From Paramyrothecium sp. XJ0827 (lineage: Eukaryota; Ascomycota; Sordariomycetes; Hypocreales; Stachybotryaceae): a DNA stretch of 64,000 nt. The notes below the pieces were generated by a model that saw only the letters and a list, made by a program, of their open reading frames with translations, did no database searches and was not told where the DNA came from. This document shows positions 1-64,000 of this stretch, in pieces. Every line of letters starts with the position of its first letter. The stretch's first letter is position 1. Where the stretch lies: assembly GCA_020881915.1 (NCBI GenBank), contig JAJFPB010000006.1, forward strand, positions 806,001 to 870,000. Reading direction: 5' to 3'. A program made the translations under genes and the position numbers.

Positions 1-311
1 TCAGTTGCACAAGGAGGGTAACTTGGAGCAATAAATAAACTGGCTCTACAAGAATCATTGTATATTAGAACCATTCTCGCATATACTCAAATCATTCATA
101 AATAACCACTGCAAGACGCCAATGAACCCTCGCAATATCACGCAAACTCAAATCCATGCCTCTATCGCCATGAGCGCAGATAGCCTCCATTTGGCCTCCA
201 CTTGGCGTTGTGCATTATTCGGACGAGGTCAGATCTCGAATATATTGTTTAGTTGTTCCCTCCCCACAAAACCCCGGCGCAATCAAGGTCATAATCATTT
301 ATTCCGCTAGG
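1..311. other. Intergenic, no gene recognised
   Basis: I see no convincing coding region here. The only long frame, on the plus strand, has no family resemblance and lies beyond the 3' end of the neighbouring minus-strand gene, so part of this stretch is probably its 3' untranslated region. Confidence 0.4.
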
Positions 312-652
312 TCATCGTCGGGTTGATGCAGCGAAGTAGCGAGCTTCCCAATTCTTGATCGGGTCGACCGCTGGGACACTCTTACTCTTTCGCTGTATTT
401 GTGTCGGCTTGGTAGACGAGGGCGAGATCTTGTTTTGAAGACTTTGAAGGCGGCTGACAATGCTTGTCTTCAGATTGTGAGATGCATCCTTTGTTGTGTC
501 TGGTTATGGTGTTAGTGGTATTCCCGATGGAGATGGATGAGTGGAGTCATACCGGCCTTGAAGTAGGAAGCCGCACTGGTGCTTGCTGTGGAGAAATCCG
601 AGGCAGCGTCGGACGTGACTTGGTTGGTGTTTTGATTAGATGTGGTAGCCAT
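312..652 (-). CDS. Small hypothetical protein, 95 aa, two exons
   Basis: Exon 1 is 652..553 and exon 2 is 499..312, joined across a 53-bp intron with a GTATGA donor and an ACCAG acceptor. The junction restores one frame and gives 95 residues. The first third is rich in Ser, Thr and Ala. The C-terminal half carries a basic stretch (IQRKSKSVP) and ends with NWEARYFAAS followed by Thr-Arg-Arg. There is no signal peptide, membrane segment or known domain that I recognise. It is supported by the clean splice, an initiator ATG after a purine-rich leader, and an open frame that would otherwise be interrupted. It is convergent with nothing and sits head-to-head with the C6 factor at 1157. Function unknown; a chance spliced frame cannot be excluded. 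Confidence 0.5.
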
Positions 653-1156
653 TGTGAAGAATGATTGAGAAGTGCGATTTGTGAATAGGCTTTCGATTGA
701 GGTCGAGTTACTGTTGATGATGATGATGGGTGTTCGACAAGATTGACGGGGACTTGGACTTAATTAATAGTCGCCCAAGATTAACAATTACTCACACTTT
801 CGCTAGATGCTTCAGCTCTTGCACCGGTGACAAATGTGGTTGAACCACACCGCGGCTTCGGTGTCAAGAGTCATCGTGAAGGGCGTATCCTGTCAATCAG
901 CCTGTCTATTGGTCAGCCACGGCTGGTAAGCGTGTGAGTCGTATAAAATGAGCAAACCGAGAGCCGAGATGACATCAAATCCTCGTGGGAAAGTGAGGCT
1001 GACCCACCTTCGAGCCGAGCCGAAGCCGAGATCCAAGCCGAAGCCGAGCGTCAAAGTCACTCCGAAGCCGACCATGGCCCAACTAATTTCGCAAACCGTC
1101 CACACGCTAATGGACCAAAATGCACAAGACCACCGTCTTCCGGCTGTGGGCACGAG
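653..1156. promoter_or_regulatory. Divergent promoter region with upstream ORF
   Basis: About 500 bp separate the small minus-strand gene from the C6 factor. The stretch holds a GATGAT microsatellite near 717, a run of AGCCGA repeats near 1010-1050 and a 70-codon plus-strand upstream ORF (948..1160). The last three bases of that ORF overlap the start codon of the C6 factor as ATGA. No TATA box is obvious. Confidence 0.45.
1010..1050. repeat. Short AGCCGA-type direct repeats
   Basis: Several imperfect copies of AGCCGA/AGCCGAAGCCGAG follow each other just upstream of the C6 factor, with further isolated copies near 960 and 1064. They lie inside the upstream ORF, where they encode Lys/Pro/Arg-rich residues. 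Confidence 0.6.
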
Positions 1157-3523
1157 ATGAGCGCTTATGGCGTGGCTCCGAGACGTCGCAACGGCCGTCT
1201 GCAGGCTTGTGACCCTTGCAGAAGCCGCAAGGTCGCGTGCGACCACACTCAGCCAGTCTGTCTGCGATGTCGCAGGAGGAAGCAAGACCAGGAATGCATT
1301 TACACTCTCTCTGATAGCGCATGCCAGCCCGGAAGTGTGATCCCGCGCCGTAGAGTCGAGGAAGCCAGATCACCTCGCCCGCGTACATCGTCGATGCCAT
1401 CAGCCTCGACGTCGCTGCCTCGTCCGTGCTTCACCACGGACCGTAACTCTCCAGCATCAACGCCGCAGCCATCACTGGCACACACGGCCCGTGTTGCATC
1501 CCAGTCGCAAATATTAACATCAGGTAACAACAGGTCGACTTCGTTCAGCTCGCCAGCACCCCGAACGTCAGGCCATCTTGGCTTCACAAGCCACTCGACG
1601 CTGTACCAGGAGACCAGCCAGCGCCTGTCTAGCTTGCAAAGGACACCATCAACGGGTCACACTTCTCCTCTGACAATCGACCAAGAGCCCTCAGATCTCC
1701 GCAATGCCAGGCCTGTATCACCTGAAATGCTGGAGATGTGCCAGACGGTCCTGGGTAACTTGCCAGCTCTGGACAAGATGAGAATGCGGAGTCCTCCAAG
1801 GACCCCTCTCAATATTAGAGACACGTGGGCCAACTTACTTGCAGTGCGCGTTATGCAGTCTTTACAAAATCATATAGGCGACGATGATGAAAGTAGGGAT
1901 CTAAGACTAGAAGAACTCGGAAAGCTCCTACGCGGAAACACAGCGCGGCCAATTGTGGAGGAGGCGGATACTGTCGAGGAGTGGATGGCCTACTACACTG
2001 GTGCGAATCTCCGGTGGGAGTCCATCGCGCTGGCCTTCACCTACTATGACCAGCCTGAGCATGCAAACAAATTGACAACAGAGGGAAATAGACGGGAGGG
2101 CCGAAACAGCCCGTGGAGGCGTTTTGCCCTGCACAATCTCAACTTGTGCATCAACTTGTCTAAAATGTTTTCAGATGGCAACCTGCTCTTGCTTCACGTT
2201 TGTCATCGGCGCGCAATTTTGGAGTCAGTGACTGGTGGAGATACCGGTACAGTTCGAGAAATCATCACTAATAATACATGACTGACAATGCCTAGTTCTC
2301 TCATGCTGGGTTGCCCACTCTGAGGCAGTTGCTCTCTTGACATTCATGGGCCTTCACGTCGAACAGGAAACATCCTCTTATGTCCCGACTTTTACGTCCG
2401 AGCTACGGCGGCGGCTGTGTGCCAACGTCTTCAATATCGACAAAGCCTTCCTAGGGCTGCAAGGTCGCCCTCCGCTGCTGTGCCATCGGTACGTTTCAAC
2501 TTCACCGCCGCTGGATCTGCCCGACGAGGCCTTTCTTGGCGACAGCGAGTCGTTCAGGGCGGCTGTCAGCGCGGTGGATGAGCTGGGCTGGAACACGACT
2601 GGCGTTATGTCTGCAGTGACAGTTGCACGAGCCCGAACAGTGTTAGCCTGCGTTCGCGACGAGCTCATTGGAATGGCTTTGGCGAACAGAAAGCTCGTGA
2701 GCACAGAAGATATCTTGTGAGTCAATGACAACGCAGCTGCCTTGCGTGACTGAATATTCATTTCGACAGGTCCATCAAGAAGAAGGCCCACGATGCAATC
2801 GATGAGCTGCCGCAGTGTCTGATGTATCGAGAGGAAGACATACACGACTACTCCGTCCACTACGACCAGGTTTACGCTTGCTTGTACATTCGATTGGAAT
2901 ACCTTCAGAACCTCTTCGTAGCGGAGCGTCTTCTGTGCCGGCGTGGTGCAAACACTGATGATGAACTCTTGCTGATCAGCTTCGAAATGGTTGCGCTGAC
3001 ACTCAAATTCTGGACACACCAGGACCGTTTTGCTGGTGCAATCAATGATTTTGAGGGCCTGGTAATGGCAAGCCCATGCTATTTCGTCTTCTATGCTAAC
3101 AAGTGCGAAAAGGTCATGAGCTATGCTGCCCCCGGTGGGGGCGTGCTGAGCATGGAGCTCCTACGGCCGACTTTCTCCGGGCCCCACCATCCGCGAAACC
3201 AAGACTTGACGCGGTCCTCCATCATCCAGAAGCTAAGCCTGCTGGTAGGGTTTCTGGGCTGGGTCGGTCCAGATGCACCCAATGCCGACCTATGTGCCAA
3301 TTGCCGTACGGTCATACAGCAAGTCCTCGACCACACGTTCAACCAAGGACGTACCTTGTCTGTGGAACAAGAGCAAGCAGATCTGTATCACCAACAACAG
3401 GACTGCGCCGAGCATGCGCTAGGCGAGCCTGTCGACAGAGATACTAATTTCGGCTTCGACTTGCTGGATACGTTCAGCTGGCTAAGAAGCGATGATCTGA
3501 GCATTTTGGGGATACAAAGCTGA
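1157..3523 (+). CDS. Zn2Cys6 fungal-specific transcription factor
   Basis: Nuclear DNA-binding regulator. Exons are 1157..2246, 2296..2716, 2770..3061 and 3113..3523, giving 737 aa. The N-terminus holds a binuclear zinc cluster with Cys18, Cys21, Cys28, Cys35, Cys38 and Cys47 (spacing 2-6-6-2-8) and basic residues between them. A Ser/Pro/Thr-rich linker follows. The middle-homology (fungal_trans) region runs from about residue 210 and includes the typical stretch SELRRRLCANVFNIDKA. The third intron (51 bp, GTAATG...GAAAAG with a GCTAAC branch site) is divisible by three and open, so it can be misread as coding. Removing it gives the usual family context (residues around APGGGVLSMELL). No target gene is evident; the neighbours are not a biosynthetic cluster. 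The start is set by the position of the zinc cluster. Confidence 0.88.
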
Positions 3524-5647
3524 CCCAGCCATGCCTGCCTTGGGGTTATAGCGATATTCTTATTTGAGAATCCCAAACCTAGGTCTCCTTGATAAATTGC
3601 CTGATAATTTTAATTCTCTCGGATGAAGTTCAAGCGAGCCGCGGGTCGTGGCTCTTGTGAGATTAGCATACTTCTCTATTGCCTATGTGGAACTCGGCGA
3701 TGCTGCTTAGCAATCCAAGGCATTAGTAGCTACTTTGTAATATGGAACAACTGGCTATTATTACCTTGTTTATAGATCATGAATCGAGGCAATATTATTA
3801 CAGTACACGTGTTTGTACTACCAAGCGTGAAGCACTAAGAAATTATAATTTTCTTCTTAACTAAAGGTATTTTACTAAGGGATTAAGGCCTAACTATAGT
3901 ATTACTAGTACAGAAGTGAATATATTATATTCTAGCTAGGCCACTAGGGAATCCAAAGTACTGTTTACTGAAGTAATAAGGCTGGTCTCTAAAGGTTTAG
4001 ATACTACTTTAAGTTCTTTATACATCGAAAAATCACTAATACTATTTCGCTAGTTCTACACGCGATATTTAATGTAGTTTTTTTTTTTAAAGAATCACAA
4101 GTAGCTAACACCAAAAACGACCTATCTCCTGAGATATTCTCGCAATAGATTCGGTGGACATTGTCTGTATTATAGGAGCCTCGGTGCATGCATACCTACT
4201 GACCCCTGCTTTATTAAATCCGTGCCAGCCTTCGCTCAGGCATTACACAGATCCCGCAGTCTCATGTACCAGCCAAATCTCCAATTGGTCCAACTTTGAT
4301 ATCGACCGTTACGCACACGGGGCCAGAGAGGCCTCGAAACAAGAAACCCACATACGCCTTGTAGGCCCCATCGCACAGGCACTCTTCCAGGACTACAATA
4401 TTACATTATCTCATGCCTTCCAGCAGTGGAAAGTCTTTCGCAATTCTGGAAACTCGCTCCCATGGGCAAAAGACTTCGCTCCAGAGGCTCGGGGTCTCAA
4501 GTTCGACCGTTCCTTCTCACTGTTGGAGGATGCTGGGCGAAACACTGACTGGGAATACACGTTGCCAATAGCCCTGGACCCAGGATGACACAATGACAAG
4601 GTTGTTGTACTGAGTACATCATACACCATGCTTGGCTTGCAGAACATCTTTCAGCACTTGCGGAGCGCCACGGGGGTGTCACGGTATACCCTTTTTAACT
4701 GTGTTACTGATCTTGACAACTCGTGGCCTGCAGATCCATGGTATCGCTCTATCACTCATCGAATCCCCTCGTTACCATATCAACTAATGGAGCAGCGTGC
4801 AGGGTGCTCTATATGCATGTGTAGATCGAAGGGAAAGCCCGGCCTGGCCTCGAAATAATGTATGTGTCCCAAAATTAGGCCTCACGGTTGAGATGAACCC
4901 GAGATGAGCGCGTCGAGCCCGCCATCGGCAGCGATTGTACTCTGCGTGTCATGATCCCCCGGGGTACGTCTCAAGTATAACTCTGATGAGTGCATGTCTA
5001 ATGTTTTTCCCGTCCGGGTTTGCCGGTAGCCCGACTGGCCATAATCACGGAGCTCAATTCGATGACTCGTGCCGGCTTAGAAACTGTCTGCCAGGTAACG
5101 CCCTTTATTCGAGAACTGTCTCTTGAAGCAACTGAATGTCTAATTACTCATGATGACTTCGTCGCTAACCGCGTAAATGGCGGGCTTGGCCTGAAAGAGT
5201 TTTTACGCAATTGACAGTAATGACGATTGCACTCCCCTAGACATTGTAGAGATACCGAAGCCGGCACTAGACATGTCAGGAAAAGTTGACCAACAAGACC
5301 GACGTGATAATGAAGCCCTGCAGAATCATTAGCGGTTCTTCCCAACCCTTTGCATTGGCGGAGGAGATCCTATGCTGCCGTCAGATCGACCTAGCGGGAA
5401 CAAGTGTGTGATTTGTCATGTCACTGGCAACATCAAATGGCCAAAGGTTAGGAGCAGTGACCTGTCAATGTTTTTCTATACGCCTCGATGCAATGCTTTT
5501 AGCATCCCATGCCCTCGAAACTTATTATGTGAAAGTACTCAATTGAATACGAAGCTTCTGGGTTCGATACAGTTTGACCCATTGGCCATGGAGTCGGCTC
5601 AGCTAGCGCTTGACCTTCCACAACCTTCCTCCATAGAAAACCGTGCC
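3524..5647. other. Gene-poor, partly AT-rich intergenic region
   Basis: Between 3590 and 4150 the sequence is strongly AT-rich with many TA steps and no long frame. From 4150 to 5640 composition is more mixed and there are several short plus-strand frames (about 4154-4588 and 4628-4858) that lack ATG starts, do not splice together convincingly and match no family I recognise. They may be remnants of a decayed gene. Confidence 0.4.
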
Positions 5648-7908
5648 TTAGATTAATTTCAGCTCCCAATTCTTTATTCGCGGTCCCCATGACTCCCAAA
5701 GCTGTGCCCCACTCAAGCCAGTGTCCGTCTCAACACACTCAAGGAATCGATGTCCATGATCTACCCTGATGAATCTACTCTCTCCTTCTGGATGCGGAGT
5801 GATAATCAAGGCAGTGATCCCACCATTACGGAGATTTCCCAGGCGTAGTACGAACAAGGGGGCGCCGTATGAAGTACCGCCTGGAGCACTCAAATTCTTC
5901 AAATAGTCGAAGCGATGCAAATCACAAGCCTTTCCTGGCACTTTGAAGATGTGGGGGTCCAATCTGTCACGTTCTGCTCTAATGAGCTGTTCGTCGTTGC
6001 AGAATTCCGTCCGATGGATTCCATATATGAAATCGCACGTAGCCACTTTCGTGTCATTTGGCTGTTTGTCTGTGCCGTGATATGTAGTGCGGCTAATGAT
6101 CGCGGATTTGTCAAGTTGTACAACTTGTGCTCTTATGGTTATTTCCCCGCCAATTGAGTTGGACCATTTGTCCATTGATGTATCATGCAAACATGAGACG
6201 TCCACAATCTGCACAAGCGAGGAGAAGCGGTTCGGATCTTCCCGCCACAGCACCGGTGCTTCGACACCAGCCCAGGACCAGGAAGGTGGGTTCCATAAGC
6301 GACGGCAGTTGCTTGCATCAGTGCACAGCTGATCTTCTTTCCTTTCCTCGATTTGAACAGGATCCCATGCAAGTAAGTAAGGCAAATGCCATTTATCGTC
6401 CCAAAGGCCCGCCAAATACTCGATATTAGTCCGTTCTTGGAACTTGGACGCGATTCCGGCTAAAGCTCGTAGTCGATCTTCTCTTACGGTGAGAGCACGA
6501 GAAGTATATTCTTCCACGATGCCCACCCATCCGCCCAACAAACTCTCATCTCGGTTTCCAGTTGTAGTATGAGGTTCGAGTACTCCATTGTACATGTTCG
6601 ATGGCTGAGCTAGCCCTTTCATCGAAACATCTCCGGCTGACACATGATCTGTTGAATTGGCACTTAACAGGTTATGGTAAGTCCTCTTCCGATGAGGCGA
6701 CCAAGTGAAAGGCTCGGGGTCCGTAGCTGGCCAAAAGCTATCATTGCAGTCCCAGATTGGGCCCTTGTTGGAGCAAATAAGCAATCGTCGAGACAATAGA
6801 ATTTCCTGAAATACCCAAGCACGACTGAATATTATGGAAGTCTCTGATGCTGTATCCTTCACCTGTCTGAAAAAATTAAAATAGGTCCAGTCTTTCTCCC
6901 CATGCGCGTCTGTTTCGCGGACATAGAACTCAAAGCTGTGCCCGTTCCGAAGTTGCCAATTGATCTTACTGGTTCTGCCATATTCTGGGGTTACTCTGGG
7001 AAGCAATCCTTCTCGGCTATCAGCAGCCTCTGCGGCTACTATCGTAAGCGTCGAGTTTTCATAAATTTGCCACATCTGTTTTGCCGCAGATCTCCACTCC
7101 TCTATGTCGTCTTGTACGATACACAATGAGTCTATCCAGAGATACTGTAAGCCAATGTTGCGTGTAAGCATGACTGCTTGGGAAAATGTCAGTGGCATTT
7201 CTCTTATAGGGATTGCTTGAGCATAGTCTCGTATGCTGTTTCGTTTTGTTTGGAGGGTGTAGCTTGGACGGCCCCAACAATGGCTAAGACAGGCGTATTG
7301 TCCCTCTTCTCCTGGCAAAGTCGTGTGTAGATATGGCTGCTGATCAACAGTGCCGACATTGATGACACGCTTGGGTAGAGCAACCTTTTTCAAGGTACCA
7401 CAATTGCCATGGTTCTCAGAACATATCTTGATTGAGTTATGAAGGAATTGAGCGAGTTCATATGAGTATGGATCTTTGATCATAGGGCGGAGCAGACCAA
7501 ATGGGGATATCGAGATGCCGGTATCTAGTCCAAGGTTAGTGAATACCCACGTCTTGGCCATAACAGAATATGTGTTGGCTCGCCGTTCTCTAAGAATAGG
7601 TCCAAATGTAGATCAAGAGTAATACTAAGTCCAACTGTGCTTCTGCGATATGGCTGCCGCCGAGGCAAAATCTTCGTTGTTGGCAACAGGACGTCGGCTT
7701 GTTGGTGGTCTCGGAAGAACGTTAGAACGGCCGCGTGAATCATTCCACAGGCCTCACAGCCTTCCTTATAGCCGTCCGCAAAGGATGTTATCTCAGAACC
7801 CTTGAGAAACTTCGGACCTCGCAAGGCAGACTGGTCATCAAACATTTTTTGACGATGTGCGAAAATTCCTCCACAATAGGGGCAATTTGGTCGTTGAATT
7901 GAGCCCAT
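5648..7908 (-). CDS. HET-domain protein, junction near 7540 unresolved
   Basis: Heterokaryon-incompatibility (HET) family protein, a group that triggers cell death after non-self recognition. An N-terminal part starts at 7908 with Cys-pair motifs (CPYCGG, CEACGM). The main part (7561..5648) carries the HET core: the motifs LSHCWG, LWIDSLCIVQDD and RAWVFQEILLSRR. These appear in the usual order over about 260 residues, followed by a C-terminal region with WSWAGVE. The two parts are in different frames and overlap by 37 bp. The strict AG before the second part would need an intron of about 26 bp (GTGGGT...CTAG), too short for this genome. A 77-bp alternative ending at CAAAG keeps frame but has a poor branch site. 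Either the gene is frameshifted or the intron is unusual. An in-frame ATG at 7561 could give a shorter protein of 637 aa. Confidence 0.75.
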
Positions 7909-8867
7909 TATATGCCAATCAGTACTTAGACTGGAACTTGGAGTAGGGCCCGCGCACGGTAACTAGTCGTAGCGGAATACTTAGTTAATAAAGATAATAC
8001 TGCATGTATCTAGCTGACGGATAGTGCGAATGCCGGGTTAACGTCTAATCTAGAATGCTATTTATAATTAAGAGTGATTCAGAGGGGACGAGATTATCTT
8101 GTGACGTAGTCACGTACAAGGGAATTTGAGCCTCATAATTATTTCCCCGCTCTTTGTCAATAGTACACGTGGTATAACGGGAAAAGTCTCTACGGCTTCG
8201 TTGGCAATCCGGTCAGGTGACCTAGAGCATTTCCCCTCTTTTCTCCAGTGCATTACTTTGACATACCTTAGTTAGTAATATAAGTTGAAGTCTTTTAATC
8301 TAATAGATACTACCTTTTGCCTATGTGGTTACTTACCCTACGCTTGTGACCTTATTATAATGTTATTACTATAAGATAGTCAGTAGTATAAGTTAAAGTT
8401 TTAGAATGTAATAAATACTACCTTGTACTTACTTCGTTAATATGAACCTTATGCGCATAGTTTTATTATAATAATAACGATTGTCATTTTGTTTGCAGTC
8501 TAAAGGGACTCTTTCGGTAGCGGAATGCTAAAATATTTGAATATGTGACTACACATTCTTTCAAGCTCATGGCAATCACATCTGATTTCATTTTAGCATG
8601 ATAAAGATGTGCTATCAGTAGCACGCTGTGTTTTCAATCTTTTTCTGACAAATTTCGATTTAGTTGCCGATCATGAAATGATTTAGTCGTTAAGTACAGT
8701 TAAGAGAGGTGTTAGTTGCACGTTGATGGACAAGAGGGCTACATCACAGGCACTTCCAAGCATATGGGGTTTTTTTTTAGCTCGTGAGATTATGGCAATA
8801 TTATTGTCCTCCCTACTGTTACTGTAGTCTTGTGCTTGATACAACAATCTAGTAGCCGCACTGTTGC
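7909..8867. other. AT-rich intergenic region with diverged tandem repeat
   Basis: No coding signal. The stretch is AT-rich, contains a two-copy repeat of about 108 bp (see separate entry) and a T-rich tract near 8769. It lies between the promoter of the HET gene and the 3' end of the SMP-C2 gene. Confidence 0.45.
8262..8480. repeat. Diverged tandem repeat, period about 108 bp
   Basis: The segment beginning at 8270 recurs at 8378. Over the first 47 bases 39 are identical; five of the eight differences are transitions. The right halves are less alike but share the TTATTATAAT ending. The transition bias is what repeat-induced point mutation would leave, but two copies this short cannot prove it. 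Confidence 0.55.
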
Positions 8868-10542
8868 TTACTTCTCTCGCTGTGGCAATGACAAACCCTG
8901 CCCGGTTGCAGCATTCACACCCCTCAAGCAGATGCTTGCTCTCACCTTCGCTCCACCGCCAATGTCGAAGCTTTCTTGCAGCGTCATGTCCGGCGCCTCC
9001 AGCAGAGCCGAGAAGGGCACATCCGTCCCGCCAATCTCCCTGTCCTTGCTCAAACACGAAATTCGGAAACTGTTGGCCCCGCTGCCCACCATATCCGAGG
9101 TAACAGGGATGCGGAAATTCTGATCAAACGTTGGGTTGTTGATGTCTGTGCCAGGGGCATCCGTCTTTACGGCCGTTTGGAAGCGGTGCTTCTCTCCCCA
9201 GGTCACCACCACGCTCGGGCTGAGCTCTTCTCGCTGACCCTTGATGCCGGTCGCACCGGCCACCAAGATGCTGATAAGCCCGCACAACCGACCATCGCCT
9301 CTGTGATCGGAAGCGGAGAAGCTGCTGCCATCGGCTTCAAAGTGGAAGAAATGACCTCTTATGGAAACTTTGCCATCAGTCTCCTCACCCTTGCGTATCA
9401 AATCCAGTTCCTGTGCGCCGCCAGCCGTCAAGATCTCCTTGACGGTCGTGACAGCAAGGCCAACTTCATCATCAGAGCCAACGTCGTGGTCCTGTACTGT
9501 GACTGTGATGCATTGGTCGAAATCTGTGACCACAAAGTCGTGCGTCTCACCCCACGTAGGGGTGGTGGAGTTGTTCTTGACACTCGTTGTCCACGGCTCC
9601 TCAGCACCCACTTCCACCTCGGCATAGCAATCCGGACTCGCGCGCGTCAGCTTGGCAAACAACCGCTTGGTCTTCGTCTTGGACTCCTCCGCAAAACCCC
9701 ATGCCTTGTCGACAGTCACGCGAATGATGCCGAGCGGGTGGTGGTACGTCTTGAAATAGTCATTGTTGGCATCGAGCTTGATGGCGATGCGGTTGGGCAG
9801 AACTGCTATGCTCTTGATGATACTGAGAATGACCTTGCGGACTGCGCCATCAATCATGGAGAAGTCAGCCACATCCGCAGCGCCGGTGAAATTGAGCTTG
9901 AGCACTGGCGGGTTGATGAAGGCTACTTGAGCGGCTCCGATCTGCGAATGCTTTTAGTAACAAACACAAGTATGATGTGCGCTCAGATGAAATGAGGTCT
10001 TGAACTTACCAGTGGAATGACATTAGTCAAAGGGCACAGCAGAACAGAGAGTCTGCCGTGAAGTTCGACGCCTTTGACACCCTGGGAAGCGAATAAGTTT
10101 TAGGATCCTCCAGCATATTCAGGGCTTGATCCATACTTACGACTTTCGGAATCATATCGCCGTCCAGCTCAATATCACATTTGCCAGCCCAATCGAGATT
10201 CAGGTCAAGCTTGATCCCATCTGCTGCCGTCTTTGTAACACGGACATTCGAAAGCACGATCGGCACAGGGCCGAGCTCGACCTTGGTGAAATGCAGAGTC
10301 GCCAAGGGGCCAGGGAGCATGGTCTTGAACATCGGATCAGCGATGTCTCTAACCATCTGGCTGCCAGCCACCCGGATGTTGGGCCATAACTGCGCAACGA
10401 TTTCGTTCAAGAAGCCTAGACTGCAAGTTAGTCAACCGCATCTCGCAGAACATCTTGATGAAAGGCTCCAAGTCATAGAGGATGACTAACCGGCAGACTC
10501 CCCATCTGCTTCCGCAGTCAGCTTTTCCACAAGTGTCGCCAT
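8868..10542 (-). CDS. SMP and C2 domain protein (extended-synaptotagmin/tricalbin-like)
   Basis: Probable lipid-transfer or membrane-contact protein of 490 aa. Exons are 10542..10491, 10415..10141, 10081..10010 and 9941..8868, all with good GT/AG borders. Residues about 18-215 resemble the SMP lipid-binding domain of extended synaptotagmins and tricalbins, beginning FLNEIVAQLWPN and including the IKLDLNLDW and VLLCPLTNVIPL strands. A first C2 domain (about 220-345) follows, with Asp-rich loops typical of Ca2+-binding C2 (VTVQDHDVGSDDEVG). A second C2-like segment (about 360-470) completes it. Unlike yeast tricalbins there is no N-terminal membrane hairpin, so attachment to ER would need a partner or the C2 domains. 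The family call is from domain order; the physiological role is inferred. Confidence 0.85.
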
Positions 10543-11473
10543 GTCTGCCTTTTGTATCGACAGGGGTTTATCGCCAAGTGATTGACTGTGTGAAACGTGG
10601 GTGGCTAGGTTAAATAGCTACTGGCCACTGTCCCTGGATACCAACTGAGAGTAAGAGCTTATATAGTGGATTAATCTAGCTTAAGAGATCTTGGCATGGC
10701 GCCTCAGTCGATTAGAAAATGCGAAGCTTTCTATTTCCAGGTTATTGGGCGTCACAGAACAGGCCCAGCTGAATGTCCATTGCGTCATGGCGCGTCGCGT
10801 AGCGTCCCCGCAGCGTGCTGTTGGGAGCAGTTCCAGCCTATGAGTAAACGACACATGCTAACGCAGTTATCCGATTGGCACCTAAGGGGTCGAGGACAAA
10901 GAGCTAGCGACTTGGGTGATGAGCGTTACATCACCTAGTGTGTGGAACAAGAAACTTGCTTTTTAGGCAAGCGAAGCTATGAAGATGTAGAGGAATTAGA
11001 CTTGGGGCTATAAAACAATATCCTACAATCTCACGCTTGATACAATGAATAGTATTATATGTAATAGACATGAGAGACATAACCGAATCAAGACATCGGA
11101 CAGGATGGGTCTGGTAAGGGGTAGGTCTGGAAGGCGTCAAGTCGTTCGATCACACCAAGCACAGCATGCCAATTGTTTCAAGTGAATACAGCCATAAGCC
11201 TCACCAATCCTTTGAACATCGAGGCATCTATGCCCGGACCTGAAACTCATCCATTTACGAAGGGTGGGATGCGGTCAACGTTCACGACCAAAACTCCTTG
11301 GCGCAACACTTTGGGGAAGGCGACACAAGCAGGAGGACCTGGACAACCATGTTGAAAATCTCTGCTAGTAGTAGGAAGCTCAAGAACGCCGCTTTCCAAC
11401 TTGCACGAGAACACCACCTACAACCTCCCTTGTTTGTCCCGACTTGCACACACCATCGTTGAATAAAAGACAG
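10543..11473. other. Intergenic, no gene recognised
   Basis: Promoter side of the SMP-C2 gene and 3' side of the threonine aldolase gene. Only short frames without family resemblance are present. Confidence 0.4.
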
Positions 11474-12825
11474 CTAAGGCTTTCCATAGGAGTGTGTACC
11501 AGGTCTATGTGAAGAAGGAGCACTCATCTTCCTGTTGCGACCCAAGTCAAGGGTGCGTTTGAAGACTCTCTCTCGGGGCTCGACAGATTGTGTCCCGATC
11601 TCTGCACAAAGTCAGATTGACAACTCAGACGGGGAAATAAAACACGGTTAGAAGTGCATACGTACGATAATGTGTCACGATTCGTCCATCAAATAATTTC
11701 ACTTGTTCTTCCTCCCCAATGGCGACGAACTCAGCGTCTGTGACGTTGGCTGCTTGGAGGTCTAGCCATACCATATTTGTTTCTTGGTCCAGTCCATGTT
11801 GGATTTGCCCGCCCAACGCAATCCACCTATCTTCGAGCCTCTTAGCAATGGCGCTGGAGCGTGGAATGAGGTCCCCGGATAGGAAAACCGAGTCCACTGC
11901 GACGCGGGCGGGTGAAGACATCACCCCGATTTGTCGCATTCCACCGCCTAGAGCTTTTCGAAAGTGTCGAGCACGCGCGATAACTTCGGGGGATTGGGAG
12001 AGTAATATGGAACCGCCTGGAGCACCTAGGGACTTGGAAACGCACAAGGTGACGGTGTCCAGCAATGCGCAGTACTCCTTCAGCAGTCGCGTCGCTGTCT
12101 TGGCTGCTTCCTCGGGCGACGAGGTCTCGCTCTCAGGGAGGGGAGGGTAACAGGCATTCCAAAGCCTGGCGCCATCCATGTGCAGCAAAATGCCTTTGGC
12201 CTTCGCATATTCAGATATTCTCTTCAGCTCGTCCAGGGGCATAATTTTCCCTCCCCAAGTGTTCTCCAGTGAGACCACTCGGGTAGGAGCGCCATGGGTG
12301 TCGCCGTCGTCTGGAACGACGTTGGAGGCGATCTCGTCTACGGTCAGGTAACTGTTGTTTTGAGGAATGACCGGTATGAGGTGGACTTGAGAGAACATGG
12401 AAGTCATGCCACACTCGTACTCAAAGATGTGGCTTCGGCGATCGCAGACGAGGCTGTATGGAGGCTGCTTGAGCAGACTACGGAAGGCGACCTGATTGCC
12501 CACTGTTCCTGAAAGCACGAATACGGCGTGAGGAACTCCTGTCAAGTCTGCCGTATAAGCCTCAAGATCATTCGTTGGGCCATCTTCCGCAAAGACATCA
12601 TCCCCAAGCGCTTGGGCGGATGTGAGTATGGAGCCGAGCATGGCTCCAGTCGGCATGGTGGTTGTGTCACCTGGGGCTCCTGTATTAGCCTTGTTCATGT
12701 AACAAAGACACGAGGGGTGACGCACTTCGGAAGTCATTGGCCGCGGAATTCGGTTGGGAATCGAAGCTCTGCTGCCACGCGTCGAGCGCGGCAGAAGCCT
12801 TTGTTCGCGATTGGCCCGTCGCCAT
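11474..12825 (-). CDS. Low-specificity L-threonine aldolase
   Basis: PLP-dependent enzyme that splits L-threonine or L-allo-threonine to glycine and acetaldehyde. Exons are 12825..12726, 12670..11666 and 11601..11474, giving 410 aa. The first splice is decisive: it builds the family signature DFRSDTTTMPT (residues 31-41), which no unspliced frame contains. GDDVFAEDGPT follows, then the HMDGARLWNA stretch that contacts the cofactor, and the Schiff-base lysine Lys246 in CVSKSLGAPGGS. The last exon restores the conserved VTHYQ. The start chosen at 12825 has a good context (GCCATGGCG); an in-frame ATG at 12888 would add 21 residues. It lies 301 bp downstream of a GMC oxidoreductase on the same strand; a shared pathway is not evident. 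Confidence 0.9.
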
Positions 12826-13126
12826 GGCTGGACGTGTCGTGAGAAGGCTGTCTTTCGGAGATACAAGGCAAGGCTCCGAGATATGCATGAGCCCGTCAGT
12901 GATTCACGCTTGCAACGTGCCACTTTATCCCCGCCCTCGATGAATGCGGAAGCAGAATTGAATGTAATTGAATGGATGGAAACAGTATGGCAACTAATAC
13001 CAAGCACTACGCGTTGCCCCTGTCGACCTGACTCAAAAACAGTTTCTGAGCTTCCAATCGTGAACTCTTGTAGACGTTGTACAATGATAAGCATTCTACT
13101 CGACCGATTCAAACGGCGTAAGATAA

Positions 13127-15069
13127 TTACACTAGCTCGTACGCCTCTTTGATTAAGGCAGAAGCTCTCTCAGCAAACGCATAAACAGTTGACTGCAGAT
13201 TGGCAGTGCTCGTAAGAGGGATCGCACTTGAGTCCACTACCCGCAACCCTTCTACTCCATGAACCCTCAACTTGCTATCAACGACACCTCCTTTGTGTTT
13301 CGGTAGCATGGCACATGTGCCTGCCAGGTGCCACATTGAGATTGCACTCGTGCGGAGAAATTTCTTTGCCCCTTCGACATCTTTGAAGTGGGAGGCGGGA
13401 TCACGTCGATGGAGCGGATGTTTGACCAACTTGCCTAATGGTGGAGAGGCCATGATTGTGTCAATGAACCGCATGTGTTGTGCCATTACCTCGATATCGA
13501 GGGGGTGGGAGAAATATCTGGGATCGATGATCGGAGGAGATGCGACGTCTGTCGACTGAATGTGAACACTACCTCGCGAAAGCGGTTGAGCGAGGAGAAG
13601 GCCTATGGAGAGAAACTTTCCATCCACTGTCCCTTGGGGCGAGTCAGAAACCGGATCTACTGGCAATATGTGCTGTGCCAGAATAGACAGATATGCCCCT
13701 GACGGTTCTCTCTCAAGTAGAGCCTTCTCGGCAATCTCGTAATATGCACGTGCACGAACTTGGCTTGGATCATCTCCAAGGGACGGACGATTGGTGACAA
13801 ACATATCTTTCAGTTCATCCTGCTCCTTCTCTGAAACACAGTCGAGGACAGGAAGGTAAGCGTACGTGTTCACGCCAACGGAGGTGAGCAAGCCAGTTCG
13901 CGTCGCTGCGTATTCCTGCATGGCCTGGCCAATGGCTTCTGGCTCTTGCCGGACAAGAGCGTCGAGCGTGTTGAGATCGTCTACCGCTTCATAGTCTATG
14001 CTAGCCAGCGGATGGTCCTGCAGATTCTCTACAACGCCTGGAACATGTTGCACAAGATCAATCCCGAGACGGCCGAGGAGGTCCGCGTCGCCAATTCCGG
14101 AGAGCTCCAGCAATTTGGGGGATTGAATCACGCCAGCAGCCAGGATGACTTCTTTGTTGCATAAGGTCTGTTCACTTTTCTTGTCATGGGTGTATTGCAC
14201 GCCAGTAGCACATGGGACACCTTCACGAGTCTCAAAGAGGATCTTCTCGACGAAAGCGCCCGTAAGGACGTGAAGGTTCTGACGATGCTTGACGGAGCCG
14301 AAGTATGCGGAGTATGAGTTGCTTCTCTCTTTGGTCTCTGGATGAATGGTTGACAAGCAGCTGAACCCACCGGTAGATGCCTCAAGGTAGGGGTTTTTAG
14401 TCATGTTTTGTCCCCGGGCCTTAAAGGTCTCTGCCCATGCCTTGCGAACAGGGTGGGACCAGTCACCGGAAAAGGATGCTTGAATGGGCCCTGTGGCTGG
14501 ACATTCATCTTTCCAGTGATTGATTCCCAACTGCTCCTTCTTAGACGCGTCGACTGATGGGAATGTGTACGTCTTGGCAAAGTATGGGCGAAGCGTAGCC
14601 CAATTCCACCCAGAATTTCCTAGTGTCTCCCATGAGTCTACAAGGCCCTTGGTGGGTGGCACAAAAACATGAGCGTTGATAGAGCTTGAACCACCGAGCG
14701 CCTTGCCCTGAGGCAGCCTGATGGATCTGTGATTGAGGTGGGGCTAGCAGTGTATCAGATTTGAGAGCTCGATGACGTGTCAGAGTGCACTACCTGTGGT
14801 TGGCTCTGAAAGTTGTAGTCAACCTCGGAGCCAAGCAAGATTGGATAGAACCCTGGCGTTTTGACCCTTGGGTCATCGCCATAGTCGGCTCCGGCTTCCA
14901 GCACAAGAACGGTTTGGCTGGGGTCTTCGGAGAGACGATTGGCGACGACTAATCCAGCTGTTCCTCCTCCAATGATGATGAAGTCGTAAATCGCTGAAGG
15001 CATGGCAATGCAATTCTCCTCTGAGATAGGGTATGGTTTATTGGTGGAAGATGAGGTATGGATGAGCAT
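13127..15069 (-). CDS. GMC-family FAD oxidoreductase
   Basis: Flavoprotein of the glucose-methanol-choline family (alcohol, aryl-alcohol or sugar oxidases and dehydrogenases; substrate not predictable). Exons are 15069..14794 and 14743..13127, 630 aa. The ADP-binding motif IIIGGGTAGLVVANRLSE lies near residue 30. GMC signature 1 (LGGSSSINAH) spans the region just after the 50-bp intron. Signature 2 (AAGVIQSPKLLELSG) is near residue 270. The catalytic His is in MWHLAGTCAM and the paired Asn in STANLQSTVYAFAE at the C-terminus. There is no clear signal peptide. A second in-frame ATG at 15003 lies nearer the FAD motif and is an equally good start. No truncation is seen. Confidence 0.9.
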
Positions 15070-15944
15070 GTAGGAATAGGATCAGTGGTAATTCTCCCAG
15101 ACTGTGGGTGCCCTTGGTGCCGTGCTATGAATAGGGTTGTGAATCAGCTACAGAATGACGACACCGGCGTCGATGCTTGAGCGAGTATGATGACTTTGCA
15201 CAGAACGCCGTCAGGGTCTCTCCGTTTGTCCGTGTGTTGTATGTTGTTGTTCGAGTTGAAGGTGAATTGTGGCTACAAGGTCTCCTTTAAAGCCGCCACG
15301 AAATCCTTTAAAAGCTGTCAACCTAGAAAGGTTACCACCAACAATGGCGAGGGCAATAATGTACAACCGTGCCGTGGCTCTTATCCTCTGGAATCGGGCT
15401 GACCAACAGCGCTCGAGAGGAAGCAGACTGCAAATTGGTGGATGGAGCCGAGTCGAAGTGGAGAAATACGCTTGGCGCGCAAAGCAGGAACTTTTTGCTG
15501 CATATCAGCACCAACAGAGTCTCATTGCAGGCTTGAATCCTGCACTTCTTTGCCCGATGGCGTACATTGTTCGGCGCACAAACATCACACAAGACCGCAC
15601 CAGCCAATCCCTGGAGCTGATGGCCCATACATCTGTCATATCATTGGCACTGTGGGCTGTATTGCCCAATGCATGTGCTTCGGAATATCCGCATGCTAAG
15701 CTGCAGCAGCCAGGCAATAACCCGACATGACAATCACTTGGCACATGCACTCCTTCCTGCATGTTTCAAATCTTGTTTTCGCCGAGGTTGAAAGGTTATA
15801 TGGCCAAGTCCTTATGCGATCAGTTTGTACTTTAAATTGGGATACTGACTTGTAAATTCGACTTCATTCAAGACCCAGGCACGGCAGACTTAATCGCTAA
15901 GATGAATCAAGAGCTAACAGTACGTTTCCAGTTTCAAAACAAGG
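15070..15944. other. Intergenic, no gene recognised
   Basis: Promoter of the GMC gene. One plus-strand frame of 128 codons (15344..15730) starts with ATG but matches no family I know, and I do not call it a gene. Confidence 0.4.
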
Positions 15945-17311
15945 CTAATATGTGACACCGAACAATGCTGTGGCATACCCCGTTGCCAGACACAAGACCA
16001 CTAATTGTCCTAGGACCAGTAGTCCACCTGAGGAGAGGAATGTTAGTGGACTTGTTTTCCGAGGTTACGAGGCTATCACTCACTGGATGGTACGTGGGCA
16101 GTTCCACCATTGGAAGGCGAATCGTCTGAACCCCCGCCAGGGCCACCAGGGCCGCCGCCGCCGCCGCCAGAACCAGAGTTCTCGTGGCCACCGTCCTCGT
16201 ATCTGAAGACAGCGGGACTAACACTCTCAGCGATGGTGGTGTTGATGCCATAGGCCAGCCAGCCGAAGAGGCCTTCGGCAACAGTGTCGCCAAGGAGAGT
16301 CCATTCGACAATTGGGTCAAAGTCCTGATTGGCCGCCCCAGCAAGGATGCCATCGTCCTCGTTCGTGGTAAGTTGCTGCTGGTTGGTGGAGTAAGGCGCT
16401 AGCTGCTCGACTTCGTTGATCAGGTCCTGATCAAAGTACGATTGGCCGATGTGGCTGCTGTAGACATCGTTTCCGAGGGTTTCGTTTGCGTAGAGGGTCG
16501 CGTTGGCGTGAGCCAGGAGGTGGATGTGGACGGTACGGCCTGTGTAATGACCTGGGAAGAAGGTTTCGAATTGAGCTACACCGTCGTCGTCCGTGGGTTG
16601 AATACCACGCCCGAATGTCTTGTCAATGTTTGTCTCGTCGCTGGTGTCACCGTTTCCGTTTGCAATAACACCGCCGTATATACCGGTGGAATTGCAGTGC
16701 CAAATCTCCAGGTAGAGATTCGGCACTGGCTCACAGGTATCGACGTCAATAATTTGATAATCCAAGAGAAGGTCAACACCTTCCTGGTCTTCCTTCAAAT
16801 TGCGCCGCACACTCTCGCCACCAACGTCTGCGAAAGGTGTCAGCAAGGGACCTACCGATCTAAAGGTCTCAGTCCTCACAGTAGGGCCCTAGCGTAACTT
16901 CAGGTGTAAGCACACAGGAGTTCTGCCCGGCAAAGAGCACCTCAGGGGCCGTGGCAGAAGTATAGCCAAGACTTGTTGTGTTATGGTCAGTGTTGAGGAC
17001 ATCATCAAGGTCACGCTTCTTGATGCCACCTATCGTAGAGACATCAGTCGAAAGCTCCCCGTCGCAGACAAATATTCTATACAAGGAGGCTTACGTTTCT
17101 GGCGCGCTTCAGTAATCGCAGCAGCACGTCGCTTGACATTACGCTCCGTGACGCCGCGAGCCGCGAGTTTGTCGGCGCAATGTGCCAAGGAGGATCGTTC
17201 AACCTTGGCAAGGAACGATTGTCTCTCCTCGAGTTCATCCGTGTGGTCTTCACCAGGATGCGCCGCCACTGATGCGGCCAGCGCCACCGCGAGAGAAGGA
17301 GCCAGGCGCAT
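15945..17311 (-). CDS. Secreted intradiol ring-cleavage dioxygenase with C-terminal hydrophobic tail
   Basis: Non-haem Fe(III) enzyme of the extracellular branch of the intradiol dioxygenases, acting on catechol-type aromatics. Exons are 17311..17095, 17029..16880, 16827..16084 and 16027..15945, 397 aa. A signal peptide (MRLAPSLAVALAASVAA) is followed by a Lys/Arg-rich pro-region. The catalytic domain starts at TLGPYYVGGE, rebuilt exactly by the second intron. It includes CEPVPNLYLEIWHCN and the ligand region GHYTGRTVHIH (Tyr217, His223, His225; Tyr123 is a further candidate). After about residue 325 comes a linker very rich in Gly, Pro and Ser. The last intron (56 bp, GTGAGT, CACTAAC, CTCAG) replaces an immediate stop by a hydrophobic end (LLVLGQLVVLCLATGYA). 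That end could be a GPI-attachment signal or membrane anchor. If the intron is retained the protein ends at 16076 without the tail. Confidence 0.9.
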
Positions 17312-20300
17312 GATTGGGGTTGTAGAGATGAAGCCGTAACGGGTGAGTTGCTGTCGCCTCCGACCGTTTTCCACTGATGCTGGGGCTGTCGCAAGGTGAC
17401 TCTTTATCCTTCGAGGGTCCCTGGCATGAACTTTTTGCTGTTGCTTTCAGCCTCGGCAGATGTCCCCACCAGTTTTCTTGCCGCGATGGCGGCTTGGCTA
17501 CGGCGAATCTCAGATCGTCAGCCAATAGGGAGGGCCTCCTTCAAGGTGGAAATCGCAATGTTATCAATTACTGGACTCGGATTCGCCGAAGTCGGGCGTG
17601 CGCCTTGACCGTTGTTCGGTAGTTGACCGATGTTTGCATGAACTTTACCCCATTCGAGAAGGGCTCATTATGGGAACTCCGTCCTGCACCTTGTAATATG
17701 CTTCATTTTACGTATGCTCTAGGGTCGAGGCTACTAAAATTAGTGGACGGTTGGCGGACGTTGTAGAGGATGGCGCAGTGCTTGGGCCGACGCGACAGCA
17801 AAGGTTTACGCACGCTGCGACGTACGTTGTCTGCCGTGATCAGGTGCCTGGTCCCTCATTGATGGTGCAACACTTGAATGCACGCGCTGAGGGGCTGCTC
17901 CCGAAAGTGGCTTGTCTACGTCAGCTCGTGCTTTATTATCGTGCTGGCGCTAACCGGACAGGACACAGCTTTAACATGGGACGCGCGGCAGCGACAAATG
18001 AAGCTGGCGCGGGAGAATAACCCTAGTGTGATTCAGTCAAGAACGCGGCTAGACACATGATTGACACAGGCCCGTGCTTCTCCACGGCCATGAGGCTGCT
18101 GAGGGCTTCTTTACCCAGCCTTTCAGTCAGACCTGACAACATCTAACCCAGCATCTGGTGATGGCAAGGAAACACCCTAGAGAACAACTGACGGGGGAAC
18201 AGAGTGTAGGCAGGCATACGTTCTTACAGACCAATGGTTGCGGCCAGAGGCAAATTGCTAGGCATGGCTTCCGTCAGTTTCGTCAGTCAGAATTGCTCGA
18301 TTGAAAGTGGTTGTGCATCCCGTAGGAGTGGTTCTTTGGCGGAGTTGCCGACAGTTTGACCTTGGCTTGGACCTTAGGACAACGAGAGGTGCATGTCCGT
18401 TCTGCTTATTATCCCTTGTCAATCATGCAAGGCTGCGACACCGAGAGATGCGCTCTCTGCCCTACCCTGAACATACCACGCGGGCTACGAATGGGGACTA
18501 TACCGATTGGGTTTCAAATCACAAGAGGCCTTTTTTGAGCTCTCCAGAGGCAGCATGCAATAGAAGATGTTGACGACGTGAGCTACACGTCCAGCGGCCT
18601 CCTCAGTATCACAGCTTTACACAATAACATTGCCGCCAAACCTTGAGTTGACCCTCAAAAGAATGGTCTTTCAGAGCTCCTGGCAGCTTGAGGCAACAGG
18701 TCTCACCGTGTCACAGCCGCCTATCTCATGTACTCTTATTGGCGCAATGGGCGGCGCAAGAGCGGAAACTGATGCAGGATTTCTTCAAGCAAACACTAGA
18801 AATGCCTTTCATGACTTTGTAGTGAGAATACCCGAGAACCCAGAAGACAATGTAGACATCAGGTCATTGCAGCTAGTACATTCAAGCAAGCAGCTCAGTT
18901 TTACGCCGTCTAGGTGGCTAGAGCTCATCAGATTCAATATTCAGGAGCCAGTCTTCTCATCAAACTTGTTGTCGTTCCTTTGGCACACCGCGGAAGTCGT
19001 CCCAGGCCATGCCTGCATCCATGGGCTTCTGTCTAATTCACTTAATCCCCCCAAGGATGTGGTAATGTTAAGGCTTCACTATGTTGTTACCATCGTGAAG
19101 CTGCTGGACGTCAAGGCACGACAAGGTCGTGGATCACATCGAGTCATGGCTTTCGGAGATAAGCCAAAGGTTGCCGATATTGGATTGGCTTGCAGATGCA
19201 AAACAGCACGATGCTACCTCGTTCATTGCCCGAGTAATGATACGTCACAGACAAGTTATGGAGTTCGAAGGGCTATGGCACCGATTTCACAGTCAGGCGA
19301 TGTGACAACGGCTTGCTCATGCATGCAACTCCCGAGCATCGCCAGTGTTCCCCTTCCGATACTCATTTCACCGATCAGCTGACGCAACCTCGCCTTTGAT
19401 TGCTTTTGGCAAGCGTTTTGGTGGAAATGAATGCCTTCCATGATACATGCCGTTGTCTGCTAAACCGAAGTTATGCAGTGTGCTTCGCGAATTTGCTGAC
19501 ATGGATAGGTTTGGCCACCTCAAGATCAAAAGCCCGGAGCCGGCTCGGCCAAAGCGTGTGCACTGAAGAGATTCTGGTTCGTCTAAGACAAAAGTCTCAG
19601 TTGATTCGCTAACGAGACGCATTTGGGGTCATAAGGCAATGTGATATTACGTGATAAGACTAGCCGCTTGAAAAACCTAGGTGGCTGAGACACAGGACTC
19701 CGCAAGCTGAAAGAGAGTAATCTGAGCGCGATCTGGGCCTTGCCATTCAACGACGCTAGTTCAACCAAAGTTATGCATATCGGGTTCAAGAATTGTCGTG
19801 GCTGAATACCTAAACCTGCACCGAACGAGATTATGCAATTGGTGCAGCCTATTCTCTTTATGCGGTGATATACCAATACTCGCAGGACCTGGATTGGAGA
19901 GGGTTTCTGTAACATCGAACTCATTGCCATGTTTTCCGGTCTATCTCAAAAGTGACCTCCTTAATGGACTATGTGAAAAGGGACTGGGTACGCATCATGG
20001 CATCAAACGACACGTCACAGCTGCCGGCATGGCTTTGCTAGCAGCCGCCGGAAAGACGTTCCTAGCGGGATATGCAAAAGGAAGAAGACATGACGGCCCG
20101 CAATTAGCGAAGTGAGGCTACGCTAACACCGCAGCTAGCTTTGTCTTTCGACCCGCCAATGTGTGGAAGATCGCCATTTCAGCCAGCCTCCACGACGGTT
20201 GCCGTAGCCTAATCGCGGTGCCAGCATCTGTCGTGTAATTCTAGGACCAGCAGCAACTCAACGGGAAGAGTACTCACCGGTTGTCCGTTTTGGCGAGAGT

Positions 20301-20453
20301 AGCATTTGGGGTGCTCAACGTATAATCCCAAGTATAAAGAGCACCCTTTTCCTACAAAGGGTATCTTTTTTTCTATTAACAAACCACCAACTAAGCATCC
20401 TCTCGGGTTTACACATTCTTCTCCCAACTTTCTATCCCATATATCCTTCCACA
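17312..20453. other. 3-kb intergenic region without a confident gene
   Basis: The longest frame is on the plus strand (18663..19382, 239 codons from ATG). It has no signal peptide, no domain I recognise and no splice partner. Other frames are under 120 codons. The right end is the promoter of the HsbA-like gene. Confidence 0.4.
20333..20340 (+). promoter_or_regulatory. TATA box of HsbA-like gene
   Basis: TATAAAGA lies 121 bp upstream of the start codon and is followed by a pyrimidine-rich tract, as in strongly expressed fungal genes for secreted proteins. Confidence 0.55.
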
Positions 20454-21169
20454 ATGCAGTTCTCCGCTCTCAAGCTCGCCGTTGCCGCACTGGCCGTCTG
20501 CAGTGATGCGGTTCTTGGTGCTCTTACACCAAAGCAGATGGTGGACAACATCCGAACGTTGACAGTGAAGTCCCAAGCCCTGCAAGCACCAGCTCAGAGC
20601 ATTACGATTATCAATGGTCCTTTGATCATTATCGGCCAGGGGCCCTTTCCAGTAAGCCATCAGACACAGCATCCTCCCTTCCTCACATGATGGAACGTGT
20701 AGCCGAATTGGAGCCAGCTGACCGGAAGCCCTAAAGCCAATCATTGCTGGTTTTGCTGAAATTGTTGCTATCACTACCACGGCCGTTGCGCAGATGCAGG
20801 ACAGCGCCCCGGTAACAGGCACTGCTGATTCCGATGCTATATTCAACGCCTTCCGCGAGTTTGTTCGGGTTCACCAAGTCCTTCTCAACATCCTCATCGG
20901 CAAGGCCGGTCTATTCACGACTGTTCCGGTCATTGGCCAACCCGTGGCAGCAGTGTTGCGCCAGCTGGAGGCGATTGTTGATGTGAGTGTTCTTTAGCGT
21001 GACTGGCCATACTTCGACAAGACAGTGACTGACTACTTCGTAGACTATTGCTTTGATGATTATCGACAACGTCCAGAGCAGATCTAAGCAGCTCACCGAC
21101 CAGGCTAACTCGCTTTCTGGAACTATTACCATTGCTATCAATGCGTATGACGGCCTCTCTCTTAGCTAG
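20454..21169 (+). CDS. HsbA-like hydrophobic surface-binding protein
   Basis: Small secreted helical protein of the HsbA family (Pfam PF12296; the Aspergillus oryzae prototype coats hydrophobic surfaces and recruits a polyesterase). Exons are 20454..20651, 20737..20982 and 21044..21169, 189 aa. A signal peptide (MQFSALKLAVAALAVCSDAV) precedes LTPKQMVDNIRTLTVKSQAL. The central motif IINGPLIIIGQGPFP leads across intron 1 into IIAGFAEIVAITTTAVAQM. The acceptor of intron 1 is CTAAAG with a CTGAC branch site; it is the only nearby AG that keeps the family frame. There is no cysteine in the mature part. Role in substrate attachment is inferred from the family. Confidence 0.85.
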
Positions 21170-22029
21170 ATTGAGAGTAGTCAGTCTTCAGAATGGCAGA
21201 CCAAGTGATGGAGGAGAGGGCTCTAGCGAAGTTTGCCGTCTTAGAGATTGGCTCTTGGTCAAATTTGGGGGATGAGGCTGAGGATGAGGATTAAGGAAAC
21301 CTCTAGTTTGATATTGGAATTTAGTACGGTTAGTTCCGGACATGTCTACTTCAGGTCTATCATCAATGACTACCGATAGTTGAATTTCTAGCATTGTTGG
21401 TCTCAAGCCTCTTCGTTAAAATGCGATTGGTGATACTCATAGACTCATTTACATTACATCCGCTCGACTCGAAGAAGTTCAGGTCTCTAGTTTTATTCTA
21501 TATTTGCCATTCCCGCTTTTCGCACTGCCACATTCAATGCCTAGGCCTATGCTTTGTCCCGGTCCATCTATGCCCCCTTGGATAAGTTCTACATATCCAG
21601 CCGTGGCACGCCAAGAGATAGAATCGGTTACACTATTGGGGGCGGGTCGATATAGGTGCCATTCAACGCCTCCGCGGTAAGTGTCGTCCTGCCAGGAATC
21701 CCCAAAGGACTGGCGCGGGAAAAACTAGCAATGTACAACAGAGAATTATGTAACTTCTGGGAGCTCAGCCGAGTGCCTGACGTGTGTCTGTTCTGCGAAC
21801 GCTGCGGGACATACGTGCATGGTAGCCTTCCGAAAGCTTATGGCCCAAGGGTAATCCTTGGCGAGTCAAAGCTCTCATTTCTCGTATCAGTTCAATTCTT
21901 GTCCCATCCATCTATAAAGAGCCATAACAAGTAGCACCTGGTCGGCTAAGAATGTGAGGGCGTGTGTTGATTCATTTTCAGTTAGACTCCTTTCAGACAG
22001 TGTGCTTGAGATAGTTTCTTTCATCAATC
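21170..22029. other. Intergenic, convergent 3' ends
   Basis: Lies between the 3' ends of the HsbA-like gene and the NLR gene. Only short frames lacking ATG starts; nothing recognised. Confidence 0.4.
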
Positions 22030-25000
22030 CTAAATAATATTAAACAGCTCCGCATTCCAGTCTCTCCCTAGTGCAGAGGCAGATTCAGGCACTTGGCCAT
22101 CCATGCAGTCATGTATATAGCTGACAATTTTTTAGCCAAAGCGAACAATCAGGGTACGGCTTTTACTTACCAAGCTCCGATAAGCGAGAAACGGTCCTCC
22201 GATAGACGCCTCAATATGTAGGGTGTTGACCCGCCAGACAAGATGACCACCAAATCTTTTTGGTCTGTTCCTTCGGGAACCAGCCCCAGGCGACCTCCCG
22301 AGGTCACAGCCACTCGTCGGCCGACGAGCTGTGGTAGGTCATCTTGCGGCTCTATGACACTCAGCAAAGCTTCCTCTTCACTCTCTGTTCTTGGGGGAAA
22401 TGATACGCCGCGACAGAAAGATGTAGTCAATTTGACTCCCATTGGCCATTGGTTCGCCAATATGGTTCGCCATCTAGCTTCCACCCCACTATGAGGCGAT
22501 TCGGATTTGATGAGTAGCTTCTGTAGACGGTTGATGTCTCTGCACAACCCGAACACTACTTCTTTGTTGCAAATATCAAGTCGTGAAGGCTCTGTCGCTA
22601 CATTGATCGTGTCAAGGATCATGCCAGAAACCTTGAGAACAGCCGGGTCACCCGTGGCTACGAGTAAAGCTTTAGATGAAGGGCCGGCTGCCGAATAGAC
22701 ATGGGAGCCTTCAGCGTTCGAGAAAACGCCTAGGTCCAGTGGCTGTGTCTTGCTCATGGTAGCGGAGAATGGCAACGTCCAAGAACTACCCCGCGGGCCA
22801 TCACGCGCCTCGTATACCTCGCGCAGGGCCAACAGATCCAGGTTCCCGTAGGTATCAAGGAACCAACGCGATATTTCGAGAGCCACTTGTGCCTCGCTCA
22901 ACGAGTAGTCGACGCGGAACGTTTGAAGGTTTTCTCCCAGGCAAAGGCACAGCAGTGCGAATATCTTGTCTCTTGGCTCGGTGGTCATAGAACCCCGAAA
23001 CCTCCAGAGCAGCACCGGTAATTTGAGCCGCTTGTTCTGCCGGTACTCGAGCCTAGTGTGCACAATCTCCCGTGCCGTGCGCCAACCAGGGCTTTTGGAA
23101 ATGGCCCTTAACGCAGCACTCCCTGACTCTCTCAGGACATCCTTGATCCAGTCCTCGGACAGCATGATCTGTTCGACGATGTTGAAATTGAAAGACATGG
23201 AACCCCACAGAATAACGGCTTTCAGGCCGAAAACGATCTCCTGGATTACCCAGCTGCGTGTCCACCATGGGTTGTTGAAGATGCGGAGGATCTGCTCCCA
23301 GCTGTTTGACTTCTCCATGTCCAAAATCTCTTGTCTCGCAACACTCGCAGCTTCTCCGGTGCACCCGTTCAGAGTGATTGGGGCTACAGCGCTGGCAAGC
23401 CTGGCGAGGCGAACAGCGACCTCGTCATCCATCTTGTCGCCCTCACTCAACCCCACGACAACTTCACGTGCTTGGCTAAACACCTTGGCCATAACGCCCA
23501 CTTGGTGGCTCCTCTCCACTGCATCTTTCTGGTTGATGCATAGCGCGTCCAGCCACACCGCCGGGTTCTCGTCCTTAACCCTGGACCTCATACTGCGCAG
23601 CAGCATCAGCTGGTTGTCTAGTACTTGAAACTTGTGCCCGTCAATTGTAATCACATTCGGGGCAAAGTTGGAACCCCAGGCATACGACAGGGCGGCGTAC
23701 GGGGGTGCGTCGTCAAGCTTGACTTCGAACAGACGACATCGAACCATGGTGTCTGGGTCAACGGCAGGCAGAATTTCTACAAGCCTTATCCAGCTACTCG
23801 GATCTTTCAGTGGTCGGTACATGAAAGAGTCAACTCTATCCAGATGACTGATGTGTGGGATCGTGTCTGCTGAACTGTATCGCCTCGATCCGTCCCCGTC
23901 GGGTAAAGATAAAAACTGGAAAGGGCTAAACTCGTCGTAGTTTGAATGAAAGAACGGAATGTTGAGCGCAACTTTGAGATACTGCATGTTGACGGGATAA
24001 GCAGTCGTTAATGACTCAAGGCCCGTCAAAACTTCCCACAAAGTGGCCATCTCTCGCTCGTCAGCATCATGGTTTGTATCCATGATCTGCCCGACATGCT
24101 GGGGTTTTTGGTCAATATATCGCTTGATGAGGCCAAACAATCTACTAGCCCTGCGTCGAAGCATGGCAGTAGCTATAGTGGGTACGCATTGATCGTTTGC
24201 TACGCCGATATGGCTCTCCCAGTGGTACCACGCGTACCTTCGCAAGGGGTACTCTTCGTTTCGGTGACGGAGATCATAATTGTTGTAGGAAAGCAGGTAT
24301 GCCAAGCAGCTCTGCGCCAGGACAATGTGGGACTCCGCCTCTCTGAGCCCAAAACATAGCTCCTCTGGGCTCCTGGCCTCTGACGGCGTTCGGTCCTTGA
24401 GGAGGAACTCTCGAATGGAGGCGTGCACGAGCATAACGGTATGGGTCTGTGGGCTTATGACTTCTTGATCCGGCTGCAGTGGTGGTTGGATAAGGACCAA
24501 GTCCTGCAGAAGTGGCTCGAGGTCAAATGGATCTAGTCTGTCATCGATGATTCTCGACGAGTTGACATTGACAGCGCAGGCGTCCGCGAGCTCTTCTATG
24601 TAAAGCTGTCGAGCCGAGAATATGAGCCATCTCAAAGCCCTCCATGCCTTGGGCTTGTCGAACTCATCGAGAGCCTGGAGCATCTTATCGTACGTCTCGT
24701 CCAAAGTACTGGGTAGCGACTTGAGCTTGTCTTCCACCTTTCGCGCTGTCACGGGCGGCTTCAATGCTTTGAGGGACTGGACTTGCAAGAAAGCCCACCG
24801 AAACCTGCCGATACTCGTTAGTTGTCATATCGAGTGCAAAGCGCATCCTTGGCTTTGCCATACATGCCGTCGCTCTGGTCTACGACCCTGGTCAGGATCT
24901 GATCGTGGGTAGATTGCGGCAGTCGACGTAGGCGCGGGTGTGCCTTGACCTCCGAGAGAACGTATGCCCGTATATCTCCTTGTACCATTCTTGGATCAAC

Positions 25001-25876
25001 CAGCAGAGAGCTCCATGCTCCAGCGTCTTGCAGAGAGCTTTCTATGTCCCTCTGGTTGCGACTGGTCACTAAAATGTGGACGTTGGGTAATGCGAGAGAC
25101 AGAAGGGGTCGGATTTCGTCGATAAGCTCGTCAAAGACTGAATGTTCGAGTTCGTCGAGACCATCGACGAGCAAATAGTAGTCAAGATAATAACTAGTGA
25201 CATTGGTGAGCGTGATTCGTGTGGATAATACCTCAGCCAGACATGTAGCGAGCTCCCGGGTGGTGGGTGACCTGTGATCCAGCCCTTGATCGCAGATATC
25301 GTACAGTTTCTGAATGGCGACCGGATTGTCGAGGGGCGTACAAATCTGTCGCATCAACGATCTGAATAGGATAGCGATGTTCTGCCCGAGCGGATTGCGA
25401 GACGTGCAGTAGAAATAACCCAGCCTCTTCCGGCCGTCTTGGCGACACATTTCACGAACCTTCTCAACGGCCAAGAAGAACAAGACCGTCTTACCACAAC
25501 CCACTACAATGCATATTGATTAGCCCTGAAACAAAGCGGAGGCTGCGGGCTATTTACTTCCACCGTTGACCCAGGCGAGCTTTGACCGACTCTGCAGCCA
25601 GTCCTGGAATGGCTCGCCTCGAATGAACCAAGACCCAGCGTCGTCCAGCTTGCGATTCGTTCTTGACTCATCGTGGATGAATTGCTGTAGCTTCAGAGCC
25701 TCGTCGGAGGGTGACAGCCAGCGAAGCACCGCTTGCCATCGGCGCTGTGCCTTATCATCCTCGTGCGGCACATAGTTGAAAGTCCCAATGACCGGGTTGC
25801 CTATGAACTGTATTCCGTGGTCAGAAACGGTTGCGTTTCCCACCGAGACGCTCCCCGTCGGGCGAGAATTCGCCAT
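22030..25876 (-). CDS. NLR: amyloid-like motif, NACHT, C-terminal HET
   Basis: Large STAND-type receptor, 1227 aa. Exons are 25876..25558, 25503..24864, 24804..22171 and 22120..22030. Residues 9-34 form a short Gly/Asn/Val-rich motif that matches the C-terminus of the divergent neighbour. The NACHT NTPase follows: Walker A GGMGCGKT (about 105-112, completed by intron 1) and Walker B YYLLVDGLDEL (about 214-224). Then come SRNQRD (sensor region) and SDGMFRWAFLQ, built by intron 2, and a winged-helix stretch with VHASIREFLL. From about residue 650 a complete HET domain begins: YAALSYAWGS, WLDALCINQKD and WWTRSWVIQEIVFG. The last exon adds the conserved ending CYIHDCMDG. There are no WD40, ankyrin or TPR repeats. 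NACHT and HET share one uninterrupted exon, so the fusion is not a gene-model artefact. Inferred role: oligomerising sensor that triggers incompatibility or defence cell death. Confidence 0.88.
25775..25852 (-). other. N-terminal amyloid-like motif of the NLR
   Basis: Residues 9-34 of the NLR. Key positions are SVSVG at the start, then Gly21, Gln23, IGN at 25-27, IG at 30-31 and Asn34. All are identical in the paired motif of the HeLo-like protein. Confidence 0.7.
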
Positions 25877-26311
25877 CCGAATGGTGTCTCAGTCCCCCCG
25901 CGCCGACCATACGAGCCCCCGATCGGGTGGAAACAAATATGGACAAGAGCCAACAGTATCTGCTACGCCGAGCTCTTGAACGGCTTGTGACTGAATCTCT
26001 TCAAAATGATCGGCAGCTTTGGTGAGCGGCCATTTGAACAAGTCCTTGGCTGCCTAATTTTATGGCGCTCAAAAGAAAAGAAAGCTGGAAATGCCAATAT
26101 GCAGCAGGGGACACTCTTGCTAAGCCTATTCGTCAAAGCCTCAGCGTGGTAATCCTTCCTCCTACTGGTCTGTGCTGACCTGAGCTGTGCTGCATTTCAC
26201 TCTGCCGCCAGAAACGAGGCTCTCATCAGACAAGGCTGCCTAATTATCACATCATAACGGCTTGAATCGGTGCCCAAAAATCTCCGCACCAGTTTCACAC
26301 CATTGCAGATT
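25877..26311. promoter_or_regulatory. Shared divergent promoter of NLR and HeLo-like gene
   Basis: 435 bp between two start codons facing away from each other. Head-to-head arrangement suggests co-expression. No TATA box or known operator is evident. Confidence 0.5.
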
Positions 26312-27254
26312 ATGGCGGAGCCAGTCGGCATCACAGGGACGGCGCTGGCCGTGGCCACCTTGCTATACAAAAGCTGCCAGACCATTCACGACATTGTCGA
26401 TCAGTACCAGAAAGCGCCCAAGGAGTACAAGGACATCGCTCAGGACTTGGAAGGTCTGCAAAGTTCTCTGACGTCGCTCACCAAAGTCCTAGAAGACGTG
26501 GACGATGGCGATCTCTCTGAAGAACAAGCAGCCACCTTGAAGCACTTGGGACCACCTTTGACCACCTGCAAGGCTGCTTGTGACGACTTTGCCGCGAAAC
26601 TATCTCACCTGACGTCACATTCGACCGAGGATCACACCGCCGTGCGGGATAGGTTCCGGCTCCATTTCAACAAAAGCGACGTTGCGCTGCTGAGAGACAA
26701 ACTCAACACGACCAAAAGCACACTGCAGATTGCGCTGGGCGTATCCACGCTGTTAGTCGATCAGGCTTTCCTGCCACTGCCCGTTCAGCCCAAGAGCTAA
26801 CATGTTCAGGAAATCAATCGGCGACAATCAGGCGACACTCAACGAATTCCAAGAAACGACGGCCACGGCTTTGAGCGAGTTCTCCGGCAAATTTGAGGCT
26901 CTGACACTAGCCGTCGATGCCCTTTCAATCGCCGGTGTGAACATAGCGCCCAAGCAGATTGAGGCGGTCGAGCAGACGCTTGCAGGGCAACGCCAGCTCC
27001 TGCAGCAGTGCCTCCAGCTCTGTACACATGCTCATATGGCAACAAATTCGGCTCAGCCTGGCGTCCAGGTGCGACACGCCAAGGCCATGGATCATGCACG
27101 GCAGGTCTTAGGCAATCTAGGGCCCATCAAGGCTGATGCGCCGTCCGTGTCCGTGGGTACCGCCGATGCTGGTGGATCGGGGTTTCAAGGGATCGGAAAC
27201 ATGGATATCGGCAGTCTTAATCAAGGGGCTTTGGACTTTCTGGCTAGGAAATAG
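26312..27254 (+). CDS. HeLo-like domain protein with C-terminal amyloid-like motif
   Basis: Putative cell-death effector of 294 aa. Exons are 26312..26751 and 26810..27254; the GTTAGT donor and GTTCAG acceptor give the continuous family sequence ALGVSTLKSIG. Residues 1 to about 225 are helical and resemble the HeLo-like N-terminal domain of fungal STAND proteins (Pfam PF17111 type). The domain starts MAEPVGITGTALAVATLLYK, an amphipathic first helix that in HeLo relatives inserts into membranes. A second diagnostic stretch is APKEYKDIAQDLEGLQSSL. A short linker leads to a 26-residue segment (259-284) that matches the N-terminal motif of the divergent NLR. Only ten residues follow. Inferred mechanism: the NLR nucleates folding of this motif, which activates the helical domain. 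Function in this species is not shown by sequence. Confidence 0.87.
27144..27221 (+). other. C-terminal amyloid-like motif of HeLo-like protein
   Basis: Residues 259-284. Ungapped comparison with NLR residues 9-34 gives 14 identities in 26 positions (SVSVG, Ala, Gly, Gln, IGN, IG, Asn). Codons differ at most shared residues, so this is protein-level conservation, not a recent DNA duplication. Confidence 0.7.
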
Positions 27255-28007
27255 TCTGTGGCACAAGAGCACTACGGAACATGATGCTTGTACTACGACG
27301 TCTTTCGTACTTGCAACATTATATGGCTGAGGGATTGCTTCGGAGGTGACAATGAATATCATTTGCTTGTATCAATTGTGCTTTCAAATAGTCCGTGTTT
27401 GCACAGCATTTCCAGGGAAGCACAATTATATCAATAATACAATGATGGATGGATGGAAGACACTGGGCAGCCCTAGGCCAGGCCAAGCCTCGCAACTCCC
27501 GGATGGGAATGAAAAAGAGAATCCTGCGTCAAGACACAGCTCTTCTGAGGCCATACGTTTTAATTATAAGAACGGTCACTGTCAAACACCTCCTAGATAT
27601 CAACGTCACACGGCTCAATCGGAGCGAACCATCTGCGCATTCTCGAACCGCAGTGGGCCTGGCGTCAGGCGTGACAGCGATGGTGCAGACGTCGCGTCTG
27701 ACCACGCACTGTTTTCAATGCAATACGGTGTATATTTAACGCTCGAATCAACCGTTTCCTACCGATAGAAATTGAAAAAGAGACCAATAGAAAAGACAAT
27801 TGACCAGCTCAAGGCTCCTTGATATGATCCGGGGACCAGCTCCGGCCCCACTTTGCCTATTTGAGGCGCGGGTGTCCCTCCAACAAGCCCCACATTTCCC
27901 AATTCGGCAGCGTGTTTACAAATCTATGCTTCAGTTCTCTTCTTTCGGCTTTCGTTCGTCACCCATTCGCGATATGCTTCCCCGGCCGCCCAGCATCGTC
28001 GCAAAGC
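27255..28007. other. Intergenic, no gene recognised
   Basis: Short frames only. GC content rises sharply from about 27830 toward the next gene. Confidence 0.4.
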
Positions 28008-29561
28008 ATGCGCGCAACACCCCATCACCAAGAGCGCATTGACTTATGGCTCTCGACTCTCCCGGACGGCACAGTCGACTCGCACACGCCGTCCGAACCG
28101 GTCCCTCCAGCTACTGCCCTCCAGCCAACCGTCGAAACGTCGGGGAAGAGATCGCGACGCAACACGCTCACCCCTCCACCGTCGGCCTGCGGGCTACACT
28201 CCAACCGTCGCATCTATGCCATGGCCGATCCCGCGGTCGACGTGACGACCCCTAAGAAGCGTCGTCTCGCCGACCTGGACGCGACACCCCGCCGCCCTAC
28301 CGAAATCATCGCGCCAGGCGACTCGGCGTCACAGACCGGTAGCATCACCACAACCTCGACGAGGACGTCCATCTCCCGCAGGTCCTCTCCCACCAAGCAG
28401 CTGATGTCCCTCGAGCTCGCCGACGATCCCGTTCACTTTGCCTCCCTCGACACCCTCGAATTCGATGCATCTGGAGCTCCGGGACTCCGAGAAGTTTACT
28501 TCCAGGTCGCCGCCTTCGCATCGGGCGGCGCTGTCATTCCCAAGAGTCATCAGGTATTCGATTTCCCACCTATGCATCGCATCGTCTGAAAGTTGCGGCC
28601 CATACTAATGTCAAGTTGACGCATAGCCCGATATCCCTCCGTCTCTCCCCGGAGTCCTGAACCACAGCTTCTTCAACTACGACACTGAGCATAGGCGCTC
28701 CGGCCCACATATCACCTATCGCGCGGTCGAACACATCGTCAGGGCCTCGCATTTCTGCATGCAGGAGCAGGTGGACGAAGCAGGGTGGGGAAGCGAGGTT
28801 CATCGCCGCGTTCTAGAGACAGCTTTGCGACGTCCCAGCGCTGCGGTCAGAGACGGCTTGATCAACTTCTTTCATATGTACGTCTTGGGTTCCGTGAATT
28901 GGAAGATATATTTGGTAAACGGACTAACGTGGTGACAATTTTATCGCCGATAGACCAACGGCCGCTATCCACGGTACCAAAGCAGGATCGCGAATGGTCG
29001 ATTACTGCATCTTCATCGACTGCCCGGTGCTGCTTCCGGAAAACCCGTCCCTAGAGGCCGCCATCAGAAGTACTCGGCACTCCTCGGGCTGCGATACCCT
29101 CAACCATACGCCGTACTTTCTTCTCCGCGACAAGCCGATCTCCTTGAGCATCGAGTGCAAGAAGCGTGACGGCGGCCTGGACAATGCGGATCTGCAAATC
29201 AGCTCGTGGCACGCGGCGCAGTGGAGACATCTCTCCATGCTGGCCTCCAAAGTGGGAGCTGATGTGAGCGCTCTCCCGTTTCTCCCCGGGTTCATCGTGT
29301 CAGGCGCAGAATGGTACTTCGTGGCGACAACACGCGTCGGTAGAAAAACGGTAGGTCGAAGCATGTGCCGGGTGCTTCATCTTTGCTAACGTTGGATAGA
29401 CTTTATGGACCAGACGATGCATCGGTGCAACTACCAATATTTTGGGCACCTACCAGATCATCAGAACAATTCAATATTTCGCCTGGTGGACGCAGACAGT
29501 CTATTGGCCATGGTTCATGGAGAATATACTGGGAGTTGCCGAGGCTCCTGATGAGGGTTGA
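28008..29561 (+). CDS. PD-(D/E)XK nuclease-like domain protein
   Basis: 451 aa from exons 28008..28553, 28627..28877, 28954..29350 and 29400..29561. It resembles a family of fungal proteins with a predicted restriction-endonuclease-like fold. The N-terminal 150 residues are low-complexity, Ser/Thr/Pro-rich, with a basic KKRR patch that could be a nuclear signal. They begin with RIDLWLSTLPDG, typical of the family. The nuclease-like core contains MVDYCIFIDCP (candidate Asp) and, about 50 residues on, SIECKKRDGG (candidate Glu-x-Lys). The C-terminus has aromatic-rich TIQYFAWWTQTVYWPW. Family members are often present in many copies in accessory regions. Catalytic activity and role are unproven. 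Confidence 0.8.
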
Positions 29562-30944
29562 TGTGCGGGCGGTTTGCTGGCATAAACAACGCTCACAGGC
29601 TTCTCGTCTCGGAATTCAAGAGGGGCCCGCCGCAGACGGTGGCTACATTGATTTGGCCTCCACTAAAGGCTGCGATGAGTAGGAGGTGTTCTATAACGCC
29701 TCGAGCTGTCGACGCCCAAGGTAATCACGGCACGTCACTGCAGGGTTCCGGTAGCGCATGCGAAGCATAGAAGAACTCTGAAGCCGGGACGTGCCACCTC
29801 GGAAGGGCATGCCAAACGGCTTGCTCTTTGCATAAACGTCCGTCCACGGCAGAGGGGCCTCTGGTATGCGTATGATTGCCATGCGGGCGTTCGATCTCGT
29901 TTGGATCGGTAACAGAACAACTACAGCGGGCATGATAAAGGATACACAGGATGGATCTCCTTGACATAGCCGGTCTATGTGGTACCACTGTATCATTGTC
30001 ACACTCTTTGCTTAGCTCATGTTAGAGCATTTGCCGAATACCTCAGTAAAAGGTAATAAGAACCATCCCTGGATCGACGCATAGACTAATCAGGACTGAA
30101 CAGAGGAGTCAATAGGACAATTGCATTCCAAGGCGTAGGAAGGACAGTTGCATGGTCAACGATGTTGTGCCTTGACTCCCTGGGCCCAGTTCGGTCAAAG
30201 ACTCGCGGAGAGTCACCTATGATGCTGATCCCGGAATCTAGAGTATGGGCGATGGTAATCAGCGTGTGGCTGTTCGAGCGCACATTCAGGCAGAGGCGTA
30301 GAGAGCAAAATGCGTGCGCACTTGTCGTACATGTCGGAGTGGTCTCATGAGCAGTGCGTAGACGCATACCCTGTAGCTATTCTATATCTACTAAAGTACT
30401 GAAGAAACACCTAGGTCATGAATAATTTCCTGGCTTAGAGTATATTAATATGACGGTATTGCGGATAGGCACGATACCCTTATTATGTAGCCCTGATCTA
30501 TCCTTTACTTCTCTTAGCCGGCAATGCCAAGAATTTTTCCAGGGAAGACTTTGGCCCTCTTGTCTTATGGTCTTCGAGTTCAACCCCTTCTCGACGGTTG
30601 GGACACGAACGCACTACCTCTCATGCACCCATATCTCTGCGCGCATAACTCACCTGTACAGTTTACTACTCAAAAGAATCACAGCCTCAGACAATACACG
30701 CAAGCTTTCTTGTATTTCATGTCTGCACATCTGTCAGGTTGTCATCCTGTGAAGTGGTTGTAACACGGGCCTCATGTAAGCGGATCTCGATATTACCCTA
30801 GACACGGATCCAGCCATCAGGAGCCAATAACAAGGGAGAGAAGTATGACGTAACGTGCAACACCAGCGACATCCGTAATTTATTGTTTCATCACCAATCG
30901 TTTGAAAAGATCGCCATCTGACCAACCTCACTCAGATCGAAGCA
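29562..30944. other. Intergenic, no gene recognised
   Basis: About 1.4 kb with mixed composition and only short frames on both strands. No repeat or RNA gene recognised. Confidence 0.4.
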
Positions 30945-31943
30945 ATGGCGGATTTTGCAGCCCGTCGGCAAGAGAACATTAAGCAGAATCGAGCCCTCCT
31001 CCAGGACATACGCGTTCCCAACTACGACGACACCGTGCGTCGTGCCAAATCCAGCACTGGAGCCAAGGGTGCCAAGCGCAAAGCGGTTTCATCAGCTGCA
31101 CCTACTAGATCCTCGAAGCGCATAGCGGAAGCCGTCACAAAGCCAGTTTACAACGAAGAAGAAACCGGCGCTTCCACACCATCCAAGCGCGCTTCACGCA
31201 GCACAGTAAAGAGTAGTCAGGCGAGCAAGGCTAGTCGTTCAGGGCCGAGCCCAGACCTTGAGCCAGACCAAAAGCCCTCCAAGCCAGATATTGAATCTGT
31301 TGTAGCTGGATGGACGAGCTGGGAGCCTGAAGCTCCCCAACCAACCCGTGAAGCGGACGGGACGTATTACTTCCAGTCGCACCCGGACTTTCGTCCGAAC
31401 AAGTCCCCGGAAGACATTATCCGCGAGGGCAGCTTCGGCGGATCATACTGGCGGCCTCTTTATTCAAAACGCCTAGGAATCACCGTCCGAGACGACTGGA
31501 AGGAATTGCCAGATTCATGGACTGCTGGGCTAGACGTAAACACATTCTTGACCAGTGCCTCGTATAATGCCGAGGTGAATAAATACGGCGTAGCATGCGG
31601 ACAGAGCATCGAGGAGTGGGAAGCCGCTGGCTGGATCGCGCACGATTTCGACGTGCGAGGCTGGTTTCAATGGTACTGCCGCTTCTGGATGGGCCGCCGG
31701 TGCCCCGACGACGAGCGCCAGGTTGGCCGTTGGAAGAAGTGCGTGGGCGAGACGGGCCGTTGGCGACGGATCCTCCTCAAGAAGTACGTGGCCTTGGGGA
31801 TACGCAGCGTGTTTGATGACGATGGAGGCGATGATGATGACCGCTCGGGGGATGTGAGCCCGGTGGTGCACCAGACGTGTCATCACTGGGCATACGAGGT
31901 CCGACAGGATGCTCTGGACCGGTTTTGGGTCGAGGGCACATAG
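30945..31943 (+). CDS. Conserved hypothetical protein, 332 aa
   Basis: Single-exon gene. The first 120 residues are basic and disordered (Lys/Arg/Ser/Ala-rich, with KRKAVSS and SSKR patches), suggesting nuclear location. The remainder is compact and aromatic-rich, with GGSYWRPLYSKRLG, LPDSWTAGLDV, SIEEWEAAGWI and GWFQWYCRFWMGRRC followed by DDERQVGRWKKC. These segments recall a conserved fungal family of unknown function in which the Trp-rich and Arg/Trp-rich blocks are the best kept parts. An acidic tract (DDDGGDDDD) precedes the end. No catalytic motif is recognisable. It is convergent with the transporter gene, with 174 bp between the stop codons. Confidence 0.8.
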   Translation: MADFAARRQENIKQNRALLQDIRVPNYDDTVRRAKSSTGAKGAKRKAVSSAAPTRSSKRIAEAVTKPVYNEEETGASTPSKRASRSTVKSSQASKASRSGPSPDLEPDQKPSKPDIESVVAGWTSWEPEAPQPTREADGTYYFQSHPDFRPNKSPEDIIREGSFGGSYWRPLYSKRLGITVRDDWKELPDSWTAGLDVNTFLTSASYNAEVNKYGVACGQSIEEWEAAGWIAHDFDVRGWFQWYCRFWMGRRCPDDERQVGRWKKCVGETGRWRRILLKKYVALGIRSVFDDDGGDDDDRSGDVSPVVHQTCHHWAYEVRQDALDRFWVEGT

Positions 31944-32117
31944 ACTATTGGAGCAGCCTCCTTATGTTTGTCTAATGCTGAGCGTTGCATGTGTACACTG
32001 ACTGCAGTATGGAGTGGACATTCGAGCAAACAACATCTTACCCACTATTAATTAAGTGGTATATACAGCTTATTCTATGAGACACACGCAATTTTCAATC
32101 TTACACTCTTCTGTCAA

Positions 32118-33956
32118 TCAGGCGGCTTCGACATCCTTTGTCTTTGCCTTTGCCTGCTCCGCTTTGGCCGTGTCATCCATCATCTCATCCTCAACCTTTC
32201 CGTCCAGCACGTCAAGGTTCTCTGCTGCGCTTCCTTTGCCTGTCCTGTAGCCACTGTGGCTGCCAAAGACGTACCAGACGTACACGGTCATCAACATAGC
32301 CACGATGAGGAAGGCGAAGATGGTCCAGTTGCCCATCGAGTACATGGGCGACGTCGTGCTGGGGAACAGGAACGGGGCGGAGATGCCACCGCAGTTGGCG
32401 ATGGCAATCATGCCTCCTGTCGCCAGTGCAGTTGCCGTTGAACCCTCAACGGTGGCAGTACGATGCTGTGAAGACCGAAACATTAGCCACTTCTGGACGA
32501 TGATGCGCGGCCTGGGCAGAAAAAGGAACAAACTTACAGCAACGAAGGGGAGCACAGCCGCGTTGGTGCAGGCGATGATGAAGACTGCGAAGTATCGGAC
32601 GCGCCAGTCGCCGACGACCGCCAGAAGAAGGTAACCAATAGCCACGAAAACCAAGGCTCCGATGACGTGCCTCGACCGCTCCTTGGTCCTGTCGCTATGC
32701 ATACAATTGCCGACAATGATAAAGAGCGCAAAAACATTGGGCGGCACAGTCAGCAGCTGAGCGTCGTAGCCCTTGAAGCCAAGGGTCGCCACAATGGTAG
32801 GGGCAAAGTATCCGAACGCGTTGAGGGAGTTGGTCATGAGGAAGTACTGAACCGCAAACAGCCAGAAGAAGGGCTCGAGGACCGTCTCCTTGGCAATCTT
32901 GCTGTCCCAGTGCTTGTCCTTCATGGAGGGCGCGTAGGGGCCGAGGCGGGCGACGGCAAAAGCTCGCTCCTCGGGGGTGAGCCACGACACGGTCTGGGGG
33001 TCTAGATGAAGGGATATGTGTGAGCAACAGCGCGGCCTCTTCCTTGGTAAAGCAGATCAGGGGAAGCTTACAATCGGGAAGCCAGAACCACACCATGACG
33101 CCCACAATTACTGCTGGAATGCCTTCAAGGATGAAGAGCCTGGGAACATGTTAGAGATGCTTGATCCACCAGCATTAGTAGGAAACATACCATTGCCAGC
33201 CAGCTAGTCCAGCATGTCCGTTCAGGAATGAGATGCCTGTCGCTAGCAAGCCGCCAAAGGCGCCTGCGACTGCAACACTGGACGCAAAAATGGCCATTCT
33301 CGTCGCTCGTTCTTCGGGTTTATACCAAAAGCAAAGGTACATCATGACACTGAATCAAGTTAGGTCCTCATCCTCACAGCATGGTAGCCACATAGGACAA
33401 AGAAATGGAGATCAACGTACCCCGGGAAGAAACCGGCTTCAGCCAGGCCAAGGAAGATTCTCACCACCAGCAGTCCGCCGTAGGTGGTCACGGCAGCCGT
33501 GCAGACGGTGACGATGCCCCACGAAACCATGATTCTGGAGATCCACTTGCTGGGCGAAAAGTACTTGAGCATGATGTTGCTGGGGAACTCCATCAAGACA
33601 TATGGAACGAAGAACAGGGCGACGGCAACATTGTATCGCTGGCCGGTGAGGTTGAGCTGCTGGACAATGTTGTCCTCGGGAGTGTCGTTGTTGAGGGTTC
33701 GCGCGTTACCAAGATTGACGCGGTCCAGGTAGTCTGCCCAAGGCGAGGGTTTGTCAGTGACGCTGATTCATCGCGACCCGAAAGCGCACGCTGGTTACAC
33801 ACTCAACAGGTAGGTTACGCAAATCCATGGCAGAATCCGGATGTCCTGCTTCCAGACGATCCTCTTCTCCATCTCCTTGTCGTTGAGGTTGACCGTCTCC
33901 AGGCCAGGCACGTCCAGAGACGGCTTTGCGGAGAGGAGCTTCTTCCAATCGACCAT
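32118..33956 (-). CDS. MFS transporter, DAL5/allantoate-permease type
   Basis: Plasma-membrane anion:cation symporter family (yeast relatives carry allantoate, nicotinate, pantothenate or biotin precursors; substrate not predictable here). Exons are 33956..33803, 33733..33421, 33349..33191, 33139..33072, 33001..32538 and 32465..32118, 501 aa. Splicing rebuilds the family landmarks NYLDRVNLGNAR after helix 1, LGLAEAGFFPGVMMYLCFWY around helix 4, LFILEGIPAVIVG and LPDYPQTVSWLTPEER. The last intron is 72 bp with no in-frame stop, so an unspliced reading inserts 24 residues. Twelve hydrophobic segments can be traced. The C-terminal tail is charged (Lys/Glu/Ala). The start is the first ATG in frame, ahead of VDWKKLLS. 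Confidence 0.9.
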
Positions 33957-36900
33957 GTTGGCTGAGTCTTGTGTGGTGCCGACCTGAAGGCTTTGGAGTG
34001 GCTGATCGACTGCCACGGCTTTTATGTTCAAGACACGGCGTACGGCAATCGGCCTCTATCCCCAGGAAATGGTCCCCTGCACTATGAAGGCTACCTCTGA
34101 AGAATTATATAGCACCCTTCCCTGTGAATAATACCGGGGCCAACTCCCGAATCTTTCTCGTCGTTGGCTGCAGATACGTTTGGCAGCATGCTTGATAAGG
34201 CCGTCGGGACTGTGCATGAGGCGCTCAGTGCTGCGTGTTGCGCTCCGCCATTTTCAGCAGTAGCGTCAATACCGCAAAATACTTTCTATCCGACGATGTG
34301 AAATGTCAATCGAGGGGTGCCTCGACTGCCGAGCAAGTAGCTCGTTGTAACCGAGATATGTGTGGAATCTGCCGCCATAACAGAATTTAGTCGAGCTTTG
34401 GAGGGAACACTTTTCATTGGCCCTTCCCCAGAGGAGATGCCCGGCAGCTCATTAGCACATCGCAAAAGATAGCTTATCTCGCCGATCCCGGGCTAGCTCA
34501 AGGAAACAGCCCGAGAGATAACACACAACCAGCCACGTTTAGCGAGTGGGGATCTTGATTAGATGGACCGATGACACCTGATATCATTGGCCGGTCCAGT
34601 AACATCTGGCGAAAGCCCGCTATCGTGGATGACAGTGCATGGCCAAGCCCAACGAAGCGGGGGTAAAAGGGCTATCTCCATGGAATTCACGACTCCGGTT
34701 TACCGGAACCTGTCATAACGCGGGAAGCACACCAGCCAAGTAACCTGTTTTCGTCCCTAGATGCATGAACCAGATTGATTAGCGAACCAGCCAATAGCAA
34801 TTAAAGATATAATTAACTTGACGTCGCCCACACCGGATTACGGATCTCGCTCTTACTTAACCAGATCGATAAGGCTCCGATGTTCGCTGTGCCAAGGGGA
34901 TCCCATCGTGTTTAAACCACGCAAAAGCCTGCACGTCAAAGCACAGAAGAAGTTAGCCCAGTTCATGAACAAGACGTCGTGGCTGACAGGCTGCATGGTG
35001 GGGATTCGGGTGGCGTTCGGCTCTTCTCAGTCGAAGCATGGGGAGAACATGCCAAGAAAGGTTATGTATATCCACAAGTAGCTCGTATCTAAGTGTCCGA
35101 CCGAGATGGCTGAATAAGTACATGGATGACTGTCTTATTTTTTAATATAGCACAATTATTACACCGGGGCCCAAGGTAATTGAAAAGACAATGGGGGTCA
35201 TCACAAGTCCGAAGCAGCAAAATGGAACTGCCAGACTCGCAACGCTTTAAGGTGAAAGAAATGCACCGTATCAGGATTGATAGCCAGCGCGTGAAAGATC
35301 GCTGGGCAGATGAACATGCAAGAGTTGCTAATCAACAGACCCTCAAGTGCTTTATCAGACTGCGAAGTTGAGTGGACGGATCACCATGTTGTGACGCAAC
35401 CGCAAACTCAAATGCTGGGAAATCGAGGGTCTCTTCAACAGTTCTGACCAGGATGATGTGGTTTGACTTGGTCAGCCCAGAGTGCACAGAGTGCATTCAT
35501 GATCCAGTCCCGGCACCCAACAGGCCGCTGAGCCACATAGAGGTCGTTGTGACGTGTGAGTGAGCAGACCTCTTGCTGCAAACGAACTTGGTATAATTGA
35601 AGTTCCAAGGGCAAGTCTACTGAGAAACGTGCACGTCGTGCTCTGTGCAGATGGCTGCCGTCTTAAACGAGCGACTGAAGATATTAATCATATCCCTTTG
35701 ATGGTTCCGCTATTCCAAAAACCAAAGAAAACTGGAAAAAGAAATGGCCATTAGAAAGGACACTTTACTTAAGAGTTCGTGAACTCGCACGTACACGCGG
35801 AAGTCTACTTGAATCACGACGTCTCCTGTGATCAAAGCACTGACACCCACCGCAACACAGGGTAAGTTCACGCATCTCCAGCCGTCAGCTCTCGCGTTGC
35901 GGTGGATCTTGAGACCCTTCTCGGCTCGATGCCGAAACCCCTTACCCACTTTAGTGCGCTGGTAAAGAAGCGATACGCGTCCCAAATTAGCCTTCTCCTT
36001 TGGTTTTGGTAGGAAGGGCGTCTAAATTCTCGTATGTACCCTTTCTGTCGGCTGGGTGGGCTCGGAGTTGTCACAGCGAAGAGGGTAGATCATTGGTCAT
36101 CGGACGAAGTTACCTCGCCCAAGACTCAGACTGCGGTATTTAGGCAATGTCCTGGTCCGAAGCTACGAGGTCGGCCGTACCCAGTCGGATGAACATGCCC
36201 TCCCCAAAGACCGCGGTGTGTAGTTGGCCATGCCGCCGAGCTGCATTTCCGACTTGAAAGAATAGGGCTATGTCTTACAATAAAACTTTCAGAACTTACT
36301 GTGCCAGCTTCCAACTGCATCAAGATACAGGTAACGGTTAGTTGTCGATTGTTCACGGCGGTGATGAACAAAACCGCCAAGTTACATGATCAGTAAATGC
36401 CTACTTTCGTCTTTGTTTGCTCCTGGATGAGGGCTGCAGTTTGAAGAATTAGCTATCATGCAACAAGAAGAGACAGAATCTTCCAGGAAGCAACAGTATT
36501 ACATTTGAGTGCATTTCTCGAGCATTGCGATGTACGAATGATGCTATACTGGCCAGCTGCGCAAAGGCGCTTGGCAAAAGCGAGCAGGGCGCGTGTCGAC
36601 TCCACCAGCTGGAGTTTGAACCTTGAATGTTCAATTCTGATCAAGATCTGGACCAGGAAGGATGGAATCAAGATGCCGTGAATATGGCGACGTAGAAAGT
36701 GAATGATATCATAGCCATTAGTTGCACATCCAAAGAGGGGGTAATAATGTTCATAATTTTCGAGGTTCAAGGGGGTAGTCACAACTCTCTGCTTGCCGTA
36801 CTCATTCGTGCCGATGTAAACTTTGTACGAGCCCAGGGAGGGAAGAGACTCTCCAGATATTCTTCACATGGGCGTTGATCCTGGACGAGACCGATTCAGG

Positions 36901-39617
36901 ATGGTTAGGCAACTTGAAAATTCTCGTTCTGGCAACCACGGCATAATGGTCAGTACATTGGATCGGCCCCTTACTCAAAGGGTTTCGTGATCAGACTTAG
37001 CGCACAGTCTGGCTACACATCGCCAAACTCTTCTTTGGAATACGACGCATTGCATCGATGAACAAGGTCTTCCATCGTCTGATCATTGGACGGCAGTTGG
37101 AGTTGTACGGCAGATCGCGTGGTATGGTGGTTGGTACGTATTTGATACATCATGAACAGGGTGTAGCTGATGTGGAAGTGCAATTCATTCTGTGACGCGC
37201 GGCATGCAGCTGGTATGAAACGAGCTGGGCAAAACTAGTGGGCAGTGTCGACCTATGCATCGAAATGGTTAGAATGGCGAAATGTTCACCATCATGACTC
37301 TGGTCTTCCATCCTGTCATGTTGGTTCCCTCGCCACGTGCAAGCATTGTGTCTTCTTGCTAGCCATCTATATGAGGCTCCAGGTGCTCGTGATATTCCTT
37401 GAGTCATCGTTCTAATAATGATGGCCTTTTCAGTCGATACTTCCAGATGGTAGCCTTGCGTATACCCACCCTTGACAACATCGGCGAAGCCGTATGGTAA
37501 CTGGTGAAGCGTCAAATGTATGAATCGCTTCCCACCTGCCAAGCTTACCGAGGTTTCAACTTCTAGACCCAGTTTGAGGAGATTCAGTGAACAGCGGCAG
37601 AAGAACAGTCCAGCGTAGGCGTGATACGATTGTTGCCTCACCTGTCCACTTCGGTTTAAGACTTATGTCGATGTGATAAATGCATAAATGTAAAGAAGAA
37701 AAGTCTCATCTTTTGTTGATGCAGGCATGGCAAGGTCATCATGACGCTGAATGATTCGGCAGGTAGGCCATGATATGAATAGGGCGTATGAAGACTCTGA
37801 AGAGGCACAAAACCTGATGATCAGGCTCGCACGGACCGATGACAAGACTGGAGGGATAACCGTGAGCATTGCAACGGGGCAGATGTAACGCTACTTGGAT
37901 GTAATATGCCTGTTTCCCCAGTTTGGGTGTTAAGATGCGGAGACTCGGTATGGATGGTTGTTTCGGAACGCGGTACCTACGTAGGCATTGACGGGCCATG
38001 GTTGACTCTTCCATGATTCCATCGCCTTACCAAATGCCCCGTTTCTGCGGAGCTCATGACCTCAACTTATAAAACTAGGCAACAACTTTCCTGCTTCTGA
38101 AGAGTCGTATCAATCATGCGTCCGAGTTTCAGGCACCCATATCTTGATATCTTTGACGGCATATAACACATGAAACATAATCGTTTATCGAAAAGGAATC
38201 TCCCCATTGTAAACGCACAGATTCTGTGGGGAACGTAGCATTGTCGCTCCACTCCAGGGCGGCTGTCCGAGATAACTACCTGCCATTCGTTGGTTTACCC
38301 GCAGTTATCGTATCAATTCTCTGGATCCCAAATGCGGGTGCAACAACACTTTCAATAATGGAGGTCTACATTAGGCAAATAAGTATGGGGAAGATACGAT
38401 ATGGTGTGGAGGTACGGGCTTGAGGGTTAGGGACGGCCGGGGTGCCAACCCCGATTGTCGGACGAGTGCTTGTTGGCTTATCACTTCTCCACCACTAGAG
38501 ATTCTTGGCCGGGGAAATGCTAATCAAATCGTTACCCAGTCAGGATACGCCGTCCCTAATTGATTCGGGGCCGTCGCTGCTAGTGGCGCCGACGGGAACC
38601 GCATGCAACGTCACGAATCACGGCTACAAGCGCATGGGGTTGCTTGCACGTCTGGTGTAGGGAAGAAGATTCGCACTAATCAATTCAGTCCAACTTGTGC
38701 AACCAGACTTTGAGTGACTCTGCAAACCCGTTCATCCAGTTCAATCTGCGAAAACACATGAACTGGACAAAGCAGGCGCTCGCAATCTTATGACTAGTGC
38801 TCAGGGTTGATTGAGATTTGCATTCCCATCCCTCCACTTCGTACTCCATCGCTGCGAACTTTTTCGCCAATGAGTAGCCGGGCCTATGAGAAGCCGGGAA
38901 GAAACCCACCCAAAGCCAAGCGACGGCCTTTCCGTTCAACTTTGTGTTACGTTGTAGACCGGGCCTAGATCCGCTAGTCCGCGCCCATCATGGCGCTTAT
39001 TACGAGGCAGTACCCGTGCGGTACAGTATGTCAACTGGTGTTCGTCTTCGACTTCCATCGTTTTGCCATGTTCCCCGCGAGTGCTCCATGGCATATCTTG
39101 GTGGGGATGGTAGGGTACAAGTAGACTGACCGATCCACTTGTAACGTGCCCTCTGGGCTTCCAGATAGCCCTCGCCAAATGAGCAGGAGGGTACGGAGCA
39201 GGGATGGTCACGTAGCAACATTTGCACAAACCCACAGTCCCCTTTTCCAATCAGTGTTGGCTTCCAATGCTTGGCCCGTGGGGATTAGCGTGCGTCCATT
39301 TCAAACTTAACTTGCCTGCGGCTTGCCTGACTGTCTGGAAGCTGCCACTGTTCGGTTATTGCTAACGCTTCATCGGTTGGTTCCATTAACCTGGATCTGG
39401 GGTGGTGGCATCGTTTCTTTGTCACATCGTCTGGAGAACCCGCTGTGTCCAAGTCCGGGGTTCAACGCCTCTGGAAGATATCAGTTTCGCCCATGGTCGC
39501 ACCAAGACTTTCATGATAAATTCTCCTGCTGCTCTGCGATTCCAGTGCTGGATACCGCTGCGTCAAAACTGCCATTCCAGAGCACCAACTTTCGACCCAC
39601 GCAACTAAGCCTACGGT
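33957..39617. other. 5.6-kb gene-poor region
   Basis: The longest stretch without a confident gene. Minus-strand frames at 36456-36782, 37150-37641 and 37739-38014 are protein-like but lack good starts and splice sites (see findings). The remainder is unremarkable; no tRNA, rRNA, long repeat or transposon end was recognised. The right end is the promoter of the UNC93-like gene. Confidence 0.4.
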
Positions 39618-41252
39618 ATGACTGAGAACAACACTGCGCAGGGCGCGACCCACGATGCCTCGGCATCTTCGCTCAAGGATGCACCTGGCGTCGCCGTTGC
39701 CGAGGGCATCAACGGTCAAGTCGTTCTTCCCGAGGGCTGGAAGTACAAGAGCAAGAAACTCGGTGGCCACCACTACTGGTACGCCTCGCCTCGCATCCAG
39801 CTCTTGCTGGTCTCCATAGTCTGCTTCCTCTGCCCGGGCATGTTCAATGCCCTCAGTGGCCTCGGCGGCGGTGGACAGGTCGACGGCACCGCACAGATGG
39901 ACGCCAACACGGCCCTCTACAGCACCTTCGCCGTGGTGGGTTTCTTTGCCGGCTCCATTGCCAATCGTATCGGTCTTCGGTTCACTCTTTCCTTTGGCGG
40001 CATCGGCTACTGCGTGTATGCCGCTAGCTTCCTGGCCTACAACCACACGCAGAACCGTGGCTTTGTGGTTTTTGCCGGCGCTTTCCTCGGTGTCTGTGCC
40101 GGTCTTCTCTGGACTGCGCAGGGCGCTGTCATGATGGCATATCCACCCGAGCACGAAAAGGGCCGTTACATCTCCTGGTTCTGGGTCATTTTCAACATGG
40201 GTGCTGTCATCGGCGCCTTGATTCCACTAGCCCAGAACATCAACAACAGCACCGGTACAGTCAACGATGGCACATACTCCGCCCTCATCGTGCTCATGTT
40301 CATTGGCGCTGTGCTGGCTCTCGGTCTCTGCAACGCTGCCAACGTCATTCGCGAGGATGGTTCGCACATCATTATGAAGAAGAACCCCTCCTGGTCTTCC
40401 GAGCTTCTCGGCCTGTGGGAGACAATCCGAGATGAGAAGTGGATTCTCCTCCTCTTCCCCATGTTCTTCACTTCCAATGTCTTTTATACCTATCAGACCA
40501 ACGGCATGAACCTCATGCACTTCAATGTCCGCACTCGAGCCCTCAACAGCTTGCTGTACTGGCTTGCTCAGATCGTCGGCGCCTTGGTCTTTGGATACGC
40601 CCTCGACATGCCCAACATCCGCCGTTCCGTTCGCGCCAAAGCCTCGTACGTGGCGCTTATTGTGCTGACGTTTGCCGTTTGGGGTGGCGGCTGGGCATGG
40701 CAGAAGGATCAGCTGCCGCGCGAGAAGGCGACGCAGGACATTGACTGGACCGATGGCGCAAGTCGCTACATCGCGCCCATGTTTCTTTACTTCTTCTACG
40801 GCTTCTTTGACGCTGTCTGGCAAACCTGCATCTACTGGTATGTGGTTCATGCCGCCCATTCAAGCCTTCTATCACTGACACGATCGTTACAGGTATATGG
40901 GAGCGCTTTCTAACTCCAGCCGCAAAGCCGCCAATCTTGCGGGCTTCTATAAAGGTATGGTAGTTCTCACAAACCTTGCTCGAGTAATGCTAAAACTGTC
41001 ACAGGTATTCAGAGTGCCGGTGCTGCCGTTTGGTGGGCTCTCGACTCTAGGGGAACATCCTACGACGCTATTTTCTTCGCTACATGGGGTCTACTCGCGG
41101 GTGCACTGCTTATCGGTGCCCCGGTAATTTTCCTCAAGATCAAGGACACTACAGAGGTGGTTGAGGACATCGTCGGTACCGGTACCGACTATGCCGAAGC
41201 CGCCACTGCAGCCCAGCTCGAGGCCGAGGAGAAGAAGGCTGGTGCTGTATAA
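39618..41252 (+). CDS. UNC93-like (DUF895) major facilitator protein
   Basis: Integral membrane protein of 509 aa with about eleven or twelve helices. Exons are 39618..40837, 40893..40954 and 41005..41252. After a soluble N-terminus the first helix reads QLLLVSIVCFLCPGMFNALS. GLGGGGQVD, GLLWTAQGAVMMAYPPE and GRYISWFWVIFNMGAVIG match the fungal UNC93-like family. The small second exon encodes NSSRKAANLAGFYKG and exon 3 the last helices (SAGAAVWWAL, FATWGLLAGALLIG) and an acidic tail. Fungal members are uncharacterised transport proteins; substrate is unknown. The CpG-rich, strongly biased coding sequence leaves long open frames on the opposite strand, which are shadows. Confidence 0.92.
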
Positions 41253-42016
41253 TTTAGAGATATGAGTTAGAAGGCTCTGTAGATGTCTGAGGTCAAAAAG
41301 CTCAAGCAAGTACAGGCCTCTACCGGGCCTGTCTGGAGAAATACTACACAATTGTAATTTCATGGATTGCCTTCATGAGTTCCGTCGTTGGGGGTGCATA
41401 AGTATACAGTAACCATTCATTCCATCCCGGCAGGGAACGCGGTTTTGCCATTGGTATTATCGACAGCGGCAGCGAAGACAATCGCGCCGTTCTCACGGCC
41501 TCGTCGATTATCTGATGCACGAGTCCTGGGTATTGTTTTCATATACAGTGGTGAGATTGATGATCGTCAACTTTCCTCTTGTGTGACCCATCCCAAAAGA
41601 TTGCACTCGAACGCAAGTATTCACAATGAGTCGGAAACCACGGAGTTTGTGATTGGCCTACCCAACCTTCACGTTCCGATCACAATTGCCGCGTGTTCGT
41701 AACTGCATTCTAAGCAAAATTCCCCACGTTTGCGTAGGCACGAGCACACTTTCAACCAATGAGGGACTTCGGGTTCTCCCCAGAGTCGATTGACACGCTT
41801 CTTGATGTAGCGGCCGCCGTGTCGATCTCTGACCGGCATAAGTTAGTTTTGCCTCCGAGTTGGTCGGAAACTTATCCGTGGCAGTTGCAAGATTCGACGA
41901 GGAGCAGCGATGAAAGTAATAATTGGAAGATGTCTGGGCGTCGTATAAAATGTACGACTGGTCGTGGACATGGTAACAAATGACCAGAGAGCACGAAATC
42001 GTCACAATCTTCAACA
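41253..42016. other. Intergenic, no gene recognised
   Basis: Contains the 3' flank of the UNC93-like gene and the promoter of the metallo-beta-lactamase gene. Short frames only. Confidence 0.4.
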
Positions 42017-43051
42017 ATGCTTCGTTTCACTTCCAAAAACTTGTTTTTGACTCTTCTTGGTCTCCCGCAAACAATTCGAGTTGCTGCTCAGAGCAATACT
42101 CCAGGCACCACGGATTTCTCGGAATGGTTCCCCGTCACAGAATTTCCCAACGCCCAAGCTGACAACTTGTCCTACTGGCAAGCAGAGGCCCAAAGGATTG
42201 CTGGCCCAGACCTGTGGTTTGAATACCAGTGGCGATGCATCGTCTCCAGCCAAAAGTATCCCGAGATCGGCTCGAGCGCGCAACAGGATGGATTCGTCAA
42301 ACCCGCGCGCGTCTTCGACTCGGTATTCTTCGTTGGCGAATCTAGTGTCTCGGCTTGGGCCATCGATACAGGCGACGGGCTTGTTGTGATTGACGCGTTG
42401 TGGAACGCTGATGAAGCCAGAGAAGTCTTGGTGCCAGGCCTCCAGTCATTTGGATACGAAGGCTCCGACGTCAAAGCCTTGATCCTTACTCATGAGCATC
42501 TCGACCACTTTGGTGGTGCTCTATACTTGCAGGAGACATTTGGCAGTCCAGTGTACGCGACGGAACCAGCATGGAAGACGCTTGCCAACATAACTGGCGC
42601 CCCAATCAAGGACAAAACTCTTGTAGATGGCGAAATTCTGAGAATTGGCAATACCTCCCTCGCCGTATATTCTACGCCTGGGCACACTCCTGGCACGCTG
42701 TCGCTTTTCGTCCCGGTCTACGAACATGGCGAGCGGCACCTCGCCGGACTCTACGGTGGTGGCGGCATACCCTCCTCGGCAAATGACAAGGCAATGCAGA
42801 TCGAGTCATTTGAGAGGTTTGCTGGTTTGGCCGAGGCTTTGGGAGCAGATGTATTGCTGGCCAACCACCAAACGCAAGATCGCTCGCTCCCCAATCTGGA
42901 TGTTTTGGCAAACAGGCAATGCAACGGCGCCAATTGCACAATAGCAAACCCTTACATTGTTGGAACGGATCGATACGTACGATATCTGAAGACAATGGCG
43001 GCGTGCGTCAGGGTGAAGGCAGCGCGACAGGGCCAGAATCTGAGAATCTGA
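42017..43051 (+). CDS. Secreted metallo-beta-lactamase-fold hydrolase, B3-like
   Basis: Single-exon gene, 344 aa. An N-terminal signal peptide (FLTLLGLPQTIRVAAQS region) suggests secretion. The metallo-beta-lactamase core contains HEHLDH (His159, His161, Asp163, His164), His223 in TPGHTPG and His284 in LLANHQTQD. All six metal ligands of a dinuclear site are therefore present. The order and the preceding FFVGESSVSAWAIDTGDG strand resemble subclass B3 enzymes and their relatives. Two cysteines near the C-terminus (CNGANC) may form a disulphide. Substrate is unknown: lactonase, lactamase or other ester/amide hydrolase are all possible. The absence of introns fits an origin by transfer but does not prove it. 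Confidence 0.87.
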   Translation: MLRFTSKNLFLTLLGLPQTIRVAAQSNTPGTTDFSEWFPVTEFPNAQADNLSYWQAEAQRIAGPDLWFEYQWRCIVSSQKYPEIGSSAQQDGFVKPARVFDSVFFVGESSVSAWAIDTGDGLVVIDALWNADEAREVLVPGLQSFGYEGSDVKALILTHEHLDHFGGALYLQETFGSPVYATEPAWKTLANITGAPIKDKTLVDGEILRIGNTSLAVYSTPGHTPGTLSLFVPVYEHGERHLAGLYGGGGIPSSANDKAMQIESFERFAGLAEALGADVLLANHQTQDRSLPNLDVLANRQCNGANCTIANPYIVGTDRYVRYLKTMAACVRVKAARQGQNLRI

Positions 43052-44326
43052 CATGCTTTCTCGGCGGTAACTTGTGCTTGCCCCTGTTACGTTGTGGCTA
43101 TGTTTCTTGCCTAGATTACTATTAGCTGCAACACGGCTTTGAGGTCCCAACGACCGACGTATAATGAATCATTGCTCTTCCATGACATGACAACTTTGCG
43201 CTCGCGGTCGCCTGCTTGAGCACAGGTCCTCCATATGTCTGTACTCGTACCGATCCACCTTCGGTTAGCAGCCAAAAACGAGTGTATTAGGGAGCTATGT
43301 ATATGTATGATAGAGCTAAGTCGGGCGGCGCGTGGGAGCTTGATAATTTGCTTTCGTTAAAGAAGGCTAAAATGTCATGATAATTTTCACCTTGACCAAG
43401 AATTTGTGCATCTACTTAGTTTGGAGCCAGTGGCGTAGATCTTGCTGAAAGCTCTGAAAGCCTAGATCTTCTGTGTTGCGACCTTCGGACTTATTTCCTG
43501 CCGTCAAAGATCTGAAGTCAAGAATTCTGCCTGTCATCGACTCCTCGGGGGAAATGACTTAGAAAGAATTGAAAGTAAATCCGGCGTTGGGCACCTATGG
43601 GCAAATTAGGACAATATAATCCTCGCAACTTGATCCACTGGTCCAGAAATAGATTGTAGTGACCGCCTTTGCTGGTCAATATAGCTTGTCATTCTTCACA
43701 CACCAAGCTGGATTGCGGGAACAGATATGACAAGAATGGCAATTTACATTTGATGTAGTGGGAGAACGTCCATTGCGTAGGCTAACTGCACAGGCAAACA
43801 AAATCAGGCTTGACTCATCCCGATACACTAGCTTCCCATCCATCAGTGCAATGAGATGAAGTGAGCTCCTGTGGAAACGGAACATCTGTCTGTGGTGGAA
43901 GCGGCGCCGAGATGGTTTCGAGAATAAGGCAACACTACGGACAGATTGCCGATAAAAAGAATATGGATGCTTCCCGCAGCACGACACTGTTATTTGTCCA
44001 CAGCCAAAGACTAAAAATCAACAGTCGTTGAGCAATGCGAATAACTAAAGTGAGCACAAACGTCCCCGCATCTTCGGACCCTGAGCCCGCGAGATCGGCT
44101 GATAAGAGTTTAGCGAACTCGGGCATAAGCAATGTGGCTCTTGTGCGAATCAAGGTGGAGTGGAACGGGGTTCAGTGGCTGCATGTTAGGGTGGATAGTG
44201 AAGCAGTTGATCATTGGCACGCCCTGGTATTAATCCGAGACAATCCCAGCAGTGTCATCCAACCTTCTCTGTCTTCGACTGTCCTTTTCCACAGAAAATT
44301 ACTAGTGTCCAATTGATCCAGCAAAG
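43052..44326. other. Intergenic, no gene recognised
   Basis: About 1.3 kb with short frames on both strands and no recognisable family. The right end is the promoter of the amidohydrolase gene. Confidence 0.4.
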
Positions 44327-45655
44327 ATGGCCTCCGAGCAGGACATTAAACCATGGCTGCGAGACCCTCCGCGGAGCTACATCTTCAACAATGCCCATGT
44401 CGTCGACGTCGCCGCGGGCCAAGTCCTGCGCAATGCATCCGTCGTCGTGAGCAACGGCATAATTGAATCAGTCTCGCAATCCTCACAACCTTCGCTTCCA
44501 GGCTACACAGTCGTTGACTGTAAGGGCAAGTACCTGTGCCCCGGCCTCTTCGACGCCCATGTGCACTTTGTCGCCGTGCCTGGCTTCAAAGAGCTATCCA
44601 AGGCCTTTGGCAACAACCATAGCGTTTCTCTTCTGCGGCAACCCTACGTCGCTGCACAAATGCTGCATCGCGGCTTCACCAGCGTTCGCGATTGCGGAGG
44701 CGCTCTGCATGCGCTGAAGGACGCCATCGCCACGGGAGTCATGCCTGGCCCGCGCCTCTTCATTTCAGGGCATGCCTTGTCTCAATCCGGGGGCCACGGC
44801 GATATTCGTGGCGTCGATGATGCAACCGAATGCTGCGGAGGACACACGAACGGCCTCGGCCGCCTCTGCAACGGCGTTCCCGAATGTATGGCGGCAGTCC
44901 GGGAAGAAATCCGGCAGGGTGCCGACTTCATCAAGATCATGGGTTCTGGCGGTGTCTCCACGCCTACCGATGCCATCGAACACCTGCAATTCACCGCGGC
45001 TGAGATCAGAGCCATGGTCGAGTGCGCAGAGAATGCATGCACCTACGTCACTGCACATGCGTACACGCCAAAGGCAATCAAGCACTGCATCGAGAATGGC
45101 GTTCGTGGGATCGAGCACGGCAACTTTGTCGACAAGGAGACGGCCAAGATGATGGCAGACAATGGCGTCTATCTCACTCCCACTCTAATCACATATGCTC
45201 AGATGGCTTCACCCCGCTGGGATGGCTTTCTGCCTCCCGAGTCGCGCGCCAAGAACGAGGTTGTTCTCAAGGCTGGGCTTGAAGCCCTGAAGATCGCTTC
45301 CGAAGCCGGTGTGAAAATGTGTTATGGAAGCGACCTGCTCGGTCCCTTGGGCATCGCGCAAACACACGAGTTCGCACTTCGTGCCAAGGTGCTCTCTCCA
45401 TTGTTAGTGTTGCAAAGCGCTACCATCAACCCGGCAAAAATGATGGGGCGGGAGGACAATCTTGGACAAATCAAGCCAGGCTTTGCAGCGGATTTATTGC
45501 TAATGCAGCAGAACCCGCTACAAGACATTACTATTCTGGACAAACCAGAAACCAACCTGCTTGGGGTTTTGAAGGACGGGAGGGTATACCGGAGTCAGTG
45601 GCAAGGCCTTTCAGTTGACGGTGAAATTCCATTGAGGCTGTCAGCGCAACTGTAG
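44327..45655 (+). CDS. Metal-dependent amidohydrolase (prolidase/ochratoxinase-like)
   Basis: Single-exon, 442 aa. Amidohydrolase superfamily enzyme with a TIM-barrel and a small beta-sandwich formed by both ends. The binuclear site is complete: His78 and His80 in FDAHVHF, the carboxylated-lysine candidate Lys203 in DFIKIMGSGG, His244 in TAHAYTP, His264 in GIEHGNF and Asp336 in CYGSDLLG. GGHGDIRG and the C-terminal LGQIKPGFAADLLLM are typical of the imidazolonepropionase-like/prolidase branch, which includes fungal ochratoxinase. No signal peptide is seen, so it is probably cytosolic. The natural substrate (dipeptide, N-acyl amino acid or other amide) is not predictable. The start is supported by a good ATG context and the N-terminal beta strand. 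Confidence 0.9.
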   Translation: MASEQDIKPWLRDPPRSYIFNNAHVVDVAAGQVLRNASVVVSNGIIESVSQSSQPSLPGYTVVDCKGKYLCPGLFDAHVHFVAVPGFKELSKAFGNNHSVSLLRQPYVAAQMLHRGFTSVRDCGGALHALKDAIATGVMPGPRLFISGHALSQSGGHGDIRGVDDATECCGGHTNGLGRLCNGVPECMAAVREEIRQGADFIKIMGSGGVSTPTDAIEHLQFTAAEIRAMVECAENACTYVTAHAYTPKAIKHCIENGVRGIEHGNFVDKETAKMMADNGVYLTPTLITYAQMASPRWDGFLPPESRAKNEVVLKAGLEALKIASEAGVKMCYGSDLLGPLGIAQTHEFALRAKVLSPLLVLQSATINPAKMMGREDNLGQIKPGFAADLLLMQQNPLQDITILDKPETNLLGVLKDGRVYRSQWQGLSVDGEIPLRLSAQL

Positions 45656-46171
45656 CGATGAGATACATCGACTGATGCTAGTCATCTTCCAGACAGAACT
45701 GCAACTGTGTCGCTAAAGTCTTGTCGGCAGAAGATCAATCTGGAAATGGAGACTAGAAGGATGGGAGGAATCAAAGCAACACTCGGCGATGAGATAACTG
45801 AGATTGGGGCAAGTACTTACCTCGGTATAGCCGGATAAAACGATAAAACTACGGATGCCATAGAGTGACATGTAGGTGCTGGTGATGAAGGAATTGTTCC
45901 AGCAAGTAAAGATGCGAGTCACACAAACCAATAGACTTTAGTCCACATGACTATTCACGTAATAAATGCTTGGAGCTCAGGCCACGATGGGCAAGCACTT
46001 GGAACACTGTTCCGGTTTTTCTGGGTCCGCGCAACAGATAGTACGCCGTAGATAAATAATCGGCACCATGGGCAGGAGTAAGACTAGGAAGGATGTGACG
46101 ACTAAAACGTTCAGATTCAAAAAGAGGAAGTAAAGACTGCAAAACAGCTTACATACAAATTCCTAATCGTA
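45656..46171. other. Intergenic, convergent 3' ends
   Basis: Between the amidohydrolase and the large membrane protein. Two minus-strand frames of about 60-70 codons show no family resemblance. Confidence 0.4.
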
Positions 46172-48578
46172 TCACACCCTGGATTTTGGTACGTATGCTC
46201 TCAGACAACCGATACGGTAAGCTGCGGATCTATTCCTTCTCCTTACTAGAATAGCTTCCTGCTCCAGATGGTAAGTCGATGTCCGAGTCAACATTATGGC
46301 TATGTTCTGTATGTTGTTCTGTTTTTCCATGTCAGAAATTATCTTCCTCATCTTGAAAGCGCTCGTACCTGTCTGGGAAATCATTGGATGTCCAAAGTCA
46401 TGAACGTCTAACCCTCCAAGCTTTTCTCCTCTCGCAGTGATTGGGACGTTGGCTGTGCACTGGCTCCAGGTTCCACCGCCCCAACCTGCAGCTTCTTGTG
46501 CAAATCGGTGTTGCTGGAGTATTTGGTTGGTGGCCCATTCTAATTGTCTGAAAGAGCTCTGTGCAAGTTTTCCATCGTTGGGATCAAGCCCTTGTCGCTC
46601 CAATTTGCGTCGACGAGAAACCAGGGAGAAATTGAGCAAAGGCTCCAGAGTCGAGGAGATTGTTATAATGAGGCATCCAGCGACGTACATGAAGCACAAT
46701 CCGAAGAGCGAGAAAGAGCCAAATCGGGCCGAGCGGATTTTCTGCAATTTGTAGGTATGTCAATTAGTCACAGGCTGTCCTAGAAGGGAACAAGCAATGA
46801 CAAGAATGGGTGCTTACCTGATTGATACACAATTGCTCCTGCTGGGTGTTGAGAGGTTTAAGAAGGTATTGCTGTAAGTCTGCTTGAGACAACCCTTTGG
46901 CCACAGAGACGAAACCTGACTGCAGAGAAGCAAGATACGTATTCCAAAGATGAACCATATCTCGCTGCCACTGATTACTAGGCAAAGGTCCCTGAACACC
47001 CGATTTGAGCTTTGAATGAGATGCCAAAGCTGAAGCACCATGAATGTTGATGAAGCCATGGATGGGGACGGCCATGTTTTGCCACGTGGCCACGAACCAA
47101 TGAAAGTTGCTTGCCATCTTAGTTGCGTTCCCGGGCAAGCCGGGAGACATAATAACGCTCGGGTCTGGGGGGAGGTCGAACAAGGGTGCTGCGCTAAGAA
47201 CTGATTCGATTTGTCCGCCAAGCTTGCCACATCGTGCATCACTCAATTCCTCCGAAGGATGACCGCGACAGAGTTGGTACTGCGCCACACATGCTAGAGG
47301 AGAGGCCGCTTCGTTCATGGCAAAAAGGTTACGGGTACCAGAAGCAGTTGACATTGTCGCATCCTCGCCTGATATGGTTGCTTGGTACCACGGATCTAAA
47401 GTGGGCTCGACGAAAAGAACTCCATTTCCGGAAAGGAAAAGGAGGACTAGGTCTCCATCAAATCTTTGTAACTCGGGAATTGGTATGAATTCAGAAAAGG
47501 GGGAATAGGTTCCGTTGACTGGAACAGCGGCCATGGCACTTGATTGAGAAAATTAGTGAAAATCCTTACATGCCCGAGGATAAACTTACGTCATGATATA
47601 GCTATCTCCAAGAACTTTTGGCTCAAGATGTACCATGTATTGATCCGCCAGAGACTCGACCTGATGGGTGAAATTAAGCATTGTGATGTTTTCCATAGAC
47701 CCCATCACGGACTGTCCGTAGAAATACTGGGTGGCGTTCACTGTTGGATACTCGAAGGGCTCTTTGTAACCCTCTGTGACAAGAGGTGCACAATGCAGTG
47801 TGTTGCGTAACTGGATTCGTTGGTCGTCTGGAACGTTCCAGCCAAGATGAGTGTTGCTGTCGATAAGTCCTGTGTCAACATATACATTGGCGTCGGTGCT
47901 TTTGCAAATTCCATCCTGGAATGGGCAATCAGCCACGTGATCCGTGGTTGTTGGTAGCCGGGGGGTGACATAGGTTGTGCAATCGAAGACACCAGAACTG
48001 TTTGATGAATAGCATTGTTGCGCATAGTTTGCAGCATCGCTCGCCATTTCGGACACAGAAGGCACATGGATCTCCCATCCTTCAGGCGTGTCTAGGCCAA
48101 GAGCCAACATGCCGCAGCCGACTGGCTCGACCAAGACCTCGTTCCCGACTGATGTTGAGACAGTCGCGGCAAGACCTCCAGCAGCAATGAAGGCGGCAAA
48201 CGTGACGAAAGCCATAGCAATGGGAGGAAGGGTCCGAGCGGCTACGTCGTCTGCCGTCCCGCGCCAGGCCAGGAACAGTCGGGCAAAGGAGAGTAAGCCG
48301 GACGCGGCGGTTTGAGAGTTGCGAAGTAGCAACTGACGCTGATAGTGAAGGCCATCAAGCCCGACGGAATGTGGCTTGGAATAGAGCCAATGAGCTACTA
48401 GACAGGAGATTCTCCAGAAATGTGTACCGACAAGGCTGATGAATAAGGTGGTGAAAGCAATGAGAAGACCGGCATTGAAGCGTGTTAGTGTCAGGGTTGC
48501 CCCCAATACCCTGCCACGTGCCCAATTTGTCCATATGCCCAAATGTACGTCGAGCTCAACGGCTTGAAAAGAATCCAT
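46172..48578 (-). CDS. Large membrane protein of unknown function, 759 aa
   Basis: Exons are 48578..47590, 47538..46818 and 46741..46172, with clean splice sites that join three long frames. Membrane segments are predicted near residues 33-54 (LLIAFTTLFISLVGTHFW) and 118-140 (PIAMAFVTFAAFIAAGGLAA). A third lies in the last exon (LFGLCFMYVAGCLIITI). Between the second and third lies a domain of about 400 residues with many Asn-x-Ser/Thr sites and Cys, probably extracellular or luminal. The C-terminal region after the last helix is basic and cytosolic. This architecture occurs in uncharacterised fungal proteins; I recognise no enzyme or transporter motif. Neighbouring genes give no hint of role. 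Confidence 0.82.
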
Positions 48579-50501
48579 TTTAGGAAACTATGAGTAACTA
48601 ATGACCCAAAATTGCTTGAATCCACGCAGCTCGTGTTGAGCAGGAAATACGAGCTGCATTCTCGGTTATATAGTCACTCTCGTCGCGGTACGGCCCAGCG
48701 AAGCCGAGAGGAGCGAAACTCCGAGGTCGATCCCTCAACTTGCCGACTTAGGGAGCTGAAGTGAACCCTGGCTAGCGGAGCAAGCTTTACACCAATGAGA
48801 TGGCGGCGGTCTAGACTTGATGCTGATCCTGCTCGCTGAAACAACCCAGACTAGTGATTGCATAATGCCTAGGCGGAAATCAATCAATTAATTACGAGGC
48901 TGTGGGCTTTTTCCGGACAAACATTCTAGCTTGAGGCAACTCTCTGACACCCTAAGGAGTTTGCTTACTGTGTATCCTTTGTTGAATTTACGATGCGACA
49001 TGGATCAGCCGCATTTGGAAGGTCAGAATCCAGCTGCCGTTGGTGGGCAGGACCGAGTTACTACTGAACCTGGCAGACGGAAACGGCCATATCAAAACAG
49101 CCGAATGCGTTTGTTTAATTGTTATATTATCTACTTGCTTCACTTCCTTCCCTAAGTATGCTGTTTGTCTGGAGCGCCCTCCGAACCCGAGGCACGAACC
49201 GGCGAGTTGTCTCTACCCGATAGGAACTCATAGTTCCTGGCCTATATTTGCTACTTCTTTGGTATCCTTGGAATGTCTCCGTCCATAGCTCTGGATTCTG
49301 CTGTCACAGCTATTGAATGATCAAGTATACAACGAAGCGTCTTCAGAACTCATCATTCTGAGTCCAATTGGTGGTAGTCATTGCGAAGCTGACAAGAAGC
49401 TAGCCTTGACCAAATTTGAACCAATGAGGTTCAAATAGTTCAGGCCCGATACATCAGAAGTACCTTAAAATTTTCCTTGTTGCGGCTGTCTTTCAGCTGA
49501 AAGTGTTGCTCTAAGTAAGATAAGCATATACTGTGATGCAAGCAGCCATAGATGTTTTTTTGAAGGATTCACCGCATTCTGAAACACAACCTATCCTGAC
49601 ACTCGGTCGTGACAAGGCGCCAAGCGATAGCGAGACTAGCGTATCAGACCTGTCTGCCTTACATGGCAGAGTAGCTTACCCGAGAATCGTAAGGTTGACG
49701 GTGGTCGACGATCAGCAAGGTGCAGAAAAATCAATCAAACGAAAAGCACTGATCGGGCTGCTGCACAGGAGGCAGGATGTTTTTGATGCCAAGCTAGCCA
49801 GGCTGAATTTTTGTTGGCTTAGACTTGACTCGAAGTAAGCCCTTGCGAAGCACCAAACCCGGCCTTTCCATATCTCGGCTGTCATCTAAATCTTATTTCC
49901 AACTGGAAAACTTTGGAATCCCAATCGCACCTGAGAAAGTCCATAGTGTCTCCTTTCGAACCGTATGATCCTGCTCCACTTAGCCTTATATTGATATATG
50001 GAGTGTACTACTACAATGTTTCCATGATTTTCTTTTGTATTCAAAATAGATCACCTTCTTCTTTCGTGAGATGAAGCCTTCGGGATTGAATCTGTGAAAT
50101 ATCCGTCTATTGACTAACGAAGTGTTATTAACAGAATGGCAGATACGTCCAGACGTAAATTTCCAGTATTAAATCACGGCTCCAGGTCCTTTTTTTCGGA
50201 GTAAATCGGCAACTCAGGCCATTGACTCTCCGAAATAATTACAAGGTCGATACAACTGGACGACATGTTTCAATTCATTTGGTAAGTAATAATCGACCTT
50301 CTAAGTGAAGCCCCTCTAACAGGGGGTCTGACAATTTTCTACGAACCACAGCGACTTAGCTGAATATTATGCAATATGCGTGCGCTTACCACCCCATAAC
50401 TTCGCGGGATTTAAAACATGACCTCATTGACCAGCTTATGCTCCCTCACCTCACAATATCATTCTACGTACCAGCACTCATGGCACGTTGCCAAGCTCAA
50501 A
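48579..50501. other. 1.9-kb intergenic region without a gene
   Basis: Only short frames; one of 101 codons (49533..49838) has no family resemblance. Composition becomes AT-rich toward 50400. Confidence 0.4.
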
Positions 50502-52493
50502 ATGCTGTGTGAACAATGCAGAGCCGTCTTTGAACAGCCTACGGCTCTCCAACAGGAAAGGCGACAGCAGGGCAATTGGTCAGCAAGGTTTGACTACGTC
50601 ACGACGCTTTCCAAGCTGCGACAAAAGGCAAACCTATGCTACAGCTGCCGCAGTATCGTGTTCAAACTTGCCTCTCAAGAGCAAACTCCTGTTTCGGACG
50701 ATACTCTTCTGGCAATGGGATATGGTCTATGGGTTCCGAATGGCAGGGAGAACCTCGCACGAGTAACCATTTCGGTAAATGTGGAGAAGAAGAAGGTCGT
50801 GTCGCAACGCTTGTGCCTCCAGAGATACCAAAGGGAAGGTAAGAGGAAACACTAAATTGACGGTGCCAATCTGACAGCCTACATAAGCTCAGTGCACTAG
50901 CTCGAGCACCGGCTCTGACGAAACCCTGGAGTTCGTGAAACACTGCCTGCATTGATGCCAAACCCAACACAGGACGTGTTCCTCTCATGGCGGTAGTGAC
51001 AAATGGTATCCCGCGCGACTCCTAGAAATCCAGCATGATAGTATAAGACTTGTGGAGTTCGCGGAAAGCAGCATCTCTAAGCCTTATGCAAGCTTGAGCC
51101 ATTGCTGGGGCGGGGCAGAGATATTGAACCTCACTACAAAGAACATCGAGCATCTCAAAACCGCCATCGACCTGCACTTGCTCCCGCAAACATTTCAAGA
51201 CGCGATCAAGGTCTCAAGAAGCCTTGGCATTAGTTACATTTGGATCGACTCACTTTGCATAATCCAAGACTCGACAGAAGACTGGAAGAAGGAGTCACGC
51301 ACCATGCTTCAAGTGTATCGGCACGCGCTTTTCAATATCGCCGCCACTGACTCGAAGAACAGTTTCTCAGGGTTATTCAGGACAAGGCGACCGGCGGTAC
51401 TAGCATCAGATGTAGTCAACATAGACAATGGTCCACTGAGAGGCTCTTATCAACTGGTCAATGAACACTACTTTATGGAAGAGGTGGATGGCGCACCGCT
51501 CAATCGCCGTAGCTGGGTCACACAAGAGCGGATGCTTTCTCGACGCATTGCACATTTTGCGTCCGAGCATGTCATCTGGGATTGTGCTGAGTTGACAGCT
51601 TGCGAAACGCTACCTTTGGGCACGAAGGTATGGCCGGACTGTGAATGGGGCCAAAGGAAAATTGGCTGCAAACAGGGTCACCACTCTTTGATGCTTGCCG
51701 AAACTATCGAGCAGGGGTTGGGCCAGTGGGCTAGAATCGTTGATACATATTCGGACTGTGGCCTGACCTTTGCTGGTGACAAGTTGGTGGCCACGCCGGG
51801 ATGGCCGAGTACTTGCGCAGCTTACTGAAACTCGAATACTGCGCTGGTCTTTGGCGTTCAAAGTTGGAGATTCAATTGGCGTGGGTAGTTGCAAACACGC
51901 AAGGCACAGGGAAGCCACGAAACAATCTTGCGCCCACATGGTCTTGGATATCCATCAACGGTGGCGTGAAATTGCAGCAGGTTGATGCGTACAAAGGCTA
52001 CGATGTGAAGTTACTCGCCAATGTCACTGATGTCGAGCTGGACGAGAAGACTGATGAGGGCCGAGGCTCAAGGGTCACCGGCTACCTGCGATTGCGTTGC
52101 ACCTTGAATGCCGTGACAATCGGTGGCGATGCTTTGTGTCCACATCTTCACGGTGAAGGCATGGAGCATGCTAGGGACTTGCTGCTTGATTCTCCTGACA
52201 TTATCGGCGCTGATGGCCTCTTTTTTGTACCGCTATTCGACCTTCAAGCATCAAACTCCGCTTCTGATAAATACCCGGCCTATTCAGAGATTAGAGGTAT
52301 TATCATACACTGCATGAATCGGGTTTCTGGCATTTACGAGAGATGCGGTCACGCTTTATTGTCATCCAATACTTCGCAAAACACGAATCATTTTGCCTCA
52401 TCATATGAAAACGTCAAGTTACCCCAGGGCAAAGAAGGGTTTCCCTGCCAAGACTACAATCCTGCTTCCGGTCATTTAATCACCTTGGTCTAG
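50502..52493 (+). pseudogene. HET-domain gene inactivated by nonsense and frameshift
   Basis: Coding similarity runs across the whole interval in the order expected for a HET protein. It starts with the typical N-terminus MLCEQCRAVF (an in-frame ATG at 50418 is less likely). An intron begins at a GTAAGA donor near 50838 and probably ends at ACATAAG near 50887. The next exon carries DETLEFVKHCL and then a TGA (50953-50955) inside an otherwise conserved segment that resumes with QTQHRTC and KWYPARLLEI. The HET core follows: YASLSHCWGG, IWIDSLCIIQDS and RRSWVTQERMLSRR. Near 51791-51801 the frame shifts: DKLVA ends one frame and MAEYLRSLLKLEYCAGLW begins in the next, with no intron signals between them. 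A C-terminal region with TWSWISINGG runs to a stop at 52493. Two independent lesions argue for a real pseudogene; a sequencing error could explain one of them. Confidence 0.8.
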
Positions 52494-54537
52494 GCCTGGG
52501 TAAGGCATTGTTCATATGGGACTTGTTTCCCAAACATAGCCCGCATAGACAAATAGCCGCAACGAGGATTTTGCCAAACGCCGCGTTTTACTCGCTCCGG
52601 CGAATGTTCGCACCCTCTGAATAGACACAGGGCAGCTGTCGCGCGAGAAACAAGAAAGGTTATTGGAGTGGGGACATTGGATAGAAATGTGCAAAAGGTC
52701 GGCAACAGATGCATGAGAAATCGAGGAAGGGAAATAAATTGCGGTTGCGAGCTGGGGAAACCTGGAGAAATGAACGGCTCTCAGAGGTTGCGACAAGGTC
52801 CAAAAGACTTTCCGGGCTCATGATCCTTGCGGAGTTTCCCTCATTTTATTGCCTAATCAGGCTGTGCCCGCGATGAACGTGGCAGAGGCGGAAAGACCTG
52901 TCGAATAAAGCAGGTGATAGATGCATCTGATACTGGGAGGTCATTTTAACATCATCATATAAGTATGAACAATATCATTATGCGACAAGTGCCAGAAGTC
53001 CTCCGTTGCGACCACCATCTGCCGATAGGTGAGCTCCATGTTGATATTCGAATCATTATGCTCGTATCACTCATCATTGGTCGCCAGCAACTTGCAATGC
53101 TTCACAATAGTAGATTGCATCTATTTGATCGTTATTGCTAATTTTCTTGTGGTAGGGATGTAGTGATCGTCAACTTGTGAACAATTCCTTCCTACTTCCT
53201 AACAACCCAATGTAAAAAGCTGCAATTACGTTGTGAATCACTTCGAGCCCATTGGCCCGTAGCATCACCAGCTTGCACTTTTAGAAACATTGCGCGTCAT
53301 CATTGGAAGTGCGATAGTATTACAATGAATCGGTGACGGCGCTCATCAATTCTTCCTCGACCTTTGCTTCCCTTCCCAACAATGGGCACTGACAGCCGAT
53401 TGAATGAAGATATGTTCAACCAATTAAACCTTGTTACCTGCATCATTGTCTGGCCGCTTGATTGTCCGATTGTCCGAACCCTACGTCGATAGTGCGGACC
53501 CGGCTACCTGATTGCTGCCGCTCAGACATCATCCGCTAAGGTCATCAGCCTCCTTCTTGATAGGCTACTGTGATGGTGAGATGGGAATGACTCCGTATGT
53601 TCTGAATCATTTACCGTTGGATTAGAGACATATCTCGGAACATCGTATCCCTAGTCTCACTTCTCCGCTTCCCTACATGCAGTTACAGTCCCGAACCGTA
53701 TCCGATCTGTCCCCCTTGGCAAAATGTTTTCGGCTGGGATAATAACGATGCCGTGGTGAAAAGAGTAGCCAAAAACAGCACTGCTAGCCGCGAATTGTGA
53801 TTCCCAATCTAATGCATTTTCATTGCACAGGGATGGGATTCTGTGGGTTGGGCTAGGCCAACTAGCTGGACACTGCCATCGGATGTGTGACGGAGGCTCT
53901 GAGCCATTTTTCCCACTGCCGTTGGTAATCGAACCACTTTGAAATTGACTCATCTACCCCCGCCGCTGCCTTGAATCAAGTCTCGGGGATTTCAGAGATC
54001 TGCAAAACTTTGCAGAGTATATTCCATTAGCGCAGGCAAAGGAGTAAGTTAGGTCAAGCCCTCGCGTACCCGACGGCTCATCGCCAAGCTGTGCTCACCG
54101 ACGTTCCGTTGGTATCGATAAAATTCAGGTTCCTAAAACCTTGGATCTATTATATAGCCTTTCATCGACCTGAATTCGGTTAACGAGTGTGATTTGTCGT
54201 ATTCCAGCCTGGGGGTGACGACAGGAAGCATATGGATGAAAACACTGTCTGCTGGCTTTCTTGTAGATCGTATATCAAACATCCTTCGTCTGAAAATTTC
54301 CAGTTCAAGCTCATCAGACAGGAGCTGTCTTACACCCAATGACTTGTTAAAAACAAATGACCTAAGAGAATACCTTCAATCCGAAACACAAAGCTGGTCG
54401 TAACACAACCCGGCCTTAGGCCTGTCAGTGTGACAACGCTACGAATTAGAGGTGTCTAGTTGTCTTGCTCAATAGTGATTATTTTACATCACTCTCGTCA
54501 CATTGATTTGGTTGACCGTTTATGATGTATAAAAGAA
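52494..54537. other. 2-kb intergenic region without a gene
   Basis: AT-leaning, with frames under 100 codons on both strands. No repeats or RNA genes recognised. Confidence 0.4.
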
Positions 54538-54545
54538 CCTCTATA
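54538..54545 (+). promoter_or_regulatory. TATA box of small secreted protein gene
   Basis: TATAAAAG lies 119 bp upstream of the start codon, followed by a CT/CA-rich leader typical of highly expressed fungal secreted proteins. Confidence 0.55.
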
Positions 54546-54656
54546 TTATCATCTAGCATCCTAGTCTGATCTAGCACCGCACTCTCAACATCAACCTCAA
54601 CTTCCACTTCCTGCTTACTTTACATTCTTAACATTGTGAATTCACATCTAGTGAAA

Positions 54657-54947
54657 ATGAAGTTCACCTACACCATCGTCCTGGCTATAGTCGGTATTGC
54701 CACTGCTATCCCAAACCCTGAGCCTGTGCCTGCCGCGCTTTGTGGTTCGCCCAAGTGCAGCAGAACCGTAGCCAAGCGTCAGGTTGTTTGCCCGCTTAGC
54801 TGCCAGATCAAGCCATGCACCAAGTTCTACTGCCCTGACGAGGAGAAAGATGTAGGTCGAATTGAAAGTGGTATTGCCCAACGGCATAGCTAACAGAATT
54901 TGTAGATTATCTGTGGAAAGTATGGCGATAGCTGCGCCGAGGCCTAA
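54657..54947 (+). CDS. Small cysteine-rich secreted protein, 78 aa
   Basis: Exons are 54657..54851 and 54906..54947, joined across a 54-bp intron with a GCTAAC branch site. A signal peptide (MKFTYTIVLAIVGIATA) is followed by a short pro-region containing two cysteines and a Lys-Arg site (TVAKRQVV) suited to Kex2 cleavage. The predicted mature part is about 35 residues with six cysteines (VVC, LSC, KPC, FYC, IIC, DSC). No family is recognised. Size, export signal, dibasic site and even cysteine number fit an effector-like or antimicrobial-like peptide, but that is inference. A proper TATA box and CA/CT-rich leader support expression. Confidence 0.75.
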
Positions 54948-55561
54948 ATTTCAGGAGTGAGGGCTTGGTTAAAACAAGATAGCGTGGCCTGCCAACTTGA
55001 TGGCATGCTCCAGCACGAGCCCGGAAGATGTTGGAGAAAAGAGATTGTGAATCTACGTCCTAAAGGTGATAGCTTCCTAGGAAATGCCACTCAATATTCA
55101 CAGAATCATCTCATAACTTTCCAAATTTTCGTAAGAGTGAAGATATCTGAAAGGTGAAAATTGCTGAGTACATGCTCTCTCTCATTCTGCTGGGCTTATG
55201 CCCTAGGTGTTGGGCTAACGCCGGTGCTGGGAGTCTTCAAATGACCCGGGATACTAAGGTAGACGTCCCACCATCAGAGACCCTTTCAACAGACGGACTG
55301 TCACGCGTCTGAGTCTTGAATCCAAACACATGCTTTAACTTCATCGATGAGAGCCGTCTTTGTAATAAGCAGAGGAATGCTAATAGCCACCCAAATAAAT
55401 ATCAGAGTTGATTGGAGCATGAGCACCAAAAGCACTTTATTGGTCATTCTTGCATATGCATAGATGACACTGTATTTATTGAAGGCCTATTGAATGTCTA
55501 TCAAGCCTGGACTGCTTGGATCTTAGAGATACGGTAATCCAGAGATCCACTGTGGAACCGG
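54948..55561. other. Intergenic, no gene recognised
   Basis: 3' flank of the small secreted protein gene, leading into the promoter of the aminotransferase. Nothing coding recognised. Confidence 0.4.
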
Positions 55562-55592
55562 TGTGGAGCGGTCCGGAGGTATCTGCCGGCCA

Positions 55593-55608
55593 CGGCGATT
55601 TTTCGCCG
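55593..55608. promoter_or_regulatory. CGG-N10-CCG site upstream of aminotransferase
   Basis: CGGCGATTTTTCGCCG is a palindrome with six-base arms about a TTTT centre and has the CGG-N10-CCG geometry bound by Put3-like Zn2Cys6 dimers. It lies 154 bp upstream of the start codon. A GGAGCGGTC word 20 bp upstream also recurs next to the second site at 59842. Confidence 0.55.
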
Positions 55609-55761
55609 AACCCCCGGCGACAAGCAGCCAAGCTGACGCCGCAGCACGGCAACATGAAGTACATAAAGGGTCTTGGGGACGTCTCTCATGAGATAAATCC
55701 TAGCAAAATATGCTTCTTGTGAAAAAAGATTTATGATTTCATTCCCCAGACAAAAGAAACA

Positions 55762-57266
55762 ATGGCCGTCTCCAGAACCCCCGATTCCTTTTTAACCAAG
55801 ACAGCTAGTCAACTACAGGTGTCAGCGACTCTGGAGATCAATGAAATTGTCCAGCATCGGTTGTCTCGAGGCTTAGACATAGTTCATCTAGGGTTTGGCG
55901 AAGCCACATTTCCCATTCAGAAAGATGTCGCCACAGCACACAGGGAGGCTAGTGACGTGACCAGCTACCTACCCGTCGCTGGCCTGATGAAGTTGAGACA
56001 GGTAACCCACCCGACGTCCATTTTCAGATTGTTTCTGACTTTTTCATGTCCCAAGTCTATTTCTCGCTTTCAGAGTCGTCGTTTGAAGTCTGCTATCAAG
56101 CCAGAACAGGTCGTTGTTGCGCCTGGCTCGAAACCCCTGCTGTTCGCACTCTTCGATGTCCTCGACGGCGATATTATTTTGCCACGGCCTTCGTGGCTCA
56201 GCTACGAGCAGCAGATCCTGCATGCGGGGAAGCGACTCTTTTGGGTTGAGACGGATGAGGAGGACCGTCACACAATCACCGGTTTGGGCGCCGTTCCATA
56301 ATTACGTGAACCAAGACTGACATGGAAGAATAAGAGTCGTCGCTCGAATCCACGTTTGCAAGGGCCGTTGCCAACGGAGGTAACCCTCGGGTTATGCTCA
56401 TCAACAGTCCATCCAATCCTACTGGACAAGCGTTCGCCAAGGACACGATTGAGATGATTGTGCGATTTTGCAAGAATCACAACATTACACTCATTAGTGA
56501 TGAGATTTACTCTGACATTGCATTTGACGAAAAACACGACTCCAGTCCATGTTCAGGTGATCGACTTCAGAAAGGCAACGTGATCTTGACGGGTGGCCTC
56601 TCAAAGGTAATGAGCCGAAACGCATATCTCTTCCAGAAAGCTGACAAGCCCTAGACTTACTCAGCAGGGGGCTGGCGCATCGGTTACGCCATTCTGCCCG
56701 ACACCGAGTTCGGAAAGAGATTGCAAACCGCCGTGCTTGCATACGCTTCTGAATGCTGGTCGGCGGCATCAGCTCCAGTGCAAGAGGCAGCCGCAGTGGC
56801 ATTCGACACAAGCCCGGAGATGGACTTGTACCGGAGACAGGTCACCCTTCTGCACAAGAGATGTACCATCGATTTGTACAAAGCTTTGCTGGGGTTTGGG
56901 CTTGCCGTCGCCGAACCAAAAGGAGCTTTTTATGTGTATCCCTCATTTCACCCTTTTACCGAACAGTTGGAAGCCCGTGGCATCAAAACCAGCGCTCAAC
57001 TATCACGATGGTTGATCGAGGAGTGTGGAATTGCTACACTTCCAGGCTCTGTTTTTGGTGAGGACGATGCAGGTTTACCTGGCGGTCGGTACCGCTTGCG
57101 AATGGCAACCAGCTATCTGTACTTCCGAAGCAAGGAGGAACGATACAGCCAGGGATACGATCTTCTCGTGTCGGCCTCAGAAGGTTCGCCAATCGAGTTG
57201 CCACTGTTAAAGGAAGCCATTTCTGCGATACAAAAGGCAGTTGCAAAGCTCAAAGGAGCAGAATGA
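55762..57266 (+). CDS. PLP-dependent class I/II aminotransferase
   Basis: Fold-type I aminotransferase, 449 aa. Exons are 55762..56001, 56056..56281, 56335..56606 and 56655..57266. The N-terminus carries GFGEATFPI, then YLPVAGLMKLRQ. Intron 1 ends most plausibly at CCCAAG, giving LRQSISRFQSRRLKS; a later AG at 56073 is also in frame. APGSKPLLFALFD and LPRPSWLSYEQQ precede the substrate motif INSPSNPTGQAF. Intron 3 rebuilds the Schiff-base site GGLSKTYSAGGWRIGYA (Lys246). YRLRMATSYLYF near the end holds the carboxylate-binding Arg. Closest general relatives are aspartate/aromatic aminotransferases and ACC-synthase-like proteins; substrate is undetermined. It is convergent with a C6 factor 98 bp away and shares a promoter motif with it. 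Confidence 0.9.
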
Positions 57267-57364
57267 ACAAATTTCTTGACCATGATGCAGTCGACACTGG
57301 TTTCTGAGCTGGTCCATGGTTTCGCGCAAAGAAGTCCTGCCGAGGAGCAGTTTGTCCTCAAGTA

Positions 57365-59639
57365 TTATGTCTGCCATGTGGAATCTTGTGGCGGTTCATC
57401 AAATAGTCCATTGGTAGAAAACATATCCCAAAGAGTGTTCATTTCGTCGAAACCGAGAACATCTTTGAACGTGTCAAAGTCATCCCAACCTGAATCGTTA
57501 CTCAACAAAGGTTCTTCGATTCGAATTGATACCGATTCACCAGCTGGCTCAGTGTAGTCAGTAGTGCTGTTAGCGAAAGAACGAGACCCGAGTTGCGAGG
57601 AGGTCATTGGTGGCTGGGATGTTAAAGCTAGTGAGATGACTCGAAGGGTATCATTGGCTAGGGCCTCGAACTGAGTCTCCAGCTTGGAGATGAGCTCTTC
57701 CTTCCATCGCTCGTTTATGATAGCGAGGCATATGGAGCATGTACGAGCCCAGGCAGGGAATTCAACTAACAGGAATGCCATGCCGGCACACTGAACAATC
57801 TTTTGAAACCCCCTTCGGCCTGTGATCAACATTGTCAAACCAGCAAACACAACCCCCTGTACAAGCATCCAAGAAAGAGGAACGTGGCTGGTTCGTAGTA
57901 TCTTGATCATATTGTCGAGATAAGCGCCAGCAGCTCGGATGCAATTTTCCAGCGATTGTGGGGTTGGGTTAGGACACAATGGACTTGAGCGATGCAGCAC
58001 AAAGGATGTTCCGTGATAGAGTCGGTCCCAGTAGCTAGACAGGAGTCAGTGAAGTAATCTAAAAATAAGTTGGCGACAACAAACCTTTGGGGGTATGCTG
58101 ATACGGCTTGCAGGCGACGATGCGGGATATTTGCTTTCCAACCATCTAACTCAGCCTGCAGGCCGGCTATGATAGTCTGTTGTTGATCAGGGGTTGAAGA
58201 CTCGACTGTATACTTAGCACAATAAACCCTAGATAAGATTCTACTCTGAATTCGTCTATGTTCGACGTAGTGGCACGCAATTGCCGTCTCGTCCCTAGCT
58301 TCAGGCAAAGCTGCGGTAATGTAGTCTTCCCCAATAGAAGGGGGACGGCCCAGGTTGTAAGCAAGGCTGATCTCAATCGAATAGGCTGTCCAGAAGACGC
58401 TGTTTCTCTCATCTTGTTGTTCGTCCCTTGTGTTTGGACTCCTTGGCAGGTGGTGCAAGCCTATTTCGGTAGCCATCTAAATGTTATTAGTGATGTGGAT
58501 CCTTGCTTAATGTTGATTATTGTCATTACCCGCATGGCCAGGCCCGCCAACTGCCATTGACTGGATCCAACAGGCCCGTATGATCCGTATATCGAGATAA
58601 GAAGGATGATTTGAATGTTCGAGATGTTTGGCTGTAGGTTTTGATTGCCATGGTCAAAGTAATACAATGATTTAAGGTACAAGGCTACTGGCGACAAGTT
58701 TGAAGTAGAGCCGGAGCTAATGTGATCCGAGCCAGTATCTCTCATCTGTTCAACTGTGTTGGTCCTGTTGATGGCTCCGAGGGCCATCACAAGGTAAAAA
58801 ATGACCATATTAACATGCTGGTCGCCGTTCTGGCTCGCTTCGGCTCTGCTGGTCATCTGCTGACCTTGGCATTTCTCAACAATGCGTCTCAGTTTATCTG
58901 TATGCAGTAGTGGGTACAGTGGTTGTATCCACATCTCATATGATTGTAGGAGCAGTTGGACGTCGGCGGATGAGAGCGTTGTGTATTCGTCAGCCGTATC
59001 GTCTATATCAGCGTTATGACTGTGACTGGTATTTCTGCGACGCAAGTGGCGGAATCCAGGATCCTCTGTCGAGGCAAATGACCGCGCAATAGACGTAGCA
59101 AATGCTGCAAAGAATGCACCACTTGATGGCCCAAGGTACCTCATGTCTCCAGTAGCATTGAGGGCAACTAAGCTCAAGTCTGGGCCATCTTCGACCGTTT
59201 CAAAGTCACCAGGATTGCTCATATGTTGAGCGTTTCGAAGGAAGGCTGAATCCCGCATGGATGACGCTTGAGTATTTAGCTGTACTTGATTGGACTCAAG
59301 ACTTGTCCCAGTTGCCAAATTGGCGCATTCAATACCCCAGTTCCGTTGAATCTGGCCTTCAAGCCATGCAACTCTTAATCGAGCCTGTTTTAGCGCCCTG
59401 GAAATTGTCATTAACGGCCAGTTGAGAAGTGCCGACTGGACTACGGGTGCCTACTCTATCGTTTCGCTTTTCCTGATTCTGACATACGGCTCGCACGCCA
59501 CACCGACAGCATGGCAGGCAGAACAACTGGGATGGCCAGTGCACTATAGCAGTCAGAAAATAGCCCTTTTGATTTTAGATATCGCCCTCCTTACCTTGAT
59601 TTTCTTAGAATGGCAACGCAGGCATGCCTGGAGAACCAT
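57365..59639 (-). CDS. Zn2Cys6 transcription factor facing the aminotransferase
   Basis: Nuclear regulator, 687 aa. Exons are 59639..59595, 59543..59455, 59397..58530, 58476..58085 and 58034..57365. The zinc cluster is split by the first intron: Cys6, Cys9, Cys16, Cys22, Cys25 and Cys32 (spacing 2-6-5-2-6). Next comes a short helical segment ALKQARLRVAWLEGQI that is likely the dimerisation coiled coil. A fungal_trans middle-homology region follows (YEMWIQPLYPLLHTDKLRR, then MATEIGLHHLPRSPN and NSVFWTAYSIEISLAYNLGRP). The C-terminus is acidic and aromatic (DSGWDDFDTFKDVLGFDE), as in activation domains. A CGG-N10-CCG site lies about 200 bp upstream of its own start and a related one upstream of the convergent aminotransferase. 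This suggests autoregulation and control of that gene (inference). Confidence 0.9.
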
Positions 59640-60851
59640 GTCCAAAAGGGGCACAAGTATTGGCAATTGTACGTAGAGAAAGCTGCACTATCCGAAGGCA
59701 ATGGAGATAAACTGAAGTTTTTCAGCATTCGACTTGAAATGGTCATCGCGCTCTATCGTCACACTCCAAGTTTGCCGGACACTCGTTGAACCAAAGTGTT
59801 GGTGGTGACCAACGGAGAGAGAGCCCCGATTTTGGAGCGGTCGGAGATTTTTCGCCGAAAGGCTAACAAGATTAGATAAGGCTGGACTAATCACGATAGA
59901 GAGCCCTCCACCTACCTATATACTGCCTAAGGGTTCCAGGTATCAACAGTCCATTGTGATATGTGAATGGACTTTTAGACACGAGAACCTAGGGTAAGAG
60001 AACGCCGAGCATATTGGAATAAAGGTATCAGAGAACGGGGGTGTGCCACAGAGAAATCTAGATAATAGGCAACCGAGTTACTGGATAAAACAGTAGTCCA
60101 ATCTGATTACACAAGAGACTCACTAAGAACAGTGGTCGAAGCTATGGCAAAATTCCGACTTGATGGAGGAAGAAAGTACCCAGATCTTGCAGCTTCAAGG
60201 ATGAAGTAGTTACTGGCCCCAAGAGCATATCAATATGGGAACACAAAGATTGAGGATGAGCGACTGAGTAATCTATCATACAAGGTGCTCAAGACCAGGC
60301 GCATGTTCCCGCCGTCGAACGTTGCATGATGGGCGGCAAAAACGAAATTATACTCCCCAGTACTCTCTTGATCAAAGCATGCCGACTTAGATGGGATCCA
60401 AATCTTCTTGGGGTGTCTTTTCTCAAGTACTAGTAATTGAGGGATTGATAAACCTTGCACCCGCGACTACGCGCATCACAAGTGGCAATACTTAAGAAAT
60501 GTCGAGAACATTTGCCGGCACACCGCTAAAGAAGACAACAAAAACTGGTTCTACCAATTACCGGGGAAGAAACCTACTGAGGCATTTGGCTCTTTCAAGC
60601 ATTCCCCTCATTGGAGAACCTCGCCGTTAGCGGGCGTACGACACCATGACGTACGGTCCCCTCCTCTCCTGGTTCCAGGGTAGTGCGATGACCTCATCCA
60701 TCCTCCTGTCGATCGGTGCAACGAACTTGGCGATGTGATACTTGTTTCTGTACACCTAGGATTGATGTCCTCGGTGATTTTTCTTTCCAGTATTTTCTGA
60801 GATACACTCCGCTCAGCGACAATTGCACTGAATTCCATTCGGTACTCCACT
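59640..60851. other. Divergent intergenic region
   Basis: Promoters of the C6 factor (left) and the disordered protein (right). No gene recognised between them; one short minus-strand frame (60230-60460) is not convincing. Confidence 0.4.
59842..59857. promoter_or_regulatory. CGG-N10-CCG site upstream of C6 factor
   Basis: CGGAGATTTTTCGCCG shares the exact 14-bp word GATTTTTCGCCGAA with the aminotransferase promoter, in the same plus-strand orientation, and keeps CGG-N10-CCG spacing. A GGAGCGGTC word overlaps its left end. Confidence 0.55.
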
Positions 60852-62155
60852 ATGACTGCACCCGAGCCATTGAAAGAGAAACGATCCAAGTGGAAGGTTT
60901 TCTCATCATCGAAAGATAGACAAAGGAATGCGGAAGTGGAGGACACCAATCTGCCATTGCCTGACTCCGCTTATGGCAGCAGTGAGCCCAGTAACTCGCT
61001 GACGACCGAGAATGACTCGAATCGCTCCAAAAGCTCCCGAGACCTCCAGCTGCCTTCGACCGGCCCCAGCCCCATGATCAAACGCGAAACGCACACAAAT
61101 CCAAACACGGGACAAGTTATCACAACCACTACGACAACGACGACAACAACGACGACGGTCACGAATTCAAATGGGACAACGTCCACAGTTGAACAGCCTC
61201 GAGTGGTCACGGAACTGCCAGCACCTATCGAGCAGGATGCTGCAGTAGAAGAGCCAGCTTCGACAGAACATCCATTGACGGACCCCCAGCAACCTTCACC
61301 AGGCCGGCGGCAGAGTCTGGAGACCCCAGGACGTCGGGTCATCCCGTCGCGCGAGAACGTATACAACCAGGGTCCGCCCGATGTACCCGCCATACCAGAG
61401 CGCAGTGTCAATAGGAACTCTGGCGCCGATCAGATTCCCCTGCCGCTTGCACCTAAGAAGAGTCCAGTTCGACCCAGCCACAACGTTCCCAGCTCGACCG
61501 GCAATTTAGGACCACCGGAGCTGCCGCCGAAGAGGGCTCTGAATCCTCCGCATGACGCCACTTACGCGACACCGGCCAATAATCCGCAACAACAGGCGCC
61601 ATCGGAAGATCGTTTGCGACATGCTCCGTCGACGTTGCAGAACCTAAAGTCAGCTGCTGCGGGCATCCACGTAAGCTATCATCACGCTTCGCTTGTCATA
61701 CTCCATTGACTGACATTATCTCAAAGGGTGCTGGCGAAACTCTGCGTGGAACGCTCAACTCGACCGTAGACCGGCATCTGGGGGCCAATCCTCAGGCCAT
61801 GGAAAAGAACCAGGCAGCCATCGACGCAGGGCGCTACGAGCTCCAGAAAAAGCAATTCTACCATCTGAACGACCCCGAACATGACCAGAAGCCAAGGTCG
61901 TTCGCGGATCCGCCAGCGAACACAGAGTATCAGTGGAGCGTGGAAGGTGGTGGGTCAGCTGATGCGGACAAAGACAGAGGCAGGAAGGGCGGAACGAGCA
62001 GACTCGGCAATTTCCTCAGCAAGGTGACGGATCGACCACCGGCTGGGGATGTCAGAGACAACCGAGAGACGCAACCGGTACCAGAGAGGGCAAGACTTCG
62101 GAAGCGGAGTAGCTCTATCCAAAGGATTTCGACTCTGAGCGTTGTGGGAGAATGA
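60852..62155 (+). CDS. Disordered conserved fungal protein, 415 aa
   Basis: Exons are 60852..61670 and 61727..62155. Most of the protein is low-complexity, rich in Pro, Ser, Thr and Gln. The junction and start of exon 2 carry the best conserved block, SAAAGIHGAGETLRGTLNS, followed by a helical segment (NQAAIDAGRYELQKKQFYHL). A run of twelve Thr codons lies near residue 95. Pro-rich stretches (PPELPPKR, PAIPERS) could bind SH3 domains. The C-terminus is basic and serine-rich (RLRKRSSSIQRIS), a likely phosphorylation region. There is no signal peptide or catalytic motif. Function is unknown; the conserved block is familiar from hypothetical proteins of other ascomycetes. Confidence 0.82.
61122..61157 (+). 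repeat. ACN trinucleotide repeat coding poly-threonine
   Basis: Twelve consecutive Thr codons (a mix of ACA, ACC, ACT and ACG) inside the disordered protein gene; length is likely to vary between strains. Confidence 0.75.
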
Positions 62156-62561
62156 GAGACTAATGGTAAACGTTGAACACGACGTGGTCGACAGAGTGTA
62201 ATCAGGGTCATATGCACTGAACATTTTGTCGTGGAGGATAGCAAAGCCACAGGGCACGAGGAATGACATGTACACTACCCAATCTTTCATCAAACCATTC
62301 CCAAGGGAGCGGAAATAACGAACATCTTTTTTTATGTAACACGATTTCTTCTAGATCATGATCAATTTGATGGATAAGTTGCTTTGAGGAGAAAATAATC
62401 TGCAAGGACTTATCAAGTAAGCCAATTTTTGCCATTCATTATTAGAAAAGACTTAGTGTGCAGTGAGAGACTGAATAATTTATTTCTTTTCACAACGAAG
62501 ATCAAGAGAATCACTGTACAGCTGTCTCCAACTCATAGTCGAATAGCCTATTCCACCATAC
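62156..62561. other. Intergenic, convergent 3' ends
   Basis: 3' flanks of the disordered protein gene and the GH43 gene; no coding signal. Confidence 0.45.
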
Positions 62562-64000
62562 TCAAGTCCATCTAGGCACAACTGGAATAGCTCTATCCTT
62601 GTCAACGAACTGAGCAATGGGGTCATATGTCCAATTCTGGAATTTACCCACGCCGCCGCTGGGACAATCCAGGCCCTCGCCGGCACCATTACAAGTCGCG
62701 AAGACACCGATCAGAACGCCGATGAAGGTGCCGCTAGAGCCGCTGTCCAGGCGTGACACCAACTGACTGGGTGCAGAGCCAACCTGGAGACGGGGTCCAT
62801 CACGAAGTGACGCGCTTAGAGTGAACGTTGCCGGATCTGGGGTATCAATGTGAAGACGAACAGATTTGGCATCCGCCCAATCTTTTGGTAGGCGGATGGT
62901 TCGTGGTGCAGGGTGGTTTCTTCCAAAGGCATTGAAGCGCAGAAACAGACCTGCCTCCTCAGAACAAGGCTTCAGGTAGGCGATACTGAGTTCGATGTGG
63001 TTCTCCTGGGCCAGGAAGACTGTTACCCCGGCCTCCTGGCCGACTCTAGTCGCGTCGATAGAGACATCCACGCTGAAATGAAAGATGGTCTGCGTCTGTC
63101 TTCTACCGACGAACGATATGCCTCGTTGGCCCGTGATGTTGACATCCTTGTTCCGGGGAGAAGCAGTGAGGTTGGCCCTGCTGGGGGTAATCTCCAGACC
63201 GTCATTTGTGAACCTGAAGTTTTCGTACCGCGGCACACGCCAGTACAAAAAGTGCTTCGGCATTGTAGACGAGGACTCGAATATGTAGTCATCGGGATCT
63301 CCATTGAAATGCCCATCACCAGGAACATCCCTGGACTCTTCTGGCAGGGGCCAGACTTCCACCTCCCCACGCACCGGGTCAATAACTGGCCACTGGCCTT
63401 CGTCCCATCTCGCAGGGGCCATGACCGACTCACGGCCCATAGGTAAGTTTCTGTTCTCCGGTCCATTTCGTGAAGCGTGAACGATTGCCCACCAGTTGCC
63501 GTTCGTATCGTCAAACAGATCACCATGACCAACTCTCTGGAAATATTCCTGAGTGCCACGGTTGGTAAGAATCGGGTTCGCCGGGTTGGAGGTAAAGGGC
63601 CCTGTAATAGTCTCTGCGCGAGCTATAGTCACAGCATGATTCATTCCCGTGCCACCTTCAGCAAGCATGAGATAATACCAACCATCTCTTTTGTAGATGT
63701 GAGGTCCCTCTGGCCATGTACCTCCAGTTCCATTCCAGAGTTTCACTGGATCGCTCAAGTCTCCCGTAACCAAATCTAGTTCCTGGAGGACTATACCTTG
63801 CGTAGCCACATAGACCTTGCCGTCGTCATCCCAGAAGATGTCAGGATCTATCTTTGTCGGGTGGAAAATGAGAGGGTCACTCCAGGCATCGTCGCTGAAT
63901 GGATCCGTCGTGCGGAACAGAACGCCTAAACTGCCAGGACCCAGATTCTCGAGCGTAGCACCATTAAGGATGTACTCGCATATTACAAAAAATTCGTTGT
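62562..64000 (-). CDS. Glycoside hydrolase family 43 protein, 5' end outside window
   Basis: The visible 479 or so residues are the C-terminal three quarters of a GH43 enzyme (beta-xylosidase/alpha-arabinofuranosidase group, retaining the five-bladed propeller). The frame is open to the window edge. Near the edge IDPDIFWDDDGKVYVA is typical of the second blade. WPEGPHIYKRDGWYYLMLAEGGT contains the candidate catalytic acid Glu, and RVGHGDLFDDTNGNWWAIVHA the conserved His/Asp loop. From about the middle a beta-sandwich C-terminal domain of the GH43_C2 type follows (ISFVGRRQTQ, QEAGVTVFLAQ), ending FQNWTYDPIAQF. The start codon and any signal peptide lie beyond position 64000. Likely role is hemicellulose side-chain or xylo-oligosaccharide hydrolysis. 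Confidence 0.9.
   Translation of the reverse strand, partial: NEFFVICEYILNGATLENLGPGSLGVLFRTTDPFSDDAWSDPLIFHPTKIDPDIFWDDDGKVYVATQGIVLQELDLVTGDLSDPVKLWNGTGGTWPEGPHIYKRDGWYYLMLAEGGTGMNHAVTIARAETITGPFTSNPANPILTNRGTQEYFQRVGHGDLFDDTNGNWWAIVHASRNGPENRNLPMGRESVMAPARWDEGQWPVIDPVRGEVEVWPLPEESRDVPGDGHFNGDPDDYIFESSSTMPKHFLYWRVPRYENFRFTNDGLEITPSRANLTASPRNKDVNITGQRGISFVGRRQTQTIFHFSVDVSIDATRVGQEAGVTVFLAQENHIELSIAYLKPCSEEAGLFLRFNAFGRNHPAPRTIRLPKDWADAKSVRLHIDTPDPATFTLSASLRDGPRLQVGSAPSQLVSRLDSGSSGTFIGVLIGVFATCNGAGEGLDCPSGGVGKFQNWTYDPIAQFVDKDRAIPVVPRWT

Follow-up and report, generated by a model that had tools for sequence, protein, structure and literature searches.

The window, i.e. the whole stretch of 64,000 nucleotides analysed here (C12:806001-870000), from a genome of 51.8 Mb in 15 contigs, carries two divergent genes coding for an NLR and for a HeLo-like protein which share a terminal motif, N-terminal in the first and C-terminal in the second. 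We consider, with a probability of about 0.8, that the two genes encode an amyloid signalosome of the HET-S/NWD2 type; amyloid folding, templating and killing would be ascribed to the pair by analogy with the systems already characterised. The earlier note on this DNA had proposed such a pair, with a motif of a possibly undescribed class. The first part stands, as far as sequence goes, on a PF17111 HeLo-like domain, a NACHT-bearing NLR and a common terminal motif. The second part is not supported, the motif belonging most likely, as a divergent member, to a superfamily already described.

A terminal motif shared by two divergent genes

Spliced models could be built for both genes, with introns bordered by GT-AG and frames that join cleanly (Table 1), and they confirm the head-to-head arrangement, 435 bp apart, that had been described for them. 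Among the matches listed, the nearest relatives of both proteins belong to Neopestalotiopsis and to the Xylariaceae, which would probably place the source of the DNA in or near Xylariales. A bacterial promoter scan of the 435-bp intergenic region was set aside as inapplicable to fungi.

Table 1. Features of the gene pair, in positions of the window.
Feature	Position	Strand	Details
NLR gene	22167..25876	minus	exons 25876-25558, 25503-24864, 24804-22167; 1198 aa; r0 - NPHP3_N/NACHT - HET; spliced model
C-terminal HET domain	23238..23699	minus	NLR residues 689-842; PF06985 1.3e-24, full model length
NPHP3_N/NACHT	24956..25636	minus	NLR residues 81-289; PF24883 1e-29, PF05729 5.8e-8; split by intron 25504-25557
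r0, single HRAM-like motif	25790..25849	minus	NLR residues 10-29; longer segment residues 9-34 = 25775-25852
Upstream region common to both genes	25877..26311	.	435 bp between start codons
HeLo-like effector gene	26312..27254	plus	exons 26312-26751, 26810-27254; 294 aa; spliced model
HeLo-like domain, PF17111 (now PigL_N)	26315..27026	plus	effector residues 2-219; 2e-31
r1, first HRAM-like repeat	27063..27122	plus	effector residues 232-251
r2, second HRAM-like repeat	27147..27206	plus	effector residues 260-279; longer segment residues 259-284 = 27144-27221

Direct comparison of NLR residues 9-34 with effector residues 259-284 gives 14 identities over 26 ungapped positions, exactly as the earlier note had counted. 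When both 60-residue termini were shuffled 20,000 times, the best ungapped 26-residue window obtained had 11 identities and the highest BLOSUM62 score was 50, against 14 and 59 for the match itself. A chance origin of the match is excluded.

When the N-termini of related NLRs were compared with the C-termini of the effectors, a second copy came to light in the effector, r1, which lies upstream of r2 and had been missed before. The period from r1 to r2 is 28 residues in all five effectors (those of the window, Neopestalotiopsis, Xylariaceae FL1651, Xylaria cubensis and Nemania), and the 16 motif copies, six r0, five r1 and five r2, keep an invariant Q-x-h-G-N in one single register. With one r0 in the NLR and r1 and r2 in the effector, the pair thus has the r0/r1/r2 layout of NWD2/HET-S.

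The pairing of the two termini does not depend on the window's own sequences: a profile of r0 built only from four Podospora/Fusarium receptor proteins (P0012, P0014, P0015 and P0016) gives its two highest scores without overlap to r1 and r2 in 5/5 effectors, a result equalled by 0/5,000 column-permuted profiles in each of the five. Reciprocally, a profile of r1 and one of r2 both rank r0 first in the six NLRs, which were scanned whole. Single-sequence comparison of the six NLR termini with the five effector termini is less uniform, the top match being r2 in some pairs and r1 in others, and weak pairs exist, e.g. the FL1651 NLR and the X. cubensis effector, for which 124 of 400 shuffles were equally good. 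Altogether, these sequence comparisons support the view of an NLR/HeLo-like pair joined by a common terminal motif.

Probable assignment of the motif to the HRAM superfamily

According to the excerpts of published descriptions that we compared, HRAMs display a conserved Gly19, hydrophobic residues at positions 5, 8, 10, 16 and 18 and a preference for R/K at 15, while Gln at position 16 is the mark of HRAM5; their effectors are HeLo, HeLo-like or sesA proteins that end in two imperfect repeats, separated by a loop of 6-18 aa. With the 2015 numbering, G19, N20 and hydrophobic residues at 8, 10 and 18 are found in 16/16 of our copies. Gln16 is also present in all of them (a hydrophobic residue at 16 hence in none), and position 5 is hydrophobic in 13. 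R/K15 occurs in 7/16 copies (4/6 r0, 3/5 r1 and 0/5 r2), and a polar N, Q or H at position 3 in three only. The loop between r1 and r2, located after PF17111, is of about 7 aa (period of 28, motif of 21 aa) and lies inside the published range, and a single copy, r0, stands at the N-terminus of the adjacent NLR encoded by the divergent neighbour. Judging from the sequence, we are most likely dealing with a divergent HRAM whose core holds a Gln, the hallmark of HRAM5. The number of the subfamily is uncertain, since the labels HRAM4 and HRAM5 differ between papers: in the excerpts compared, HELLF of P. anserina is labelled HRAM5 in later papers, and the 2015 table puts P. anserina under HRAM4.

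A canonical HET-s profile was made of five motifs, two from the HET-s chain of the PDB and three from a HET-S-type pair present elsewhere in the same genome (C7). It selects the same segments in the same register. With this profile, r1 and r2 are the top two windows in four of the five effectors (r1 of P0001 comes third), and r0 is first in five of the six NLRs and second in P0014, the window NLR being scanned over residues 1-623. Permuted canonical profiles equalled both top windows, per 5,000, 5 times for the window effector, 27 for P0001, 108 for P0002, 65 for P0003 and 0 for P0004; the link to HRAM is clear in the window and in P0004 and only moderate in the other effectors. Conversely, when the C7 HET-S-type protein is scanned with the profile of our 16 copies, its r1 and r2 come out highest, with low scores, and in the C7 NLR r0 comes first within the 136 residues scanned.

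Charges were also considered. Arg6 and Lys9 of r1 face acidic residues of r2 in 3/5 and 4/5 effectors respectively, and the in-register sum of r1-r2 charge products is -8, which 5 of 10,000 column permutations also attain. This charge pairing is nevertheless not a safe mark, because the canonical HET-S pair of the genome scores 0 with the same sum.

The signalosome could be real and its motif belong to an undescribed class unrelated to HRAM, r0 then templating r1-r2 by means of a fold that is not the HET-s solenoid. We regard this as improbable. With E up to 10, none of the seven segments matched the families PF11558, PF17108, PF17046, PF17106 and PF12721, the last of which we take to be RHIM; PF11558 and PF17108 do match the genome's HET-S-type pair, which served as a positive control. 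In the relatives, none of the five families matched P0012, P0014 or P0015, and P0017 gave a weak match with PF11558 (E 0.12). However, a missing PF11558 match is weak counter-evidence to HRAM, as this model covers only 38 of the 155 published HRAM proteins, according to the excerpt compared (PMC4518210). The PDB searches point the same way as the Pfam ones: the 16-copy profile alone did not retrieve HET-s at E up to 10, profiles A3, A4 and A6 retrieved no amyloid, HELLF was retrieved by none of A3, A4, A6 and A7, and searches with single segments gave no relevant match. Profile A7 does retrieve HET-s, which is not evidence since A7 contains HET-s rows. The Ala found at positions 8 and 10 of the core and the scant positive charge at 15 likewise speak for an undescribed class. 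Against it, the canonical HET-s profile selects the same windows and register, and the two tandem repeats facing one copy in the NLR, the loop length and Gln16 correspond to published HRAM features. To the eye, the GxQxxG that r0 and r2 of the window have in common is reminiscent of the PUASM core, and the GxQF of r0 of sigma A. The complete published patterns, on the other hand, fail in 11/11 regions, be it PP (NxGxQxGxN), sigma A or sigma B (repeated GxGxQF / GGTQN), PUASM (FxGxGxQxxGxGxF with a PNP_UDP effector) or GDQN; besides, the effector here is PF17111 and not PNP_UDP.

Conservation of the motif among relatives

Orthologues lacking the segment, which the earlier note had set beforehand as speaking against the pairing, were not encountered: r1 and r2 are both kept in the four effector homologues, and r0 is carried by five of the six NLRs whose N-terminus is visible among the 13 closest relatives (P0005-P0017), namely those of FL1651, Podospora conica, two F. 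decemcellulare proteins and F. albosuccineum. The sixth, P0017, has in the corresponding position a motif that is more like canonical HET-s. The remaining seven relatives start at positions equivalent to residues 326-361 of the window NLR and are uninformative for r0. The r0 profile was further applied to at least 61 NLR matches (7,991 candidates scored, those sharing most words): five scored 44-53, P0017 12.1 and the next one 8.8, the 44-53 of P0005, P0012 and P0014-P0016 being inflated as the same r0 copies built the profile.

In FL1651 the homologues of the NLR and of the effector are each found on a contig of 1,365,088 bp, an identical length which suggests that they are linked; adjacency of the two genes was seen in the window only. 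Between the window and FL1651, the core of r0 (residues 14-27) is identical at 13 of 14 positions, against 33 of 64 for residues 35-98. The repeats r1 and r2 are conserved about as well as the HeLo-like domain, no better, and effector residues 220-231 keep only 2-4 of 12 positions. As for the likeness within cognate pairs, only two such pairs could be compared: the r0-r2 identity is 11/19 in the window, 7 and 8 in the cross-pairs and 6/19 in FL1651, where r0 and r2 are the least alike and cognate co-variation is not seen; in the window they are the most alike. The r0-r1 identities over the window/FL1651 combinations are 8, 8, 7 and 9.

A receptor that combines an amyloid-like motif with HET

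The NLR also bears a complete HET domain C-terminal to its NACHT, which was absent from the earlier note, and has no Pfam match with WD, ANK or TPR at E up to 1. Its third exon (877 aa), compared with the genome, gave at least 57 matches (52 of 209 candidates scored). Among the matches listed, only the window gene spans the entire query. Most of the remaining ones match its HET part, and HET proteins of the genome align from that domain on towards the C-terminus; four matches (C11, C8, C11 and C1) extend from about residue 322-332 to residue 864-877, so that the NLR looks like an r0-NACHT part fused to a complete HET protein.

In the excerpts of the literature compared, amyloid NLRs are described with WD, ANK, TPR or HEAT repeats, HET, a known death-inducing domain, is described as an N-terminal domain of NLRs, and the 2012 survey reports no separate HET/STAND gene pairs. 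We found no amyloid-motif NLR with a C-terminal HET in the literature searched, which consisted of excerpts on amyloid signalling and HET (PMC9815663, PMC4518210, PMC3321046, PMC5485727, PMC12261475 and PMC4986451) and of further ones (PMC7889193, PMC7885112, PMC8086366, PMC12881547, PMC10197012 and PMC12258605). The receptor architecture, rather than the motif, is the new part of the system. The HET of the receptor may either take part in sensing or provide a second death output.

One could then suppose that the main output of the receptor is its own HET, r0 and the HeLo-like gene forming a minor or decayed branch. Among the matches listed, HET, located after NACHT and with no recognised sensor repeats, is indeed found in 13/13 of the closest relatives, and partner effectors in only four other species. 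A decayed branch fits poorly, however, with effector copies and r0 that are all intact and conserved, the core of r0 even more so than the region that follows it in the comparison with FL1651. This reading, quite unlikely in our opinion, is moreover compatible with amyloid signalling and would alter only its weight.

A broader proposal, for the relatives in Xylariales, Podospora and Fusarium, is more tentative and we hold it to be possible rather than probable. Receptors built as amyloid motif - NACHT - HET and devoid of sensor repeats might constitute a conserved clade with two death outputs, a Gln-core HRAM igniting a HeLo-like pore and a TIR-like HET of their own; their motif might be a separate HRAM subfamily, parallel to the canonical HET-S/NWD2-type pair and insulated from it. 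A receptor with both an amyloid motif and a complete HET offers a direct test of one receptor driving two death pathways, and also of the idea that a HET protein can serve as the part that is sensed. In addition, the six r0, five r1 and five r2, whose presumed amyloid core holds a Gln, make up a natural set for the question of cross-seeding between HRAM subfamilies, a set that comes with a canonical HET-S/NWD2-type pair in the same genome.

The effector and the motif elsewhere in the genome

PF17111 is the domain called HeLo-like in the literature compared. The 2015 survey, in the excerpt compared, lists Pestalotiopsis fici with members of HRAM4 and HRAM5 (PMC4518210), and proteins resembling the effector, i.e. 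HeLo-like and shorter than 310 aa, would have passed its filter.

Translated searches of the genome with r2 and with r0 returned only the copies of the window. The same search with r0 of P. conica gave no match, an empty result of a kind that shows little. HeLo-like paralogues bearing the same motif were sought at nine other loci and in two wider stretches, in six frames, and rejected, the best score with the r0 profile being 9.4. In the C9 paralogue, a weak window of r1 type (9.4) lies at the corresponding place. The idea that PF17111 proteins carry r1 in general was also dropped: six NLRs with PF17111 (P0023, P0027-P0030 and P0047) score at most 7.8 with the combined profile and at most 6.4 with the r0 profile. 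The canonical pair at C7, whose genes have the same divergent layout, implies that the genome holds at least two candidate amyloid pathways.

That the common segments form a non-amyloid homotypic interface, helical or otherwise folded, is very unlikely, for although AlphaFold2 draws a helix over effector residues 230-249 (r1) and the C9 window hints that r1 may be partly of common descent with the tail of the HeLo-like domain, the pLDDT of the model (mean 44.7, below 50 over residues 143-294) is too low to count, and the invariant Gln-x-h-Gly-Asn turn together with the HET-s register would rather favour a beta-arch.

Proposed functioning of the pair

If the two proteins act as an amyloid signalosome, the NLR would be kept inactive until a cue lets its NACHT oligomerise, by analogy with NWD2/HET-S and FNT1/HELLF. 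The r0 segments thus clustered might fold as the rungs of a solenoid, and this template would convert the two repeats, r1 and r2, of the HeLo-like neighbour, as HET-S and HELLF lead us to expect. The conversion would in turn free the helical HeLo-like domain, which could attack the membrane, form a pore and cause cell death.

Comparison with known systems

One of the closest counterparts is FNT1/HELLF of Podospora anserina (HRAM5), in which an NLR with an N-terminal r0 adjoins a HeLo-like protein with two C-terminal repeats. The effectors are of similar length (277 aa for HELLF, 294 aa here) and, judging from the published description of HRAM5, both motifs have a Gln in their core. The receptors differ: FNT1 associates NB-ARC with TPR repeats, whereas the NLR of the window associates NACHT with a C-terminal HET.

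NWD2/HET-S (HRAM1), including the C7 pair, shares with the window pair the r0/r1/r2 layout, the divergent adjacent genes and a register ending with G and N. On the other hand HET-S has a HeLo domain and not a HeLo-like one. In the window pair the motif carries Gln16 and lacks Asn at position 3 in both r1 and r2, the loop is shorter and the receptor is without WD repeats. PNT1/HELLP similarly couples an NLR and a HeLo-like effector through matching terminal motifs, but its PP motif is present as a single copy, NxGxQxGxN, a pattern without match in the regions analysed here. Finally, the HNWD receptors (HET-E, HET-D and HET-R) unite NACHT and HET in one protein as our NLR does. Their HET is N-terminal and followed by a C-terminal WD40, while in the window NLR HET occupies residues 689-842 of 1198 and the N-terminus is taken by an amyloid-like motif; with E up to 1, no WD40 is matched.

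Related loci and neighbouring genes

The same genome carries, elsewhere, a canonical pair of the HET-S/NWD2 type (contig C7, stretch L018), whose NLR and effector genes are also arranged head to head, and in which WD-like repeats and a HeLo part were recognised by eye. Another head-to-head locus lies on contig C9 (L019, 4146-4325 on the minus strand and 4689-5726 on the plus strand). One predicted protein there matches PF17111 (4.1e-28) and has an HRAM-like stretch (score 11.6) at its C-terminal end. The divergent predicted gene displays weak matches to PF17111 and to ubiquitin, with an HRAM-like stretch (16.8) within an upstream open frame; no NLR was recognised at this locus.

Besides the HET domain of the NLR itself, the window holds two more HET-domain genes. 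Other neighbours within it (947-2278, 11628-14743 and 42017-43048) include a Zn2Cys6 regulator, a beta-eliminating lyase (PF01212), a GMC oxidoreductase and a metallo-beta-lactamase-fold protein.

Location of the related features
Feature	Position	Strand	Remark
NLR with r0, C7 pair	within C7:1804361-1805582	minus	
Effector with PF11558 region, C7 pair	within C7:1804361-1805582	plus	PF11558, 69.5 bits
HET-domain gene	5648-7612	minus	HET match 1.2e-28
HET-domain gene	50956-51828	plus	HET match 2.9e-31
N-terminal motif of P0017	residues 65-84		metagenome NACHT-HET protein, ENA

The N-terminal motif of P0017, one of the 13 closest NLR relatives, scores 21.1 by the canonical HET-s profile and 13.1 by the new profile, and is possibly intermediate between HRAM1 and the motif of the main pair.
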